NCBI GenBank assembly: GCA_001029295.1
Contig: LDXJ01000064.1
Span: forward strand, 372,001-436,000
Source: Peptococcaceae bacterium CEB3
GTDB taxonomy: Bacteria; Bacillota; Desulfitobacteriia; Desulfitobacteriales; Desulfitobacteriaceae
Direction of reading: 5' to 3'
DNA: 64,000 nt
Part shown: one piece after another, positions 1 to 64,000 of the stretch
Layout: each line of letters begins with the position of its first letter
Numbering within the stretch: position 1 is the stretch's first letter
Position numbers and translations under genes: made by a program
Notes under the pieces: generated by a model
Seen by the model: only the letters and a program-made list of their open reading frames with translations
Database searches by the model: none
What the model was told of the DNA's origin: nothing

Positions 1-30
1 AAGCAAGAAAACAAAGCCAACTGCTAAGCC

Positions 31-146
31 GGCCTTCCCTCTTCCCATCCAGACTGTAACTGTCGGCTCCGGAATCACACCGGATCTGCCAAAACGGCTC
101 GCGGGCTCTACCGCCGGTAAGGATTTTCACCTATCCCCAGAGGAGC
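31..146 (-). ncRNA. FMN riboswitch (RFN element)
   Basis: Read on the minus strand, this stretch carries the conserved RFN blocks in order: GGGGATAGGTGAAAATCC, TTACCGGCGGT, AGAGCCCGCGAGCC, then GATCCGGTGTGATTCCGGAGCCGACAGT split around a variable arm, and AGTCTGGATGGGAAGAGG. RFN aptamers bind flavin mononucleotide and control riboflavin synthesis or uptake genes. The controlled gene should lie to the left of position 1, so it is not visible. The upstream stretch 147-336 shows no gene and no clear promoter that I could settle on; it contains degenerate GATGAGATATG-like repeats near 205-240. Confidence 0.93.
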
Positions 147-336
147 AAAAAACCATATGTGATTGATGACTGACGAGATTATGCTTGGATAAGATTGACA
201 AAATTGATGAGATATGTGATATGAGATTCATGAGATGTGACTCGTAACCTATAGGCACTTGGATGAATATTCATGTCGGCCTTATCTTAGATCAAATTTT
301 TGTTTTTGGCAAGTCCCATGCTAAAGAGTTGCTTGC

Positions 337-936
337 TCAAGAGTTGCGTTTCTCAGCCTCAGGCATGCTGCCCGGGGCAAGCTCGGGGTGGTCCGCCAAG
401 AAGTCCTTTTGCAACATCCCCAGAAGAACCGCGTCACGGTATTGTCCCAAAACGTAGCGCGCCTCGCGCAGGCGGCCTTCAATCCGGAAGCCCACCTTTT
501 CATAGGCTTTCAGGGCCCGGACATTTCCGTCCCAAGTGTCAAGTTGCAAGCGATAAAAGTTCCATTGGCGGAAGAGATACCCGGCCAGGGTGAATAGGGC
601 GTCCGAACCATAGCCCCGGCTCCAGTAAGCTTTGTCCCCAATGGTGATAAACACGGTGGCTGAACGGGCAGGAATGTTCAGCTGACGGAAACCGGCGTAG
701 CCGATCATTTTCTTATCGGCCGTCAGGATGGCATAACGGTATTCGTCCTTTAACCCGGCCCCGGCGTCTCCGGGTTCTAAAATGCGTTCGGCCAAAGCAT
801 TCTTGCTGAACATCGTAGAGAGTGGCCAAGCCGCGTTGGCCCAGAAGTTGACTTCCTGGTCGTTGTACCAAGTCCGGAGGAGTTCCAGGTCAGTTTCTTC
901 CAGCGGACGCAGATAGGTTTTTTCGCCTTGCAGCAT
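337..936 (-). CDS. GNAT family N-acetyltransferase (RimJ/RimL-like)
   Basis: This 199-residue protein has the size and layout of the RimJ/RimL branch of GNAT acetyltransferases, which move an acetyl group from acetyl-CoA to a protein N-terminus or a small amine. The acetyl-CoA pyrophosphate-binding motif is visible as RGYGSDA at residues 107-113, followed by a C-terminal block ending in KAYEKVGFRIEGRLREA that is typical of the family. The start at 936 has only a G-rich stretch upstream and no strong Shine-Dalgarno site. The gene stands alone, reading towards the riboswitch-controlled gene. The substrate cannot be told from sequence. Confidence 0.88.
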   Translation of the reverse strand: MLQGEKTYLRPLEETDLELLRTWYNDQEVNFWANAAWPLSTMFSKNALAERILEPGDAGAGLKDEYRYAILTADKKMIGYAGFRQLNIPARSATVFITIGDKAYWSRGYGSDALFTLAGYLFRQWNFYRLQLDTWDGNVRALKAYEKVGFRIEGRLREARYVLGQYRDAVLLGMLQKDFLADHPELAPGSMPEAEKRNS

Positions 937-1005
937 TTCCCGTTACCCCCCAAAAAGATCACAACGGAGTCAAAACTCATCACAAGAGAGTCAAAACTCA
1001 AACTT

Positions 1006-1035
1006 AAAGGATCTCCGCAAGCCCGGAGATCCTTT
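1006..1035 (-). terminator. Hairpin terminator after tRNA-Pro
   Basis: AAAGGATCTCCG pairs with CGGAGATCCTTT around a short loop. On the minus strand it lies just downstream of tRNA-Pro and is followed by a weak T-rich run. Beyond it (about 967-1000) the 12-base sequence AGTCAAAACTCA occurs twice as a direct repeat. Confidence 0.6.
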
Positions 1036-1043
1036 ATTATCCA

Positions 1044-1120
1044 TGGTCGGGGCGACAGGATTCGAACCTGCGGCCTCTTGGTCCCGAACCAAGCGCGCTA
1101 CCAAACTGCGCCACGCCCCG
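1044..1120 (-). tRNA. tRNA-Pro (anticodon CGG)
   Basis: The minus strand folds as a full cloverleaf of 77 bases. It has acceptor arms CGGGGCG and CGCCCCG, an anticodon stem CTTGG/CCAAG around the loop TTCGGGA (anticodon CGG, reading CCG), a T arm containing GGTTCGAATCC, and an encoded CCA end. Confidence 0.96.
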
Positions 1121-1138
1121 TCAAACCGAACGAATATT

Positions 1139-1167
1139 ATATTACCAAAGCGGAACAGAGGTGTCAA
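1139..1167 (-). promoter_or_regulatory. SigA-type promoter for tRNA-Pro
   Basis: On the minus strand a perfect TTGACA (-35, at 1167-1162) is followed after 17 bases by TAATAT (-10, at 1144-1139). This lies about 20 bases upstream of the tRNA start. Confidence 0.7.
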
Positions 1168-1200
1168 GGCTTCTGCCCGCCGTTTAACGGCCGAACCGAA

Positions 1201-1281
1201 GATTCTCTCAAGCACCCCGCAGATTCTTTAAGTACCTTGCGGAATATTTAAGCTTCCCGCAGATTCTTTGGGCACCCGGCA
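1201..1281 (+). repeat. Four degenerate tandem repeats of about 20 bp
   Basis: Four consecutive units resemble GATTCTTTAAGCACCCCGCA, starting near 1201, 1222, 1243 and 1262; the third is the most degenerate. They sit in the roughly 410-bp stretch between tRNA-Pro and the DegV gene. I see no gene in that stretch. Confidence 0.6.
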
Positions 1282-1530
1282 TCTTTCACCAGCCCTTCGA
1301 CTATACGGTTTGGACTTTTTTGGCTATACTGTAGGGGACGGCCAAAAGCCAATCCGGAAGATGCCGAACATCCGGTCCGCCGCCGCAAGCAAGAAGTCAA
1401 GGCGCTGACGGTTCCGAGATGTCCGGGGGCCGGGAGAGATGCGGAGCCCGGCGTGCGAGGCAAACGGCTCAGGTGGTTGAACCGACCGGTGAGGATCTAT
1501 CGTGAATGTACACGGGGGAGAGGGAAGCTT

Positions 1531-2382
1531 TTGCGGAAAACGGCTGTGGTGATGGATTCTACCGGGTATTTGACCCAGGATATCCTGGAAAAGTTTCAAA
1601 TCCGGGTAGTTCCCCTCAACGTAACTATAGGGGAAGAAACTTTTGCCGAAACAGAGATCAGTACGTTAGATTTTCTGAGCAAACTCCGGCGAAGTTCCGC
1701 TTTCCCGACCACTTCCCAGCCTTCGGTCGGGGATTTCCTCAGAGTCTATGAGGATTTATTTGCCGCGGGGGCCGAGAGCATCGTCAGCCTGCACTTGTCG
1801 GAAGGCTTGAGCGGGACGGTAGTGGCCGCCCGCATGGCCCGGGATCTGGCGACAAAGCACGATGTGCACGTCCTTGACTCAGGAACCGGGGCCCTGGCTT
1901 TCGGTCTTTTGGCTTGGGCGGCGGCGGAGTGGGCCGAAGCGGAGGTCCCCGTGCAGCGGATCGTCGAACGCCTGCAGGAATTAAAAAGGGAAACGAGACT
2001 GTACTTTATCTTGGAGACTCTGGAAAACCTGCGCCGAGGAGGCCGGATCGGAGGGGGAGCGGCGCTTGTGGGTACTTTGCTGCAGATTAAGCCGATCCTC
2101 TATGTCAATGAAAAGGGGCAAATAGACGTTTTTGCCAAGGTACGCTCCCGGACCAAAGCTTGGCAACGCGTTCAAGACGAGCTGGCTAAAGATTTGGCGA
2201 GTGGCAGGCCTTATAGGATCTGCGTTCAGCACGTCGGCAGTCCGGACTTGGGGGAAAAGATTGCCTACGAATTGAGGCGGGAGTACCCGGAACAGGAGAT
2301 TCGGGTTTTCGGCGCCGGACCGGTGATTGCCACTCACGTCGGTCAAGGTGCTTTTGGCTTAGCTTATTTACCTTGGCCGTAA
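1531..2382 (+). CDS. DegV family fatty-acid-binding protein
   Basis: This 283-residue protein belongs to the DegV family. Members bind a single fatty acid and, as FakB subunits, present it to the kinase FakA for acyl-phosphate synthesis. The N-terminus KTAVVMDSTGYL, the SEGLSGT loop and the RGGRIGGGAALVGTLLQIKP block are characteristic. The reading frame is open further upstream to 1453, but I place the start at the TTG at 1531. It has a GGGGGAGAGGG ribosome site 7 bases before it, and family members begin exactly there. No FakA (DhaK-like) gene is adjacent, so the partner kinase must be elsewhere. Confidence 0.9.
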   Translation: MRKTAVVMDSTGYLTQDILEKFQIRVVPLNVTIGEETFAETEISTLDFLSKLRRSSAFPTTSQPSVGDFLRVYEDLFAAGAESIVSLHLSEGLSGTVVAARMARDLATKHDVHVLDSGTGALAFGLLAWAAAEWAEAEVPVQRIVERLQELKRETRLYFILETLENLRRGGRIGGGAALVGTLLQIKPILYVNEKGQIDVFAKVRSRTKAWQRVQDELAKDLASGRPYRICVQHVGSPDLGEKIAYELRREYPEQEIRVFGAGPVIATHVGQGAFGLAYLPWP

Positions 2383-2480
2383 GACGAAGTTATGATTACA
2401 CTACTCGGTTTGATCCTCACCGAAAATCCCGACTTTAGAGTTAAAGTTACTTTAAAGTTGAAGTCAAGGAGGTTTTTTCT

Positions 2481-3473
2481 ATGTACAAATTAACCATGCC
2501 TTTGGAAGTAGGTTCCCTTCATTTGGCCAACCGGCTGGTCATGCCGCCCATGGCCACGGCCAAGGCTGAGAACGACGGGACGGCCGGCGACAGCCTGATT
2601 GATTATTACGCGGAAAAGTCGCGGGGCGGCTATTTGGCCCTCATCATCATCGAGCACAGTTATGTCAGCCCTTCGGGGAAGGCGAGTACCGGGCAACTGT
2701 CGGTGGCGGGAGAGGAAACCGTCCCCGGCTTGAGACGACTGGCCCGGGAAATCCACCAGAATGGACCGAAAACCGTGATGCAGATCAACCACGCGGGAAG
2801 CGCGACCTCAGAGGAAATCATGCACGAGACCCCGGCGGGGCCGTCGGCAGTCGCCAATCCACGCAAAGGAGGCCTGCCCCGAGAGTTGAATCACGGGGAA
2901 ATCGCGCAGATAGTCGGGAGCTTCGCGGAGGCGGCTCGCAGGGTCAAAGCGGCGGGTTTTGACGGAGTAGAGATTCACGCCGCTCACGGTTATCTTCTCA
3001 ATCAGTTCTTCTCCCCCTTGACCAACCGGCGGCCCGACGAATATGGCGGGGAACTGCGCAGCCGGCTGCGGCTTCACTTGGAAGTTCTGGAAGCGGTCAG
3101 GGGAGCGGTGGGTCCGGATTACCCGGTTCTTATGCGCTGGGGTGCGTCCGACTGCGCCGAAGGCGGGGTAACGCTCAAGGAGAGTTGCCAGGCGGCCCGC
3201 TATTTAGCCGAGGCCGGGCTTGATATTCTGGACATCTCCGGGGGCATGTGCGGCTACAGTGCGCCGGGACTGAGCGGTCAAGGTTATTTCGCGCCTTGGT
3301 CGGCCGCGATCAAGGAGGCGGTCTCCCTTCCCGTCATATTGACCGGGGGAATCACGGACGTGATGAGCGCGGAACGGCTGCTTGAAGAGAAAAAGGCGGA
3401 CTTAATCGGTGTCGGCCGTGCCCTGTTAAATGATGCCGCCTGGGCCCGCAAGGCGATGGAAAGCCTGGTCTAA
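2481..3473 (+). CDS. NADH:flavin oxidoreductase, Old Yellow Enzyme family
   Basis: This 330-residue protein is a single FMN-binding TIM barrel of the Old Yellow Enzyme family, which reduces activated C=C bonds using NAD(P)H. It shows the usual landmarks: RLVMPPMATAKAENDGT near the N-terminus, HAAHGYLLNQFFSPLTNRR with DEYGG in the middle, and GGITDVMSAERLLEE plus GVGRALLNDAAW near the end. It lacks the C-terminal iron-sulfur/FAD half found in 2,4-dienoyl-CoA reductase (about 670 residues). An AAGGAGG ribosome site precedes the ATG. Its stop codon directly abuts the next gene's ATG, so the two are probably translated together. The substrate is unknown. Confidence 0.92.
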   Translation: MYKLTMPLEVGSLHLANRLVMPPMATAKAENDGTAGDSLIDYYAEKSRGGYLALIIIEHSYVSPSGKASTGQLSVAGEETVPGLRRLAREIHQNGPKTVMQINHAGSATSEEIMHETPAGPSAVANPRKGGLPRELNHGEIAQIVGSFAEAARRVKAAGFDGVEIHAAHGYLLNQFFSPLTNRRPDEYGGELRSRLRLHLEVLEAVRGAVGPDYPVLMRWGASDCAEGGVTLKESCQAARYLAEAGLDILDISGGMCGYSAPGLSGQGYFAPWSAAIKEAVSLPVILTGGITDVMSAERLLEEKKADLIGVGRALLNDAAWARKAMESLV

Positions 3474-4442
3474 ATGGCTGATATGATGCGCGGCCGCTTT
3501 GCGCCCACCCCGAGCGGAGAGATGCATCTGGGTAACGCCTGGGCGGCTTTCCTGGCCTGGCTGCAAGTGAGGCGGGCCGGAGGCAGCCTGGTGTTGCGCA
3601 TCGAAGACTTGGATCTTGGACGCACACGTCCGGAATTTTACCGGGGAATCATGGAAGACTTGCTTTGGCTTGGTTTGGACTGGGATGAAGGACCTCTTTC
3701 GGGTGAGCCGGGGGTTAAAGGAAATTTCGGTCCTTATCGCCAGAGCCGAAGGGACGAGCTTTACGCGGCAGTGTTGACAGAACTTCAAGCGCAGGGATTG
3801 GTTTATCCCTGTTTTTGCTCACGCGCGGATATCCGGGCGGCCTCACAGGCGCCCCACGGAGTGGAGGGGGTGTGGAGGTATCCGGGAACCTGCCGCCGTC
3901 TCTCCGAAGCGGAAGTGCGGGCGAGGATCGGCCGGGGAGAGAAGTTTTCCTCAAGATTTTTCTGGCAGCTGCGCCCGGAGCTTACTTACACTGACCTCGT
4001 CTACGGGTTGAGGCGTTTGGACTTCGCGGCGGGGGATTTCATTCTGCGCCGAAGTGACGGCATCTATGCCTATCCCCTGGCAGTCGTGGCGGACGACATC
4101 GCTATGCACATCACCCACATCGTGAGGGGTGCGGACTTGCTGGAAGCGACTTTCCAGCAGGTGGCCTTATATGAGGCCTTGGATCGGCCTTTGCCTCGGT
4201 TCGTCCATGTTCCCATGGTCTATACTCCGGACGGCAAACGCCTGGCCAAAAGCCAAGGCAGTGTCAGCCTCAAATCTTTGCGGGCCCGCGGGGTCAGACC
4301 TGAAGCCATCTTGGGGCTTTTCGCGTTTTGGGCAGGCTGGCTGCCCAGGCCGGAACCGGCGGCGGCCCGCGACTTGGTAGGGTTATTCAAGCTTTCCACC
4401 CTTCTCAAAGCCGGAGTCATTTGTAACCCAGAGGACTTGTAA
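3474..4442 (+). CDS. gluQ: Glutamyl-Q tRNA(Asp) synthetase
   Basis: This is a truncated relative of glutamyl-tRNA synthetase without the anticodon-binding half, 322 residues long. The family attaches glutamate to queuosine at the wobble position of tRNA(Asp). The class I signatures are MHLGN at residues 17-21 (HIGH-like) and KRLAKSQGS (KMSKS-like). RIEDLDLGRTR and the zinc-site cysteines in YPCFCSR and YPGTCR also match the YadB/GluQRS group. The start codon follows the upstream stop with no gap and no own ribosome site, which suggests translational coupling. ATGs at codons 4 and 5 are alternatives. Confidence 0.93.
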   Translation: MADMMRGRFAPTPSGEMHLGNAWAAFLAWLQVRRAGGSLVLRIEDLDLGRTRPEFYRGIMEDLLWLGLDWDEGPLSGEPGVKGNFGPYRQSRRDELYAAVLTELQAQGLVYPCFCSRADIRAASQAPHGVEGVWRYPGTCRRLSEAEVRARIGRGEKFSSRFFWQLRPELTYTDLVYGLRRLDFAAGDFILRRSDGIYAYPLAVVADDIAMHITHIVRGADLLEATFQQVALYEALDRPLPRFVHVPMVYTPDGKRLAKSQGSVSLKSLRARGVRPEAILGLFAFWAGWLPRPEPAAARDLVGLFKLSTLLKAGVICNPEDL

Positions 4443-4547
4443 TCCCGATAAACAAAATATTTTAGAAAAAATATAGGAAAAAAGGAGGGGTTAGTCTATA
4501 TAAAAAATAATCTCAATTGATTTTTGTTTCACAAAGGAGGAAATTTC

Positions 4548-4610
4548 GTGATCGAGAGCGAACATTCAAAGCGAGGAACAAACTTTTCACCGGCCAAAAA
4601 GAACCGTTAG
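4548..4610 (+). CDS. Possible 20-codon leader peptide before the acs operon
   Basis: A GTG codon preceded by a strong AAAGGAGG site (4534-4540, about 7 bases away) opens a 20-codon frame beginning MIESEHSKRG and ending PAKKNR, closed by TAG. It lies in the 338-bp gap between gluQ and cooC. No known family can be assigned. It could be a regulatory leader, a small protein or chance. A second GGAGG sequence at about 4482 has no start codon at the right distance. Confidence 0.35.
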   Translation: MIESEHSKRGTNFSPAKKNR

Positions 4611-4659
4611 GCGGCGGAGAAAAATATTCTCAATGTTTTAAGAATGTTTGCAGGATTTA

Positions 4660-4687
4660 TTGATTCGTCGAAGAATAGTGGTAAAAT
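4660..4687 (+). promoter_or_regulatory. Candidate SigA promoter for cooC-acs
   Basis: TTGATT (4660-4665) and TAAAAT (4682-4687) are separated by 16 bases, about 95 bases before cooC. A partly palindromic ATTCT...AGAAT stretch at about 4626-4645 lies just upstream and could be a regulator site. Confidence 0.4.
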
Positions 4688-4781
4688 AGGTCATGTGATC
4701 TACAGATTCTTTTTTTCCGTCCTGCTTCAAAGCACACGTAAAGACTGCAGACTAACAGACTAAAGGAGGGACCTTCTCATC

Positions 4782-5543
4782 ATGAAGATTGCGGTTGCCG
4801 GCAAAGGCGGTGTGGGTAAAAGCACGCTGGCCGCGAATTTGGCGCGTTGGCTGGCTGGGAAAGGGGTCAACGTCATGGCCGTCGATGCCGACCCGGATGC
4901 CAGTTTGGGAACGATCCTGGGGATTGATGACGAGGTTCTGGCTGATTTGAAACCCATCGTGGATATGAAGGAGTTAATCGAGGAGCGCATGGGGGGAAGC
5001 GGCGCTTTCTATCCCCTGAATCCGAAAGTCGACGATATCCTCGACGATTACTCGATACCGCTGGGTCGAATCCGGTTTCTGCGCATGGGAAACATCAAAG
5101 GAGGAGGGACCTCCTGTTACTGTAAAGAGAACAGTTTTCTTCACGCCCTGATCAACTCCTTGATTTTGACGGAGGAAGATACGGTTGTTTTGGATCTGGG
5201 GGCGGGAATTGAACAGTTGACCCGGGGTACGGCCCAAGGGGTGGACGTCTTGGTGATTGTGACGGAGCCCAGCCGAGTGAGTGCCCAAACGGTAGAGGTG
5301 ATTCGTAAGCTCGCTCTGGATCTTGAGATTCCCCGCATCGTGGTTGTCGGCAATAAGGTCCGCAACGATAAAGACGCAAGTTTTCTTAGAGACCACTTTT
5401 CCACAGAACTCATTGGCATGATCCCTTATAACGAAGAACTGTTGGAAATGTCGCTCAACACTGGCAATGAAGAGTTGCCCAAAGGGTCTCTAGGGTTAGA
5501 ACTAGAAAGACTCTATCAGGAAATCACCAAGGAAGGGAGATGA
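4782..5543 (+). CDS. cooC: CODH nickel-insertion ATPase CooC/AcsF
   Basis: This 253-residue P-loop ATPase helps insert nickel into carbon monoxide dehydrogenase or acetyl-CoA synthase. The deviant Walker A GKGGVGKST with its signature lysine is at residues 8-16, VDADPDASLG follows, and the nickel-binding CxC motif appears in TSCYCKENS. An AAAGGAGGG ribosome site precedes the ATG. It is the first large gene of the acs cluster and is followed 67 bases later by acsA, so it probably serves the enzymes encoded directly downstream. CooC and AcsF are close relatives and cannot be separated with certainty here. Confidence 0.93.
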   Translation: MKIAVAGKGGVGKSTLAANLARWLAGKGVNVMAVDADPDASLGTILGIDDEVLADLKPIVDMKELIEERMGGSGAFYPLNPKVDDILDDYSIPLGRIRFLRMGNIKGGGTSCYCKENSFLHALINSLILTEEDTVVLDLGAGIEQLTRGTAQGVDVLVIVTEPSRVSAQTVEVIRKLALDLEIPRIVVVGNKVRNDKDASFLRDHFSTELIGMIPYNEELLEMSLNTGNEELPKGSLGLELERLYQEITKEGR

Positions 5544-5610
5544 GCCGTAAGGTTAATGTGTTGAGTTTTCCATAACAGGCAAGTATTTTTTAGAAAGAGG
5601 AGGTAACAAC

Positions 5611-7629
5611 ATGCCAAGATATCGGGAATTGACACATACGGCCAGGCCGTCGGGCGCACCGCGTGTTTTTGAACCGAAAAATCCGCTCAGGACCACTGAT
5701 CCCGGAGCCCTGGAAATGCTGAAAGTTGCTCACGAGAGCAATGTCGAGACGGTTTTTGACCGGGTTGTCGCACAGCAGCCGCAGTGCCAGTTCGGTTACA
5801 AAGGGGTCTGCTGCCGCATCTGCATCGCGGGGCCCTGCCGGGTCAAGGCTGACGACGGACCGGCCAGCAAAGGCATTTGCGGAGCGACGGCTTATACGAT
5901 CGTTTCCCGTAACCTGGTTCGTCTGATTGCCGGCGGTGCCGCGTCCCACTCGGAACACGCCCGCCACGTCTTGCATACAGTCCACGAATTAGTGGAAGGG
6001 AACGCTCCGGACTACAAAATCAAGTCTCCCGCCAAGCTGCACAAGCTGGCCGAAAAACTGGGGATTGCCACCCTCGACCGGTCGGATAACGATATCCTGC
6101 GCGATGTGGCGGAGTTGGGCTACGCGGACTTCGGCCGTTATCAGGAACGCCCGTTGGCTTTCCTGGACAGTTTCCTCACGGAAGGACGGCGCCGGAAATT
6201 CAAACACACCAATATCATGCCTCGGGCCATTGACGGGACGGTCACGGAGATGCTGGCCCAGACGGCCATGGGCGTGGACGCCGACCCGGTCAATATCATT
6301 TTCGGCGGATTGAAAACATCTCTGGCCGACCTGGCCGGTGAATATATCGGTACGTCTCTGAGCGATGTGCTCTTCGGTACGCCGGAGCCTATCGTTTCTG
6401 AATCCAATCTGGGCGTAATCAATCCGAAAATGGTCAACATCGCCATGCACGGGCACAACCCGGTCTTGAGCGAAATGGTCGTGGCGGCTGCCCGCAAGAT
6501 GACGGCGGAGGCCAAGCAAGTCGGCGCCGAAGGAATCAATATCGTGGGTATCTGCTGTACCGGTAATGAGTTGCTCATGCGCCAAGGGGTCTATTTAGCC
6601 ACATCTTCCGCCTCGCAGGAAATGGCGATCATGACAGGTGCCTTGGACGCGATGGTGGTTGACATCCAGTGCATTTATCCGGCCGTGCAGACAGTGGCCG
6701 AATGCTTCCATACCAAGATAGTCACGACCGAAGCTATTATGAAGATTCCGTCCGCCCAACACTTGGCCTTCAGCGCTGAGACCGCCGCGGAGGACGCCAG
6801 GAAGCTGGTCAATATCGCGATCGAAGCCTATAAGCACAGGGACCCGAAGAAGATTTCTATCCCCAATGAACGGCACAAACTGGTCGCCGGCTTCAGCATA
6901 GAAGCGCTGACCGATATTATGGCTAAAGTCAACCCTGACCGTCCGATGTCCGTCTTGACAGACGCGATCTTGAGCGGCCAACTTAAAGGCGTGGCCCTGA
7001 TGGCCGGTTGCAATAACCTGAAACGCCTTCAAGACGAAGGGCACGTGACCGTCCTCAAGGAACTGGTCAAAAACGACGTCTTGGTCATTGCCACAGGCTG
7101 TTCGGCAGGCGCTTACGCCAAATTCGGTTTGATGTCGCCTTTGGCGGTGGATGCCTATGCCGGGCCCGGGCTCAAGAGCTTCCTGAAAATGCTGGAAGAA
7201 GCCAATCCCCAACTCACGACCGGTCTGCCCCTTGTCTTCCACGTGGGTTCCTGTGTGGACAACAGCCGGGGTATGGACTTGGCCATTGCCATGGCTAACG
7301 AACTGGGTGTCGATGTTCCGCGCGTTCCCTTTGTGGCATCCGCTCCGGAAGCCATGCACGAAAAAGCGGTGGCTATCGGTACTTGGTGTGTGACCATGGG
7401 CTTGCCGACCCATGTCGGCTCCATGCCGCCCCTGGAAGGAAGCGATTTGGTTTACGGCATCACGACCCAAATCGCCCATGACGTATTTGGCGGCAACTTC
7501 ATCTTTGAGATGGATCCGGTCGTAGGCGCCGCCAAGATGATCGACGCCTTGGAGTATAGGGCCTGGAAGCTGCGCGTGCATCAGCAAGCCGCGGAGAAAT
7601 ACAATACACCAATGGCTCAAGGGTGGTAA
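5611..7629 (+). CDS. acsA: Carbon monoxide dehydrogenase subunit of CODH/ACS
   Basis: This 672-residue protein is the nickel-iron CODH subunit of the bifunctional complex, interconverting CO2 and CO with ferredoxin-level electrons. The D-cluster cysteines are C59 and C67, and the B-cluster cysteines are C68, C71, C76 and C90. This is the spacing known from the Moorella enzyme. The C-cluster ligand motifs are all present in order: HMGHNPVLSE, GICCTGNE, DIQCIYPAV, ATGCSAGAY, HVGSCVDNSRG and GTWCVTMGLP. A GAGGAGG ribosome site precedes the ATG. acsB starts 18 bases after the stop. No sign of damage. Confidence 0.97.
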   Translation: MPRYRELTHTARPSGAPRVFEPKNPLRTTDPGALEMLKVAHESNVETVFDRVVAQQPQCQFGYKGVCCRICIAGPCRVKADDGPASKGICGATAYTIVSRNLVRLIAGGAASHSEHARHVLHTVHELVEGNAPDYKIKSPAKLHKLAEKLGIATLDRSDNDILRDVAELGYADFGRYQERPLAFLDSFLTEGRRRKFKHTNIMPRAIDGTVTEMLAQTAMGVDADPVNIIFGGLKTSLADLAGEYIGTSLSDVLFGTPEPIVSESNLGVINPKMVNIAMHGHNPVLSEMVVAAARKMTAEAKQVGAEGINIVGICCTGNELLMRQGVYLATSSASQEMAIMTGALDAMVVDIQCIYPAVQTVAECFHTKIVTTEAIMKIPSAQHLAFSAETAAEDARKLVNIAIEAYKHRDPKKISIPNERHKLVAGFSIEALTDIMAKVNPDRPMSVLTDAILSGQLKGVALMAGCNNLKRLQDEGHVTVLKELVKNDVLVIATGCSAGAYAKFGLMSPLAVDAYAGPGLKSFLKMLEEANPQLTTGLPLVFHVGSCVDNSRGMDLAIAMANELGVDVPRVPFVASAPEAMHEKAVAIGTWCVTMGLPTHVGSMPPLEGSDLVYGITTQIAHDVFGGNFIFEMDPVVGAAKMIDALEYRAWKLRVHQQAAEKYNTPMAQGW

Positions 7630-7647
7630 GAAAGGAGGAGTGGTATC

Positions 7648-9828
7648 ATGTCCATGGAACAAATCTATGAAGGCGCGATCAAGGACCCTGCCAAGCAAGG
7701 CACGAAACTGTTGCGCCGGGCTTATGACGGAACCGTTATCGCCATGACTTACGCCGAAATTTTGCTTAACAAGGCGATCAAGGAATATGGGGCTCAGCAG
7801 AAAGTAGAATATCCCGACACGGCTTACCATCTTCCGGTCATCACCGCCCTTTCGGGAGAAAAGGTGACGACTTTGGGAGAATTGGTCCCCATTCTCAATC
7901 GGATGCGCAACCAAGTGCGCACGGAACGGTCCTTCGAAAATGCCCGTTTGTGGGGGGAATCCGTTCTCTATGCGGCCGAGATTATTGAAGTATTGCACTA
8001 TCTTGAGGGGGACGAACCGAAAGTCGAACCTTGGACCGGATTTCTGGGTGACCCGGTGGTCCGCAAATACGGGATCAAGATGGTGGACTGGACCATCCCC
8101 GGGGAAGCGGTTATCCTGGGACGGGCCAAAGATTCAAAAGCCGCGAAGAAACTCATCGACAATCTCATGGGCAAAGGCTTTATGCTCTTCCTCTGTGACG
8201 AAATCATCGAGCAGTTGCTGGAGGAAAACGCCAAGTTGGGGATTGACTATACGGCTTTTGCCCTGGGTAACTTCACCCAGGTCATTCACGCCGTCAATTA
8301 CGCTTTCCGCGCCGGCCTCGCTTTCGGCGGGATTCCGGCCGGCAGGCGCGAAGAACACCGCGACTATCAACGGCGCCGTGTCCGGGCTTTTGTTCTGAGC
8401 TTGGGTGAACTTGACGATGTCAAACTGGCCGCCAGCATGGGAGCCATCTTCATGGGCTTCCCGGTTTTGACGGACCAGGTGCTCGGTGAGGATATGCAAA
8501 TCCCGGACTGGTATATTTCTGAACCCGATTATGAAAAGCTCATTCCTCTGGCCATGGAGGTTCGCGGCATCAAGCTGACGAGCGTCGAAGTGCCGATTCC
8601 TGTCAACTTTGGTCCCGCTTTCGAAGGTGAGACGATTCGCAAAGGGGATACCTACGTTGAATTCGGCGGCGGGCGTACCACAGCTTTTGAATTGGTGCGC
8701 ATGGTCGGCGCGGACGAAGTGAAGGACGGTCAAATCACAGTCATCGGACCGGAGATCGACACGATTCCCGACGGAACGAAGCTGCCGTTGGGGATTATGG
8801 TGGATATTTACGGCCGCAAGATGCAGTCCGACTTTGAAGGGGTTCTGGAACGCCGCATCCACTATTTCACCAACTATGGTGAAGGAATCTGGCACGTGGC
8901 CCAGCGTGATCTCTGCTGGGTCCGGATTTCCAAAGACGCCCGCGCCAAAGGTTTCCTGATCAAACACATCGGGGAAATCCTGATGGCCAAGTTCCGGGAA
9001 GAATTCCCGGCCATCGTCGACCGCGTTCAGGTAACGATCTTCACCGACCAGGCTTTGGTAGAACAGAATATCGTCAAAGCGCGGGAACGCTATCGGGCCC
9101 GCGACGCGCGCATGAAAGCCCTCACGGACGAATCCGTGGAAGAATTTTATTCCTGCCTGCTCTGTCAGTCTTTTGCCCCGAATCACGTCTGCATCGTGAC
9201 TCCGGAGCGCGTCGGCCTCTGCGGCGCCGTGAGCTGGCTGGATGCTAAGGCGGCTTATGAAATTACTCCGACCGGTCCCAATCAGCCTATCCCCAAAGGG
9301 GAAGCGATCGACGACGTGAAGGGGATGTGGCAGAGTTGTAATGACTATCTGCGTCCCGCCTCCAACAATACCCTGGAGGAGGTCAATTTGTACACCCTGA
9401 TGGATAGACCCATGACCTCCTGCGGCTGTTTTGAAGCGATTATGGCCATTGTGCCGGAAGCGAACGGGATTATGATTACCACGCGCGAGCACAGCGGTAT
9501 GACGCCTGTGGGCATGACTTTCTCCACCCTCGCCGGTATGGTTGGCGGCGGTTTACAGACCCCCGGCTTCATGGGAATCGGGCGCACCTATATCGTCAGC
9601 CGCAAGTTCATCCCGGCGGACGGCGGGATTGCCCGGATTGTCTGGATGCCCAAAGAATTGAAAGAATTCCTGAGAGAAGATTTTGTCCAGCGCGCGATTG
9701 ACGCCGGCTTGGGTGAGGATTTCATCGACAAGATTGCCGACGAAACCGTGGGAACAACCGCCGAACAGATCGTTCCTTTCCTTGAGGAAAAAGGGCATCC
9801 TTGCTTCAGCCTCGATCCGCTGATGTAA
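7648..9828 (+). CDS. acsB: Acetyl-CoA synthase subunit of CODH/ACS
   Basis: This 726-residue protein is the ACS subunit. It joins CO, a methyl group from the corrinoid protein and CoA into acetyl-CoA. The A-cluster ligands are intact: the spacing C-x2-C-x8-C-x9-C is visible in SCLLCQSFAPNHVC plus GLCGAVSW, and the distal-nickel CGC motif occurs in TSCGCFEAI. Length and N-terminus match the bacterial monofunctional-domain form. An AAGGAGG site precedes the ATG at 7648; the ATG two codons later is an alternative. It works with acsA as a tunnel-linked complex. Confidence 0.97.
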   Translation: MSMEQIYEGAIKDPAKQGTKLLRRAYDGTVIAMTYAEILLNKAIKEYGAQQKVEYPDTAYHLPVITALSGEKVTTLGELVPILNRMRNQVRTERSFENARLWGESVLYAAEIIEVLHYLEGDEPKVEPWTGFLGDPVVRKYGIKMVDWTIPGEAVILGRAKDSKAAKKLIDNLMGKGFMLFLCDEIIEQLLEENAKLGIDYTAFALGNFTQVIHAVNYAFRAGLAFGGIPAGRREEHRDYQRRRVRAFVLSLGELDDVKLAASMGAIFMGFPVLTDQVLGEDMQIPDWYISEPDYEKLIPLAMEVRGIKLTSVEVPIPVNFGPAFEGETIRKGDTYVEFGGGRTTAFELVRMVGADEVKDGQITVIGPEIDTIPDGTKLPLGIMVDIYGRKMQSDFEGVLERRIHYFTNYGEGIWHVAQRDLCWVRISKDARAKGFLIKHIGEILMAKFREEFPAIVDRVQVTIFTDQALVEQNIVKARERYRARDARMKALTDESVEEFYSCLLCQSFAPNHVCIVTPERVGLCGAVSWLDAKAAYEITPTGPNQPIPKGEAIDDVKGMWQSCNDYLRPASNNTLEEVNLYTLMDRPMTSCGCFEAIMAIVPEANGIMITTREHSGMTPVGMTFSTLAGMVGGGLQTPGFMGIGRTYIVSRKFIPADGGIARIVWMPKELKEFLREDFVQRAIDAGLGEDFIDKIADETVGTTAEQIVPFLEEKGHPCFSLDPLM

Positions 9829-9938
9829 AAGGTCTTGGGCTTTCTTTCCTCAAGGCCTGCTAACCGGATCTTGAGGGAGGATCCCGTTAAAATCCGCGGC
9901 TGTCGGTGTCTCCGGGGGTTTTGGTCTTGCCGGTGCCG

Positions 9939-9974
9939 GCGGGGGAAGAGCGCTGGGCGCGCGCTTTCCCCCGC
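9939..9974 (+). other. GC-rich intercistronic hairpin between acsB and acsC
   Basis: GCGGGGGAA...GCGC pairs with GCGCTTTCCCCCGC around a short loop, with one bulge. No T-run follows, so it looks more like an mRNA processing or stability element than a terminator. The whole acsB-acsC gap (9829-10049) otherwise shows nothing recognisable. Confidence 0.45.
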
Positions 9975-10049
9975 TCCGGTTAGGCAAAAGCGCAGGAGGG
10001 CAGACTTAGAGCGGAGAGATCGATCCGAGTTTTAGAAAGGGGTTAAAGT

Positions 10050-11381
10050 ATGGGTTTGACAGGTTTGGAAATCTACAAACAATTACCTAAGAAAAACTGC
10101 GGAGAGTGCGGCACGCCCACCTGCCTGGCTTTTGCTATGGCCTTGGCGGCGGGCAAAGGTGCGCTGGACAGTTGTCCGTATGTGTCTGATGCGGCTCGCG
10201 ATGCTTTGGCATCCGCTTCGGCTCCCCCTATTAAGTCGATCAAATTTGGCAACGGTTCCACTCTTGGGGACGAAACGGTCCTCTTTCGCCATGACAAAAC
10301 TTTCTACCACCCGACCACGGTCCTGATTCAGGTGTCAGATACCTTAAAGGACGCGGACCTGGCCACCAAGGTTAAGCAGATCAATGATTTGGAATTTGAC
10401 CGCGTCGGTTTGCACTACGGTGTGGACGGAATTGCGGTTGTGGAGGAATCGGGCGATCCGGCCCGCTTTGCTCAAGCTGTTAAAGTAGTCGCCGATAATA
10501 CGGAGAAATCTCTTTTGCTCCTGAGCGACAATGTGGCCGCTTTGCAGGCGGCTGCCCCCGCGGTGGCGGCCAAAAAACCGTTGCTGGGAAATGCCACTGA
10601 GGGCAATTATGAGGCCGTGGTGGCCCTGGCCAAGGAACTGGCTTTGCCGGTGATCTTAAAAGCGGACGGGCTCGATGCTCTCAACGACCTGGTGGAAAAA
10701 GCCCAAGCCTTGGGCTACAAGGAGTTTGTGCTTGACCCGGGTTCGCGCAAGCCGGTTCAGACGCTGGCCAATCTGACGCAGCTGCGCCGCCAGGCTATTA
10801 AGAAAAAGTTTCGCCCCTTCGGCTATCCGGTGGTCGCCTTCACTTCCAAGAACGAACCCATGGATGAAATAGCGGAAGCCTCGATTTATGTGACCAAGTA
10901 TGCCAGCGCGATTGTGTTGAAAGCCGACAAGAAAGGGCTTCTCCTCCCACTCTTGACCCTGAGGACCAACATTTATACAGATCCGCAGAAGCCGATTCAG
11001 GTGGAACCCACCCTTCATTCCGTAGGGGATATCAATGAGAACTCTCTCGTTTACGTGACGACCAATTTCTCCCTGACCTATTACAGTGTCGAGGGTGAAG
11101 TGGAAGCCAGCAAGATCCCGAGCTATATTTTGCCGATTGATACGGATGGCACGTCGGTCCTCACTGCCTACGCCGCCGGAAAGTTCGAACCTGAGAAAAT
11201 TGCCGATGCCCTCTTGAACTGCGGGGTTGCCGACAAGGTTAACCACAAGAACGTGATTATCCCAGGGTATGTGGCGGTAATTTCCGGTAAGCTGCAGGAG
11301 AAAACCGGCTGGAAAGTTATCGTTGGGCCGCGGGAATCAAGCGGGATCGTGTCGTTTGTCCGCTCTCTCACCAACGGCTAA
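10050..11381 (+). CDS. acsC: Corrinoid iron-sulfur protein large subunit
   Basis: This 443-residue protein is the gamma subunit of the corrinoid iron-sulfur protein, which carries the methyl group from methyltetrahydrofolate to acetyl-CoA synthase. The N-terminal [4Fe-4S] motif is visible as NCGECGTPTC with a further cysteine in DSCPYVS (residues about 17-42). A TIM-barrel middle follows, then a C-terminal cobalamin-binding part with GTSVLTAYAAGKFEP. An AAAGGGG site precedes the ATG. Its partner subunit is acsD, two genes downstream. Confidence 0.96.
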   Translation: MGLTGLEIYKQLPKKNCGECGTPTCLAFAMALAAGKGALDSCPYVSDAARDALASASAPPIKSIKFGNGSTLGDETVLFRHDKTFYHPTTVLIQVSDTLKDADLATKVKQINDLEFDRVGLHYGVDGIAVVEESGDPARFAQAVKVVADNTEKSLLLLSDNVAALQAAAPAVAAKKPLLGNATEGNYEAVVALAKELALPVILKADGLDALNDLVEKAQALGYKEFVLDPGSRKPVQTLANLTQLRRQAIKKKFRPFGYPVVAFTSKNEPMDEIAEASIYVTKYASAIVLKADKKGLLLPLLTLRTNIYTDPQKPIQVEPTLHSVGDINENSLVYVTTNFSLTYYSVEGEVEASKIPSYILPIDTDGTSVLTAYAAGKFEPEKIADALLNCGVADKVNHKNVIIPGYVAVISGKLQEKTGWKVIVGPRESSGIVSFVRSLTNG

Positions 11382-11506
11382 AGCTAAGGGACTACCGGGA
11401 GGAGCAGGGGAATATATACCCTAGACAAGATAATAAGACAAGATCTAGAAAAGACAAAGAAGTGAGTCAGGCTCACGAGGGATTAGAGAGCGAGGAAGTG
11501 ACGACC

Positions 11507-13423
11507 ATGGCCGCATGTCAAGTGAAGTTCATGCCTGAAAGTCGCACCATTGAGGTGGAAGAGGGGACCTCACTGGTTAAGGCCGCCGCTCAAGCCGGAA
11601 TCTATATCAAGTCCGGTTGCGGGGCCAAAGGCAGCTGCGGAGCGTGCAGGGTCATCGTCCTAGGTGGGGAGCCGGAAGTCAGGGCTACAGGCAAGCTGAC
11701 ACCCGAGGATATTGCCCGGGGTGTTCGGCTCAGTTGTCAGACGTTTGTCCACGGGGATGTAACAGTGGAAGTTCCGCCCGAATCTCGCCTGCAGGAACAC
11801 CAGGTTCTTATGGAGGACGTGCAAAAAGGCGGGCTTTTGCAGGAGACAGAACAGGACCTCCTGGACAAATTCAGTCTCCATCCTTTGTCAACCAAAGTGC
11901 GCGTCAAGTTGTCTGAACCTACCTTGACGGAAAACGCCAGCGACTGGGCCCGACTGCAATTAGAATTAAGACGGGTTCTGGCGGCCGGCGCCAAAGGGGT
12001 TGAGATTCCCTTGTCTGTGTTGCAGACACTGCCGGAAGCCTTGCGGCAGGCTCAGTGGGATGTGTCGGTGACACTGAGCGAGGGAGAGGACAAGTACACT
12101 GTCGTACGGGTTGAAAAAGGAAACGACCGCCCCCCTTACGGACTGGCGATTGACATCGGGACCACTACGGTGGTCGTCTACTTGGTCGACCTGTCGAACG
12201 GACGGGTGGTCGACAAACAGGGTACCTACAACAAGCAGGCCAAATTCGGGGATGACGTCATCTCCAGGATTGTCTATGCGGTAGATGCCCCCGGAAATCT
12301 GCAGGAGATTCAGCGCGCGGTCATAGATACTATAAACTCTCTGACCGAGCAAATCCTGAGCAGGCAGAAGTTAGAGCCTGACGACCTTGGCGCGGGGGTA
12401 GCTGCCGGTAATACAACCATGACCCAACTGTTTCTCGGGGTGGACCCGCGTTATGTTCGCCTCGAACCCTATATCCCGACCATGAATGGGGTTCCTCCGC
12501 TTAAAGCCAAGGAGATCGGGCTGAAGATGTTGTCCGAAGGGTTAGTTCAGTGTTTCCCCTCTGTGGCAAGTTATGTGGGAGGAGACATCGTCTCGGGTAC
12601 CATGGTGACCGATATGGCCAACAGTGAAGAGATCGTCCTCTTCATCGATATCGGCACCAACGGGGAAATCGTCCTGGGCAATCAGGATTGGCTGGTTTCC
12701 TGCGCTTGTTCGGCAGGCCCGTGTTTCGAGGGCGGAGGAATTTTGTTTGGCATGCGGGCTATGCCCGGAGCGATTGAAAGGGTGTATATCGATCCGGACA
12801 GTTTGGATGTAACCTTCAAGGTCGTCGGCAGGATTCTGCCGGTCGGGATCTGCGGTTCCGGGTTGGTAGACGCCCTGGCCAAACTGAGGGAAGCCGGGAT
12901 TATCGACCGGGCGGGAAATTTCCAAATGGAACATCCCTCCCACTCCGAACGTTTACGTCTGACGCCCGACGACAAGGAATTCGTCCTGGCTTGGGCACAC
13001 CAGGCCGGCGGGGACAAAGACGTCGTCATTACGGAAAATGACGTCAAGAATCTGATCCGGGCCAAAGGCGCAATCTACGCGGGCATTCGCTCTTTGCTGA
13101 CGATGGTGGCCGTGGATGTCGACATGATCAGCCGTATCGTCATTGCCGGCGGGTTCGGTAATTATTTGAATGTGCATGACTCAGTGGAGATCGGGCTTTT
13201 GCCCGATGTCCCGGCAGAAAGGTATGAGTTCATCGGCAATTCCTCCGTCAAAGGAGCCCGTTTGGCCTTGCTGTCCCAGAATGCCTGGCACGAGGCGGCC
13301 GAATTGGGGAAGAAGATGACCTATATTGAACTGTCTGTCGGAACCACTTTTATGGATGAGTTCGTTTCGGCTCTCTTTCTGCCGCATACCGATTTATCGT
13401 TGTTTCCTTCTGTTATTTCGTAG
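11507..13423 (+). CDS. acsV: Corrinoid protein reductive activator (RACo/AcsV)
   Basis: This protein uses ATP to restore the inactive Co(II) corrinoid of the iron-sulfur protein to Co(I). The [2Fe-2S] domain cysteines are C38, C44, C47 and C77, counted from the ATG at 11507. The C-terminal half is an ASKHA-fold ATPase with [35 protein letters not shown] and [13 protein letters not shown] 15 codons upstream is in frame, but the ATG at 11507 has a GAGGAAG site at a sensible distance and fits family N-termini. It sits between the two corrinoid-protein subunit genes, which supports the role. Confidence 0.94.
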
Positions 13424-13515
13424 CAGCCGGAGCCTTGCGGCCGGTTTCGGGCCGGAAAATCAGTAACTCCGGAGACTATTTCGTCGTCTTTTGCAACCAG
13501 AAAGGAGAGAAGTTC

Positions 13516-14490
13516 ATGCCTGTCACTTTAGTTAAGGAAAGGTTTCCCAGCAAGGTCGGTGAGGTCGTTCTGGGAGCCACCGCGGAACAGGGAGGTACGC
13601 GTACTTCCACGATCGTCGTGGGTGGCGACAACCTTTTGCCTTTCTTGCACTTCGAAGGTAAAGTCACAAACCGGCCGGTGATCGCCATGGAGGTCACAGA
13701 TATCGTTCCGCCGTGGAATGACGCCATAAAGGCTCAATTTGGCGATGTACTGGACAATCCGGCGGCTTGGGCGCAAAAATGCGTGAACGAGTTCGGAGCG
13801 GATCTCATTTATTTGAAGCTCATCGGTGCCGATCCGGAAGGGTTTAACCGCAGCCCCGAGGACTGCGCGCGGGTGGTCAAGGAAGTCCTGGCAGCGGTCG
13901 GCGTACCCCTAGTTGTGGTAGGGTGTGAAAATGCCGAGAAAGACAATGAGGTCCTGGCGGCGGTCGCCGAGGCGGGTGCCGGTGAAAATCTGCTCGTGGG
14001 CTTGGCGGAACAGGATAATTACAAATCCATCACGGCGGCTGCCATGGTGCACAAGCACAATGTTATTGCCCGTTCACCCCTCGATATCAACATCTGTAAA
14101 CAGCTCAATATTCTCATCAATGAAATGGGGCTGCCTTTGAACCGGATCGTGATCGACCCCATGATCGGCGGTCTGGGATTCGGGATTGAATATGCCTATT
14201 CCATTATGGAACGGGCCCGCTTGGGCGCCCTGGCCAATGATAAAATGCTGTCCATGCCCATGATTTGCACCGTCGGCTATGAGGCTAACCGCTCCAAGGA
14301 AGCCAATGCCTCGGTGGAAGAGTTTCCGGGTTGGGGCGATTTGGCGGAACGCGGAGTTCTCTGGGAGACCCTGACGGCCACGGCTTTGCTTCAGGTCGGA
14401 GCCAGCATCCTGCTGATGCGGAATCCGGAGGCCGTGAAACTGGTACAGCGCAATATCGCCGACTTGGTCGACGCGGCAGTGGGAGCCTAA
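13516..14490 (+). CDS. acsD: Corrinoid iron-sulfur protein small subunit
   Basis: This is the delta subunit of the corrinoid iron-sulfur protein, 324 residues from the ATG at 13516. That ATG has an AAAGGAGAG site in front and matches family N-termini ([16 protein letters not shown]). The frame is open further upstream to 13435 without support. TIM-barrel features such as [18 protein letters not shown] and [14 protein letters not shown] are present. It pairs with the acsC product and helps hold the cobalamin between the two barrels. Confidence 0.95.
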
Positions 14491-15333
<843 letters not shown>

Positions 15334-15388
15334 AGAGAGCACCCCTGTTTTTGCTCATTGAGTCGAGTGTGATCGGAGTTACAGGGAT

Positions 15389-15422
15389 AGTCCCCAGGGA
15401 ATTTTCCTGGGGACTTTCTTCC
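15389..15422 (+). terminator. Terminator after acsE
   Basis: AGTCCCCAGG pairs with CCTGGGGACT around a short AT loop, followed by TTTCTT. It separates acsE from the HdrA-like genes. It may be partial, because the next genes run in the same direction close behind. Confidence 0.75.
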
Positions 15423-15445
15423 CTTGGCGAGTTGGAGGTGAGACC

Positions 15446-16993
15446 ATGCCGGTTCCGTGGCTGAGGGAAGGTATGGGTTCGTTTTTTGCCGTCAATTCCG
15501 CGGTTCTGGTTGTGGGCGACGGCCCCCCGGCAGAAGCGGCGGTTTCCGCCCTGCGGGCGCACCCGGTGTTCTGGGTCGGGGCGACGGCTGAACCCGGGGT
15601 ACACGTGATGGCTTACGCGGACGAGAGCGTGTTGGAAGTCCGCGGGCAGCGTGGCCGTTTTCGGGTACAACTCGAGGGTAAACAGGGGAAACTCTGGTTG
15701 GAATGCGGGAATGTAGTGCTGGCACCCAGTCTGAAACGCACTTTGGACCCTTCTTGGCATCTGCCGGCAAGCTGCTTGGCGGCACCCGTATCCCGGGCGG
15801 CGCTGCTTCCGGTTGAAAGGGGACCTGTAGTCTTCTTGCAGGGCGCCGGCGAGGCTGAGGGGGCGTTCTCTGCCGTGACAGCCCTGAGAGAAGCGCTGTG
15901 CTTGGCCGAGCGACAAGTGGAGGTCTATTTCTTCTTCGGTGATCTCGGGGTATCTTGGCCGGGGCTGGAGGAAGTCCACCAAGAAGCGCGCAATTTGGGG
16001 GTCCGGTTTATCCGGCTCAGTAATCCCTCAGCGCTCAGAGTGGATGAGGAAGGCGAACTGTTGCGCGTGCGTTACACCGATGCCTGTCTTCCCGGATCAC
16101 CCGAATTTTCCCTGACGGCAACCCATGTCTTTGCCGGGGAAGTCGCCCGCCCGGGTCCCGATTTTGCCGAATTGGCTCGGATTTTCCGGGTCGACCGCGA
16201 TCGCTGGGGTTTTTTGCAAAGCGACAATGTTCGTCTCTTTCCGGTCCGGACGAACCGCCCGGGTGTGTATGTTTTAGGTGAGGCACGGGGACCGGCTTTT
16301 ACGGGCGAAGCCGGGCTGGACGCGGCGGCCATTGCCGGGGAAACAGCGCCCTTTCTGGCGGGGGAGATCTTCGTGGCGGAGCCGTGGCTGCGCGTCGATC
16401 CAGCCCGCTGCTCTTTTTGTCTGGAATGTGATCGGCATTGTCCCGCCGGCGCGCTTGAGGTCAACAGGGCGAGAAAAACCGTTCAGGTCAGTCCTTTGGC
16501 CTGCCTCGGCTGTGGGATTTGCGCCGGGGTATGTTCGGAACACGCCATCGCTTATCCCGGGCCGGAAACGAAAAGCGGGCGCCGCCAAGGCAAGACGATT
16601 GTCTTTGCCTGTGAAAAGTCGGGCTATCTGGCCGCTCAGTCCATCCCCCTCCCGGCTTGGGCAGCAACTTTGGAAGTGATCCCGCTGCCTTGCGCCGGGA
16701 GGGTTGACGAAGGAATGGTCCTGCGGGCCTTGGCCCAGGGTGCGGTCCGGGTGATCGTGTCGGCTTGCAGGGAGGAATGCTGTCACTACTCCAACGGTGA
16801 ACGGCTGGCCGAGGAGAAGGTGCGAGCTCTGAAAGAACATCTCGGCAGTATGGGGCTCAACCCCGGGAGAGTGACGTTGGTGCGAGCCTCAGCCAACGCC
16901 CCGCGTGAGTGGCTGGGGCTCGTCCGGGAGATTGTCGCGGGTGATGGGACCGGCCCCGGAGAAACGGGAATGGAAAAGTGCGCCAAAACTTGA
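15446..16993 (+). CDS. HdrA-like protein fused to an MvhD-like domain
   Basis: This 515-residue protein has three parts. Residues 1-310 resemble the flavin-binding region of HdrA but carry a decayed dinucleotide motif (VVGDGPPAEAAVSAL) and another at FLQGAGEAEGA. Residues 322-363 form a two-cluster ferredoxin domain: C322, C325, C328, C332 and C353, C356, C359, C363. Residues about 383-500 resemble MvhD/FlpD, with C389, C416 in PCAGRVDE, and C441, C445, C446. The usual CNWC pair of MvhD is reduced to one cysteine here (ACEKSGY), and an extra one occurs in ECCHY. A TGGAGG site precedes the ATG. It probably passes electrons together with the next gene's product; acceptor and donor are unknown. 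Confidence 0.82.
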   Translation: MPVPWLREGMGSFFAVNSAVLVVGDGPPAEAAVSALRAHPVFWVGATAEPGVHVMAYADESVLEVRGQRGRFRVQLEGKQGKLWLECGNVVLAPSLKRTLDPSWHLPASCLAAPVSRAALLPVERGPVVFLQGAGEAEGAFSAVTALREALCLAERQVEVYFFFGDLGVSWPGLEEVHQEARNLGVRFIRLSNPSALRVDEEGELLRVRYTDACLPGSPEFSLTATHVFAGEVARPGPDFAELARIFRVDRDRWGFLQSDNVRLFPVRTNRPGVYVLGEARGPAFTGEAGLDAAAIAGETAPFLAGEIFVAEPWLRVDPARCSFCLECDRHCPAGALEVNRARKTVQVSPLACLGCGICAGVCSEHAIAYPGPETKSGRRQGKTIVFACEKSGYLAAQSIPLPAWAATLEVIPLPCAGRVDEGMVLRALAQGAVRVIVSACREECCHYSNGERLAEEKVRALKEHLGSMGLNPGRVTLVRASANAPREWLGLVREIVAGDGTGPGETGMEKCAKT

Positions 16994-17005
16994 GGCGGTG
17001 AGAGA

Positions 17006-18055
17006 ATGAGCGACATCCTGGTCCTGGGCGCCGGCATAGCCGGAATGAGCGCTGCCTTGGACTTGGCCAATGCCGGGTTGGGAGTCTACCTTTTGGACAA
17101 GGAGAAGGAAATAGGGGGCAAAGCCGCGCACTATGCCTGCAAAGCCGGAAGTAACTGCCGAAAGTGTTCGGCCTGCCTGGTCCCTTATATTAAATATCAG
17201 CTTGAGCGCCATCCTAATGTAAGAATTCTTCCCTTCAGCCTTGTTACCGATTTGGAGGGTAAACCCGGGCATTTTCGGGCTTCGGTACGGCTCCTCAATG
17301 AGAGGTGCCAAGATCTCGGGGCGGAGACTACGCTCGAGATCCGCGCTTTGGTTGTAGCCACGGGATTTGATCTCTATGATCCTACGCCGAAGGGGGAGTT
17401 CGGATATGGCAGGCACGAAAATGTAATCACGGCTTTGGAACTTGAACAGGCTTTATGGGGATTTCCCGATCTCCGTGCGGCTTTCGGTGAAAACCTGCGG
17501 CGCATAGGCTTTATTCAGTGTGTGGGCAGCCGGGATGCCCAAAGCGGACATCCTTACTGCTCACAAATATGTTGTGGCTACGCCACAAGGCTGGCCTTAA
17601 AATTGGAATCCGACTTGCCGGGGGCCGACATCACTCTCTTCTACCAGGACAGGCAGATTTTTGGCAAAGGACCGGGTTTCTTCCGGCGAGAGCTCGGCTC
17701 CCACACCCACACCCACATTCGCTCGGTTCGCGGCCTGCCGGCAAAGATCTTCGGCTACCCGCGCGATGAGTTGACCGTGCGCTATACGGATACCGAACAG
17801 GGACAGGTACGGGAGGAAGGGTTTGATTTGGTGGTGCTCTGTCCCGCTGTTATACCCGCCCGCTCCGGTCCGCACACATTTCCGGCACTGGGTCTTGAGC
17901 TCGATCAAAACGGGTTTTATTTGGAAAGAGATGTCGGCGTGAGTTCCCGCGAGGGAATTTTTCTGGCGGGAACCTGCCAGGGCCCAAAGGACATTCCCCA
18001 GTCGATCGCTCACGCCAAAGCCGCCGTCGGTCAGATTCTGCGCTACCTGGCATAG
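17006..18055 (+). CDS. HdrA-like FAD protein, short form
   Basis: This 349-residue flavoprotein matches the core of heterodisulfide reductase subunit A. The FAD motif GAGIAG is at residues 8-13, a cysteine-rich insert has C45, C51, C54 and C57, and the family block QCVGSRD plus CSQICCGYATR has C172, C185, C189 and C190. It has no ferredoxin domains of its own; those are on the upstream protein, 12 bases away. Together the two look like one HdrA-MvhD protein rearranged into two chains. No HdrB, HdrC, MetF or MetV gene is in the window. It is the last gene before a strong terminator. Confidence 0.87.
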   Translation: MSDILVLGAGIAGMSAALDLANAGLGVYLLDKEKEIGGKAAHYACKAGSNCRKCSACLVPYIKYQLERHPNVRILPFSLVTDLEGKPGHFRASVRLLNERCQDLGAETTLEIRALVVATGFDLYDPTPKGEFGYGRHENVITALELEQALWGFPDLRAAFGENLRRIGFIQCVGSRDAQSGHPYCSQICCGYATRLALKLESDLPGADITLFYQDRQIFGKGPGFFRRELGSHTHTHIRSVRGLPAKIFGYPRDELTVRYTDTEQGQVREEGFDLVVLCPAVIPARSGPHTFPALGLELDQNGFYLERDVGVSSREGIFLAGTCQGPKDIPQSIAHAKAAVGQILRYLA

Positions 18056-18092
18056 CCGGCCTTCTTCAGTGAAAGAGGGCCGGTTTTCTTTT
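18055..18092 (+). terminator. Terminator ending the acs/hdr block
   Basis: GCCGGCC pairs with GGGCCGG around a 15-base loop, followed by TTTTCTTTT. Confidence 0.8.
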
Positions 18093-18231
18093 CCTTGACT
18101 TCCATTGGGCCAGACTGTCAGGACTTTTTCAGGGTCCTAAAAAGAATCTGGGGAACGATGGCTGGCAGCCCTTCTACGATCAGTACGGCGAGCATAGTTT
18201 TCCTTAAGGAATATTCTGGAGGTGGACAAAC

Positions 18232-19875
18232 TTGGAAACTTATTTTTCGGGCAATGTCCGGGTTCAGGAATTGACGGACCTGATCGTTGAGAAGCTTTTT
18301 ACGGTCTGCCTGCTCTCAGGTAAGGACGCAGCCGACGAATTCGCCAAAGGCCGGGCAGCGGTGGAGAAACTCGGGCAAATTCTCCTCGACCTCCGTTCTC
18401 TTTCTCAGGCCGCCCTCGTGGACGGCCTTATTCAACTTGTAGAGCAAAGGTTCCCCGATCGGAGAGTGACGAATAATTTTCCGTCCATGCGTTCGACCTT
18501 GGAGGACATGGTCAAGGAAGGAGTCGCCCATCTGAGCGCCTTCTTCCCGGCGGTACCCGGAGCCGACAGCTCCGTCAGCATTAAACAAGAGCTTGTGGGT
18601 GAGGGGAGCACGAAAGTCGTCTTGCCGGGGGGGAAAACTCCTGTAACTCCCGTCACATCAGCGGAGCCGGAAATGCCGGTGCGTTCCGACCACTGGAATC
18701 TTGCCTCACAACTGGGCAGCGCGGTCGTTCGGGTGGAAAAGAGTATGATTACCGGCAACACGATCGGCGGGGCGGCCGGACAGCCGCTTAAGAAAGACGG
18801 GGCTGCCGGACAGACACCTAAGAAAGATGAGGTTGCCGCACAGGCACCTAAGAAAGATGAGGTTGCAGGACAGCTGCCTAAGAAAGATGAGCTTGTCGGA
18901 CAACTGCCTAAGAAGGATGAGATTCTACCTGCGGCCGAAGCAGATGTGTCCAAGGAGTCTGAGGAAAAAGACACCCCCGCGGTTCAATTGACGGCCCTCA
19001 ATTTCGTCATTGATCCCCGTCCTGTCATGATAAATCCGACCACGGCCAGGGTCTGGCCCCCGTTGCTTCAAAACGCGCGACCGGGCGAAAGTGACGACGA
19101 AAAGAAGCCGGCGACTAAAATCGAATCCGCGGTCATTCTGGAATCCATGCTATCTGAGGTCAAGGGAAGCGTGACCAAAGTCGAAGCGAAACCCGCCGAG
19201 GTCAAGGAAAGTGTAGCCAAAGTCGAACCGAAGCCTCCCGAGGTCAAGGAAAGTGTAGCCAAAGTCGAACCGAAGCCCGCCGAGGTCAAGGAGAGCGTGG
19301 TCAAAGTCGAACCGAAACCTCCGAAGGTCAAGGAAAGTGCAGTCAAAGTCGTGGCGAAGGCACCGGAATTCAAGGAGAGCGTCGCTAAAACCGAACCCAA
19401 ACCTGCCGAGGCCAAAGTGAGTGCGGCTAAAGCCGAGGCAGGTCCACCGGAATCGGCAGGCAGAGAGGGTAAGGTTAAAGCCTTGTTCGGCAGAGAGCCG
19501 GTGCCGACAGAGGTCGGTAGAGAGCCGTTGTCAACAGAAAAGGAAGCGGTAAAGTCCGCAGCCCCGGGGCCGAACCGAGGGCTCCCGCGCCAGTCCCCCT
19601 TATCGCCGGAAGCCATACGGCTGGGACCGGTTCTCAAATACCTCTTTCCCGGCGAAAGAATCCGTTGGGATATTTCATTGGCTAACTGTCCCATTCTGGC
19701 TCAGGTTGCCGATCTCCTGGTACATGTGGGAGACGGCCCGGATTTGCACCCGTCGGTCCCCCTCTTAAAAAAGGAAGGCTGGAAGGTCGTGGTATTTTCG
19801 CGGGAGGACATTTCTTTTCCTCGCCGGATGGAACGAATGATCAGGCTGGTTACGCGGCAGGCAAGTTCCCAGTGA
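18232..19875 (+). CDS. Repeat-rich protein of unknown function
   Basis: I do not recognise this 547-residue protein. Residues 1-115 look globular and helical. Residues about 183-232 hold five 10-residue repeats like GQLPKKDEVA. Residues 310-407 hold seven 14-residue repeats like VKESVAKVEPKPPE, a lysine/glutamate/proline-rich linker. The last 100 residues form a second globular part with IRWDISLANCPILAQVADLL and GWKVVVFSREDISFP. There is no signal peptide or membrane segment. The start is a TTG behind TGGAGGTGG. The layout suggests two folded domains joined by a long extended spacer in the cytoplasm. It is upstream of the DegS/DegU-like pair, in the same direction. Confidence 0.75.
   Translation: METYFSGNVRVQELTDLIVEKLFTVCLLSGKDAADEFAKGRAAVEKLGQILLDLRSLSQAALVDGLIQLVEQRFPDRRVTNNFPSMRSTLEDMVKEGVAHLSAFFPAVPGADSSVSIKQELVGEGSTKVVLPGGKTPVTPVTSAEPEMPVRSDHWNLASQLGSAVVRVEKSMITGNTIGGAAGQPLKKDGAAGQTPKKDEVAAQAPKKDEVAGQLPKKDELVGQLPKKDEILPAAEADVSKESEEKDTPAVQLTALNFVIDPRPVMINPTTARVWPPLLQNARPGESDDEKKPATKIESAVILESMLSEVKGSVTKVEAKPAEVKESVAKVEPKPPEVKESVAKVEPKPAEVKESVVKVEPKPPKVKESAVKVVAKAPEFKESVAKTEPKPAEAKVSAAKAEAGPPESAGREGKVKALFGREPVPTEVGREPLSTEKEAVKSAAPGPNRGLPRQSPLSPEAIRLGPVLKYLFPGERIRWDISLANCPILAQVADLLVHVGDGPDLHPSVPLLKKEGWKVVVFSREDISFPRRMERMIRLVTRQASSQ
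18781..18930 (+). repeat. Five tandem 30-bp coding repeats
   Basis: Units begin at 18781, 18811, 18841, 18871 and 18901 with an exact 30-base period (core CCTAAGAAAGATGAG). Each encodes one 10-residue repeat. The frame is kept throughout, so this is protein repetition and not a CRISPR array. Confidence 0.92.
19159..19452 (+). repeat. Seven tandem 42-bp coding repeats
   Basis: Seven units of exactly 42 bases encode the 14-residue repeat with core VKESVAKVEPKP. Inner copies are nearly identical and outer ones have diverged, as expected from growth by slippage or unequal exchange in the middle. Confidence 0.92.
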
Positions 19876-20055
19876 TCCCCTTGGACAGCAAAACGACAGA
19901 AAGGCAGGTTTGTGGGTAGGAAAATAGCAGGCCCGTGTCGAATACAAACAGTTAGAAGTTGGCGTCGTGGAAGTTTATTACCGGGATGCCGGCGTGAGTC
20001 GCGCATTGGTCAGGTGTGAATCGTAACCAGCGACGGGAAATGGAGAGGGACTGTT

Positions 20056-21192
20056 GTGGCCGACCGGCTGAATGAAATATTGAAGAACACCATGAACGCT
20101 ATTGAGACCGGCAAAGAAGAGATTTTCTATATTTCCGAGATGACCCGTGCGGAGATACTGCGCTTGACTCAGGAATTGTCGCAACTCCGTCTCGACCTCG
20201 CGCAGACGATCACAGATGTCGATCAACAGTACCGCGTAGAACGACTGGCGCGGCAGAAATTGATGGAGGTCAACCGCGATTATCAAGGACACTCTGAGAA
20301 GGAAATGATCGAGGCTTATGAAAACGCCAAGAACTGCCAGGTCCAACTCCAACTCCTGCAGGCGAAAGAGGTTCAATTACGCACTCGCAGAGATGAAATA
20401 GAACGCTCTTTGAAGCAGATGGAACAAACAATAGAACGGGCGGAAAACCTGATGGCCCAGGTAAACATGGCCATTAGCCTATTGCAGGGCGGTATCTCGG
20501 AGTTGTCCATCCCGCTGACAGCAGAGCAAAAACAGGAGATCGGCGTGCGCATTATTAAGGCCCAGGAAGAAGAAAGGCGGCGTGTGGCCAGGGGGATTCA
20601 TGACGGGCCGGCCCAGGCTCTGGCCAATATTGTGCTGCGGCTGGAAATCACGGATAAACTGCTGGAGCTTGACGCGGGCCGGGCCCGTGCTGAGATCAAA
20701 GATCTCAAGCGCCTTGTCCGCTCGAACCTGCAGGATATCAGCCGCATCATTTTTGACCTTCGTCCTCTGGATCTGGAGGATCTCGGACTGGTGGCGGCGA
20801 TGGAGAAGTACCTGGAAAACTTCGAAGCCAAATGTGATGTGCACGTGGAACTGCGGATAGAAGGAGAGGCGGCCCGTTTGCCTTCCGCTTTGGAATTGGC
20901 CTTATTTCGTTTAATTGAGGAATGCCTGAACAACGTCGCCAAACATTCGCGCTCAGAGCGGGCCCGACTGGAAATACGGTTCGGGCCGGAATGGATCAGC
21001 ATTTGCGTTACAGACTACGGTCAGGGGTTTGACGTAACGAACATATTTGATCAACCCGGAGAACATTTCGGCCTCATCGGGATCAAAGAACGCGTTGATT
21101 TGTTTTCCGGACGCCTCTCCATCCGGTCGTCTCCCGGAAAAGGGACAACCGTTGAAATTGGTTTTCGTTTGGAGGGAGGGGCTTTTTCATGA
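20056..21192 (+). CDS. DegS-like cytosolic sensor histidine kinase
   Basis: This 378-residue kinase has a long N-terminal coiled coil (residues about 10-145) and no membrane segment, like DegS of Bacillus. The HisKA_3 phosphorylation site is the histidine in RRRVARGIHDGPAQAL, and the ATP-binding part shows EECLNNVAKHS, DYGQGFD and FGLIGIKERV. It starts with GTG behind GGAGAGGG. Its stop overlaps the next start (ATGA), so kinase and regulator are translationally coupled. The signal is unknown. A TGTCGAA motif, the Spo0A-box core, occurs upstream at 19936-19942. Confidence 0.92.
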   Translation: MADRLNEILKNTMNAIETGKEEIFYISEMTRAEILRLTQELSQLRLDLAQTITDVDQQYRVERLARQKLMEVNRDYQGHSEKEMIEAYENAKNCQVQLQLLQAKEVQLRTRRDEIERSLKQMEQTIERAENLMAQVNMAISLLQGGISELSIPLTAEQKQEIGVRIIKAQEEERRRVARGIHDGPAQALANIVLRLEITDKLLELDAGRARAEIKDLKRLVRSNLQDISRIIFDLRPLDLEDLGLVAAMEKYLENFEAKCDVHVELRIEGEAARLPSALELALFRLIEECLNNVAKHSRSERARLEIRFGPEWISICVTDYGQGFDVTNIFDQPGEHFGLIGIKERVDLFSGRLSIRSSPGKGTTVEIGFRLEGGAFS

Positions 21193-21827
21193 TTCGGGTT
21201 GTTGTTGCCGACGATCACCCGCTGTTGAGGGAAGGACTGCGCCGGATATTGGAGCTTGAGGGAGGAATACAGGTTGTCGATGAAGCCGGGGATGGGCAGG
21301 GGGCCATCAACTTGGCTCGCGTCGTTCCTTTTGATATTCTTCTGATGGACTTGAATATGCCGGGAGTTAACGGTTTGGAAGCGTGCCGGATTATAAGAAG
21401 GGATCAACCGCAGATCGGCATCCTGGTCTTGACAGTGGACGATTCTGATGAGAAAATCTTAGAAGTATTGCAGTTGGGTGTGGCGGGTTATTTGTTGAAA
21501 GATGTCGATTCCCACACCTTGATAGAATCTATCCGCAAGGTATATACGGGGGAGCCGATTCTGTCTCCCACGGTGACGGGCAAGCTGCTGGGCCGGCTCT
21601 CCCAGACAGCTCACCATCCAATCACCTGCGGCTTAACGGGCCGGGAATTGCAGATTTTGACGTATGTGGTGGGTGGCTCTTCCAACCGGGAAATCGGAGG
21701 GGCTCTCTTTATCAGTGAAAAAACAGTAAAGAACCACCTGTCAAGCATCTTTCGCAAGCTCAACGTTGAAGACCGCACTCAGGCTGCCCTCAAGGCCGTA
21801 AAGATCAAACTAGTAAAATTGGAGTGA
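21189..21827 (+). CDS. DegU-like NarL/LuxR-type response regulator
   Basis: This 212-residue regulator is the partner of the kinase it overlaps. The receiver keeps DD at residues 9-10, the phosphorylated aspartate in LLMDLNMPG, the threonine in LVLTVDD and the lysine in YLLKDV. The C-terminal LuxR helix-turn-helix is seen in LTGRELQIL and SEKTVKNHLSSIFRKL. It should bind DNA after phosphorylation. Targets cannot be told from sequence. Confidence 0.93.
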   Translation: MIRVVVADDHPLLREGLRRILELEGGIQVVDEAGDGQGAINLARVVPFDILLMDLNMPGVNGLEACRIIRRDQPQIGILVLTVDDSDEKILEVLQLGVAGYLLKDVDSHTLIESIRKVYTGEPILSPTVTGKLLGRLSQTAHHPITCGLTGRELQILTYVVGGSSNREIGGALFISEKTVKNHLSSIFRKLNVEDRTQAALKAVKIKLVKLE

Positions 21828-21835
21828 ATGCTTAA

Positions 21836-23554
21836 ATGAAAATTACCTTTCTGGGTGCGGCACAAGTCGTTACTGGGTCTTCTTATTTGGTGGAGTCGGG
21901 TGATTTCCGTTTGTTGGTCGACTGTGGTATGTTTCAAGGTCCGAAAATGCTCAAGGAGTTAAACTACCGGGAGTTCCCTTTTGACCCGGCCGGGATCGAC
22001 GCGGTGGTTTTAACCCATGCCCATACGGACCATTCGGGCCTGATTCCCAAGCTTGTGAAGAAAGGATATGCCGGACCCATCTGGTCCACGCCGGAAACGG
22101 CGAAACTCTGTTCAATCATGTTGCCGGACAGCGGTCACATTCAAGAGATGGAGATCGAGCGCAAGAACCGCAAACGCACCCGAGCGGGCCTTCCACCTCT
22201 GGAAGCCATTTATACGGCGGAAGATGCCAGACGCGTCCTGTCGCAGTTTAGGCCTCTGAATTACGGCGAGAAAATGGACCTTTCGCCGACGCTGGCTTTC
22301 CAATTTCGTGACGCCGGCCATATTTTGGGTTCCGCCCATGTCATTCTGGACGTCAATGAAGACGATTGCCGGAAAACTTTTGTTTTCTCCGGAGATATTG
22401 GTAATATCGATCAGCCGTACATCGAAAATCCGAGCCTTCTCTCTTCCGGGCAGGTTGTCTTGATGGAAACGACCTACGGAGACCGCCTGCATCACGACTC
22501 CGCTCAGCGTCAGGAACAGTTGGCGGAAGTCATCCGGGAAGCTCACCAAGCCGGGGGAAATCTTGTCATTCCGGCGTTTGCTATTGAGCGCACCCAGGAT
22601 CTCCTTTACTACATAAGCAGGCTCCAGGACACGGGCAGAATTCCGGTTCTTCCGATCTACATAGATAGTCCTTTGGCTATCGCCGCGACCCAAATCTTCC
22701 AGACCGAGATCAAACATTTTGACCGGGAGACCCAGGAACTGATTGCCAAAGGCGAAAATCCACTGGCTATGGCCAACGTTCATTTCAGCCAAACGGCTGA
22801 AGAGTCGATAGCGCTGAACGAAATCCAGGGGGCTATTCTCATTGCGGCCAGCGGCATGGCTGATGCCGGGCGGATTAAACACCACCTTAAACATAATCTG
22901 TGGCGCGCCAATGCCACGGTTCTCTTTGTCGGCTACCAGGCCGAAGGAACTCTGGGGCGATTACTCCTGGACGGGGCCAGCCAGGTCACTATTCACGGGG
23001 AAAAAGTCGCCGTGCATGCCCGGATCCGCTCTATCGACGGCCTGTCCGCGCACGCCGATCAGAGCGAACTCCTGACTTGGCTGTCGGCACTTCAAGCCAC
23101 AGCCGAAAATATCATCTTGGTGCACGGTGAACCCGCGGTTCAAGCCGCTTTTGCGGCGAAAGTGCTCGAGCGTTTCGGCAAGAACGCGCTCATCCCCGAG
23201 TTAGGGGAAACCTTCGAATTTGCGTCCGGAGAAATCATTCACCACGCACCGGCGCAGCCTTGGCTCACCGCTCCCGCGGAGGGGCAGGCCCAGGCACATC
23301 CGGAGAGAACGATTTCCGCTTCCGGCGGCTCATCGGTACCGTCACAGGCTCTGCCGCCGCTGCCTGAACCCGTCGGGGCAACGGACCGGCGCGGCTCCAG
23401 GGCCCAGGTAAACCGGGCTTATATCCGCCTGCGCCATCAGTTGAAACACCTGGTGGACGAAGGACAAAGGCAGCGCAATTTCGACCAGGTCGCCCGCACC
23501 TTGGAGACCATGACCCGCTGGCTGGAAAGCCTGCGCAATCCCCGCCGCCGCTAG
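21836..23554 (+). CDS. MBL-fold/beta-CASP ribonuclease-like protein
   Basis: This 572-residue protein belongs to the metallo-beta-lactamase/beta-CASP family of RNA-processing nucleases (CPSF/Ysh1-like). The zinc motif HAHTDH is at residues 61-66, followed by [25 protein letters not shown], a [13 protein letters not shown] block and [12 protein letters not shown]. About 110 extra residues at the C-terminus, with a proline/alanine-rich linker and a basic helical end, are not part of the usual core. It begins 8 bases after the response regulator. RNA cleavage is likely but not proven by sequence. Confidence 0.9.
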
Positions 23555-23617
23555 CCGGAAAACTCGGAGACGGGCGGCGCTCAGCCGGTACACCCGCACT
23601 GCCGCGGTATCAAGGGT

Positions 23618-24208
23618 TTAAATCATTGAGTATTCGGCGGTCTGACGCCTGAGCCCGGCCAGGAAACGGAGAACTTCCTCACGCCTTTTGACCGCCAGCC
23701 GCCGTCCCGCCTTGGTGGCCACCTTGCCCGGCAGCGCTTCGGCAAAGGTGCGCGCCCTTTGAATAGCGTCTTCGGGGGTTTTGAGCAACTCATCTTGTCC
23801 AACCAGGCAAAAGAGACGCATGATACCGATGTTGCCGAGATGGTCCAAAATGTTGGCGTCTCTCAAATAGACTGCCTCATCGCTGCGCCCGGGTTCCGAG
23901 TAATACATGTGAGACTCGATCGCGTCCAGAACCTTGGGCAGTTTGCCCGGCGAAAACATCTGTTTCTGCAGGATGTTTGAGGCCAGCCCTTTAGAGCGCA
24001 GCGAGTGGTCGACGTTGGGCAAGGCGTAAGCGGGGTACTTGCCGAGATCATGCAAGATGGCAGAGGTATAGAGTATTTCATCATCAAGCGACAGATTCTG
24101 GGCCAGCTCTTTGGCCACATTGTAGACGCGCTGGCAATGTTTGAGCCCCAGGGACGGATGCACGTTCGCCTGTTCAACTAATTGAACGAGTTCCTGATAA
24201 TCAGCCAT
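23618..24208 (-). CDS. HD-domain phosphohydrolase
   Basis: This 196-residue protein has the HD metal-dependent phosphohydrolase pattern: H24 in GLKHCQRV, H53-D54 in ILHDLGKYP, and an aspartate in the ANILDHLG block. Such enzymes hydrolyse nucleotides or related phosphates. An AGGAGG site precedes the ATG on the minus strand. It is a single gene convergent with the beta-CASP gene. The substrate is unknown. Confidence 0.88.
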   Translation of the reverse strand: MADYQELVQLVEQANVHPSLGLKHCQRVYNVAKELAQNLSLDDEILYTSAILHDLGKYPAYALPNVDHSLRSKGLASNILQKQMFSPGKLPKVLDAIESHMYYSEPGRSDEAVYLRDANILDHLGNIGIMRLFCLVGQDELLKTPEDAIQRARTFAEALPGKVATKAGRRLAVKRREEVLRFLAGLRRQTAEYSMI

Positions 24209-24454
24209 TTTTGTATACCTCCTGTTTTACTCACCTTATCGTGCTCACCATCGCCGGAGTCCGCACGTTGGTTCTGCAGTGAGCTTATCTGTTTAGGAAT
24301 ACGGCATTCGGGGACGGAACTCCTGCCAGGATATGGAAAACAATTCGCCCCTAATCCCCCTCTTGCGCGAATAGTCTGCTCCAATGGCCTGTGTCGAACA
24401 AAAAACTGTTTTATTACAGAAATTATCCCCTAAAGGGTTTGTGGGAGTGAGAGC

Positions 24455-25234
24455 ATGAGTAAGATCGATGTTTACGGGAGCTTTGCGCAGGCTCTCTTCT
24501 TTTCCGGTTCGGTAGCTGTTCCCAAATACCTTCTGCTTCATTATGCCGCCTTGGGCTTGACAGATCAGCAAATGGTTCTCTTGATCCACATCTTGAGTGA
24601 GATGGGAACCAATCCCTACCCACAAGCCTCTTTACTGGCTCAACGCATGCAGGCGGGAACAGAAGAGATCGAGGAGATGATAGGACGCCTGGTGGAGCGG
24701 GGATTGCTGGCGATCGAAAAAAGTTGGAATGCCGAAGAAAGAAAATGGTCTTATTCCTACAGTATTCTCGGCCTGATTGACAAGCTTGCCGAACAGTGGG
24801 CGCTGGAAGGGGTCAAGCAATTCACCTCCAACCGCTCGCCCAAGGCGCCGAGTGTCCAGGCGACGGAAGCCGTCGCGGCGGCCAATGATCCGACTGCCGA
24901 TAAATTAATTTCCCTTTTCGAACAAGAGCTTGGGCGCGAGCTGACAGTGTTCGAGTGTCAGCATATTGAAGCTTGGCTGTCCGCGCACTATTCCGGCGAG
25001 CTTATCGTCGAAGCTCTGCGGCGCGGAGTGGCTGCCGGAATTCGCAGCTTTCGCTACTTGGATTCCATTTTACGCGAATGGGAAAAGAAAGGTCTGCACA
25101 CCAAAGCGGAAGTGGAAGAAGATGACCGCTATTTTCAAGCTCGTCAGGAAAAGAAAGCACCCGGCCGCAAAAGGGCAAAGAAGGCGCAGGATAGCAAAGC
25201 CGACAAAGACAAATATGAGGATTTTTACCTTTGA
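24455..25234 (+). CDS. dnaD: DnaD-like primosome protein
   Basis: This 259-residue protein has the two DnaD parts: an N-terminal winged helix (residues about 20-110, with LTDQQMVLLIHILSEM and LVERGLLAIEK) and a C-terminal DnaB_2-type domain (about 145-215, with SFRYLDSILREWEKKGL), then a basic tail. DnaD helps load the replicative helicase at origins and stalled forks in Firmicutes. It lies directly upstream of the helicase loader gene. The 246-bp region before it contains a TGTCGAA motif at 24392-24398. Confidence 0.92.
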   Translation: MSKIDVYGSFAQALFFSGSVAVPKYLLLHYAALGLTDQQMVLLIHILSEMGTNPYPQASLLAQRMQAGTEEIEEMIGRLVERGLLAIEKSWNAEERKWSYSYSILGLIDKLAEQWALEGVKQFTSNRSPKAPSVQATEAVAAANDPTADKLISLFEQELGRELTVFECQHIEAWLSAHYSGELIVEALRRGVAAGIRSFRYLDSILREWEKKGLHTKAEVEEDDRYFQARQEKKAPGRKRAKKAQDSKADKDKYEDFYL

Positions 25235-25425
25235 GACTTTCCGCGCAGTTGACAGATAAGCCAACAACCCGAAAAGGAGTGATTAAAGACCGGTTTCCCG
25301 CAGTAGCACCCGTCAGCCACAGAGAGTGTCTGAACGGTCGAGCCGGGCGGTACTGCTTCCCGGGTGGTCGCCGGGAACAGACGCACTCGCCGGCTGCCCA
25401 AGCTCCCCTGTGGCAAGGAGGACGA

Positions 25426-25506
25426 TTGAGTAAGCCCGAAAGACAGGGGTGGAAAACGGCGGTTAGTTTGAGTGAGAACGTTTGGGAAACCGGGCCATTG
25501 GTTTGA
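25426..25506 (+). CDS. Possible 26-residue upstream ORF coupled to dnaI
   Basis: A TTG at 25426, 4 bases after AAGGAGG, opens a 26-codon frame (begins SKPERQGWKTAV, ends WETGPLV). Its stop TGA overlaps the TTG start of dnaI as TTGA. The position suggests a coupling cistron. No family is recognised. The rest of the 250-bp gap after dnaD (25235-25425) shows nothing clear. Confidence 0.4.
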   Translation: MSKPERQGWKTAVSLSENVWETGPLV

Positions 25507-26378
25507 AGAGTCTGAAAGAGATCCTTGCCAACAATCCCCTGTCCGGGTCGGCAGGGGTGCCAGCCCCAGCCGGAAGAGAAAAGGAAAAAGTGGCGGACGG
25601 TTGTTTCCCAGTGGCTGAAAGAGCGCCGGAGACCGGATCACCGGTGCCTGAAACGGCGCCGGAGTGTCCGATTTGCTTGGACAGGGGAATTGTCTTTGAC
25701 GGTGAGACAGCGCGTCCCTGTTCTTGTATGTTGCACAAGAGCCTGGCCAACAGGTTCCGCCATGCCAGAATTTCCCGTAATTTGCGGGTGTGCCGGTTTG
25801 AAAATTTCAACCTGAATTACTACCGTTCATCTAAGGACCAAAGTGACTGGGAGAATGCCCGCAAAGCCCTGGCGGCCGCCAAGGAGTTGGTGGAACGTTC
25901 CCTGCGCAGCCCTTATGGTCTGGGACTTTTGCTGACGGGATCGGTGGGCTCGGGCAAGACTTTCTTGGCCGCTGCCATTGCCAATGCCCTGACAGAAGGG
26001 GGGCAGCAGGTTCTGTTCCTGGTGGTTCCCGATTTGTTGGATGAGCTGAGAGCCACTTATGACAAGCGAACTGAAACGACGGAATTTGATTTGCTCGACA
26101 CGGCCCGGGAAATTCCCTTTCTCATTCTTGATGATTTAGGGGCTCACAATTATACGGAATGGACGCGCAACCGGCTTTATTCTATCCTCAATTTCCGCAT
26201 GAATGAACAGTTGCCCACCGTCATTACCACGAACCTGTCTTTACAGGAATTGGAGGATTATTTGGGGGAGCGAACCACATCCCGGCTCGTGCAAATGTCC
26301 CGGGTTTTCCGCCTCACATGTGAACAAGATATCCGTTTGCGTCAATATCAGGAAAGGGAAGGCAGACGCTCACCGTGA
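25503..26378 (+). CDS. dnaI: DnaI-like helicase loader ATPase
   Basis: This AAA+ ATPase of about 291 residues loads the replicative helicase. An N-terminal zinc motif is visible in ECPICLDRG and PCSCML. The ATPase core has Walker A GSVGSGKT, Walker B FLILDDLGA and a TTNLSLQELEDYLGERTTSRL block typical of DnaC/DnaI. The start is uncertain. A TTG at 25482 is open, but the TTG at 25503 overlaps the stop of a small upstream frame and is preferred. It follows dnaD and ends at a perfect terminator. Confidence 0.92.
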   Translation: MKSLKEILANNPLSGSAGVPAPAGREKEKVADGCFPVAERAPETGSPVPETAPECPICLDRGIVFDGETARPCSCMLHKSLANRFRHARISRNLRVCRFENFNLNYYRSSKDQSDWENARKALAAAKELVERSLRSPYGLGLLLTGSVGSGKTFLAAAIANALTEGGQQVLFLVVPDLLDELRATYDKRTETTEFDLLDTAREIPFLILDDLGAHNYTEWTRNRLYSILNFRMNEQLPTVITTNLSLQELEDYLGERTTSRLVQMSRVFRLTCEQDIRLRQYQEREGRRSP

Positions 26379-26400
26379 AAATAAAAATCGGGATTTTTCA

Positions 26401-26443
26401 AAATCCTATGCATGTCCTAGCAAGACATGCATAGGATTTTTTA
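26401..26443 (+). terminator. Strong terminator after dnaI
   Basis: A perfect 16-bp stem (AAATCCTATGCATGTC pairing with its complement) around a 7-base loop, ending in a run of six T. Confidence 0.95.
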
Positions 26444-26478
26444 GGGGGAAATTCCCAATTATGTGGAGGTGAACGGGG

Positions 26479-27042
26479 TTGGCAAAGATAGTGGCGCTTA
26501 ATCGGAAGCACTTGACCTTAATGCTCGGTGTTGTTCTCGTTTTCCTGGTGGGTATGGCCGCCGTAAAGCTGTGGCAAAAGAATTATGCTCCCGTCGCGAA
26601 GACGGTGGCGCCGGAAGTCAAAATGCTGAGCGTCGGTGTGGACCCGCCCGGGCCGACCAAAGATGTGACCTACGGCAGTGTAACTTTAAAAGGGAGCCAG
26701 ATCATTCCGGCCAAGGTTTTCGACCTTATCGTAACCCTGCAAAACGTGACTGATCAAAAGATGACCAATGTTCCGGTCGAAATGGAAATGAACCTGCTGG
26801 GAAACGATCGGCAGAAGGTCAAGCAAATGGCCAATGTACCGAGCCTTGATCCGGGTGGGAGCGTCAAAGTCATTTTCCACCAGATCCACGCTCTGGGCGA
26901 TGCCATGGGGGTAAACCCGACGGCCGGGTTACATGAGATTACGATTGAGGTCAAAGCCAATCCTGCGGGCGGGGTCAAGGAAGACACGGAAGCCCATTTC
27001 CAATTCAATGTGGATTCTACTGTCAAAGCACAGGCTAAATAG
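26479..27042 (+). CDS. Membrane-anchored extracytoplasmic protein, unknown
   Basis: This 187-residue protein has one N-terminal membrane anchor (residues 12-30, LTLMLGVVLVFLVGMAAV) followed by an all-beta-looking domain outside the membrane. The pattern FDLIVTLQNVTDQKMTNVPVEMEM, then SLDPGGSVKVIF, resembles CARDB/Ig-like folds that often bind or space other proteins. No named family is recognised. The TTG start lies behind TGGAGGTGAACGGG. It is a single gene between two terminators. Confidence 0.7.
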   Translation: MAKIVALNRKHLTLMLGVVLVFLVGMAAVKLWQKNYAPVAKTVAPEVKMLSVGVDPPGPTKDVTYGSVTLKGSQIIPAKVFDLIVTLQNVTDQKMTNVPVEMEMNLLGNDRQKVKQMANVPSLDPGGSVKVIFHQIHALGDAMGVNPTAGLHEITIEVKANPAGGVKEDTEAHFQFNVDSTVKAQAK

Positions 27043-27075
27043 CGCAGGTCAACCTATAACGTGACAGAGGGGGAA

Positions 27076-27178
27076 CGACAGCCCCGCAAGGCAGCGAAGC
27101 ACGGGAGAAAAGTCAGTCCGCAAGGCAGCGAGCACTGGAGAAAGACAACCCGAAAGGCGGCGAAGCGCCGGGAGTGAT
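27076..27178 (+). repeat. Three imperfect tandem repeats of about 34 bp
   Basis: Units near 27076, 27112 and 27144 share a core like CCGCAAGGCAGCGAAGCACGGGAG. They are noncoding and lie in the 377-bp gap before the PHP gene. Confidence 0.65.
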
Positions 27179-27210
27179 AGTGAGGTTTCGCGAGGCGAGC
27201 TGGGACCTGG

Positions 27211-27247
27211 GAGCGGTGTTCCTCTGAAGAGGGGACACCGCTTTTTC
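27211..27247 (+). terminator. Hairpin terminator
   Basis: AGCGGTGTTCCTCT pairs with AGAGGGGACACCGCT, followed by TTTTT. It could end transcription from the anchored-protein gene upstream. Confidence 0.75.
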
Positions 27248-27260
27248 ACGCAAGTGCGAT

Positions 27261-27350
27261 GCCCCAAGGTGAGCGTGCCCTGCAGAGCCGCTCGTTGGCC
27301 CAAGCGTGCCGGAAAGTGCAAAGATAGCCACACGACTTTGACGTTTCCCT
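27261..27350 (-). repeat. Dispersed 90-bp repeat, copy 1
   Basis: Read on the minus strand this segment aligns without gaps to 59840-59929 on the plus strand, with about 81 of 90 bases identical. Differences are not concentrated at any codon position, so it does not look like a coding sequence. No terminal inverted repeats or target duplications are visible. Confidence 0.85.
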
Positions 27351-27390
27351 GACTTTCTTCCTGCCAAGTTTTCTTTCGGGCCGGGTGCGG

Positions 27391-27396
27391 GTATAA
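27391..27396 (+). promoter_or_regulatory. TATAAT -10 box before the PHP gene
   Basis: A consensus TATAAT lies about 24 bases before the start codon. No convincing -35 box is seen at 16-18 bases upstream. Confidence 0.4.
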
Positions 27397-27419
27397 TAGC
27401 ACTTGGAGGTGTCAAAGTC

Positions 27420-28151
27420 ATGAATATTGAAGTGGACTTACATACACATACCGTGGCCAGCGGACACGCTTACTGTACGATTTCCGAAAATGCGCTGGCC
27501 GCCTCCAAACGCGGTCTCAAGCTGCTGGGGATGACGGATCACGGGCCGAGCATGCCGGGCGCCCCTACCCTTTATCATTTTGGCAACCTTTCCGCACTTC
27601 CGCGAGAATTACACGGGGTGAAAATTCTGGGAGGGGTCGAAGCCAACATTACGAGCAGGCAAGGGGAGTTGGACATTCCCCTGCGCTATTTGGCGAAACT
27701 TGAGGTGGTTCTGGTTGGGCTGCACGTCTATTGTTATCCGGGCGGTACTGTCGAGCAAAATACTTTGGCTTATCTGAAAGCCATGAAAAACCCTTACACT
27801 GATATGATGGTTCATCCGGGGCGGCCGGAATTCGAATTGGACCTCGAACGGGTCGCCCATGCTTCCGCCGAATTGGGGATTCCGGTCGAAATTAACAACA
27901 GCTCTCTCAGGGCCGATAAAAGAGGGGCTTGGGAAAATTGCCGCCGCTTTGCCCGCTTCATGGCAAAATATGGCGGCCCTGTCATTTTAGGCAGTGACGC
28001 GCATTTCAGTGATCGGGTCGGGGAATTTGGCTTTGCCCTGGAACTGGTCGCGGAAGCGGCCATACGAGAGGAACAAGTGCTCAACACTTCTGTTTCTAAA
28101 GTTTTGGACTATTTGCGGCTGAGGCGGCAACACCGAGCGCCGGAGGGGTGA
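27420..28151 (+). CDS. PHP-domain phosphoesterase (YcdX-like)
   Basis: This 243-residue protein is a stand-alone PHP metal-dependent phosphoesterase of the YcdX type. The metal-binding residues are recognisable in DLHTHTVASGHAY, MTDHGPS, GVEANI, LVGLHVY, MMVHPG, EINNSSLR and GSDAHFSD. YcdX-like proteins use a trinuclear metal site to hydrolyse phosphate esters; the natural substrate is unknown. A TGGAGGTG site precedes the ATG. Confidence 0.9.
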   Translation: MNIEVDLHTHTVASGHAYCTISENALAASKRGLKLLGMTDHGPSMPGAPTLYHFGNLSALPRELHGVKILGGVEANITSRQGELDIPLRYLAKLEVVLVGLHVYCYPGGTVEQNTLAYLKAMKNPYTDMMVHPGRPEFELDLERVAHASAELGIPVEINNSSLRADKRGAWENCRRFARFMAKYGGPVILGSDAHFSDRVGEFGFALELVAEAAIREEQVLNTSVSKVLDYLRLRRQHRAPEG

Positions 28152-28170
28152 CAGCGGGCGTCAAGAGGGT

Positions 28171-28231
28171 GCCACAGGCCGCCACAGGCCCAAGCCTGAG
28201 GAGTGGCAGCGAAGCCTGAGGAGTGGCAGCG
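28171..28231 (+). repeat. Short exact tandem repeats
   Basis: A 10-base unit GCCACAGGCC occurs twice (28171-28190), followed by two exact copies of the 20-base unit AAGCCTGAGGAGTGGCAGCG (28192-28211 and 28212-28231). They lie in the 340-bp gap before the sigma-54 activator, which otherwise holds nothing recognisable. Confidence 0.9.
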
Positions 28232-28491
28232 CGTGGCCGTGGTGTGGCACATGATGTGACAAGCCATGGTCTGTAAAAAATATTTCCGGAGATTCCTTTA
28301 TAAAAGATAGAAAACAAGCAGGAAATTCCGTTTCCGGGGCGAATATCTTAATAAATTCTAAAAAGATGACAGCACCGGAGAAGACGAGGCCTGTGCTTAT
28401 AAAGGCCCCTGAAACTTGCGTCCTTGATATGTTCCCGGGGGCAGCCGATGGGGCAGGCAGGTTTTCTGTCAGTAAGGAGGTGTCCGACAAG

Positions 28492-30183
28492 GTGGGCATC
28501 GTAAAAATTGGAATCGTGGGCGGAGGAAAAGGAGGTAGTTCTCTTTATAAAACTTTGAAAGACATTGAGCAAGTGGAGATAGCCATGGTCTGCGATGTTT
28601 TGCCGAATGCTCCGGCCTTGATACTCGCCAGACAGGACGGGGTGGCGACATGTCTGTCGCTGGAAGAACTATGCGCCGTTCCGGGCTTGAGCTTGATTAT
28701 TGAGGCTACCGGAAAAGAAGAGGTTCGCCAGCGGATCAATCTCTGCAAGGAACGGCATACGGCCCTGCTGGAGGCGGTGGGAGCCAACCTGATGATGCAT
28801 ATTATCGAGGAAAAAGAGCAGCTCTCGGAAATGAAACGGCTGAAGGGTGAATTGGACGCGATTCTGAATTCTGTTCAGGAGGCCATAGAATTTGCCACCA
28901 ACGATGGAACGATTCGTTTCGTCAACCCGTCCTTCAGTCGGGTAACTGGAGTATCCTCCAAAGAGCGCATCGGTCAGAACATCTTCGAAGCCTCGCCCAA
29001 CGGTGCCTTGGCGCGCGCGTTAAGGACACATGAACCTATCTTTGCCCATCGCTCGCGGGTTGGGGGCTCGGATGTAGAGGTCGTTTCCAATGCCTCACCC
29101 ATCGTAGTCGACGGTCGTCTGGAAGGCGCGGTCGTCGTCTTCCAACCCTTGACCGACATTTACAAACTGATGGAGCAGCTTCAGGCTTCCAACCAGGTTA
29201 TCGACGAGCTCAAAACGAGAATTAACCAAATCACGACCAGCATGTACACTTTTGATGACATTCTCGGCAGCCACCCGGAGTTTGAGAAGGCTCTGGATTT
29301 GGCGGCCAAAGCGGCTAAGAGCGACTCGACCGTCCTCATCTCGGGTGAAAGCGGAACCGGCAAAGAACTTTTTGCCCATGCCATTCACGCGGCCAGCCAA
29401 CGCAGGGATAAACCGTTTGTCAAGGTCAACTGTGCGGCCATTCCCGAGACGTTGCTGGAGAGCGAGTTTTTCGGGCACGAAAAAGGCGCTTTTACCGGAG
29501 CGCTCAAAACAAAATTGGGGAAAATGGAGTTGGCCAACGGGGGCACGATCTTCCTGGACGAAATAGGGGATATGAATTTGCACCTGCAGGCCAAGCTGCT
29601 GCGCGTGCTCCAGGATATGGAGTTTGAGCGAGTCGGCGGTACGCAAACCATCAGAGTAGACGTGCGAATTATCGCGGCGACCAATCGCATGCTGAAAGAA
29701 ATGGTTAAGAAGGGCGATTTTCGCGAGGACCTATATTACCGTTTAAATGTGGTCGAATTGCGCCTGCCCCCTCTGCGCAAGCACAAAGACGATATTCCGG
29801 CCTATGTTCACTCCTTGGTGCTCAAGTTTAACCGCAAATTCGGGAAGCGGGTCAGCGGCCTAACGGCTCAGGCCGAACAGCTTCTGCTCAATTATGACTG
29901 GCCCGGCAATGTGAGAGAACTGCAGAACGTAATTGAGCGGGCCATGGTGACGGTCGAGGAAGACATTATTACCCGCAAACACCTGCTCAACATGGTGGAG
30001 CCGCCTGCCGCGGGCGAGTCCGTACCGTTGGGCGAACTGATGCCCTTGGAAGAAATGGAGAAACGGATGGTCCGCTTGGCCGTCCAGCGCTATGGCGATT
30101 CAGTAGAGGGAAAAAAGAGAGCCGCTCAAACCCTCAATATTTCCCTGGCTACCTTGTACAACAAGCTGAAAATCATTACCTGA
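28492..30183 (+). CDS. Sigma-54-dependent activator with Rossmann-type sensor domain
   Basis: This 563-residue activator has four parts, numbered from the GTG at 28492: a Rossmann-like domain (1-115) with GIVGGGKGG, a PAS domain (about 120-225), an AAA+ domain with Walker A GESGTGKE at 285-292 and the sigma-54 contact GAFTGA at 332-337, and a Fis-type helix-turn-helix at the end (LNISLATLYNKLKI). AAGGAGG precedes that GTG; the frame is open further up to 28366 without ribosome-site support. Activators of this class open sigma-54 promoters with ATP. The Rossmann part could sense a dinucleotide or a redox state. The sdh operon next door has a consensus sigma-54 promoter, so it is the likely target. 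Confidence 0.9.
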   Translation: MGIVKIGIVGGGKGGSSLYKTLKDIEQVEIAMVCDVLPNAPALILARQDGVATCLSLEELCAVPGLSLIIEATGKEEVRQRINLCKERHTALLEAVGANLMMHIIEEKEQLSEMKRLKGELDAILNSVQEAIEFATNDGTIRFVNPSFSRVTGVSSKERIGQNIFEASPNGALARALRTHEPIFAHRSRVGGSDVEVVSNASPIVVDGRLEGAVVVFQPLTDIYKLMEQLQASNQVIDELKTRINQITTSMYTFDDILGSHPEFEKALDLAAKAAKSDSTVLISGESGTGKELFAHAIHAASQRRDKPFVKVNCAAIPETLLESEFFGHEKGAFTGALKTKLGKMELANGGTIFLDEIGDMNLHLQAKLLRVLQDMEFERVGGTQTIRVDVRIIAATNRMLKEMVKKGDFREDLYYRLNVVELRLPPLRKHKDDIPAYVHSLVLKFNRKFGKRVSGLTAQAEQLLLNYDWPGNVRELQNVIERAMVTVEEDIITRKHLLNMVEPPAAGESVPLGELMPLEEMEKRMVRLAVQRYGDSVEGKKRAAQTLNISLATLYNKLKIIT

Positions 30184-30240
30184 AAGAATGATAAAAAGAG
30201 GATAAAAGCGAGCAAGTTTCTACGAAATAGAAAGATCTTG

Positions 30241-30283
30241 TCTAGATTCTAGAAAGACGATGAGAACAAACGAGAACATTCTC
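30241..30283 (+). promoter_or_regulatory. Candidate activator-binding sites upstream of sdhC
   Basis: Two palindromes lie 75-120 bases before the sigma-54 promoter: TCTAGATTCTAGA (30241-30253) and GAGAACATTCTC (30272-30283), with an extra half site GAGAACA at 30262. Their distance fits enhancer sites for a sigma-54 activator. Confidence 0.4.
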
Positions 30284-30358
30284 AACCCCGGCTTGACGCA
30301 AGTGGGGACAGGCGCGTATTTCCGGGTGTTTTCTGAATATAGACAAATCAGTTTTTCT

Positions 30359-30374
30359 TGGCACACTAATTGCT
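30359..30374 (+). promoter_or_regulatory. Sigma-54 (-24/-12) promoter of the sdh operon
   Basis: TGGCAC-ACTAA-TTGCT matches the consensus TGGCAC-N5-TTGCW exactly, with the required GG-to-GC spacing of 12. It lies about 43 bases before the sdhC start codon. Confidence 0.88.
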
Positions 30375-30416
30375 AGAATAGCGCCGTATACCCAGAAAAA
30401 GAAAGGAGAGGTTATT

Positions 30417-31028
30417 TTGAGTACTGTGCAGAGCCAGAGCCCCTATCATTTCCTCATTCGTCGCGTTCATTCGTTGTTGGGCCTGTTGCCCATCGGAGTT
30501 TTTCTTACGTTTCACCTGCTCCTCAATCTCACGGCCCGGAGCGGACCGGCCGCTTATGACCGAGTGATTGAAACGATGAGGCATTTTCCCGGGATTATTA
30601 TCGTCGAATTGGTCGTCATTTTCATTCCGATCACCTTGCACGCCGTTTACGGGGCTTGGGTTGTCTACACCGGGCAAAGCAATGTTTTGCGTTACGGCTA
30701 CGCCAGGAACTGGTTTTATATTCTGCAAAGGATATCCGGGATTTATACGGTCATTTTTATACTGGTCCACGTCTCCGCCCTTCGCTTTGGTGAAGCCAAT
30801 TTCGCCAGCCTGCAGCATTTTGTGGCGAACCCCTGGGGTCTGGCTTTTTATGCTCTGGGCATCGTTCTGGCGGTATTCCACTTTATGAACGGACTTTGGG
30901 CCTTTGCCATAACTTGGGGATTGACGATCGGCCCCCGTTCCCAAAAGATTTGGGCGTATGTTTGCGGCGTTTTGTTCGTCGTTATGTCAGTCGTCGGTTT
31001 GGCGGACCTGAGTGCCTTTCTGAGATGA
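30417..31028 (+). CDS. sdhC: Succinate dehydrogenase/fumarate reductase cytochrome b558 subunit
   Basis: This 203-residue integral membrane protein matches the b558-type SdhC of Bacillus and related Firmicutes. It has five hydrophobic segments and several conserved histidines for heme, in RRVHSLLG, FHLLLN, LHAVYG and LVHVSAL. It anchors the enzyme and passes electrons to or from menaquinone. The start is a TTG behind AAAGGAGAG. It is first in a three-gene operon under the sigma-54 promoter. Confidence 0.92.
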   Translation: MSTVQSQSPYHFLIRRVHSLLGLLPIGVFLTFHLLLNLTARSGPAAYDRVIETMRHFPGIIIVELVVIFIPITLHAVYGAWVVYTGQSNVLRYGYARNWFYILQRISGIYTVIFILVHVSALRFGEANFASLQHFVANPWGLAFYALGIVLAVFHFMNGLWAFAITWGLTIGPRSQKIWAYVCGVLFVVMSVVGLADLSAFLR

Positions 31029-31061
31029 GATTCTGAAACGAGACTAGGAAGGAGAATGACA

Positions 31062-32795
31062 ATGAGCAAGGTTATCATCGTCGGCGGCGGCTTGGCCGGC
31101 TTGATGGCGGCGATAAAAATAGCGGAAGAGGGCTCCTCAGTCGACTTGTTTTCTTTGGTTCCCGTGAAGAGGTCCCACTCCGTCTGCGCCCAAGGCGGTA
31201 TCAACGGAGCGGTCAACACCAAAGGGGAAGGCGATTCTCCCTGGGAGCATTTTGATGACACGGTTTACGGCGGAGATTTCCTGGCCAACCAGCCGCCGGT
31301 CAAGGCGATGTGCGAAGCGGCTCCGGACATTATCCACTTAATGGACCGCATGGGCGTCATGTTCAACCGGACACCCGAAGGACTTTTGGATTTCAGGCGC
31401 TTTGGCGGTACTAAACGCCACCGGACGGCTTTTGCCGGAGCGACGACAGGGCAGCAGCTCCTCTATGCCTTGGACGAACAAGTACGCCGCTATGAAGTGG
31501 AAGGTTTGGTCAAGAAACACGAGTTTTGGGAATTCCTTTCCGCGGTGGTTGACGACGGCATCTGCCGGGGAATCGTCGCCCAGAATCTGCGTGACATGAG
31601 CATCGAAGCTTTTGCCGCCGACGCGGTGATTGTCGCCACCGGCGGCAATGGCATGATCTACGGCAAGAGTACGAATTCGACCATTAATACGGGCTCTGCC
31701 GCTTCTCTGCTCTATCAGCAGGGAGTCAGGTATGCCAACGGGGAGTTCATTCAGATTCATCCCACCGCCATTCCGGGCGAGGATAAACTCCGCCTGATGT
31801 CAGAGTCGGCTCGGGGCGAAGGCGGCCGCATCTGGACCTATAAGGACGGCAAACCGTGGTATTTTCTGGAGGAGATGTACCCGGCTTACGGCAACCTGGT
31901 CCCACGCGATATCGCAACCAGGGCCATCTATCATGTGGTTTTTGACCTAGGTCTGGGCATTAACGGCGAGAATATGGTTTATTTGGATCTGTCGCATAAA
32001 GATCCCCATGAACTGGAAGTCAAGTTGGGTGGAATCATCGAGATTTACGAGAAATTTGTCGGGGAGGACCCGAAAAAAGTTCCCATGCGCCTTTTCCCGG
32101 CTGTTCACTATTCGATGGGAGGTCTCTGGGTCGACTATGATCAGATGACCAATATTCCCGGCCTTTTTGCGGCCGGGGAGTGTGAATACCAGTACCACGG
32201 GGCCAACCGCTTGGGGGCGAATTCCCTGGTGTCCGCCATTTATGCCGGTATGGTCTCCGGGCCGAAGAGCCTGGAGTATGTCAGCAAGAATAAAATCAAA
32301 ACGCCGAGCGCGGACGAACCGGCTTTCCAAAAGGAGAAGAAACGCCAAGAGGAGAAATGGGCCAAGATCCTGAACATGCACGGCTCGGAAAATCCCTATG
32401 TCCTGCACAAAGAACTGGGCGAACTGATGACGGAAAATGTGACGGTGGTGCGTTACAATGACAAGCTGGAGGAAACGGACCGCCGCTTGCGGGATCTGAT
32501 GAAACGTTGGCAGAATATCGGGGCCGATGATCCGGTGGTTTGGAGTTCACAGATAGCTCCTTTTACCCGGCAGCTCTGGAATATGATGGAGTTGGCCAGG
32601 GTGATCACCTTAGGAGCCTTGCGCCGCAATGAGAGCCGAGGAGCCCACTACAAACCGGACTATCCGGAACGCGATGACGCCAATTGGCTGAAGACGACGC
32701 TCGCGACCTGGACACCCAAGGGGCCGGAGTTCAGTTATGAACCGGTTGACGTCTCTTTGATTCCGCCGCGGGCGCGCCACTACGATGTCGATTAA
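31062..32795 (+). CDS. sdhA: Succinate dehydrogenase/fumarate reductase flavoprotein
   Basis: This is the FAD subunit, 577 residues, interconverting succinate and fumarate. The FAD motif GGGLAGLMAA lies at the N-terminus, and the histidine in KRSHSVCAQGGINGA is the usual covalent FAD site. The substrate/catalytic blocks HPTAIPG, SESARGEGG, HYSMGGLWVD and YHGANRLGANSLV are intact. The ATG at 31062 has the better ribosome-site spacing; an ATG two codons upstream lies too close to it. Sequence alone does not show which direction the enzyme runs in vivo. Confidence 0.95.
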   Translation: MSKVIIVGGGLAGLMAAIKIAEEGSSVDLFSLVPVKRSHSVCAQGGINGAVNTKGEGDSPWEHFDDTVYGGDFLANQPPVKAMCEAAPDIIHLMDRMGVMFNRTPEGLLDFRRFGGTKRHRTAFAGATTGQQLLYALDEQVRRYEVEGLVKKHEFWEFLSAVVDDGICRGIVAQNLRDMSIEAFAADAVIVATGGNGMIYGKSTNSTINTGSAASLLYQQGVRYANGEFIQIHPTAIPGEDKLRLMSESARGEGGRIWTYKDGKPWYFLEEMYPAYGNLVPRDIATRAIYHVVFDLGLGINGENMVYLDLSHKDPHELEVKLGGIIEIYEKFVGEDPKKVPMRLFPAVHYSMGGLWVDYDQMTNIPGLFAAGECEYQYHGANRLGANSLVSAIYAGMVSGPKSLEYVSKNKIKTPSADEPAFQKEKKRQEEKWAKILNMHGSENPYVLHKELGELMTENVTVVRYNDKLEETDRRLRDLMKRWQNIGADDPVVWSSQIAPFTRQLWNMMELARVITLGALRRNESRGAHYKPDYPERDDANWLKTTLATWTPKGPEFSYEPVDVSLIPPRARHYDVD

Positions 32796-32812
32796 GAGGG
32801 GGAGGGATAGAG

Positions 32813-33565
32813 ATGGCCGAGAATAAAGAGATCCGTTTGAAAATTCGCCGCCAGGACGGGCCGGATAAGCCGTCCCGCTGGGAGGAATTTACCATAGAAT
32901 ATCACCCGAAGATGAATGTCATCTCCTGCCTGATGGAGATCCAGAAGAACCCGGTGACGGCGGACGGCAAGAAGACGACTGCCGTGGTCTGGGAGTGCAA
33001 TTGCCTGGAAGAGGTCTGCGGAGCCTGTTCTATGAACATTAACGGCCAGGCGCGGCAAGCTTGCTCAGCCTTGATTGACCAACTCGAACAACCGATCGTC
33101 TTGGCTCCCCTGACCAAGTTTCCGCTCATCCGGGACCTCATGGTTGACCGCCAAATCATGTTCGACAACCTGAAGAAAGTGCATGCCTGGATTCCGATTG
33201 ACGGCACTTACAGTTTGGGACCGGGACCGCGCATGGCTGAAGTGAAACGACAATGGGCCTACGAACTTTCCAAATGTATGACCTGCGGCTGCTGTATGGA
33301 GGCCTGCCCTCAAGTCAATTCCCGTTCTAAGTTCATCGGCCCGGCCGCCATTTCCCAAGTCCGTCTCTTTAACGCTCATCCGACGGGAGAGATGAACAAG
33401 CATGAACGCTTAGCCGCCTTGCTCGACGACGGGGGAATCACGGACTGCGGCAATGCCCAGAACTGTGTGCGGGCTTGCCCGAAAAATATTCCGCTCACAA
33501 CCAGCATAGCCGATTTGAACAGGGAGACCAACAAATTTGCTCTGAATCGTTGGTTACGCAAGTAA
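32813..33565 (+). CDS. sdhB: Succinate dehydrogenase/fumarate reductase iron-sulfur subunit
   Basis: This 250-residue subunit carries the electron wire between FAD and the membrane heme. The [2Fe-2S] motif is in CNCLEEVCGACSMNINGQ, the [4Fe-4S] motif in CMTCGCCMEACPQ, and the third cluster in NCVRACPKNIPL. The ATG has a GGGGGAGGG site in front. It ends the operon and is followed by a hairpin terminator. Confidence 0.95.
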   Translation: MAENKEIRLKIRRQDGPDKPSRWEEFTIEYHPKMNVISCLMEIQKNPVTADGKKTTAVVWECNCLEEVCGACSMNINGQARQACSALIDQLEQPIVLAPLTKFPLIRDLMVDRQIMFDNLKKVHAWIPIDGTYSLGPGPRMAEVKRQWAYELSKCMTCGCCMEACPQVNSRSKFIGPAAISQVRLFNAHPTGEMNKHERLAALLDDGGITDCGNAQNCVRACPKNIPLTTSIADLNRETNKFALNRWLRK

Positions 33566-33592
33566 TTTGGCCTATAGGCGAGTTAACTCCGG

Positions 33593-33616
33593 GGGAGGTG
33601 TCATACCTCCCTTTTT
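33593..33616 (+). terminator. Terminator of the sdh operon
   Basis: GGGAGGT pairs with ACCTCCC around a short loop, followed by TTTTT. Confidence 0.85.
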
Positions 33617-33714
33617 CTTGTTCAACCCTCATTTGTAAAGATTTTGTTTTTAGGCGCGGATTATAGTAAACTAGGCTAGGTGGACAAACTAGATCCAAAC
33701 TTTGAAAAAAGGAC

Positions 33715-34362
33715 GTGCGTGCGTTGATTGCGAAACGGTCTGTCAAGAAGCGGCTCGTACGGGAACAGATTGCCGCTGATGTGATTATCTTTTGCCTGGG
33801 AACGTTGTTGGTGTCCGTTCTGGCCATTCGTCTTCTGGATGTTGGGATCGTGAGCATCAAAGAGGTGGACAGTAATCTCTACACCATTGTCACGGAGCGG
33901 GGTCAGATCAATGTCGCGCCTGCCGAGATTCTGCGCATAGAACAGACTTTTACGAAGACGGCTTTGACAGGTCATCCGGTGGAGCTCGACAAAATCTATA
34001 CTGACAAAGGTTTTATCTACGTCTCTTCCCAGGATTCTTTCGCGGCTTTGGGCCGAAAACTGGTCAACCGGGTGGATTATCAAGGGCTTCCGGTCTGGGA
34101 GAGGCCCAATACGTCCCTGCAATCCGTTCAGCCGTACGCCTATGCCATCGGCACACCGGCCGGACAAATACCCTGGGTATTTTTCTTCCTCACACTCCAG
34201 TACTGGTCCATGTCTGTCGGCGGCATCGCTCTGACGGTGCTGATTTTCCCGCTGCGCTGGGAGGGCTCGAAGACCACCTCAGTCCCGGTCCCGGCTTCGT
34301 CGGAACAGGAATTTTTCGCACCCGCTCAGGACGAAAAAAAGGTAAGCGCCATTGCCAAATAG
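33715..34362 (+). CDS. Bitopic membrane protein of unknown function
   Basis: This 215-residue protein has a membrane segment near the N-terminus (residues 22-45), an extracytoplasmic part of about 110 residues, a second hydrophobic segment (about 150-180, WVFFFLTLQYWSMSVGGIALTV) and a short cytoplasmic tail. No family is recognised. The start is a GTG with only AAAAAAGGA upstream. It is followed 57 bases later by an ANTAR regulator in the same direction. Confidence 0.65.
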   Translation: MRALIAKRSVKKRLVREQIAADVIIFCLGTLLVSVLAIRLLDVGIVSIKEVDSNLYTIVTERGQINVAPAEILRIEQTFTKTALTGHPVELDKIYTDKGFIYVSSQDSFAALGRKLVNRVDYQGLPVWERPNTSLQSVQPYAYAIGTPAGQIPWVFFFLTLQYWSMSVGGIALTVLIFPLRWEGSKTTSVPVPASSEQEFFAPAQDEKKVSAIAK

Positions 34363-34419
34363 CCTGCCCTCGGGGGGCTAAGAAATGAGAGAAGTGTTTG
34401 AAGATAGGGCCGGTGAGAG

Positions 34420-34998
34420 ATGAAGCGCACCATCGTAGCAATCGACGACTCTGCCATGATCCAGGAGATCAAAACGCTTTTGGCTGTGGTGGATTATCAG
34501 GGACTGGCTTTCACGGGGAACGGCATGGAGGCCCTGCGGCTCCTGCACCGTTTTGAACCGGACCTCATGATCATAGGACGCAACCTTTCGGGTCTGAATT
34601 CTTCCGACTTGCTGCAGACGCTCCTCACCCTCCATCTTTGCCCGACCATGGTCGTGCTCAATGCGGATGAACATACTCTTCTGACCCAGGTGGTCGGAGC
34701 GGGACCCCATCAGGTTGTTTTTTACCCTTTGCGGGCTGTGGATTTCGTGGCTGCGGTTCTGTTGGCGGAAGAGCGGTTTAAACAGGAGAGAGAAAGTGCT
34801 GATCGCATTCGGCGTTTGGAAGATGAGCTGAAAGCCAGGAAATTGATCTATCAGGCTCTTCTCCGTTTGATCCAAGCGCGGGGGTGGGATGAGGAAAAAG
34901 CCTATGCGCTTCTGCGCAGTGAAGCGATGACCCAACGCCGGAGTATTCGTTCCCTGGCTCTTGATATTATCAAGGGGAATTGGTTTCCCGAGGCATAG
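34420..34998 (+). CDS. ANTAR RNA-binding regulator with degenerate receiver
   Basis: This 192-residue protein has a receiver-like domain (1-120), a coiled linker and an ANTAR domain (about 135-188, ending AMTQRRSIRSLALDIIKG). ANTAR proteins bind paired hairpins in mRNA leaders and prevent termination. The receiver keeps D9-D10, but the phosphorylated aspartate is a glycine (G53 in LMIIGRNLSG) and the conserved lysine is a tyrosine (Y102 in VVFYPL). It is therefore unlikely to work by ordinary phosphorylation. No cognate kinase is adjacent. The target RNA is unknown. Confidence 0.87.
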   Translation: MKRTIVAIDDSAMIQEIKTLLAVVDYQGLAFTGNGMEALRLLHRFEPDLMIIGRNLSGLNSSDLLQTLLTLHLCPTMVVLNADEHTLLTQVVGAGPHQVVFYPLRAVDFVAAVLLAEERFKQERESADRIRRLEDELKARKLIYQALLRLIQARGWDEEKAYALLRSEAMTQRRSIRSLALDIIKGNWFPEA

Positions 34999-35012
34999 AA
35001 AGGAGAACTATC

Positions 35013-35429
35013 ATGGACGTCAAAGTTAAACACATTAAGGGCATGCATTTTCAAGCGGAGGGTAATTCAAAAGCGGTCACCCATCTCGATACGAGTACGG
35101 TGGCAGGCGGCAGCGGGATGGGCGCGAGCCCTATGGAGATGGTTCTCATGGCGACCGCCGGCTGCAGCGGTATGGACGTCGTCTCGATTCTCGGCAAAAT
35201 GAGGATAAAATACACTCGTTTCGAGGTAGCCGTTCATGGGGACCGGGCCGCCGAACACCCGCGCGTCTTTACCGATGTCGAATTGGTCTATAAGTTTTGG
35301 GGAGATGGTCTGGCGCAGGACAAACTGGAGCGGGCAGTTACGCTTTCTTTGAACAAATATTGCAGCGTGGCCAATATGATTGACAAAGCAGCCAATCTGA
35401 CCTATCGCATCGAAGTCAACCCGGAGTGA
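35013..35429 (+). CDS. OsmC/Ohr family peroxiredoxin-like protein
   Basis: This 138-residue protein fits the OsmC family, which reduces organic peroxides or fatty-acid hydroperoxides with two cysteines. Both are present: C51 in MATAGCSGMDV and C117 in LNKYCSVANM. I use the ATG at 35013 behind AAAGGAGA, not an in-frame start inside the upstream gene. It belongs to the YhfA-like subgroup by its length and MGASPMEMVL block. Confidence 0.9.
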   Translation: MDVKVKHIKGMHFQAEGNSKAVTHLDTSTVAGGSGMGASPMEMVLMATAGCSGMDVVSILGKMRIKYTRFEVAVHGDRAAEHPRVFTDVELVYKFWGDGLAQDKLERAVTLSLNKYCSVANMIDKAANLTYRIEVNPE

Positions 35430-35519
35430 AGGCGCTATAACATCTTTGTCGCATGGGAAATTTACTTGAATAGTCGCGATGTGATTGTGAAGAAAAAGTC
35501 AAAAAAGGTAAAGACTTTA

Positions 35520-35548
35520 TTGCTTGATGACGGCGGCTTTGTTATACT
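35520..35548 (+). promoter_or_regulatory. SigA promoter before the phosphodiester glycosidase gene
   Basis: TTGCTT (35520-35525) and TATACT (35543-35548) are 17 bases apart, about 110 bases before the start codon. Confidence 0.6.
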
Positions 35549-35660
35549 GAACCTGTCCAATTCTGAAGACACGCCTGCTGTGTCAACGGGCATTTTGTTT
35601 CTTGGTCGCACGTAGCAAAGAATGCGGCCATATTTTTTGTACAGGAGGGCAGTGCCTGAA

Positions 35661-36638
35661 ATGAAGCATAGGATGAGATTCAGCTGGAAGAAGTTTGCGG
35701 GTTTTATAGGCTTTAATATTGTCTTCGCTGCCTTGTTGGCTCCCTTCATTGTCTTTTATGGTCCTTTTGAAGCCCTGAAAGTCATGGCCGTAGGATCCAT
35801 CAACACCTCGCGCCATCCCCAGGTGGTGAGAGCTTTTCTTTCTACGGCCCAAATCGATCAGATCATGCACGAGTATGAGGATGCGCTCGGGGTCAATACC
35901 GAGTCCCACGTGGCTGTGGAAAAGGTGACCACGGATCCGGCGAGCGGCATTGAAATCCAGAACATTCAAGGCCATGCCTTCAAAGGGAAAGTCATGTTGA
36001 TCAAGAATCCGAAACGGGTTAAAGTGGCCGTAACCGATCAGCTGGGAGTGACGGGGGAACGGGTAACGGATTTTGTCAAACAGACCGGGGCTATTGCCGG
36101 GATTAACGCCGGCGGCTTTAACGATCCCAATGGCAAAGGAAACGGTGCTTTCCCCGAGGGCTTGACTGTCCACGATGGCAAGCTGGTCTACAACAGCGCC
36201 GGAAACGCAACGGTGCACGAACTCATCGGCCTTGACAGTTCGGGTAAACTGTTTATCGGCCCGATGTCGGCTTCGGAACTCGCGGCCAAGCACATCCAAG
36301 AAGCGGTGACTTTTTTCGGTCCGACCTTGGTTGAAAACGGGAAACCCGTCGTCGTCGGAGACGGGGGTATCGGGATTGCCCCCAGGACCGGAATCGGTCA
36401 AACGGCGGACGGAACGATCATTTTAGTCGTCATTGACGGGCGCCAGCCGACTTGGAGTTGGGGGGCCACCGCGCGTGACCTTATGAACGTTTTCTTAGAG
36501 TACCATGCGGTGAACGCGGTCAATCTTGACGGCGGTTCTTCCACAGAAATGGTTTATCAAGGGAAAATCATCAATCGGCTTTGGGATATTTTCGGGGAGC
36601 GCTACATCCCCACCGCTTTTGTCGTCATGCCGAAATAG
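35661..36638 (+). CDS. Phosphodiester glycosidase (NAGPA domain) protein
   Basis: This 325-residue protein has an N-terminal membrane anchor (about residues 10-32) and a NAGPA-type phosphodiester glycosidase domain outside. Family blocks include GINAGGFNDPNG, GAFPEGLTVHDG, VVIDGRQPTWSWGATA, NAVNLDGGSSTEMVY and a C-terminal YIPTAFVV. Bacterial members act on sugar phosphodiesters in wall polymers or exopolysaccharides. The ATG at 35661 behind CAGGAGGG is preferred to one 13 codons upstream. It forms a pair with the next gene. Confidence 0.88.
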   Translation: MKHRMRFSWKKFAGFIGFNIVFAALLAPFIVFYGPFEALKVMAVGSINTSRHPQVVRAFLSTAQIDQIMHEYEDALGVNTESHVAVEKVTTDPASGIEIQNIQGHAFKGKVMLIKNPKRVKVAVTDQLGVTGERVTDFVKQTGAIAGINAGGFNDPNGKGNGAFPEGLTVHDGKLVYNSAGNATVHELIGLDSSGKLFIGPMSASELAAKHIQEAVTFFGPTLVENGKPVVVGDGGIGIAPRTGIGQTADGTIILVVIDGRQPTWSWGATARDLMNVFLEYHAVNAVNLDGGSSTEMVYQGKIINRLWDIFGERYIPTAFVVMPK

Positions 36639-36661
36639 AGAGGCCGGAGAGGGTGAAAAGA

Positions 36662-38023
36662 GTGAAAAGAAAATGGCGGACGTTGGCTGTATGGGTTGTC
36701 ATTTCCCTCATCCTTCAGCTCAGCGTTTATGCATTTGTTAACAATAAGGTTCAGGCCGTTTTGGCCCCGCGGCCTGCCAAGCCGCCGATTACGGAAACCC
36801 TGACCGCGGATATCCCGGGCACACGTTTGCAAGACATCCAGCTCTCTTATGCCAAGGATTATGTCGCTTATAAGGAGAATGGGGTGCTCAAGGTCTATAA
36901 TCTCAAACTGAAAAAGGTAGTGTTTGAAAAACCACCCGCTCCCGGCAGCGGCAAGAATATGGGCGTTCTCGCTTATGAATGGCTGTCCGACCGCAATACC
37001 TTGATCTATTTTTACGCCCGCAAAAATCCCCATCCGGTCACCTACACCGTGATCCAGCCTCCGCCGCAACCCGCGCAGCCCAGCCCGACGGTCCCGGCCC
37101 AGGAGCCCTCTCCGCCGGCACAGGCTTCTTCAGGTAAGGCGAGCCAGACGCTTCCCAAGACCGAGGATCTGAATCAGCAAAGCAAGAACAGCGAGGCCAA
37201 AGCCAAGTCAACCAAGTCCGTCCCACCGAAGTCCCGTACGACACACCAAGCCGCGCCTCCCGCTCCGAAACCCCGGGTGATTCGGCATGATAATCCCCAG
37301 TTGACCGATGTCTACACCCTCACTCTGCCGGAGAGCACGGATAAGACCACCAAGCCGGACGACCGTTTTAATGAGACTTTGAACTCGGAGTGGTTTCCGG
37401 CAGGCGGAAAGATCATGCAGATGGCTTTTTCTACATTCACGAATCTGATTTACGTGCTGATCAAAGACGGCTCTACCAACGTACTCCTGCGCATTGACGT
37501 GATGAAAGAATTGCAGCATTTAAATAGGCCGGGGGAAACCATTTCGAATATGACGGTCTCGGGCCGTTACGGTACCCTCTATATCGACACCACGGTCGGG
37601 GGCAGAAAGGAGATCGTCGCGCTCGACGCGGTTCACGGCTGGCAGAGGACCCTCATTAGCCGAAATCAGGATTATGTACTGCTCGGTGACAAGTCGGGGA
37701 TACTCTATGTTGGGGATGTCCAGAACGGCGACATCGTCAAGATCCTCACTTTGACTGAGACCGGCAGTGAGAAAACCCTGCCCCAATTCAACACCGAGTG
37801 GAGCGGTACCATACCCTTCCGGCAGGCCAGGGTACAAATGGGCGCTCACAATGAGGTCATTATTTATAACGCCGGCAAGGCCTACATTGTCGACAAGGGC
37901 CAGCTGAGATCCGTCAATCTGCAGGGCAGCGACAACTACATTTCACCGGACGGAGCGGAACTCGTGCAGATGACAGAGGAAGGAAATGTGACTCAGTTTG
38001 TGCTGAAACCCTGGTCGGCCTGA
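36662..38023 (+). CDS. Membrane-anchored protein with proline-rich linker
   Basis: This protein of about 453 residues has an N-terminal anchor (about residues 6-28), a first small beta domain, a low-complexity linker rich in proline, serine and glutamine (about 135-215), and a C-terminal half with repeated beta motifs like GTLYIDTTVGGRKEIVALD and SGILYVGDVQNG, suggesting a beta-propeller. No enzyme motif is seen. The GTG at 36662 has GGAGAGG nine bases upstream. It lies 23 bases after the glycosidase gene, so the two probably work together at the cell surface. Confidence 0.7.
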   Translation: MKRKWRTLAVWVVISLILQLSVYAFVNNKVQAVLAPRPAKPPITETLTADIPGTRLQDIQLSYAKDYVAYKENGVLKVYNLKLKKVVFEKPPAPGSGKNMGVLAYEWLSDRNTLIYFYARKNPHPVTYTVIQPPPQPAQPSPTVPAQEPSPPAQASSGKASQTLPKTEDLNQQSKNSEAKAKSTKSVPPKSRTTHQAAPPAPKPRVIRHDNPQLTDVYTLTLPESTDKTTKPDDRFNETLNSEWFPAGGKIMQMAFSTFTNLIYVLIKDGSTNVLLRIDVMKELQHLNRPGETISNMTVSGRYGTLYIDTTVGGRKEIVALDAVHGWQRTLISRNQDYVLLGDKSGILYVGDVQNGDIVKILTLTETGSEKTLPQFNTEWSGTIPFRQARVQMGAHNEVIIYNAGKAYIVDKGQLRSVNLQGSDNYISPDGAELVQMTEEGNVTQFVLKPWSA

Positions 38024-38027
38024 CAGG

Positions 38028-38152
38028 GTCAGGAGGCAGGGAAGAAGAGACCTCGTACTTTTTCCGCACTTTAACGAGGCAGGAGGGCGGGAGAAGAGAT
38101 TCTGCGCTTCAGCGAGGTAAGAAGTGCGGGAGAAGGGATTCCGCGCTTCAGC
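38028..38152 (+). repeat. Imperfect tandem repeats of about 38 bp
   Basis: Two clear units (38076-38113 and 38114-38152) share GCGGGAGAAG-GATTC-GCGCTTCAGC, and a more diverged unit precedes them. Noncoding, before a bidirectional terminator. Confidence 0.75.
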
Positions 38153-38155
38153 CGA

Positions 38156-38187
38156 AAAGGGCCGGATGGTTAACATCCGGCCCTTTT
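38156..38187 (+). terminator. Bidirectional terminator
   Basis: AAAGGGCCGGATG pairs with CATCCGGCCCTTT around GTTAA, with A and T runs on both sides. It can end both the rightward gene at 36662 and the leftward NlpC/P60 gene. Positions 38188-38314 show nothing further. Confidence 0.9.
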
Positions 38188-38314
38188 TGCGGTTCGCCCG
38201 ACAAAGACTCGCTTCTGCTTCTTCATGACGGTGTGGTCAGCTATAGGTTCTGAGGATCCCGGGTTTTGGCGGGTTTTAGCCGGTTTTAGTCACGGGGAGT
38301 TCAGCGGGAGAAGC

Positions 38315-39073
38315 TTAGAGGACCCGGCGGGCTCCCTTGAAGGCGTGCCGCCAGTAAGGGCTGAAGGGGTAGACCGCAACCCCCTTGTGAGTCGTCGCGC
38401 TGATAAATTGTCCGTTGCCGAGGTAGATGCCGACATGGTCGATGACGCCGCTGCCGGCGAAAGAGAAGAAGACTAAGTCGCCCGGCTGCAAGTTCGAGGC
38501 GGAGACGGGAGAGCCGATTTGGGCCTGGTCCCGGCTCACGCGCGGCAGTTCGATTCCTTGGGAAGCATAGACATATTGGGTAAAACCGGAACAATCAAAG
38601 CCGGAAGGCGAAGTTCCGCCCCAGACGTACGGTGTTCCGATGAATTTTTTTGCCTCGGTCACGATGCCTTGAATTTTGGCGGAACGCTCCGAGGCGGGGC
38701 CCGCCTGAAGTTTGTCCAGGGTACTTTGAGTGAGAGGGCCCGCCATTCCGTCCGCCCGCAGATGGTCATTGCGCTGGAAAGACTTGACGGCTGCCAAAGT
38801 TTTGGGTCCGAAGATTCCGTCCAGCGGACCGACCGCATATCCCAAATGGCTCAGTTCAGTTTGCAAGACCCTGACATCAGTGCCTCTGGAGCCCATTTCC
38901 ATTAAGGGCGCGGCCTGGGCTGCCGAAGCGAAAGCCATGCTGCCCAAGGTCACAAGTCCGGCGACGATCAAGGCTTTCCCGTGTGAGGACCACATCGCTC
39001 GCGTGGTTCTGTTTCCGGTCTCTGCCTGAGTCTGAACCGCGGAAGTTTGGTTTCGGCTTGTCCATTTTTGCAT
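38315..39073 (-). CDS. Secreted NlpC/P60 peptidoglycan endopeptidase
   Basis: This 252-residue protein has a signal peptide ending at AQAA (about residue 54), a peptidoglycan-binding PG_binding_1 domain (about 60-122, GSRGTDVRVLQTELSHLGY) and a C-terminal NlpC/P60 cysteine peptidase. The catalytic cysteine is in GFDCSGF and the histidine in VIDHVGIYLG, with a further histidine in ATTHKGVAV. It should cleave peptide stems in the wall. A GAGAGGAGA site precedes the ATG. I looked for a cyclic-di-AMP riboswitch upstream, which is common before such genes, and did not find one. Confidence 0.93.
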   Translation of the reverse strand: MQKWTSRNQTSAVQTQAETGNRTTRAMWSSHGKALIVAGLVTLGSMAFASAAQAAPLMEMGSRGTDVRVLQTELSHLGYAVGPLDGIFGPKTLAAVKSFQRNDHLRADGMAGPLTQSTLDKLQAGPASERSAKIQGIVTEAKKFIGTPYVWGGTSPSGFDCSGFTQYVYASQGIELPRVSRDQAQIGSPVSASNLQPGDLVFFSFAGSGVIDHVGIYLGNGQFISATTHKGVAVYPFSPYWRHAFKGARRVL

Positions 39074-39264
39074 TTGCTTCTCCTCTCAAATTTGATATTT
39101 AAGATGCTGGTTCTGGATAGGCCAGTTGTTCCGAGTGTACGGGTCATCACGGAGACGAAAGTACGGGACGAGCCATGTGTCTATAGTAACATCTGAAAAC
39201 TTAGGATAAAAGGTGAAGTTGTTGGATCATCTGCCAGTTATATCCTGTGAGTTTCCGCCCAGCC

Positions 39265-39294
39265 AAAAAAGCCGCGCCCCTAAGGGCGCGGCTT
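39265..39294 (-). terminator. Terminator after the UPF0182 gene
   Basis: On the minus strand AAGCCGCGCCC pairs with GGGCGCGGCTT and is followed by TTTTTT. The remainder of the 39074-39447 gap holds no gene I can support. Confidence 0.9.
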
Positions 39295-39447
39295 GGAGTG
39301 GGAACGAAAAGCCCCCTCCTGCGGGGATGAACACCCGCGAACTCCTTGAGCAGATGGTCAGGAACAGGAAGACTTTTTGAGCCTTGCTTCTGAAAGTTAG
39401 GGTGGGCAGTCGAGGCTGCTCCCGGAGGGAGGAGAAACGGCGGCGGC

Positions 39448-42309
39448 TCAGGGCGTGGAGGGCTTGGAGGAGGTTGGGCGGGAGGGAGAAGAAGTCGCAG
39501 GAGGTACAGAAGAAGTTGAGGAGGGTGCGGCAGCCGAAGGTGCGGGAGAAGCCGCGGATGAAGCGGCGGAAGGGGCGGACGGCGTTGGCAGGGCCTTCAG
39601 CTGGTTTTCCAAGTTGTCGAGCAGAGTGCGTAATTGATCAATCTGGCTGAGGATAGAGTTGATGTCTGTGCCCGAAGGCGGCGAGGGAGACACGGTGGAC
39701 GGGGAGGGAGCCGGAGCCGTGCTCTGGCCGGGGGTGGTCGGCTGGGGTGCCGAAGAGCCGAAAACCTGAACGAGAGCCGAACCCAGAGTGTCTGTCATCA
39801 CCAGGGAATTATTGTAGGCGAGAATGACCCTCTTCATCTCCGGAATGCTTCCCCCCTTATCGGATTCCAGATAAATGGGTTCGATGTAGAGGAAATTGCC
39901 ACCGATGGGAATGACCAAGAGGTTGCCGCGGATGACGCGGGAACCCTTTTGGTCCCAGAGAGACAGTTGTTTGGAGATGTTGGGGTCTTGGTCAATCTGT
40001 GATTCGATCTGAAGCGGTCCGTTGATATCGATATTCTTCGGCAGCTCATAGAGGAGCAGGTGCCCGTAATGCGTGCCATCCATGCGCGCGGCCAGCCAAG
40101 CCACCATGTTGTTGCGGGTGTTGCTGGCACTCGAGGCGGGGGTGAATGGCAGCATGAGGATAAATTCCGGCTTGCTAGCGCCGGGCAGTTTCATAATCGT
40201 GTAGTAGGGTTTGACGTATTGCGCTTTAGAGGTGTAAAGTTCCTTGGCGACGTCCCAGGCATCTTCTTTATTATAGAAGGCTGAAACATCCGTCATGTGA
40301 AAGTTTCTCAGCATATTGCTCTGAATCGTAAACAGGGTTTCGGGATAGCGGAGGTGGGCGACCAGGGATTTGGGCATCTGACTGAGGTCTTTGAAAACCC
40401 CGGGAAAGATCTTGCGATAGGTTTCGAGAACGGGGTCGTGGGGATCCATGGCGTAAAAATCCACCGTCCCGTCGTAAGCGTCGACCACAACTTTGACGGA
40501 ATTGCGAATGTAGTTAAAGTCCTGGCCTGGATATTGGGAAGCGTAAGGCAAAGAATCAGAAGTCGTGTAGGCGTCGATGATCCACTTGAGGCGGCCATGG
40601 TCGATCACGATATAGGGGTCCTGGTCGTAAGTCAGGAAGGGGGCCAGCTTCTCCACCCGATCCATGATGTTGCGGTGAAGGAGGATGCGGCTGTGCGATG
40701 TGATTTCCCCCGCCAGGTAAAAGCGGAGAGTTCCCTCATGCAAGGAGAGCATGAGTTTGTTGAGCGGTGTAAAAGGAATCCCGGTCTTTCCTTGATAGGT
40801 ATTTTCCACGTTGGCACTGCCGTAGGGATAATCGAACTCCTTGGTGGTCGTATCGACGACGACCCAATGGTTGGTCTGTTGTCCGTAGTAAATCCGGGGT
40901 TGGGTCAGGCGCAGGGCGGCATAAGGTGTCACGGGCGGAACGTCTTTGATTGCGTAGGAAGGGAGGCCATCCGGGGTGACGGCGTTGGCGAAGGAAGCCG
41001 CCACCCCGTAACCGTGGGTATATTTGAAGCGCGTGTTGACAAAGGTTTGGGCTTTGGGGTCCAAATCCGAAACGGAAAGTTCGCGCGGCGCGATCATGAG
41101 CTGTCTGTACTCGCCGTTGACCGTGTAACGGTCTACGTCGATGTTGGGGAATTTATAATAGAGGCGGATGCCCTGTTGTTGGGCATAGGTTTGCAGCAAG
41201 GGCCGGGAATCATTGAGGCGGATGTTGTTCAAGGTGGTTTGGTCGGCTTTGAGGACGGCTGGGCTGACCGGGGTCGTGCCGGGGTAGTTCTCCTCCTTAA
41301 TCTTATCCAGACCATAGCCATAACGGGTCAGGGAAATTTCGTGCTGAATGTAAGGAGCTTCCATTTGCAATTCGTTCGGAATAACCACCAGGTTCTGTAG
41401 AAGGGTGGGGTACAATCCATAGAGCAAGACATTGAGCACAAAAACAGTAATCACGGGCAGGCTCAATAAGCGGACATCTTTGAAAAGCAAGGTCAAGGCG
41501 GCGGCGGCAAAGCCGATAACGGCAAGAACCAAGAGGATCTTCAGAGCGGGAAGACTGGCGTGCAGATCGGCGTAGCCCGCGCCTACGACATGACCGTGTC
41601 TGGAATAGAGTAGTTGAAAGGTATCCAGATAATAGCCGAAAGCCTTGAGAAGAAAGAGAATAGCGCCCAGCAAGGCCAGGTGTTTACGTGCGGCTGGGCT
41701 GATGGTAATAGCCCCCGGCTGCCATAGTTTCAAAGAATGGAAACGCAGGACCCCCGTAACCATGTAAAAGAGAGCGGTGAAGAAAGTCAAGAGAAAGAGG
41801 GGCCCGAAAAAGATGTTGTAAACCGTTCGCAAAAAAGGAAGCTGGAAGAAATAGAAACTTAGATCCCGGCCAAAGATGGGATCGGTTTTGCCGAAGGGGG
41901 TGGCCTTCATGAAACTGAGGACCTCCAGCCAGCCGGTAAAACCCGCGACGAAACTGACGGCAAAACTAATGACGGCGGCGAGGAGGACAAGCCAAAGGGT
42001 GACGTGGCGCTGGTTCAGGCTGAATACCGGTTCGTTCATGTTTTGGACCAGGCGGAAACGCCGCCTCAGCCTTTCATTGATGAAAGTGACGATGGCATGG
42101 CGGATCGAGAGCAGAGTTCCGGCAATGAAGAGAAACAGAATCGTACCGTTGACGATCTGAATCACCCATTTGCTGAGGAGCGGGGTCCAGAAAAGCTGGG
42201 GATAGCCCAAATTCTTAAACCAGAGCCAGTCCTCGTAGAGCCCGCTGAGTGCCGTGAGTACGATTCCGAGAAGAATGAGAGCTAAAAGGATTTTGCCAAG
42301 CCGGCGCAA
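39448..42309 (-). CDS. UPF0182 family large membrane protein
   Basis: This 953-residue protein belongs to the UPF0182 family, which is widespread in Firmicutes, Actinobacteria and Cyanobacteria and of unknown function. It has about seven membrane segments in residues 1-310, a long extracytoplasmic domain with YGYGLDKIKEENYPGT, FKYTHGYGVAAS, YGQQTNHWVVVDT and RVILAYNNSLVMTDTLG, and a C-terminal tail rich in proline, serine and alanine after about residue 860. Start TTG behind AAGGGGGAA. It stands alone between a terminator and the divergent trxB gene. Confidence 0.92.
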   Translation of the reverse strand: MRRLGKILLALILLGIVLTALSGLYEDWLWFKNLGYPQLFWTPLLSKWVIQIVNGTILFLFIAGTLLSIRHAIVTFINERLRRRFRLVQNMNEPVFSLNQRHVTLWLVLLAAVISFAVSFVAGFTGWLEVLSFMKATPFGKTDPIFGRDLSFYFFQLPFLRTVYNIFFGPLFLLTFFTALFYMVTGVLRFHSLKLWQPGAITISPAARKHLALLGAILFLLKAFGYYLDTFQLLYSRHGHVVGAGYADLHASLPALKILLVLAVIGFAAAALTLLFKDVRLLSLPVITVFVLNVLLYGLYPTLLQNLVVIPNELQMEAPYIQHEISLTRYGYGLDKIKEENYPGTTPVSPAVLKADQTTLNNIRLNDSRPLLQTYAQQQGIRLYYKFPNIDVDRYTVNGEYRQLMIAPRELSVSDLDPKAQTFVNTRFKYTHGYGVAASFANAVTPDGLPSYAIKDVPPVTPYAALRLTQPRIYYGQQTNHWVVVDTTTKEFDYPYGSANVENTYQGKTGIPFTPLNKLMLSLHEGTLRFYLAGEITSHSRILLHRNIMDRVEKLAPFLTYDQDPYIVIDHGRLKWIIDAYTTSDSLPYASQYPGQDFNYIRNSVKVVVDAYDGTVDFYAMDPHDPVLETYRKIFPGVFKDLSQMPKSLVAHLRYPETLFTIQSNMLRNFHMTDVSAFYNKEDAWDVAKELYTSKAQYVKPYYTIMKLPGASKPEFILMLPFTPASSASNTRNNMVAWLAARMDGTHYGHLLLYELPKNIDINGPLQIESQIDQDPNISKQLSLWDQKGSRVIRGNLLVIPIGGNFLYIEPIYLESDKGGSIPEMKRVILAYNNSLVMTDTLGSALVQVFGSSAPQPTTPGQSTAPAPSPSTVSPSPPSGTDINSILSQIDQLRTLLDNLENQLKALPTPSAPSAASSAASPAPSAAAPSSTSSVPPATSSPSRPTSSKPSTP

Positions 42310-42423
42310 CGTGATTCCCCCTTCAGTATTTTCTTATTCGCACTACGCCCACCTGACTTCACGGCTGTGGGCGCAAGGGTTGACTTTCTTATATTCTGCC
42401 CCGAAAGGGAAAATACCTTCATG

Positions 42424-42446
42424 TTTTTCCCGGTTGCCGGGAAAAA
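42424..42446 (+). other. Short hairpin TTTTTCCCGG/CCGGGAAAAA
   Basis: A 10-bp perfect palindrome with a 3-base loop in the 226-bp gap between the divergent UPF0182 and trxB genes. Neither neighbour ends here, so it is more likely a regulatory structure than a terminator. Confidence 0.4.
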
Positions 42447-42495
42447 TAGTTTTGTATTCCCGTGGGTTATGTTATACTAATGCCATAATCCTGGG

Positions 42496-42515
42496 ATACC
42501 CTTTGGGGGTATAAT
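42496..42515 (+). promoter_or_regulatory. CsoR/CstR-like operator overlapping the trxB promoter
   Basis: ATACCCTTTGGGGGTAT (42496-42512) is a GC-rich inverted repeat with the TACCC...GGGTA form of CsoR/CstR-family operators and overlaps a TATAAT box (42510-42515). A second promoter, TTTTGT-N17-TATACT, lies about 30 bases upstream. No csoR gene is visible in the window. Confidence 0.5.
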
Positions 42516-42535
42516 GTTTTGGGGGTGTTGATAAA

Positions 42536-43450
42536 ATGTTTGATCTCCTTATTATCGGGGCCGGTCCGGCAGGGTTGACAGCGGGGATTTACGCGGCCAG
42601 GGGCGGACTCAAAACCGGAATCCTGGAATTGGGGATGCCGGGCGGGCAGGCGGCTTCCACGGAGAAGATTGAGAATTACCCTGGTTTTCCCGAGGGTATC
42701 GGCGGCTATGAGCTTATGAACTCCTTCCATCAACAAGCCTTGGCTTTTAAAGCGGACTTCATCTTTGAAGAAGTACAAAAGCTCGATTTGGAGGGCCCGG
42801 TCAAACGGGTGACAACGGATGTGCAAAGTTATGAGGCGAAGGCTGTTATTATTGCCGCCGGTTCCAAGCCGCGTCCTTTAGGTGTTCCAGGAGAAGATGT
42901 TTTTCGCGGCAGAGGGGTTTCCTATTGTGCGACATGTGACGGGGCCTTCTTCCGGGATAAACGGGTTGTTGTCGTGGGAGGCGGAGACGCGGCTTTGGAA
43001 GAAGGAGCGTATCTGACAAAATTTGCCGCCGAAGTCGTCATTGTGCATCGGAGGCAAGGATTCCGCGCGGCCCAGATCGCGGTGGACCGGGCCCGGGAAA
43101 ACAAGAAGATCCGTTTTCTGCTGGACAGTGTGGTGGAAGAGATCAAGGGCGGGGACAAGGTGGAAGGAGTCAGGATCAGGAATGTGGTCAGCGGGGAAAC
43201 GCAAGACTTGCCCGCTGACGGGGTTTTCGTCTACGCGGGTACCGAGCCGAACGCTCAGTTTGCCCATGACGGGCTGACCACGGATGGGCGGGGCTATATC
43301 GTCACCGATCCACTGCTGCGCACCAATATTCCCGGGGTCTTTGCCGCCGGCGATATCCGGACCACACCGCTGCGTCAGGTGGCGACCGCGATAGGCGACG
43401 GGGCTCTGGCTGCCGTCCAGGTTGAGAAATACCTGACAGAGCAGGAATAA
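42536..43450 (+). CDS. trxB: Thioredoxin reductase
   Basis: This 304-residue flavoprotein reduces thioredoxin with NADPH or a related donor. The FAD motif GAGPAG is at the N-terminus, the redox-active CATC lies in VSYCATCDGAFF, the nucleotide motif GGGDAALEE follows, and the C-terminal FAADIRTT-like block reads GVFAAGDIRTTPLRQV. The nucleotide-binding segment VVVGGGDAALEEGAYL with HRRQGFRA suggests NADPH. Length and spacing are normal for the family. Confidence 0.95.
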   Translation: MFDLLIIGAGPAGLTAGIYAARGGLKTGILELGMPGGQAASTEKIENYPGFPEGIGGYELMNSFHQQALAFKADFIFEEVQKLDLEGPVKRVTTDVQSYEAKAVIIAAGSKPRPLGVPGEDVFRGRGVSYCATCDGAFFRDKRVVVVGGGDAALEEGAYLTKFAAEVVIVHRRQGFRAAQIAVDRARENKKIRFLLDSVVEEIKGGDKVEGVRIRNVVSGETQDLPADGVFVYAGTEPNAQFAHDGLTTDGRGYIVTDPLLRTNIPGVFAAGDIRTTPLRQVATAIGDGALAAVQVEKYLTEQE

Positions 43451-43458
43451 GTTCTCAG

Positions 43459-43497
43459 ACAGGGGGTGAGAGGGCACTTTAGCCCCCTGTTTTTTTG
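43459..43497 (+). terminator. Terminator after trxB
   Basis: ACAGGGGG pairs with CCCCCTGT, followed by seven T. Confidence 0.85.
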
Positions 43498-43626
43498 TCT
43501 ATATTGCCAACGATTAAAGATTTCTTGTTTTTTCTCAGGGGTTGTACTATCATGTACATGTGTGGAAAAATGTCCGCGATCGGCAGTGGGGTATAGTAGT
43601 GATAAAGGAATAGGGGAGGGATCAAT

Positions 43627-44460
43627 TTGCACTTCGTGGTATGTTTGAAACAGGTTCCGGACACTTCGGAAGTTCGGATCGACCCGAATACGAACACCCT
43701 CATGCGCGAGGGCGTTCCTTCGATTATCAATCCGTATGATGCCCACGCCCTGGAAGAGGCCATCCGCCTCAGGGACAAAATGGGAGGCAAGGTGACCATT
43801 GTCAGCATGGGGCCGCCTCAAGCCAAGGAGGCCCTGCGCAAGGCTATGTCTTTTGGAGCTGACCGGGCGATTCTGCTGACCGACAGGGGGTTTGCCGGTT
43901 CGGATTCTCTGGCCACCGCTTACATCCTGACGGTAGCCATCCAAAAGATCCACGCGCAAGAACCTATTGACATTGTCTTTACGGGCAAAGAAGCGATCGA
44001 CGGCGATACGGCGCAAACCGGACCGGGAATTGCCCAACGGCTCGGCTTCGCGCAGCTGACTTACGGGATCAAAGTTCGCGACATCGACAAGGCCTCCGTG
44101 ACCGTGGAACGAAAAACGGAGGGAGGCCGGGAAGTGGCCAAAGCTTTGCTGCCCGCGTTGATCACGGTGGAGAAGGAAATGAATGACCTCCGCTACGCGA
44201 CGCTGCCTGACATGATGAAGGCCGCCGTCTATGAGCCGGAAATGTGGGATGCCAAGTCCTTACCTTATGACACGGCTGAAATGGGGCTAAAAGGTTCGCC
44301 CACCAGCGTCTCCAGGATTTTCCCGCCTCCGGGTCGCAGCGGCGGGGAGATAATTGACGCCACAACGGACACCAAAGGCGCCATTGCCAATCTGGTTGAA
44401 AAAGTGTTCCAAGAGAACATTATCATGGTTCATCCCGCAGTGAAGGGAGGCAGGGCCTAA
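43627..44460 (+). CDS. etfB: Electron transfer flavoprotein beta subunit
   Basis: This 277-residue EtfB subunit binds AMP or FAD at the interface with EtfA. Family features are VVCLKQVPDTSEVRIDP, AHALEEAIRLRD, the block TGKEAIDGDTAQTGP and VEKEMNDLRYATLPDMMKA. The gene order etfB-etfA-fixC-fixX matches the bifurcating EtfABCX type, in which NADH oxidation drives reduction of ferredoxin and menaquinone. The TTG start follows GGGGAGGG. Its stop overlaps the next start. Confidence 0.95.
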   Translation: MHFVVCLKQVPDTSEVRIDPNTNTLMREGVPSIINPYDAHALEEAIRLRDKMGGKVTIVSMGPPQAKEALRKAMSFGADRAILLTDRGFAGSDSLATAYILTVAIQKIHAQEPIDIVFTGKEAIDGDTAQTGPGIAQRLGFAQLTYGIKVRDIDKASVTVERKTEGGREVAKALLPALITVEKEMNDLRYATLPDMMKAAVYEPEMWDAKSLPYDTAEMGLKGSPTSVSRIFPPPGRSGGEIIDATTDTKGAIANLVEKVFQENIIMVHPAVKGGRA

Positions 44461-45779
44461 TGCCTGTTGTTGTTGACAAAACAAAATGCATCGGCTGCGG
44501 AGCCTGTGTGGTCGAGTGCCCGGTTGAAGCTTTGGATCTGGTGGATGGGACGGCCACGGTCGACCCGGCAAAATGTAAAGAAACGGGGAGTTGTGTTACG
44601 GTCTGCCCTTCCAATGCCCTGAGCTTGGAGGCTAAAGCCGCCGCTCCGGCCGCAAAGAAAGAGGACGCGGGTGCGGCCAAAGAGTTTAATGCCAAAGAAC
44701 CCCTGCCCAAGGCAGTCCAGGACTATGCCAAGACGAATGCGGCCAAATCCGCTCCGGCAGCCGGGGGAGATGTTTGGAGTGGCGTCTGGATCATTGTCGA
44801 ATACAACCATGGCAGAATTGCCCCGGTTTCCTGGGAACTCTTGGGCGAAGGCCGCAAACTGGCCGATGCCATAGGCTGTGAGTTGTGCGCGGTCATTACC
44901 GGCTCTCAGGTCGATCACGTGATCACGGAAGCTTTCGCTTATGGAGCGGAAAAAGTCTATGTTATTGACGACCCGGTTTTGGAGAATTTCCGCACGGAAC
45001 CTTACGCGGAAGCGATCACAGGTTTGGTACGAAAATATCAGCCTGAAATCATACTTATGGGTGCCACCGCCATGGGCCGGGATGTCTTTCCCGCCGTGGC
45101 CACCCGTTTGAGAACCGGATTGACGGCCGACTGCACCGTGCTCGGCATCGACCCTGAGACCAAGCTTCTCCAGCAAACCCGCCCGGCCTTCGGCGGCAAT
45201 ATCATGGCCACGATCCTCTGTCGCACCCGCAGGCCGCAGATGTCGACGGTCCGTCCCCGGGTGATGGCTATGCCGGCTAGGGTAGAGGGGCGCAGCGGGG
45301 AAATAGTGCGTGAACAGCAGGCCATGACGGAAGAGGAGATCCGGACGAAAGTCCTGGAGTTTATTCCCGGAGATGCCAAGAGCATCTTCTTGGACAAAGC
45401 GGAGATCATTGTTGCCGTCGGTCTGGGGATCGCTTCCCAGAAAAACCTGACCCTGGTGGAAGAACTGGCGGACAGCCTGGGAGCCACTTTGGCCTGTACG
45501 CGCGGTGTCGTGGAAGCAGGTTGGATGTCACATGATCACCAGGTGGGTCAAACCGGGGTGACGGTGCGTCCGAAGGTTTATATAGCTGTCGGCATATCCG
45601 GTGCCATCCAGCACTTAGTCGGCATGGAGACTTCCGACTATATTATTGCCGTTAACAACGATCCGGAGGCGGGGATTTTCCGGGTGGCTAATTACGGCAT
45701 CCTGGGGGACCTATTCCAAGTGGTTCCGCTGCTAACGGCCGAATTTAAGAAGCGCCTTCAGCACGGCGTGGCAAATTAA
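44460..45779 (+). CDS. etfA: Electron transfer flavoprotein alpha subunit with ferredoxin domain
   Basis: This 439-residue protein has an N-terminal two-cluster ferredoxin domain, an alanine/lysine linker (about 58-100) and EtfA proper. The first cluster motif is complete (C10, C13, C16, C20); the second has only C39, C45 and C49, one cysteine short. The C-terminal FAD block with LYIAVGISGAIQHL-like sequence (VYIAVGISGAIQHLVGM) and NNDPEAGIF is intact. The added ferredoxin domain is common in anaerobe EtfA and probably hands electrons to or from ferredoxin. Confidence 0.94.
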   Translation: MPVVVDKTKCIGCGACVVECPVEALDLVDGTATVDPAKCKETGSCVTVCPSNALSLEAKAAAPAAKKEDAGAAKEFNAKEPLPKAVQDYAKTNAAKSAPAAGGDVWSGVWIIVEYNHGRIAPVSWELLGEGRKLADAIGCELCAVITGSQVDHVITEAFAYGAEKVYVIDDPVLENFRTEPYAEAITGLVRKYQPEIILMGATAMGRDVFPAVATRLRTGLTADCTVLGIDPETKLLQQTRPAFGGNIMATILCRTRRPQMSTVRPRVMAMPARVEGRSGEIVREQQAMTEEEIRTKVLEFIPGDAKSIFLDKAEIIVAVGLGIASQKNLTLVEELADSLGATLACTRGVVEAGWMSHDHQVGQTGVTVRPKVYIAVGISGAIQHLVGMETSDYIIAVNNDPEAGIFRVANYGILGDLFQVVPLLTAEFKKRLQHGVAN

Positions 45780-45791
45780 GGAGGGGCAAAC

Positions 45792-47087
45792 ATGGAAAAC
45801 TTTGATGTGATCGTCGTCGGCGGCGGTCCGGCCGGCCTGTCTGCCGCGCTCAGTGCTGCCAAGGCGGGCATGAAAACGGTGGTAATTGAGCGCGGGGATT
45901 ATCCGGGTACCAAAAACGTCATGGGCGGAGTGCTTTATACCAAGGCTACGGAAGCCGTCGTGCCGGACTTTTGGCAAAGCGCTCCCTTAGAGCGGCCGGT
46001 AATTGAGCAGCGTTACGGCTTCCTCAGCGGGGACGAGACTATCCTGGCGGGATATCGCGATCCCGCTTGGGCTCAGCCTCCCTATAATGCCCACACGGTT
46101 TTGCGCGTCAAGTTTGACCGCTGGTTGGCCCAACAGGCGGAAAAAGCCGGTGTGATGATCATTACGGAAACCGTCGTCGAGGATCTTCTTTACAAAGGGG
46201 ACAATGTTGTAGGCGTGCGCACCGGTCGTGCCGAAGGAGATTTGGGCGCGAAAGTGGTCATTCTGGCCGAGGGAGTCAATGCTTTTATCGCCAAAAAAGC
46301 CGGCTTGGCTCCGCAGATGCGCCCGGATACCGTGGCCGTGGCGGTTAAAGAGATCATCCAATTACCGCAAGAGAAGCTGGAAGACCGTTTTTGCCTGGAA
46401 CCGGGGCAAGGCGCGACCATTGAGCTGTTTGGGGATTCCACTCAGGGCATGATGGGTACGGCTTTCGTGTACACCAACAAGGATTCCCTCTCTATCGGGG
46501 TCGGTGCTTTGCTGGAACCTCTGATTCGCACGAAGTGGACTCCCAATGATTTGCTCGAAGCCCTCAAGGCTAAACCTTACGTCAAGCGCTTAATTCAAGG
46601 AGGAGAGACCAAAGAGTATTTGGCTCACCTCATTCCGGAAGGCGGCTATAACGCCATGCCGAAATTGCATCGCCAGGGGGTTTTGGTCGTCGGCGACACG
46701 GCGATGCTAGTCAATGGTCTTAATCGTGAGGGCTCCAACCTCGCTATGACCTCCGGTAAAATGGCGGGCGAAGTGGCGGCTCAGTGCATCCAGTCCGGGG
46801 ATTTGAGCGACCAGGGAATGAGTCTCTATGAGCAACGGATGCGGGACAGTTTCGTAGTCAAGGACCTTTATAAGTACCGGCGCCTTGGCCGTTTCTTTGA
46901 GACGCATCCGCATTTCCTCAAGGTCTACCCCGAAATCGCGGCCAATGCCATGCACCTCTATTTCACAGCGGATGAGACATCCAAGAAGGAACGTCAAAAA
47001 CAAATCATGAAGATGGTTTTCGAAAAACGGGCCAAGGGCGGACTCGTTTCGGACGTCTTCGGAGCGTGGAGGGCGATTCTCAAATGA
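45792..47087 (+). CDS. fixC: FixC-like flavoprotein, Etf-quinone oxidoreductase type
   Basis: This 431-residue FAD enzyme matches FixC/EtfQO, which takes electrons from Etf and passes them towards quinone. The FAD motif GGGPAGLSAALSAAKAG is near the N-terminus and GDTAMLVNGLNREGSNLA gives the second FAD block. An AGGAGGGG site precedes the ATG. Its stop overlaps the fixX start (ATGA), as expected for a tight complex. Confidence 0.94.
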   Translation: MENFDVIVVGGGPAGLSAALSAAKAGMKTVVIERGDYPGTKNVMGGVLYTKATEAVVPDFWQSAPLERPVIEQRYGFLSGDETILAGYRDPAWAQPPYNAHTVLRVKFDRWLAQQAEKAGVMIITETVVEDLLYKGDNVVGVRTGRAEGDLGAKVVILAEGVNAFIAKKAGLAPQMRPDTVAVAVKEIIQLPQEKLEDRFCLEPGQGATIELFGDSTQGMMGTAFVYTNKDSLSIGVGALLEPLIRTKWTPNDLLEALKAKPYVKRLIQGGETKEYLAHLIPEGGYNAMPKLHRQGVLVVGDTAMLVNGLNREGSNLAMTSGKMAGEVAAQCIQSGDLSDQGMSLYEQRMRDSFVVKDLYKYRRLGRFFETHPHFLKVYPEIAANAMHLYFTADETSKKERQKQIMKMVFEKRAKGGLVSDVFGAWRAILK

Positions 47088-47362
47088 AATTAGATGACAA
47101 ATTATACTTGGTCCGTTTCAATACGGATACCTTAAACCACATCAAGATTGCGGATGCCGCGGTTTGCCTGAAATGCCAGGACAAACCCTGTACCAGGATC
47201 TGTCCCGCCCACGTTTATGATTGGGATGACGAAGAGAAGCGTATTTCTGTGGGCTATGAGGGTTGCCTGGAGTGCGGAACCTGCCGGGTAGGGTGTCCTT
47301 ACGGCAACATTCTCTGGGGCTACCCGCGGGGCGGCTTCGGAGTCTCTTGGAAAAACGGCTGA
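47084..47362 (+). CDS. fixX: FixX ferredoxin-like subunit
   Basis: This 92-residue ferredoxin partner of FixC has two cluster motifs: CLKCQDKPCTRICP and CLECGTCRVGCP. I use the ATG at 47084 that overlaps the fixC stop; the frame is open six codons further upstream. The C-terminal WGYPRGGFGVSWKNG ending is characteristic of FixX. It ends the etf operon. Confidence 0.94.
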   Translation: MKLDDKLYLVRFNTDTLNHIKIADAAVCLKCQDKPCTRICPAHVYDWDDEEKRISVGYEGCLECGTCRVGCPYGNILWGYPRGGFGVSWKNG

Positions 47363-47478
47363 GTCGGTCCGCGGAAAGCGGGGCCGAGGAAAGAGAACTC
47401 GCGGCGTTGCGGCGTCCCGCTTGGCCGATCGCCTGCTAGAGTAAACCCGATGCTGGCAGAGCTTGCTTTGGGTCGGTT

Positions 47479-47514
47479 GGGTCGGCTTCTGTTTTGACAG
47501 GAGCCGACCCTTTG
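47479..47514 (+). terminator. Terminator after the etf operon
   Basis: GGGTCGGCTTCTGT pairs with ACAGGAGCCGACCC around TTTT-like loop bases; only a short T-run follows. The rest of the 47363-47631 gap holds nothing recognisable. Confidence 0.65.
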
Positions 47515-47631
47515 GCTAGAATGAGAGGAGGATGTTCGCAGGGGCGAAAGGGGACGGGCCAGGCTCCGGGTGCTGGCGCGGCCTATCCATGAAGGGAAGT
47601 AGAAGAGACGGACGACAGAGGGATAAATGAC

Positions 47632-48456
47632 ATGGCAAACGAAAAAAATGACATGCCAAACGAAAAAGAAGAGAAGCTGCGGCAGTACCTGGCTGGGTTA
47701 GGCAGGGTCCTTATCGCTTATTCCGGCGGGGTGGACTCGACCTATCTAATGGCAGTGGCCAAGGAGGTCCTGGCGGACGGGGCTCGAGCTGTCCTGGTCA
47801 AGGGGGCCATGCAGGCGGAACGCGAAAGAAGCGAGGCGCTGGACCTGGCGGAACGTTTGGATTTCCCCCTCACAGTACTTGAGGTCGACGTCCTTTCCGT
47901 GGCAGAATTCACCGCCAATCCCCCGGATCGTTGCTATCATTGCAAGAAGGAGATTTTCGGCCGCATCTTGGCTCTCGCCCGGCAACAAAGCTCCCCCCCG
48001 GTTCTTGACGGTACGAATTTCTCCGATCAGACCGATTTTCGTCCCGGACGGCGGGCTTTAAGCGAGCTGGGTGTGCTCAGCCCGTTACAGGAAGTGGGTT
48101 TGACCAAAGCGGAAATCCGCGCACTGTCCCGGCGGCGCGATCTGCCGACCTGGAATAAACCGGCCATGGCTTGTCTTGCCACGCGTATCCCTTACGGGGA
48201 TCCGATTGAGGATCAGGTGCTCAGGACGGTGGAGCGGGCGGAGGAGATTCTGGTAAGGCATGGTTTTGGGGAGTGCAGGGTGAGAGTGCACGGCGATTTG
48301 GCCCGCATCGAAATCCCGCCGGGCCGCTTTGCGGGGTTGTTGGGTGAATATCAGTCAGTGACGGTCGCCTTACAGGATTTGGGTTTCCGCTTTGTCACCC
48401 TGGATCTCATGGGGTTGCGCTCAGGCAGTCTTAACCCACCGGGAGGCCTGGCATGA
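47632..48456 (+). CDS. larE: Sacrificial sulfur transferase LarE
   Basis: LarE donates sulfur to the nickel-pincer nucleotide precursor. This 274-residue copy has the PP-loop SGGVDST at residues 31-37, RCYHCKKEIF (C101 and C104) and C181 in PAMACLATRIPYG, which matches the cysteine that gives up its sulfur in Lactobacillus LarE. It uses ATP to adenylate the substrate. The start at 47632 has a weak ribosome site; an ATG seven codons later is an alternative. The stop overlaps larB. Confidence 0.93.
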   Translation: MANEKNDMPNEKEEKLRQYLAGLGRVLIAYSGGVDSTYLMAVAKEVLADGARAVLVKGAMQAERERSEALDLAERLDFPLTVLEVDVLSVAEFTANPPDRCYHCKKEIFGRILALARQQSSPPVLDGTNFSDQTDFRPGRRALSELGVLSPLQEVGLTKAEIRALSRRRDLPTWNKPAMACLATRIPYGDPIEDQVLRTVERAEEILVRHGFGECRVRVHGDLARIEIPPGRFAGLLGEYQSVTVALQDLGFRFVTLDLMGLRSGSLNPPGGLA

Positions 48457-49220
48457 ACGAGGAAAGCATCAGGCAGCTCTTGGCCGGAGTCCAAAGCGGT
48501 GCCACTCCGGTGGAAGAGGCGCTGAGGGCTCTGAAAACGCTGCCTTACGAAGATTTAGGCTTTGCCAGGCTCGATCATCACCGGGCATTACGTACGGGCC
48601 AAGGAGAGGTCGTATTTTGTCAGGGAAAACAGACGGAACAAATCCTGGCCATCCTTGAACACCTGGGAGCTCATGATGTTAACGTTTTGGCGACGCGCTT
48701 GCTGCCCGAAAAGGCTGAGGCGGTTCTTGCCCGCTTTCCGGGGGCTCAATATGATTCTTTGGCCCATTGTCTCTGGCTGCGGCCGTTTTCCGAGTCCGCC
48801 CGCACAAGCGGCAGGATTCTCGTCATGACGGCCGGCACCGCTGATATGCCCGTTGCGCAAGAAGCGGTTATCACTGCCCGCTTTATGGGGCATGGAGTGC
48901 AAACTGTGTTCGATGTGGGTGTGGCTGGGCTGCACCGCTTGCTGGATCAACAGGAGATCATGGCCAACAGCGACGTCATCATCGTGGTGGCGGGTATGGA
49001 AGGGGCCCTGGCCAGCGTGGTGGCCGGGTTAGTGGCCCAGCCCGTGATTGCCGTTCCGACCAGCGTCGGCTATGGAGCGCATTTTCAGGGATTGGCAGCC
49101 CTGCTCAGCATGTTAAACAGCTGTGCGTCCGGTATCGGAGTGGTCAATATCGATAACGGTTTTGGGGCAGCTTCCCTGGCCGCGGCGATTGTGCGCAGAA
49201 TGGACGGAACAAAGCGATAG
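48453..49220 (+). CDS. larB: NPN cofactor carboxylase/hydrolase LarB
   Basis: LarB carboxylates and hydrolyses nicotinic acid adenine dinucleotide, the first step of nickel-pincer nucleotide synthesis. The 255-residue protein ends in an AIR-carboxylase-like domain with VMTAGTADMPVAQEA, FDVGVAGLHRLL, VVAGMEGALASVVAGL and VPTSVGYGAHFQGLAAL. Its start overlaps larE by four bases and larC follows after 12 bases. Confidence 0.94.
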   Translation: MNEESIRQLLAGVQSGATPVEEALRALKTLPYEDLGFARLDHHRALRTGQGEVVFCQGKQTEQILAILEHLGAHDVNVLATRLLPEKAEAVLARFPGAQYDSLAHCLWLRPFSESARTSGRILVMTAGTADMPVAQEAVITARFMGHGVQTVFDVGVAGLHRLLDQQEIMANSDVIIVVAGMEGALASVVAGLVAQPVIAVPTSVGYGAHFQGLAALLSMLNSCASGIGVVNIDNGFGAASLAAAIVRRMDGTKR

Positions 49221-49232
49221 GAGGTTCACGGT

Positions 49233-49958
49233 TTGCGTATTTTATATTGGGATGCTTTTGCCGGGATCAGCGGTGATATGGCTCTGGGCTCACTGATCGC
49301 CTTAGGTGCCGACCCGGCTGCGATTGCGGACCGATTACGTTCTACGGGGCTTCATGAATTCGAGCTCGCGGTGGGTCTGCGCCGAGTCCAGGGAATCCAA
49401 GCCACTGACGTGGACGTGAGAATCGAACAGGATTCAGACCATCAGGGACCTCCGCACAGGGGAATCAAAGAGATCGAGCAAATGATCGCGGGAGGGGGGC
49501 TGACGGAGAAAGCCGGGGAGGACGCGCTTAAAGTGTTTAGGATTTTGGCCCGGGCGGAAGCCAAGGTGCACGGGACGTCCGTTGAGGAAGTGCACTTTCA
49601 TGAGGTGGGTGCCGTGGATTCCCTGGTAGATATCGTGGGGACGGTTGTTGCCATGGATCTGCTGGATATCCAAAAAATCCGGGTTTCCGTTCTGCCCTGG
49701 TCTCACGGTTTTGTCCGCTGTGCCCACGGGACCCTGCCTGTCCCCGCACCCGCGGCCCTGGAGATCCTGGCGGGGTTTCGCTTCCGGGAGTCCGGGGTTG
49801 AAGGAGAGCTTGTTACGCCCACCGGCGCCGCCTTGCTGGCCGCACTGGCCGAACAAGGAGACTTTCCCGAGATGACTGTGGCAAAAGTGGGCTACGGCAG
49901 CGGCAAAAACGATTACGGACTCCCTTGTCTCCTCAGGGCCGTCCAAGGGGAAATTTAA
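49233..49958 (+). CDS. larC: LarC N-terminal half only (nickel insertase, short)
   Basis: LarC inserts nickel into the pincer cofactor. This 241-residue protein covers only the first half (LarC1): MRILYWDAFAGISGDMALG, EEVHFHEVGAVDSLVDIVG, LPVPAPAALEIL and TPTGAALLAAL are intact. It ends at GYGSGKNDYGLPCLLRAVQGEI, where full-length LarC (about 400 residues) continues into a second domain. No second-half sequence exists in any frame of the 115-bp gap downstream. In Lactobacillus the halves are joined by programmed frameshifting; here no downstream half is present to join. Confidence 0.9.
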   Translation: MRILYWDAFAGISGDMALGSLIALGADPAAIADRLRSTGLHEFELAVGLRRVQGIQATDVDVRIEQDSDHQGPPHRGIKEIEQMIAGGGLTEKAGEDALKVFRILARAEAKVHGTSVEEVHFHEVGAVDSLVDIVGTVVAMDLLDIQKIRVSVLPWSHGFVRCAHGTLPVPAPAALEILAGFRFRESGVEGELVTPTGAALLAALAEQGDFPEMTVAKVGYGSGKNDYGLPCLLRAVQGEI

Positions 49959-50079
49959 GAAAATATCTCCAAGTACAGGCACTAGATTCCATAAAACCCA
50001 TACTTTTATATTAGAAAAGGGATTCTCAGGGATATTCTCGGAGACATTCGATTGAGTTAAGAGTATAGGGGGAATGGAA

Positions 50080-50604
50080 ATGTTCTTTGGCAAACGTCAG
50101 GCTTATGCCGCTCAGATGCCCATGCAAGCCCCGATGGCTATGCAAACCCCAATGGCTATGCAAAACCCGATGGCTATGCAAGCTCCGATGGCCATGCCAA
50201 CCCAGATGCCTATGCAAGCCCCGATGATGGGTATGGCGGGCCCCGCCGGCATGCCCGGTATGGAAGGAATGCCCGAGGTATCCGGCTACGCCCATCCGAG
50301 CATGTATGGTGAGGCTGGCGTCGGCTACGAAGGGATGGCGCCGGGTATGGCCGAAAGCGTCCGGGCTACCACTACGGAGTACGATATGCCCGGTTGCCCT
50401 CCCGTTCACTTCGGACACACCGAAATCGAAATGGAACGTGAACCCTATTACCAGGCCCAGGTGCACATCGTACGCAAAGGAGAAACGGTCTACAAAATTG
50501 CCCGCCGTTACGGACTGGATTGGCGGGAACTGGCAGGCTACAACCATCTGGGCAATCCCAACTTGATTTATCCCGGAGAGCGCCTCATGATTCCCAGGTG
50601 GTAA
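50080..50604 (+). CDS. Met-rich LysM protein
   Basis: This protein of about 174 residues has an N-terminal region extraordinarily rich in methionine: 19 Met in the first 66 residues, built from the unit PMAMQ(A/T/N). A middle part rich in Gly, Tyr and Glu follows, and residues about 127-172 form a LysM wall-binding domain (HIVRKGETVYKIARRYGLDW, then YPGERLMIP). There is no signal peptide. That combination resembles spore-coat or spore-cortex LysM proteins such as SafA, which need no signal. A metal or oxidant role for the Met repeats is only a guess. ATG at 50080 has better spacing than ATG at 50074. Confidence 0.78.
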   Translation: MFFGKRQAYAAQMPMQAPMAMQTPMAMQNPMAMQAPMAMPTQMPMQAPMMGMAGPAGMPGMEGMPEVSGYAHPSMYGEAGVGYEGMAPGMAESVRATTTEYDMPGCPPVHFGHTEIEMEREPYYQAQVHIVRKGETVYKIARRYGLDWRELAGYNHLGNPNLIYPGERLMIPRW

Positions 50605-50726
50605 AAAGATTATCCTCAAAACCATGGTCTTTATGAAGTTTCTGTCTGAGAGATCCCCGGAGATGCCGAGGTGTGCCGGGTCGGGATGAACGCCCGCCCG
50701 GCCTTTGGCTCGGGAAAGGAGAGGCG

Positions 50727-51746
50727 ATGTTCGAGTACTTTTTATCTGTCCTGGGGCAAAATGGTTGGAAAATCGAGTTTACGGCGGAAAAATGGGTGAT
50801 CGTCCTCGATGAAAACGGACAAAGAGGGCTGGCCTTACTCAGGTATCCGGAGGATTATCGGGAAGAGGCGGGGTTTGCCCCGCCGAAAAGCACTTACCCC
50901 GGCATCCGGCACTGGCAGGTGATTGTCTTTTGTTCGGCGGGGGTCGATTCCCAAATGCTGAAGAAAGTGCCCGTGGGGACACAATTTTGGTTCTGGGATC
51001 TGGCGCAGGGAAATGTCTTCCCGTTTCCGGCACCGCGCGACCAAGGCATGGTCGCTTGGTTCCGGCAGATGGCTGAGGGTACTTACGCAGAACCGCCTTT
51101 TGGCCGCGAGTCCGGTAAGCGCACTTTCCTGGGCTTGCATAGTTCGGCTTCCCCCGAGAAACAATTCGTCCCTGTGGTGACTTACGCCCTCATCGCCGCC
51201 ATACTCGCCGTTTTTGCCCTTATGACCTGGGCCGGAGGTTCTACTCATATGGCCGTCTTGGTCGCTTTTGGCGCGAAGGTGGACGATCTTATCCGCGAGG
51301 GGCAAATCTGGCGTTTGCTGACCGCCAATTTCATTCATATCGGGTTTTTCCACCTTGCCTTTAACCTGTATGCCCTCTGGGTTATCGGACCTTTTGCCGA
51401 GAAACTGTTCGGGCATTGGGTCTACCTGTTAATTTATCTTCTCAGTGGCATAGGGGGAAATCTCAGCAGCTATCTCTTTTCCCCGGCCGTTTCGGCCGGA
51501 GCGTCGGCGGCTATTTTCGGCCTGCTGGGGGCACTGCTCTTCTACAGCTGGCGTCGTCCCCAACTCTGGCGCTCCGGTCTGGGGATCAATCTCATCGTCA
51601 TTATCGCGGTTAATTTGATTCTGGGCGTCATCCAACCGGAAATTGACAATTTTGCCCACCTGGGAGGTCTCGTATCCGGCTTGGTCCTGGCCGCTCTTTG
51701 GCATACTTTCGTATTGCCGGCAAGAGGAACCGGGTCTGACAACTAA
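50727..51746 (+). CDS. Rhomboid family intramembrane protease
   Basis: This 339-residue protein has an N-terminal soluble domain of about 150 residues and a six-helix rhomboid domain. The catalytic serine S260 lies in AGASAAIFGLLGAL and the histidine H311 in NFAHLGGLVSG; HIGFFHLAFNLYAL is the usual helix-2 motif. The GASG motif reads GASA here, with the serine kept. I use the ATG at 50727 behind GGAAAGGAGAGG rather than an upstream in-frame start. Substrates are unknown. Confidence 0.9.
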   Translation: MFEYFLSVLGQNGWKIEFTAEKWVIVLDENGQRGLALLRYPEDYREEAGFAPPKSTYPGIRHWQVIVFCSAGVDSQMLKKVPVGTQFWFWDLAQGNVFPFPAPRDQGMVAWFRQMAEGTYAEPPFGRESGKRTFLGLHSSASPEKQFVPVVTYALIAAILAVFALMTWAGGSTHMAVLVAFGAKVDDLIREGQIWRLLTANFIHIGFFHLAFNLYALWVIGPFAEKLFGHWVYLLIYLLSGIGGNLSSYLFSPAVSAGASAAIFGLLGALLFYSWRRPQLWRSGLGINLIVIIAVNLILGVIQPEIDNFAHLGGLVSGLVLAALWHTFVLPARGTGSDN

Positions 51747-51907
51747 AAGCCTCTTTCCATTTCTAGCAAAAACTACAAGGATTTATGGCCTCAATCCGCG
51801 AATTCTTTTCTCTTTGCCGGAAAGAATAGAGGCAGAGTCCATGATTTCTCAGCGAGGTGGTTTATAACAATTGCCATCGATAGTTGAGAAAGCATGGGCT
51901 TCAATTA

Positions 51908-51916
51908 TGCTATAAT
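51908..51916 (+). promoter_or_regulatory. Extended -10 promoter for the PBP gene
   Basis: TGCTATAAT is an extended -10 element about 30 bases before the TTG start at 51947. It supports that start over an in-frame one upstream at 51884, which would lie before the transcription start. Confidence 0.6.
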
Positions 51917-51946
51917 GAAGGGAGTCCCGAAGGAAGGGGTGTTTAT

Positions 51947-53965
51947 TTGTCCAGACGTCACGAGGATCATTACTTTTCCAGGGAGAAATGGGTCTATATC
52001 CCCCTGACTGTCGTCATGGTTTTGGTGATTGGCAGGCTGTTCCTGTTCCAGGTTGTTCAGGCTTCTGAACTCCAGGCCAAGGGACTGATCCGGCGCACGG
52101 TCGACCAGAGCCTTCTGCCGGCAAGAGGAAAGATCTTTGATGCCGCGGGGCATGTCCTGGCACAGAGTATGCCCGTCAAAGGAGTCAGCGCGGATCCCAA
52201 ACAATTGGCCGGCATGATTGCCAAAAAGCAGTACACCAAGATGTCCGTGCAGGAGATCGCCGGTCGGTTAGCCGGGATTCTGGGGATAAACACTCAGTCA
52301 ATCCAGACCCAGCTGGAGAAAACAAACTTGCAATGGGTGAGCTTGGCGCACCAAGTCAATATTCAGAAGGCGGAAGAAATTGCCCGGCTGAAAATTCCGG
52401 GCATCACTTTCAGTGACGAGGAAGAACGGGTCTATCCCATGGGTTCTGTCGCCGCTTCAGCCTTGGGCATCGTCGATATGGCGGGACATGGGTTGGAAGG
52501 GATCGAGGCCTACTATGACAAAGACCTTTATGGAACCCCGGGGTTCTCTTCCACCGAAACAGACACCGGCCGCCAATCTGTCGTGGACGCTTCCAGCGTC
52601 AATGATCCGCCCGTACCCGGGGATAACCTTACTTTGACCCTGGATCCCACGATTCAGTACCTGATCGACCAAAACCTAGCTGCCTTAGAAGCGCAAACCA
52701 AGGCTAAAAACGTGACCATGCTCGCCATGGACCCGAAGACAGGAAAAATTTTGGGTCTGGATACGCTGCCCAGTTTTGACCCCAATCATTACACCAGCAC
52801 TACGCCTGAACAACGGAAAGACCGAGCGATTAGCAAGATCTACGAACCGGGCTCCACTTTTAAGATCGTTACCGGCTCGGCGGCCATTGAAGAAGGTGCC
52901 ATTACCCCGAACTCGAAATTCAATGATCCGGGCTATCTGAACGTGGACGGGCGGGTCATTAAGAATTGGGATTCCGGCACCCAACCGCTGGGCAAGGCGA
53001 CTTTCACCCAGGGTATGGAACGCTCATCCAATGTGGTCCTGGCTCAAGTCGGGTTGAAACTGGGTATGAGTTCTTTCTACAAATATCTCAGGGCTTTCGG
53101 CTTTGGTCAGAAAACCGGGGTGGATATCGCGGGAGAGGAGAGCGGCCTTCTCGTACCGCAGGACAAAGCGGGTCCTGTGGAGTTGGCCACTATGTCTTTC
53201 GGCCAAGCAAATATGGTGACCCCGATCCAACTCCTGACGGCGATTTGTGCCGTAGCCAACGGGGGTACACTTTATAAACCTTACATTGTGGACAAGATCA
53301 CAAGTCCGGATGGGCAGGTTGTCAGCCGGAACCAACCGGTGGCCGTGCGCCGAGTCATTTCTCAGGAAACGGCGAGCGAAATGACACAGGTTTTAGAGAA
53401 CGTGGTTCGCAAAGGAACGGGCTATCTGGCGGCCATTCCCGGCATCAATGTGGCGGCAAAAACAGGCACGGCCCAGAAAGTGGATCCGAAGACCGGGCGC
53501 TATTCCAACAGAGACTACATTGCCTCTTTTGCGGCTTACGCTCCGGCCGAAAATCCCAAGATTGCGCTGCTCATCGTGATCGACAGCCCTCAGGGACCTG
53601 TTCACGACGGAGGCCCGCTCGGCGGCCCGCGCGCCAAAGCGGTTCTCGAAGGGGCCTTGCGCCATTTTGGCGTGCCGGCGGCGCAAAATACCCAGAGCAC
53701 GGTCACCCTGCCCGGGAATACTCCGGTTCGCCCCTCGCCGAAACCGGTGGTGCCGCAGGGCACCCCGACAGAGGGAGAGGCGGTCGTTCCCGATTTGACG
53801 GGATTGACCATGCGCCAGGCGGGAGAAACACTGGGCAAGGCCGAGCTTCACTTTAATTTTCAAGGTGTCGGCTTGGTCGCGCAACAGAACCCGGCACCGG
53901 GCAAGGTGGTGCCCAAGGGCACCCGGGTCGAAGTGAAATTTGCCGTCCTGGGGCAGTCACCCTAG
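51947..53965 (+). CDS. Class B penicillin-binding protein with PASTA domain (FtsI/SpoVD-like)
   Basis: This protein of about 672 residues cross-links peptidoglycan. It has a membrane anchor (about residues 16-36), a dimerisation domain, and a transpeptidase domain with SxxK in EPGSTFKIVTG, SxN in SSNVV and KTGT in AAKTGTAQK. One PASTA domain follows (about 604-667, VVPDLTGLTMRQAGETL). This architecture is shared by FtsI and the sporulation protein SpoVD. It is not in a division/cell-wall cluster, which favours a specialised copy, but sequence alone does not decide. Confidence 0.9.
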   Translation: MSRRHEDHYFSREKWVYIPLTVVMVLVIGRLFLFQVVQASELQAKGLIRRTVDQSLLPARGKIFDAAGHVLAQSMPVKGVSADPKQLAGMIAKKQYTKMSVQEIAGRLAGILGINTQSIQTQLEKTNLQWVSLAHQVNIQKAEEIARLKIPGITFSDEEERVYPMGSVAASALGIVDMAGHGLEGIEAYYDKDLYGTPGFSSTETDTGRQSVVDASSVNDPPVPGDNLTLTLDPTIQYLIDQNLAALEAQTKAKNVTMLAMDPKTGKILGLDTLPSFDPNHYTSTTPEQRKDRAISKIYEPGSTFKIVTGSAAIEEGAITPNSKFNDPGYLNVDGRVIKNWDSGTQPLGKATFTQGMERSSNVVLAQVGLKLGMSSFYKYLRAFGFGQKTGVDIAGEESGLLVPQDKAGPVELATMSFGQANMVTPIQLLTAICAVANGGTLYKPYIVDKITSPDGQVVSRNQPVAVRRVISQETASEMTQVLENVVRKGTGYLAAIPGINVAAKTGTAQKVDPKTGRYSNRDYIASFAAYAPAENPKIALLIVIDSPQGPVHDGGPLGGPRAKAVLEGALRHFGVPAAQNTQSTVTLPGNTPVRPSPKPVVPQGTPTEGEAVVPDLTGLTMRQAGETLGKAELHFNFQGVGLVAQQNPAPGKVVPKGTRVEVKFAVLGQSP

Positions 53966-54097
53966 GCTTGCCTGACCGGGTCCGGGGTCTTCCACTACGG
54001 TCGTTCGCTGCTCTTCCTGAAAAACCTGTCACATCTGCGGGCACCAGGTGCCCATGTTAAGGCTGAAGATCCACATTCCTGGTGAAGGGGGATACAC

Positions 54098-55156
54098 ATG
54101 GCAGACGCACAGATGGAGCGTACTGAAAATTTTCTGCGGCTGCTCTCCGAGGGCAGCGGGGTCTCGGGTTACGAGTCGGGTCTGACTGCGTTTCTGGAAA
54201 ATGAATTTGCCGCCTGGTCAGACCGGGTCTACACGGATAAGTTCGGAAATTTATACGCCGGCAAAGATGGGAAGGGCGGAAAATATACCGTCATGCTGGC
54301 GGCGCACATGGATGAGGTTGGCTTGGTAGTCACACAAGTTGACGAACGGGGTTTTATCCGCTTCACGGATGTCGCGGGGATCGACGCGCGAACCCTCTTG
54401 GGGCAGGAAGTCGTGATCCACGGCAGCAGGGAGGTCGCGGGAGTCATCGGTTCGATGCCTCCTCACTTGCTTCGCGCGACTGAGGTCGATCAAGCCTTAA
54501 AAATGGAGAACCTGGGTGTGGATGTTGCCCTGCCGGCTGAGGCGGCACGCGCGCTCATTCAGGTGGGAGATATTATCACGATCAAGCGCCGGGTCCGAAA
54601 ACTGCTCAATCAGGTTCTGGCAGGGAAGTCTTTCGACGACCGGGCCGGAGTGGCCGTTATGGCCGTATGCCTGGAGGAGTTGTCAGAGAGGAGATTCTAC
54701 CCCAACGTCGTGGCTGTGGCCACCACCCAAGAGGAAGTAGGTTTACGAGGGGCTGTAACCGCCGCCTTTTCCTTGCATCCTGATCTCGGCATAGCCATCG
54801 ATGTGACCCACGCCGCCGGACCGGATAGCCCTGCCACCTTGGAATTGGGCAAAGGGCCGGCCATCGCTTTGGGGGCCAATGTTCACCCAGCTATCTACCG
54901 CCAACTCGTGCAGAGTGCCAGGAGCGCCCGCCTGCCCTATCAGGTGGAACCCATCCCGGGCACTTCGGGTACGGACGCTTGGGCGATGCAGGTCAGCCGG
55001 GAGGGGATTCCCACGGGCTTGCTCTCCGTTCCCCTGCGTTATATGCATACATCGGTTGAGACTCTGGATCTTCAGGATGTGGTTTTGACGGGAAAGCTCC
55101 TGGCCGAGTTTATCGCCGGTCTGCCTGAAGAAGGGGAGGAACTTTTATGCTTTTGA
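54098..55156 (+). CDS. M42 family aminopeptidase, copy 1
   Basis: This 352-residue protein belongs to peptidase family M42 (PepA/FrvX/TET type), dinuclear metal aminopeptidases that form large tetrahedral dodecamers. Metal and catalytic residues are visible in AAHMDEVGLVV, KSFDDRAGVAV, TTQEEVGLRGA, IAIDVTHAAG and RYMHTSVE. A GGTGAAGGGGG ribosome site precedes the ATG. It overlaps the next gene by 10 bases. Confidence 0.93.
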   Translation: MADAQMERTENFLRLLSEGSGVSGYESGLTAFLENEFAAWSDRVYTDKFGNLYAGKDGKGGKYTVMLAAHMDEVGLVVTQVDERGFIRFTDVAGIDARTLLGQEVVIHGSREVAGVIGSMPPHLLRATEVDQALKMENLGVDVALPAEAARALIQVGDIITIKRRVRKLLNQVLAGKSFDDRAGVAVMAVCLEELSERRFYPNVVAVATTQEEVGLRGAVTAAFSLHPDLGIAIDVTHAAGPDSPATLELGKGPAIALGANVHPAIYRQLVQSARSARLPYQVEPIPGTSGTDAWAMQVSREGIPTGLLSVPLRYMHTSVETLDLQDVVLTGKLLAEFIAGLPEEGEELLCF

Positions 55157-56163
55157 AAGCCCTGAGTGAACTCAACGGTGCCTCCGGAGCGGAGAAACCG
55201 GTGCGAGACTACTTGCGCCAGGTGCTCGAACCTTTTGCGGACGAAGTAGTCGCGGATACCTTAGGTAACCTCATCGTGCGCAAAAAAGGCCGGGTATCGG
55301 GTCCCCTGGTGATGTTGGCGGCCCACATGGATGAAGTGGCTTTAATGATCACGGGAATTACCCCGGACGGCTTGCTGAAATTCCGACCGGTGGGGGGGAT
55401 GGATCCCAGAATTCTGCCGGCGAAAACTGTAAAAGTCGGTCCGGAGCAGCTCGCGGGGGTCATCGGTTTGAAAGCAATTCACCTGAGTAAGGTCCAGGAA
55501 CGGCGAAAATCACCGGATTTTGACAAACTCTGCATTGATATTGGGGCCAAATCGAAAGAAGAAGCGGAAAGAGTCGTTCAGCTGGGAGATTATGCTTATT
55601 TTGACACCGAGTTTGAGACCCTGGGAGAAGGGTATTTTAAAGGGAAGGCTTTGGATGACCGCATCGGCTGTGCCGTTCTGGCCGAGGTCCTGCAAAGGGA
55701 CTACGACCTTCCCTTGGCCGGGGTTTTCACGGTTCAGGAAGAAGTAGGCTTGCGCGGGGCCAAAGTGGCGGCTTTCCGGTTGGAACCCGATTTTGCCATC
55801 GTGGTGGAAGGAACAGTTTCCGCCGATATGCCTGAGGTCAAAGACCGGGATTGGGTCACGCAATTAGGTCAGGGACCGGCCTGTTCTCTTATGGATAAGG
55901 CTACCCTTTATGCGCCCCGGCTGGTGCGGAAGACGGAGGAGATAGCCCGCCGCCGAGGGATTCCCCTTCAATTCCGTCGGGGAAGCAGCGGTGGCAATGA
56001 CGCCGGGGTCATTCACCTCAGCCAAAAAGGGGTTCCCACGCTCGCACTCAGCGTACCTTGCCGCTACATTCATTCTTGGGCCTCGATCGCGGCGGAGGCT
56101 GATTTTAGGGCGACAGTCGAGTTGGTGGATGCCCTGATTAGGGAAGGAGTGCAACAAATTTGA
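55147..56163 (+). CDS. M42 family aminopeptidase, copy 2
   Basis: This 338-residue M42 paralogue keeps AAHMDEVALMI, KALDDRIGCAVL, TVQEEVGLRGAKV, VVEGTVSADMPE and RYIHSWAS. The aspartate of copy 1 is a glutamate here (VVEGT), as in many active members. A GGGGAGG site lies inside copy 1. Its stop overlaps the next frame. Confidence 0.93.
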   Translation: MLLKALSELNGASGAEKPVRDYLRQVLEPFADEVVADTLGNLIVRKKGRVSGPLVMLAAHMDEVALMITGITPDGLLKFRPVGGMDPRILPAKTVKVGPEQLAGVIGLKAIHLSKVQERRKSPDFDKLCIDIGAKSKEEAERVVQLGDYAYFDTEFETLGEGYFKGKALDDRIGCAVLAEVLQRDYDLPLAGVFTVQEEVGLRGAKVAAFRLEPDFAIVVEGTVSADMPEVKDRDWVTQLGQGPACSLMDKATLYAPRLVRKTEEIARRRGIPLQFRRGSSGGNDAGVIHLSQKGVPTLALSVPCRYIHSWASIAAEADFRATVELVDALIREGVQQI

Positions 56164-56201
56164 CTATAATCAAGCAAACGACCTCCCCAGGAGGCAACTC
56201 G

Positions 56202-57200
56202 TTGAACCCGTTGAATTACGCCCTCTTAAAACGGCTTTGCCAGGCTTTCGGACCTTCCGGTTCGGAGGAGGAAGTGTCCTCCCTGATCAGAGAGGCGGTG
56301 AGCCCGTATTGCGACCGGGTGGAAAGCGACAGCATGGGCAATCTCTTGGCTCTGCGCCACGGAAACGGCAAGAAGATTATGGTCGCCGCTCATATGGATG
56401 AAATCGGGCTCATGGTGACCCATATTGACGAAAAGGGTTTCTTGCGTTTTACGACCGTGGGAGCCGTGCGGATTTTTGATTTACCTTATCGTCGCGTCAG
56501 ACTGAAGAACGGGCGGGGGGGAACGATAGGTCTGGAGAAGATCGAGAAAATTTCAGACATCGATCTGTCCAAGCTGTATATTGACATCGGTTCCTCTTCC
56601 CGCGCCGAGGCTGAGGAAACCGTGAGAGTCGGGGACGTGCTGGTTTTTGTCGGAGATTATGAGGAACTCGGCTCCCGTGTTATGTCCAAAGCGCTGGATG
56701 ATCGAATCGGTTGTTTTGTGGCGATTGAGGCCCTTAAACGAACAAAGTCCGAGCGGGAACTCGCCTTCGCCTTCACTGTGCAGGAGGAACTGGGAGCGAG
56801 GGGAGCCCGAGTGGCGGCTTTTGCCCTTTCTCCCGACCTGGGCTTGGCTGTGGACGCGACGAGCACCGGCGACACTCCTGAAGCGCCCCGGATGGACGTC
56901 CGCTTGGGGGCCGGGGTGGGCATCAAGGTCCTTGATCACTCTTTGGTGACACCGCCCCAGATAAAACGCTGGATGGCGGCCACCGCCGAGAGCCATGGGA
57001 TCGACTATCAATGGGAAGTGCTGGAAAAGGGAGGTACGGACTCGGGGGCGATTCACCTGACCCAGGGCGGAATCCCGGCCGGAACCGTCTCTATTCCCAT
57101 GCGGGGGGTTCATTCTCCGTCCGAAATGGTAGATCTTAATGATGTGGAAGCGGCTGTGGCCCTTTTGTCCGTCCTGTTGGAAGAAAACGACGGAATATAG
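56202..57200 (+). CDS. M42 family aminopeptidase, copy 3
   Basis: This M42 paralogue of about 332 residues keeps AAHMDEIGLMV, KALDDRIGCFVA, TVQEELGARGARV, LAVDATSTGDTPEA and RGVHSPSE. I prefer the TTG at 56202, with AGGAGG seven bases upstream, over the TTG at 56160 that overlaps the previous stop. The three copies are diverged, so they may have different side-chain preferences or form mixed particles. Confidence 0.92.
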   Translation: MNPLNYALLKRLCQAFGPSGSEEEVSSLIREAVSPYCDRVESDSMGNLLALRHGNGKKIMVAAHMDEIGLMVTHIDEKGFLRFTTVGAVRIFDLPYRRVRLKNGRGGTIGLEKIEKISDIDLSKLYIDIGSSSRAEAEETVRVGDVLVFVGDYEELGSRVMSKALDDRIGCFVAIEALKRTKSERELAFAFTVQEELGARGARVAAFALSPDLGLAVDATSTGDTPEAPRMDVRLGAGVGIKVLDHSLVTPPQIKRWMAATAESHGIDYQWEVLEKGGTDSGAIHLTQGGIPAGTVSIPMRGVHSPSEMVDLNDVEAAVALLSVLLEENDGI

Positions 57201-57251
57201 CCGCAACCGTAAATTGTGAGCAAGGGAGCCTGAGTAGGGAGTGGCAGAACG

Positions 57252-59294
57252 GTGCAGGTAGAAACACATAAAAAACGAACCGGCAGAAAGTGGAGGAGTA
57301 TGCTTTTGCTCGTGCTTCTCTGCCTGCCGGCACTGGTTCTGTTTGGGGCGCGTCCGCTGGCCGCGGACGTGGCGGACTCTGCCAAAATGCCGGTTATAGT
57401 ACTGGCAGGGAGCGAAGACTACCCCCCTTTTGAATATCTGGACCGTGACGGGCAATACCGCGGCTTTGATGTCGATTTGTTGAAAGCGGTCTCCTGGGCT
57501 GAGGGTTTCGATTTGGTGATAAAACCCATGCCTTTCACCCAAGCCACGGAGGCCATGGCGAAAAAACAGATTGATGGCGTCTTGGGCCTTAATGAGAGCA
57601 CCACGGACAAAAGCCGCTTTGCTTTTTCCGCACCTTACCTGACTATGTCCCAAGTCATGTTTGTTCGGCAGGACACCCACTACCTCCATAACCTGTCCGA
57701 TCTGACCAATGCCCGGGTGGCAGTACAGCAAGGAGATATCGCCAACGAACTTCTGGCTTCCGTTCATCCCCTGGCCACCGTGCGCGTCAAAAGCCAGCAG
57801 GAGGCTTTCGCCTTATTACTGGACGATAAAGTGGATGCGGTGGTAGCCAATGAACTCACCGGCCTGTACTACCTCCAGCAAATTCATAAGGAAAATGATC
57901 TTAAAATTGTCGGCGATCCCCTGATGACCAACCCTTACGGAGTCGCTCTCAGACAGGGAGATTCCGCTGTGCTGCCCAAAATCGATCGCGGACTGGCCGA
58001 ACTCCATCGCAACGGAACCTATGCCCAAATCTACGCCCGCTGGTTTGGCCGTTCTCTGACCCGGTCCGGCTTGCCGCCGGGGGTTTTGACGATTATCGTG
58101 TCCGGCTTTCTCGTCTTGGCCCTAGCCATGATCGGCTTTATTGTCTGGAACCGTTCCTTAGCCAAAATGGTTCAGATTCGAACTGCCGATTTGGCTGAGG
58201 TTAACAATCGGCTGGCCCTGCTTAACAGCGAGATCATTCAAGCCCATGATTTTAAAGAAGTGATTCTGAATAGCGTCTTCAGCGGTATCATCACGCTGGA
58301 CCTCCGCGGCGACATTCTCGCTATTAACCGGGCCGCGGCCAGGATTTTGGGGTTGCCGCAGGAGAAATTCCTGGGCAAACCCCTCTTGGCGATTTCACCT
58401 TTTGACAAACTGTTGGGAGCGGGCGCGTTTGGCCAAGATCCGGTTTCCGGAGACTGGGAAGAGACTGTTAACCTCTGGGGCCGGCAGCGGCGCCTCAAAC
58501 TGAGCCTGTCCGCCCTGGAACCCGGGGACCATGCCAAAAGCGGCTTTGTTCTGGTCATTGCGGATATTACGGACGAATGGAATATGCGCCAGCACCTGCA
58601 GCATCAGGATAAACTGGAAGCCTTGGGGCAGATAGCGGCCGGCATTGCCCATGAAATCCGCAATCCGTTGACTTCGATCAAGGGTTTTATCCAGCTTCTG
58701 CCGACGAAATTTCATGATGAACATTTCCGCCAGAGTCTTGTCGCTTGTCTGCCGGACGAAGTCAATCGCTTGGAGGGAATTGTCTCCGAGATGCTCGATC
58801 TGGCGCGAAAAAAGACGATCGTCAGGCAGATCTGGTCCTTGAGTGAAACAGTAGAACGTGTGGTCACCTTGGTGGAAAAATCACCCGAAGCGCGTCAGAT
58901 TACCTTTGACATTGACATTCCCGCGGACTTGAACGTCTACGCCGATCGGCAGCAAATGCGTCAGGTTCTCCTCAATCTCTTGCTGAACGCGGTGGCTGCT
59001 GTCAATTCCCGCCCGGCGGTCGGGGGCAGGCAAGGGAAAGTGCGGACTAAGGCCTGGCAAGCGGACCAACGGGTTTTCCTGACTCTGGAGGATAACGGTT
59101 CGGGAATTCCGCCCGAACTCATCAATAAGGTTTTCGATCCTTTCTTTACCACCAAACCCAACGGGACAGGTTTGGGTCTGGCAACCGTCCATCAATACGT
59201 GACGGAGAACAACGGTGAGATCGAAATAGAAAGCTGCTCGGGGCAGGGAACCGTGATCTCGATTTCGCTGCCCGGGCAGGAAGGGGTGGACTAA
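57252..59294 (+). CDS. Orphan histidine kinase with periplasmic-type solute-binding domain
   Basis: This 680-residue kinase has a membrane segment at residues 17-36, an SBP_bac_3-type ligand-binding domain outside (about 47-270, [21 protein letters not shown]), a second membrane segment (about 283-303), a PAS domain (about 330-440), HisKA with [20 protein letters not shown], and an ATPase domain with [10 protein letters not shown] and [10 protein letters not shown]. The HisKA sequence resembles sporulation kinases of the KinB/KinE type. No response regulator is adjacent. It probably senses an amino acid or small acid outside the cell. The GTG start lies just after the M42 run. Confidence 0.9.
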
Positions 59295-59305
59295 GGTTGA
59301 AGCGC

Positions 59306-59323
59306 CGGTAAGTTTACTTACCG
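59306..59323 (+). other. Small hairpin after the kinase gene
   Basis: CGGTAAGT pairs with ACTTACCG around TT, without a T-run. The following 59324-59512 shows no gene I can support. Confidence 0.4.
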
Positions 59324-59512
59324 ACGTTGTGGAGGTCTGCTCACGAAACGGAAAAAATCGCACTCTTACCGGATAATGGAAGCTGCAGATCATTATGGAA
59401 TGGCTATCGGAAATTTTTCGAGCCGGTACGCAGGGCGAAGGGGAGGGTGACCTGCGTGCAAATCCCCGGAATATGCCGAATTGTCAAACTAGCGGAAATC
59501 CTTACCGGAGGC

Positions 59513-59540
59513 TTGACTAAAGCCGAATTTAGAGTATACT
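59513..59540 (+). promoter_or_regulatory. SigA promoter of tRNA-Lys
   Basis: TTGACT (59513-59518) and TATACT (59535-59540) are separated by 16 bases, 26 bases before the tRNA. Confidence 0.8.
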
Positions 59541-59566
59541 AATTAATGTTCTCTCCAAAATGACTA

Positions 59567-59642
59567 GCGCCACTAGCTCAGCTGGTAGAGCATCCGACTC
59601 TTAATCGGCAGGTCCACGGTTCGATCCCGTGGTGGCGCACCA
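59567..59642 (+). tRNA. tRNA-Lys (anticodon CTT)
   Basis: A full 76-base cloverleaf: acceptor GCGCCAC/GTGGCGC, D arm with AGCTCAGCTGGTAGAGC, anticodon loop CTCTTAA giving CTT (codon AAG), T arm with GGTTCGATCCC, and an encoded CCA end. Confidence 0.96.
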
Positions 59643-59654
59643 GAGAAATCCGCT

Positions 59655-59678
59655 CCCTGCAAGGCCTGCAGGGTTTTT
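59655..59678 (+). terminator. Terminator after tRNA-Lys
   Basis: CCCTGCA pairs with TGCAGGG, followed by TTTTT. Confidence 0.88.
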
Positions 59679-59693
59679 GATTTTATGCGGGGA

Positions 59694-59790
59694 TTACGCT
59701 CCATGCTCCGCTCCCTTGGCGATTGCTTCCCTCATGTTCCGTTCGAACTCATCAACCGTATATCCTTGAACTCCAAGCAAACGGGAACGT
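59694..59790 (-). pseudogene. Possible relic of a small gene's 3' end
   Basis: On the minus strand about 31 codons read as a plausible protein end (contains GYTVDEFERNMREAI and stops at TAA), resembling C-termini of HicB-like small proteins. Upstream the frame is closed by stops. It lies in the 545-bp gene-poor stretch 59679-60223. Weakly supported. Confidence 0.25.
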
Positions 59791-59839
59791 TCCGTCGTAA
59801 GCTAAAGCTAAAGTAACAAGAGCGATCACTGCCAACTGC

Positions 59840-59929
59840 AGGGAAACGTCAAAGTCCTGTGGCTATCTTTGCACTTTACAGCACTCTTGGGTCCACGAGC
59901 GGCTCTGCAGTGCCCGCTCACCTTGGCGC
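59840..59929 (+). repeat. Dispersed 90-bp repeat, copy 2
   Basis: Aligns without gaps to the minus strand of 27261-27350 with nine differences. The flanks on both sides are unrelated between the copies. The rest of the gap (59930-60223) is noncoding as far as I can see. Confidence 0.85.
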
Positions 59930-60223
59930 CGGAGCTGCGTACTCGAAGGCTCCGCTAACGCGCCTAACCTCTGGGTATTCCTGCATGTGAACCCTTAGGC
60001 GCGTTCTAACGCTGCGCCTTCTGCGTGCGCGGACGCTCCTTTGCCTGAAAGGTTCGCTAAGCACTTGCAACGCTCGCTCGTTAACTTTGACGAGACCCTG
60101 CTGCCAACTGTTCGAACTTCGATGAACCCGGTCATATTGCCAAGGCCAGAGGGTTCCGCCTGCGCGGCTGCTGGCATAGGCTTTTCATAAAAAGACTATG
60201 CGGAAGAGGGAACTCGAAAGATT

Positions 60224-61153
60224 ATGATCAAAGCAGAGGGGTTGACCAAGATCTATCCGGGCGGACAGGGGATCCAAGGGCTTTCTTTCCGGGTCAGGGA
60301 AGGGGAAGCCTTTGCTTTTCTCGGGCCCAACGGTTCGGGCAAGACGACGACGATCCGCCTGCTCATGGGTTTCATCCGACCTCAGTCCGGCAGGGCTTTC
60401 ATTCACGGCTGGGACTCTTGGCGAGACGCTGCTAAAGTCAAAGAAGTAACCGGGTATCTCCCGGGTGAAATCAGCCTCCTGGAAACCATGTCAGGAGAAG
60501 GATTCCTGAACTTAATTCTGGGCATGCACGGAGGTCAGGCACAAGCCCGTGAAAAGAAAGACCAGTTGCTGGAGAGATTAGCCGTGCCCGCAGAGCAGCC
60601 AATCGGGAAAATGTCTAAAGGGATGAAACAAAAGCTGGGCGTTGTCGCAGCTTTCATGCTCAATCCCCGGATCTATATTTTAGATGAACCCACGTCCGGG
60701 CTGGACCCGTTAATGCAAAAGACTTTTGTCGAGATGATCCTGGAAGAAAAAAGCCGCGGCAAGACAATTTTCATGTCCTCTCACATGTTCCCGGAAGTTG
60801 AACGCACCTGTGACCTTGCGGGCATTATCCGGGCCGGAAAACTGGTAGCCGTGCAGAGTATGGCTCAGCTGAGACAGTCCGGGCGGCGCCTTTTCACCCT
60901 GGAAGTCGGCTCAATGGAAGACGCCGGCAGAGTAAAAGAAGGGATCGCCCGCATCGAAAACCTGCGCCTGGTTGAGGACCTGGGCAGGCATATGACCTTG
61001 GCGGTTAACGGCAGGTTAAATTCGCTCCTGGAACTGCTCGCGGGCATTAATGTCAAAGAGATCGAACGGAAAGACGCGGATTTGGAAGAGGTCTTCCTGG
61101 AGTTCTACCGCCATCCCGCTTCCGGAGCTGACGATGACGGTGACAGTCTTTGA
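60224..61153 (+). CDS. ABC transporter ATP-binding protein, no adjacent permease
   Basis: This 309-residue ABC ATPase has Walker A GPNGSGKTT at about 34-42, the signature block KMSKGMKQKLG in place of the classical LSGGQ, Walker B IYILDEPTSGLD and a C-terminal domain typical of ABC-2 drug or lipid exporters. Such proteins work with a membrane permease, normally encoded directly downstream. Here the following 240 bp hold only a short tandem repeat, so the permease is missing or encoded elsewhere. Confidence 0.9.
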   Translation: MIKAEGLTKIYPGGQGIQGLSFRVREGEAFAFLGPNGSGKTTTIRLLMGFIRPQSGRAFIHGWDSWRDAAKVKEVTGYLPGEISLLETMSGEGFLNLILGMHGGQAQAREKKDQLLERLAVPAEQPIGKMSKGMKQKLGVVAAFMLNPRIYILDEPTSGLDPLMQKTFVEMILEEKSRGKTIFMSSHMFPEVERTCDLAGIIRAGKLVAVQSMAQLRQSGRRLFTLEVGSMEDAGRVKEGIARIENLRLVEDLGRHMTLAVNGRLNSLLELLAGINVKEIERKDADLEEVFLEFYRHPASGADDDGDSL

Positions 61154-61184
61154 TCCGCGGGCGCCAGTGGCAGCGGCGTCAGAG

Positions 61185-61262
61185 TCTACGCGCTGGATAT
61201 ATCTACGCACTGTATATCTCTACGCGCTGGATATATCTACTCCCCGTATATATCTACTCTAT
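61185..61262 (+). repeat. Tandem 17-bp repeats
   Basis: Four full units and part of a fifth, with an exact 17-base period, start at 61185, 61202, 61219, 61236 and 61253 (first unit TCTACGCGCTGGATATA). The first and third are identical. They lie between the ABC gene and a small gene. Confidence 0.9.
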
Positions 61263-61396
61263 GGAAACGACACAAAAAAGCAATGGATCCTTTCGGGAGA
61301 ATTCGTATATAATAAATTTAACTTGCGGACGTGATTGGCAAGACAGTCCCAAGGGATGTCCGCGACAATTGAGACAGAGAAAGAGGGGTTGCTGAG

Positions 61397-61615
61397 GTGG
61401 AGGATTTGGCCAAACTTGACCGGGCTGTTTTAGAGAGAAGGCTGAAAAACCTGGAAGAGGAACTGGAAGAACTGGAAGAGGAAAAGAGTTTTGTCTTAAG
61501 GCAAACCGGACTGCACGTAGGCGGCGGCAAAGTCAAGCAGTATGACGCTCAAACGAAAGCCTTGCAAGAGTCAATCGCCGAGCTTCATGCTGAACTCGGG
61601 TCCCGAGCTTCGTGA
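61397..61615 (+). CDS. Small coiled-coil protein, unknown
   Basis: This 72-residue protein is almost entirely heptad-like and charged (ERRLKNLEEELEELEEEK, then QTKALQESIAELHAEL), with a glycine-rich turn in the middle (GLHVGGGKVKQ). That gives a helical hairpin. No family is recognised. The GTG start has a modest AGAGGGG site upstream. Confidence 0.6.
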   Translation: MEDLAKLDRAVLERRLKNLEEELEELEEEKSFVLRQTGLHVGGGKVKQYDAQTKALQESIAELHAELGSRAS

Positions 61616-61747
61616 AATGTGAGCCAATCGCCAGAAAGAAGTTGAGCCATTTTATCGAAAACGCTGGAAGGATGATCCAGGACAGTCATGGAAAATGCTT
61701 CGCTAGCAGCTAGGTTCATTGCTGTCACGATTGGGGCTTGGAGTGCA

Positions 61748-61799
61748 AAAAGCAAACTGCCGGTCGGGGTTAAGGTGACTTCGACCGGCTGCTTTTTTC
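61748..61799 (+). terminator. Terminator before the two-component genes
   Basis: AAAGCA...GCCGGTCG pairs with CGACCGGC...TGCTTT around a 15-base loop, followed by TTTTTT. Confidence 0.85.
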
Positions 61800-61902
61800 G
61801 TCTTCAGGCCTCGGTTGATAGATATAGGAGAACTTGTTGTTCTTTTAGACTTGTTATATTATGTTGATAATGATGCTTGTAGCTAATGAGGTGGGGGTAA
61901 TT

Positions 61903-62607
61903 ATGCATTCTACTCATAATCTTGTTATCGAAGATGATATTGAGATAAATCAACTAGTGGCTAAATACTTGCAAAAAGAGGGATTCGAGACAAATTCCGT
62001 TTACGATGGTAGAGAAGCCCTGTCTTATATTGCCAATCAGGAATACCAACTTATAATTCTAGACTTGATGTTGCCTAAAGTTGATGGTCAGGAAGTCCTG
62101 CGCAGAATTCGCGAAAAGAAGACCATCCCGGTGATTATTCTGTCCGCTAAAGATACAGAAATGGATAAAATACTGGGTTTAGGGCTTGGGGCGGATGATT
62201 ATATGACCAAGCCCTTTACGATCGGAGAGTTGATCGCAAGAGTCAAAGCTCAGCTTCGCCGGTACACGGATTTTAATCTGAATACTAATGGTGCCGAATC
62301 CAAGGTCTTGAAGCACGGCGATCTTGAGCTCGATACCGGTACATATGAGGTTACAGTGGACGGACTAAAAAAATCCTTAAGCGCCAAGGAGTTCGCCATC
62401 CTGAAACTATTCGTGTCAAATCCCACCCGCGTCTTTACCAAATCCCAGATCTTCCAAGCCGTTTGGCAGGAAGAGAGCCTGACCGATGATAATACCGTCA
62501 TGGTGCACATAAGCAGGCTACGGACTAAAATAGAGAGAGACCCATCCAACCCCGTGTACATCCAGACTGTGTGGGGTTTTGGCTACAAACTGGGCGAGGG
62601 GTGTTAG
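61903..62607 (+). CDS. OmpR-type response regulator
   Basis: This 234-residue regulator has a complete receiver (EDD near residue 10, the aspartate in LIILDLMLPKVDG, the lysine in YMTKPFT) and a winged-helix DNA-binding domain (ending TVWGFGYKLGEGC). I use the ATG at 61903 behind GAGGTGGGGG. It overlaps nothing but lies one base before the kinase start. With the downstream ABC exporter this resembles antimicrobial-peptide sensing modules. Confidence 0.93.
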   Translation: MHSTHNLVIEDDIEINQLVAKYLQKEGFETNSVYDGREALSYIANQEYQLIILDLMLPKVDGQEVLRRIREKKTIPVIILSAKDTEMDKILGLGLGADDYMTKPFTIGELIARVKAQLRRYTDFNLNTNGAESKVLKHGDLELDTGTYEVTVDGLKKSLSAKEFAILKLFVSNPTRVFTKSQIFQAVWQEESLTDDNTVMVHISRLRTKIERDPSNPVYIQTVWGFGYKLGEGC

Positions 62608-62608
62608 C

Positions 62609-63532
62609 ATGCTGAACCTCGCTCTTTTTCTTGTTCTCATATCCCTCGGCATCTTTCTCTTTCTACGATACTTCCATCTGCTACATCAATTGAAAAAGAT
62701 AACGCAGATAACGAGGGAAATCCAGGCAGGTAATATTAATTTGCGTTACCGGCTGCGCACGCCCCAGAAGGACCTGGAGGATCTGGGCGGAGAGCTAAAC
62801 AGGATGGTGGACCACTTTCAGAATGCTTTTGAACGGACCAGATTCTTAGAGGAAGAGCGCAAGAGGATGATTGCCAATATCTCACACGACCTGCGCACAC
62901 CTTTGACCTCTTTACTGGGATACTTGGAAGCGTTGCAACATGACGAAACCCTGACAGTAGAGGAAAAAGAAAGGTTTCTTCTCATAGCGGCCCAAAAAGG
63001 GAAGGACTTACGGTCGTTATTGCAGGATTTTTTTGAACTGGCTAGGCTGGAAGAGGACGATTCCACACCGGAAATTCGCAGAGTTAATCTAGCGGAGATC
63101 GTGCCTGAGGTTCTCGTCGGATTGTATCCTGATTTTATGCAGGCTGGGATTACCCCTGTGGTTGGGATCCCCGATGCTCCTCTTCATGTGCGGGGAGATG
63201 CGGCCTACCTTCGGCGCATCTTAAACAACCTTCTGACCAATGCCTTGCGCTACGGCCTGGAAGGGAAGGAGATCGGTATCGGCATTCGCGAGGAAGCGGG
63301 CCTGGTCTGGATAGACGTTTGGGATAGAGGCAAGGGTATCTCGGCTCAAGACCTGCCCCATGTTTTTGAGCGCTTGTATACCGGCGAGGCTTCGAGGAAT
63401 ACTTCCCTCCGGGGCACCGGTCTGGGGTTGACCATCACCAAGAACCTGGTCGAAAAACAGGGCGGTCAGATCACTGTAACCAGCACACCCAATGAGAAAA
63501 CAATTTTCTCTTTTTACCTAATCAAGAGTTAA
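62609..63532 (+). CDS. Sensor histidine kinase
   Basis: This 307-residue kinase has one membrane segment (about residues 3-20), a HAMP-like linker, HisKA with NISHDLRTPLTSLLGYLEAL and an ATPase domain with NNLLTNALRYG, DRGKGISAQDLP and GTGLGLTIT. It has no large extracytoplasmic sensor domain, like intramembrane-sensing kinases that detect stress through an ABC transporter. The ATG at 62609 has GAGGGGTG upstream. Confidence 0.92.
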   Translation: MLNLALFLVLISLGIFLFLRYFHLLHQLKKITQITREIQAGNINLRYRLRTPQKDLEDLGGELNRMVDHFQNAFERTRFLEEERKRMIANISHDLRTPLTSLLGYLEALQHDETLTVEEKERFLLIAAQKGKDLRSLLQDFFELARLEEDDSTPEIRRVNLAEIVPEVLVGLYPDFMQAGITPVVGIPDAPLHVRGDAAYLRRILNNLLTNALRYGLEGKEIGIGIREEAGLVWIDVWDRGKGISAQDLPHVFERLYTGEASRNTSLRGTGLGLTITKNLVEKQGGQITVTSTPNEKTIFSFYLIKS

Positions 63533-63551
63533 ACAATATTTATTTAAAAAT

Positions 63552-63569
63552 TTAAGGATTTTGTAAGGA
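63552..63569 (+). promoter_or_regulatory. Candidate response-regulator boxes
   Basis: TTAAGGA (63552-63558) and GTAAGGA (63563-63569) form direct repeats 11 bases apart, one helical turn, in front of the ABC gene. That spacing is usual for OmpR-type regulators. Confidence 0.4.
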
Positions 63570-63628
63570 ACTTTTAAATGGCTTGAAAGAACTGTTGTGT
63601 ATACTATGCTTCGAAAGGAGTGATTTCC

Positions 63629-64000
63629 GTGGGCTTTTGTTTACGAACCCATCATTTGACCAAACGCTACGGAGAAAAAGCAGTAGTTCATGACATTAAC
63701 CTGAGCATCAGGACTGGAGATATCTACGGTTTTTTGGGACAGAACGGTGCAGGCAAGACGACCACGCTGCGGATGCTCATGGGACTGATCCGGCCTTCGG
63801 CTGGAGAGATCGAACTATTCGGCGCAGGGTTGAAGGGTAGCAGGGCTATGGCTTTGGAGCGCGTCGGCGCTATTATCGAGTACCCAGGGTTTTATCTCAA
63901 CCTGAGCGCAGCAGAAAATCTGGAGATTCATCGCCGCCTCATGGGTATGGGCAACAAGGAATGCATTGATGAGGTTCTAACTACTGTTGGCTTGCTCGAT
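63629..64000 (+). CDS. ABC exporter ATP-binding protein (partial)
   Basis: Translation from the GTG at 63629, behind AAAGGAGTG, runs open to the window edge for 124 codons. It shows GFLGQNGAGKTTTLRMLMGL (Walker A) and family sequence of bacitracin/lantibiotic-type ABC-2 exporters. It follows the two-component pair and is probably its target. Confidence 0.92.
   Translation, partial: MGFCLRTHHLTKRYGEKAVVHDINLSIRTGDIYGFLGQNGAGKTTTLRMLMGLIRPSAGEIELFGAGLKGSRAMALERVGAIIEYPGFYLNLSAAENLEIHRRLMGMGNKECIDEVLTTVGLLD

Follow-up and report, generated by a model that had tools for sequence, protein, structure and literature searches.

Rossmann domains serve as the sensors of transcription regulators in Rex and other NADH-reading repressors. 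In Bacillus, the breakdown of branched-chain keto acids is under BkdR, a sigma-L activator that has two PAS domains and lies next to a ptb-bcd-buk operon. The Pelotomaculum mmc cluster includes a regulator gene, as Kosaka reportedly described in 2006. In the available portions of the published texts, the mmc cluster corresponds to PTH_1356-1369 (PMC6046458), Bacillus thuringiensis BkdR is described by two PAS/PAC domains, with the word Rossmann absent from the main text (PMC4428206), and sdh appears in none of the 39 activator groups of Nie 2019, nor Rossmann among its domain kinds (PMC6615313). The word was likewise not found in a few sigma-54 papers that were text-searched for it. Among the matches listed from the open-licence literature, as titles and starts of abstracts, none dealt with sdh regulation by sigma-54 in these bacteria, and none with the Rossmann module described below. 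PMC10308238, in its available part, gives succinate oxidation as the step with the least favourable energetics in propionate oxidation through methylmalonyl-CoA, and no statement was found there on what switches propionate-oxidation genes on.

The activator, the sdhCAB operon and their relatives

In the window, the whole 64,000-nucleotide stretch of CEB3 DNA analysed here, the gene for a sigma-54 enhancer-binding protein directly precedes sdhCAB (Table 1). Control of sdhCAB by this activator through sigma-54, proposed in the preliminary description, is well supported by phylogenetic footprinting, in which the promoter element and the activator's GAFTGA loop are also seen to be lost in parallel.

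Table 1. Features of the activator-sdhCAB locus, in window coordinates.
Feature	Position	Strand	Basis
TTCTA-N5-TAGAA-like site TTATAAAAGATAGAA	28298..28312	+	9/10, 5' of activator gene; weak, single site
Sigma-54 enhancer-binding protein gene	28492..30183	+	563 aa, GTG start, stop included; full-length homologues found
N-terminal NAD-type Rossmann domain, residues 1-118	28492..28845	+	GGGKGG at 10-15, D35, E71
PAS domain, residues 119-225	28846..29166	+	PF00989 3.2e-8, residues 120-219
AAA+ domain and lid, residues 257-503	29260..30000	+	Pfam, motifs; GAFTGA at 29485-29502
Fis-type HTH region, residues 520-563	30049..30180	+	Sub-threshold Pfam match to HTH_8 (E 0.0019), residues 541-560
Predicted upstream activator site 1 TTCTACGAAATAGAA	30218..30232	+	TTCTA-N5-TAGAA, 10/10
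Predicted upstream activator site 2 TTCTAGAAAGACGAT	30247..30261	+	7/10; begins 29 bp after site 1
Sigma-54 -24/-12 element TGGCACACTAATTGCT	30359..30374	+	Exact consensus; conserved in relatives
sdhC, cytochrome b558-type membrane subunit	30417..31028	+	TIGR02046 97.8 bits, cut-off 96; TTG start
sdhA, flavoprotein subunit	31056..32795	+	NF006392 and TIGR01811 above cut-off
sdhB, iron-sulfur subunit	32813..33565	+	NF006391 above cut-off

The activator frame is intact, with AAGGAGG read directly at 28474-28480, 5' of its start codon, and bears the four parts expected from the earlier annotation: Rossmann-like, PAS, AAA+ and Fis domains. Pfam recognizes PAS and Sigma54_activat with its lid, and HTH_8 only below the cut-off. 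The AAA+ domain (PF00158, 5.6e-75) presents Walker A, Walker B and GAFTGA, the last at residues 332-337, and the recognition region of the HTH is almost identical throughout the activator clade. A search for rpoN, also suggested at the outset, located the gene in the CEB3 genome as a 457-aa frame.

Three other identities were rejected. PrdR (NF041552) is the top NCBIfam model, aligned over residues 70 to 560, but its 437.3 bits are far below the cut-off of 795. BkdR does not fit a protein with one PAS domain, not two, and with sdhCAB rather than the ptb-bcd-buk operon as neighbour. An NAD-dependent dehydrogenase would require a C-terminal catalytic domain, in whose place PAS, AAA+ and HTH follow from residue 119 on.

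The naming of the operon directly 3' of the activator holds, each subunit being assigned by NCBIfam models above cut-off. The single b558-type membrane subunit and the B. subtilis-type SdhA and SdhB (TIGR02046, TIGR01811, NF006391) are those of a type-B menaquinone SdhCAB. The product interconverts succinate and fumarate, and the host is an anaerobe.

The activator-sdhC order is kept from CEB3's genus to another family of the same order, and sdhCAB is the usual neighbour of the activator in CEB3's own family; in one genome (G008), activator, site and element are present and sdh does not adjoin. Elsewhere in the phylum, in other families, members of the activator clade mostly adjoin genes of propionate oxidation, namely those for fumarase, succinyl-CoA synthetase and methylmalonyl-CoA mutase. 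In the activator tree, rooted at the midpoint for drawing, sdh-linked and mmc/fumarase-linked members form one clade of 35 rows (support 97/96), and the latter share a DNA dyad motif with the window activator. Hence, the switch first described as unusual is less isolated than thought, given a phylum-wide activator clade, while the placement of a sigma-54 activator beside sdh is upheld.

The N-terminal Rossmann domain and its candidate ligand

The AlphaFold2 model of residues 1-116 has a pLDDT of 90.3. The best VIA-align match (Foldseek was also run) is 1nvm, with Z 12.6 and rmsd 2.1 over 103 residues, and NAD-bound GenD2 is matched at Z 12.5. The Rossmann part was modelled alone because a two-domain model gave PAS and LOV proteins, the only kinds among its best 50 matches listed, of which the best was the cytoplasmic PAS of CitA (8bjp/5fq1). 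In the model, Rossmann and PAS are connected by a long helix spanning residues 95-127, with a pLDDT near 70. Structure prediction, recommended in the preliminary description, thus returned a dinucleotide-type fold, and the model supports the N-terminus as a probable NAD-binding domain of the type found in acylating acetaldehyde dehydrogenases and Gfo/Idh/MocA enzymes.

As in NAD(P)-binding Rossmann domains, the fold carries GxGxxG and an acidic residue closing strand 2; an acidic residue such as D35 is typical of NAD-type sites. G10 is kept in 38 of 39 proteins, and G12, G15 and D35 in 37 each, in a set that includes degenerate-motif proteins and a few records entered twice and that leaves out the three domain-less g4 proteins, L255, L256 and L258. 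Profile A3 was built without the degenerate-motif proteins L171, L173, L176, L178 and L143, so that its "invariant" columns are overstated. GxGxxG, D35 or E71 is degenerate in the fumarase- or mutase-linked L171, L173, L176, L178 and L264, a sequence pattern that argues against all members of the family binding NAD. Residues 4-108 score 15.8 against Pfam GFO_IDH_MocA, under the cut-off of 24, and the relatives above it include L041 (25.9) and L253 (29.3). The Rossmann parts of the scanned proteins matched only general NAD-binding Pfam families, some below cut-off. The Rossmann-type sensor therefore stands as a dinucleotide-type domain by motif and model, although not by a Pfam score.

From sequence and model, NAD(H) would be the most likely ligand, a reading to which we give about an even chance, and an acyl-CoA is unlikely. 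In the latter case, the domain would bind a CoA thioester (succinyl-, propionyl-, methylmalonyl- or branched-chain acyl-CoA) and report pathway intermediates, not redox state. The closest fold belongs to the acylating acetaldehyde dehydrogenase family, which uses both CoA and NAD, and neighbours lie in CoA pathways: sucCD, methylmalonyl-CoA mutase and, by BkdR-like members, phosphate butyryltransferase. L041 also matches Pfam CoA_binding at 2.4e-4, with 22.2 bits for a cut-off of 22.3. The conserved D35, however, would disfavour the 3'-phosphate of CoA, and amine-oxidase-like and symporter neighbours lie outside CoA pathways.

It is rather improbable that the Rossmann part serves for protein docking or is a vestige, with the ligand sensed by PAS alone. 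It is indeed the least conserved of the four segments, with a median identity to the window of 43%, against 64% for PAS, 69% for AAA+ and 62% for HTH. Moreover, protein partners acting at the N-terminus control DhaR, also a sigma-54 activator, which we take 4lrx, 4lry and 4lrz among the two-domain-model matches to represent. Yet the residues of the dinucleotide motif stay conserved in a domain that otherwise drifts, and unrelated output domains carry the same module. It occurs in 110 of 398 phylum genomes and is found also on chemoreceptor (MCP) domains, on one HD-domain protein and on BkdR-like activators; hence, it behaves as a modular input domain.

The domain resembles the NAD-binding domain of a dehydrogenase without its catalytic partner, and with NAD(H) as the ligand it would couple succinate and fumarate metabolism to the cell's state; we infer a redox-switch role on this basis. 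Only tentatively do we extend this to a phylum-wide cytoplasmic redox input module, an NAD-binding domain without the catalytic half carried by sigma-54 activators (BkdR-like ones among them), soluble chemoreceptors and an HD protein, with sdh synthesis following NADH/NAD+. If true, sdh synthesis would track NADH/NAD+ at the step limiting propionate-oxidising syntrophs. The shared module would also extend the input domains of one-component signalling by one and be a candidate for the sensor of BkdR-like activators.

Promoter element and upstream sites across loci

The consensus TGGCAC-N5-TTGCT promoter noted earlier before sdhC is confirmed as exact: TGGCACACTAATTGCT is the sole exact TGGCACN5TTGCW match in the window. 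If one mismatch is tolerated, 2 matches occur in the window vs 1.94 expected, so a single-genome match is weak alone. This doubt is lifted by conservation across loci. TGGCAY-N5-TTGCW is present in the activator-sdhC gap of 28 of 31 loci, a set that includes the window's own locus and some genomes entered twice, from two collections, and it is kept in gaps whose surrounding sequence diverges. At 22 loci from other families, 13 gaps keep TGGYAY-N5-TTGCW (11 TGGCAY; 5,743 gap bases), whereas 0.011 matches are expected at the rate of the rest of the same loci; this set contains some near relatives and two records already in use (L159 = L040, L162 = L041). The whole genome has 60 exact TGGCAYN5TTGCW sites vs 10 for the reversed pattern.

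The element is absent from 9 of the 22 distant gaps (L163, L164, L167, L168, L170, L169, L175, L177 and L176), whose activators carry GAFTGA or the tolerated GSFTGA or GAYTGA. L163, L164, L167, L168 and L170 are succinyl-CoA-synthetase-first loci, and the gap of L176 is one base off the element. No convincing promoter was found 5' of the activator in these five loci or in the f2 operon-type L147 and L148.

Where the activator has lost GAFTGA, the gap has no element (7 loci examined), as in L022-L024. Three g4 genomes have activators without Rossmann domain and GAFTGA, and the element is absent at sdhCAB in the two g4 genomes examined. The G007 activator reads GAFNEA and has no PAS region, and its genome is without sdhA at E 1e-100. 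At this threshold, sdhA is missing from 4 of 20 genomes, none of which has an intact Rossmann activator, and 12 of the 16 genomes with sdhA have one. The losses fall inside the sdh clade of the tree. In G022 and G026, sdhC is preceded by a perfect element although no intact Rossmann activator adjoins, and the element may therefore be served by another activator there.

That the element is a chance match, sdhCAB being read from another promoter and the activator acting elsewhere, is extremely unlikely: one-mismatch sites in the window are as many as expected, and with 60 exact sites in the genome one more is not rare, but the near and distant gap counts and the parallel loss of element and GAFTGA argue against it, and pure chance as the origin is hard to hold after the distant-family count. 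A second, sigma-70 promoter may also serve sdhCAB.

Palindromes had been placed at enhancer distance, with sites at 30241-30283. Two conserved dyads are indeed found there or nearby; that range covers the second dyad and misses the first. The palindrome GAGAACATTCTC (30272-30283) is present but was rejected as an enhancer, being lost even in the sister species (L003). TTCTACGAAATAGAA is one of 2 exact dyad matches in the 5.3 Mb genome, and the score of the window pair is reached by 0 of 100 shuffles. Paired TTCTA-N5-TAGAA dyads outscore all 100 shuffles at 19 of 21 loci, in a test that left out seven named loci duplicating whole-genome ones and that is partly circular because the loci scored were also those in which the consensus had first been recognized by eye. 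In the 22 gaps of other families there are 23 sites scoring at least 9/10, vs a shuffle mean of 0.5 and maximum of 4 (200 shuffles). The one-mismatch dyad shows no genome-wide enrichment (65 places vs 190 for the reversed pattern). Given that exact pairs occur in only 2 of 17 genomes searched, one half usually departs from the consensus. Dyads and HTH are both conserved among relatives. L003 also has a 9/10 dyad-like site, TTATAGAAGATAGAA, 5' of the activator, and autoregulation through the corresponding window site is possible.

In the proposed mechanism, the Fis-type HTH would bind the two dyads, about three helical turns apart, with 106 bp between the centre of the second and the -24 GG downstream of it, and the GAFTGA-bearing AAA+ domain would, judging by motifs and conservation, remodel RNA polymerase-sigma-54 at the element. 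Activity would be set by PAS and the Rossmann domain ahead of it. We consider this full explanation, a one-component sigma-54 activator with its sensor driving the adjoining sdhCAB, likely. With one DNA motif and one activator clade found phylum-wide next to genes for sdh, fumarase and mutase, this is a directly testable regulator.

Comparison with known systems

The window protein has, like Rex, a Rossmann domain, here as the putative sensor, but it is a sigma-54 activator of the AAA+ type that also carries PAS and a Fis HTH, and its Rossmann domain is closest to another dehydrogenase branch. Acylating acetaldehyde dehydrogenases (1nvm, 4lrs, 7z3s) and Gfo/Idh/MocA enzymes have the same fold, GxGxxG and acidic residue ending strand 2, yet they continue into a catalytic domain where the window protein runs into PAS. 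RtcR, to our knowledge, has no PAS domain. As described in the available part of PMC9650030, it has a Rossmann-like CARF domain ahead of an AAA+ activator, as in the window, but CARF is another Rossmann type, bound by RtcAB proteins.

The BkdR-like L254 and L255, so labelled by gene context, share the Rossmann module (profile A3), PAS, AAA+ and Fis HTH with the window activator; phosphate butyryltransferase lies next downstream in both, and spo0A upstream in L254. Their loop GAFSGA has the T-to-S change given for B. subtilis BkdR in the available part of PMC3162934. The differences from the window activator are two PAS domains, another target and a separate tree branch. The regulator of the Pelotomaculum-type mmc propionate-oxidation cluster is comparable by clade and gene context: members of the same clade lie beside fumAB, sucCD, mutase and epimerase at loci L163-L178, from which, rather than from P. 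thermopropionicum itself, the likeness is drawn, whereas the window activator adjoins sdhCAB alone.

The activator-sdhCAB locus and its promoter

The activator gene is separated by a gap of 233 bases from sdhC, which is followed by sdhA and sdhB, all in one direction. In agreement with the sigma-54 activator proposed in the preliminary description, Pfam identifies, besides a PAS domain, the AAA+ domain of sigma-54 activators together with its lid, and scores a Fis-type HTH weakly; the NAD-binding family GFO_IDH_MocA matches residues 4-108 at a sub-threshold level only. The rpoN gene, for which a search had been suggested, is present as one match (457-aa frame) in the genome of 5.3 Mb and 64 contigs. 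The sdh genes score above the NCBIfam cut-offs for an enzyme of the B. subtilis type with a b558 membrane subunit. Elsewhere, the genome gave a single match to fumarase and four to the mutase family.

The sigma-54 element described earlier is exact, and TGGCAY-N5-TTGCW is kept in 28 of the 31 gaps where activator and sdhC occur in order, a set that counts the window's locus itself and contains some genomes in duplicate, one copy from each of two collections. All 19 same-family whole-genome loci, the window's own counted, have the element. In the Thermincola locus L040, one of the 28, the activator and sdhC are separated by fumarase genes, and the element precedes these. The three loci without it (L022-L024, from another family) have gaps of 10-19 bases. 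Spacer and flanks vary widely between loci. In 22 loci of other families, 13 sigma-54 elements (11 TGGCAY, two TGGTAY) are found, versus 0.011 expected. The predicted promoter is supported by this conservation.

The window's genome has a second sdh operon, with sdhA 73% identical, and such operons also occur in L217, L216 and L214. A PrpR_N-type sigma-54 activator lies upstream in L213 (own genome) and L217, and all four loci present sigma-54-like elements of at least 10/11. Judging from these sequences, sigma-54 may govern two sdh operons via different sensors.

Coordinates of features and neighbours of the activator or Rossmann module
Feature	Location	Remarks
Activator gene	window 28492-30183	same direction as sdhC, sdhA, sdhB
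Sigma-54 element	window, starts 30359	TGGCACACTAATTGCT; exact match to pattern
Response regulator with ANTAR RNA-binding domain	window 34420-34998	short way downstream of sdhB
Second sdh operon	L213:5000-13272 (contig C59)	behind MmgE/PrpD gene
sdhCAB with perfect element; activator remnant in L209	L209 (2070-2423), L210	beside dctQM-type TRAP genes
Activator, then dyad and perfect element	L150:4832-5524	then opposite-strand gene instead of sdh
Module with methyl-accepting chemotaxis signalling domain	L152:417-1286, L153:4247-5110, L154:4401-5195, L262:313-1158, L249:1457-3004	small soluble and 500-aa forms
757-aa protein	L257:2099-4372	Rossmann module (profile A3), then PAS, GAF, HD
Gene resembling acyl-CoA dehydrogenase (by eye)	L252:3779-4918	adjoins 516-aa Rossmann chemoreceptor-like protein
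Fumarase AB, sdhC, sdhA, further enzyme gene	L157-L161	sdhB called in 4/5
Fumarase AB	L165, L166, L172	no adjoining sdh
Fumarase AB, succinyl-CoA synthetase, methylmalonyl-CoA mutase	L173, L176, L178	
Succinyl-CoA synthetase, mutase	L163, L164, L167, L168, L170, L171	
Amine-oxidase-like, DapA-like, symporter genes	L162, L174	
Symporter gene	L175, L177	ahead of activator
Second activator	L169	

Upstream dyads and natural losses

Comparing the gaps side by side, TTCTA-N5-TAGAA appears in two copies whose starts are ~30 bp apart. The palindromes claimed earlier were half right: a conserved dyad pair is in the gap, but the palindrome at 30272-30283 is not kept even in the sister species. The best pair is reached by 0 of 100 shuffles in 19 of 21 loci, by four in L006 and by two in L040, and the distance from the second dyad's centre to the -24 GG downstream of it is 96-174 bp in 20 of 21 loci (320 in L035). 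Given the motif was read from these same loci, it was tested on the 22 later-fetched loci of other families, which hold 23 dyads of at least 9/10 versus a shuffle mean of 0.5 and a maximum of 4 (200 shuffles); some of these loci are closely related (L157-L159, L165/L166), and L159 and L162 duplicate the named records L040 and L041.

In the window's genome two places match the dyad exactly, one being this locus, and dyads with one mismatch are not commoner than a reversed control (65 versus 190 places); the regulon may therefore comprise little beyond the sdhCAB operon, with imperfect sites possibly in addition. That the activator binds the dyads and activates the operon is inferred.

Natural losses fit the sigma-54 control model. 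In L022-L024, which have no element, the GAFTGA loop is shortened. Three genomes of genus g4 have an activator orthologue without Rossmann domain or GAFTGA, away from sdh, which forms a long branch within the sdh clade; no element of at least 10/11 follows it in the three genomes, and neither element nor dyads occur at sdhCAB in the two g4 loci where it was examined. The activator copy in G007 has no PAS region and GAFNEA in place of GAFTGA. When sdhA was searched in 20 genomes (E 1e-100), it was not found in G006, G007, G016 and G017, none of which has an intact Rossmann activator, versus 12 of the 16 with sdhA; the others are G004, G012, G022 and G026.

There are exceptions. In both G022 and G026 sdhC still has a perfect element in front of it, with genes for a dicarboxylate TRAP transporter further upstream, and G022 also has an activator remnant upstream of sdhC; in L209, the remnant between the TRAP genes and sdhCAB is 117 aa long. 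In G008 the activator is accompanied by a 9/10 dyad and by a perfect element, with no sdh adjoining. The second copy in G014 has two 9/10 dyads and no element; the genes after it encode a response regulator of YcbB type and a dicarboxylate/glutamate symporter. Activators without the GAFTGA loop, yet in operon-like order with sdhCAB, occur in L022-L024, L147 and L148, the last two with 9/10 dyad-like sites 5' of the activator; these proteins may now be sigma-70 partners or repressors.

The activator clade and the Rossmann module across the phylum

Searched with a profile of N-terminus plus PAS (E 1e-80), 299 phylum genomes yielded activators of this kind in 25, among them the window's own genome and three related ones from its order. 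Among the neighbours in the 22 other-family loci, selected genes were checked and the remainder assigned by similarity or by eye; the further enzyme gene in L157-L161 is read by eye as malic enzyme. In a maximum-likelihood tree of 47 proteins, rooted at midpoint, the sdh, fumarase and mutase types form one clade of 35 rows (support 97/96), which the amine-oxidase/symporter types adjoin, with BkdR-like proteins outside. L254 and L255, two-PAS activators adjoining phosphate butyryltransferase, are BkdR-like. The genes beside the clade's members belong to the methylmalonyl-CoA route by which syntrophs oxidise propionate. The propionate-oxidation cluster of Pelotomaculum thermopropionicum reportedly contains a regulator. 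According to PMC6046458, that species has such a cluster, more than fourfold up in co-culture.

The Rossmann module, searched with a profile of 18 N-termini (E 1e-12), is present in 110 of 398 phylum genomes. Among the 140 matches listed, 69 frames have 260-370 aa, 35 have 560-642, 14 have 485-525, 10 have 660-790, four have 220-250, two have 371-480 and six have fewer than 160; since architecture is known from fetched regions, the lengths of unfetched matches give an indication of it. Module-bearing frames were found in 19 of 20 fetched regions, five being activators. Of the 14 others, eight were scanned with Pfam: an MCP signalling domain is present in six, which include short and 500-aa forms; a seventh combines PAS, GAF and HD domains, and the eighth is nearly free-standing. 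Three further MCP fusions exist by sequence among proteins of the order, two of them scanned by Pfam. The acyl-CoA dehydrogenase-like gene in L252 would be a further CoA-pathway neighbour of the module.

Fold and possible ligand of the Rossmann domain

Modelled alone, the domain presents a pLDDT of 90.3 and a pTM of 0.81. The Rossmann-type N-terminus claimed earlier is borne out by the model, which matches acylating acetaldehyde dehydrogenase 1nvm (Z 12.6, rmsd 2.1, 103 residues); 4lrs and the NAD-bound GenD2 structure 6nor tie with this match, and the sequence profile agrees (1.2e-8 to 7z3s). Although the domain changes fastest of the four activator segments measured, G10 (38), G12 (37), G15 (37), D35 (37), E71 (36) and T73 (34) are kept among 39 activators, degenerate ones included. 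An acidic residue at the D35 position favours NAD over NADP or CoA.

With neighbouring pathways as varied as those of succinate, propionate, branched-chain compounds and amino acids, NAD(H) is the more readily imagined ligand for the module to share, and the PAS domain would supply the substrate specificity. Degenerate members and CoA-pathway neighbours stand against NAD(H). The redox sensing proposed in the preliminary description is thus far a hypothesis. The system is established at the level of sequence, homology, synteny, conserved promoter and dyads, and fold of the model. It belongs to a known kind, the sigma-54 activators, and its combination of a putative Rossmann sensor with this target set is a variant undescribed in the literature searched.
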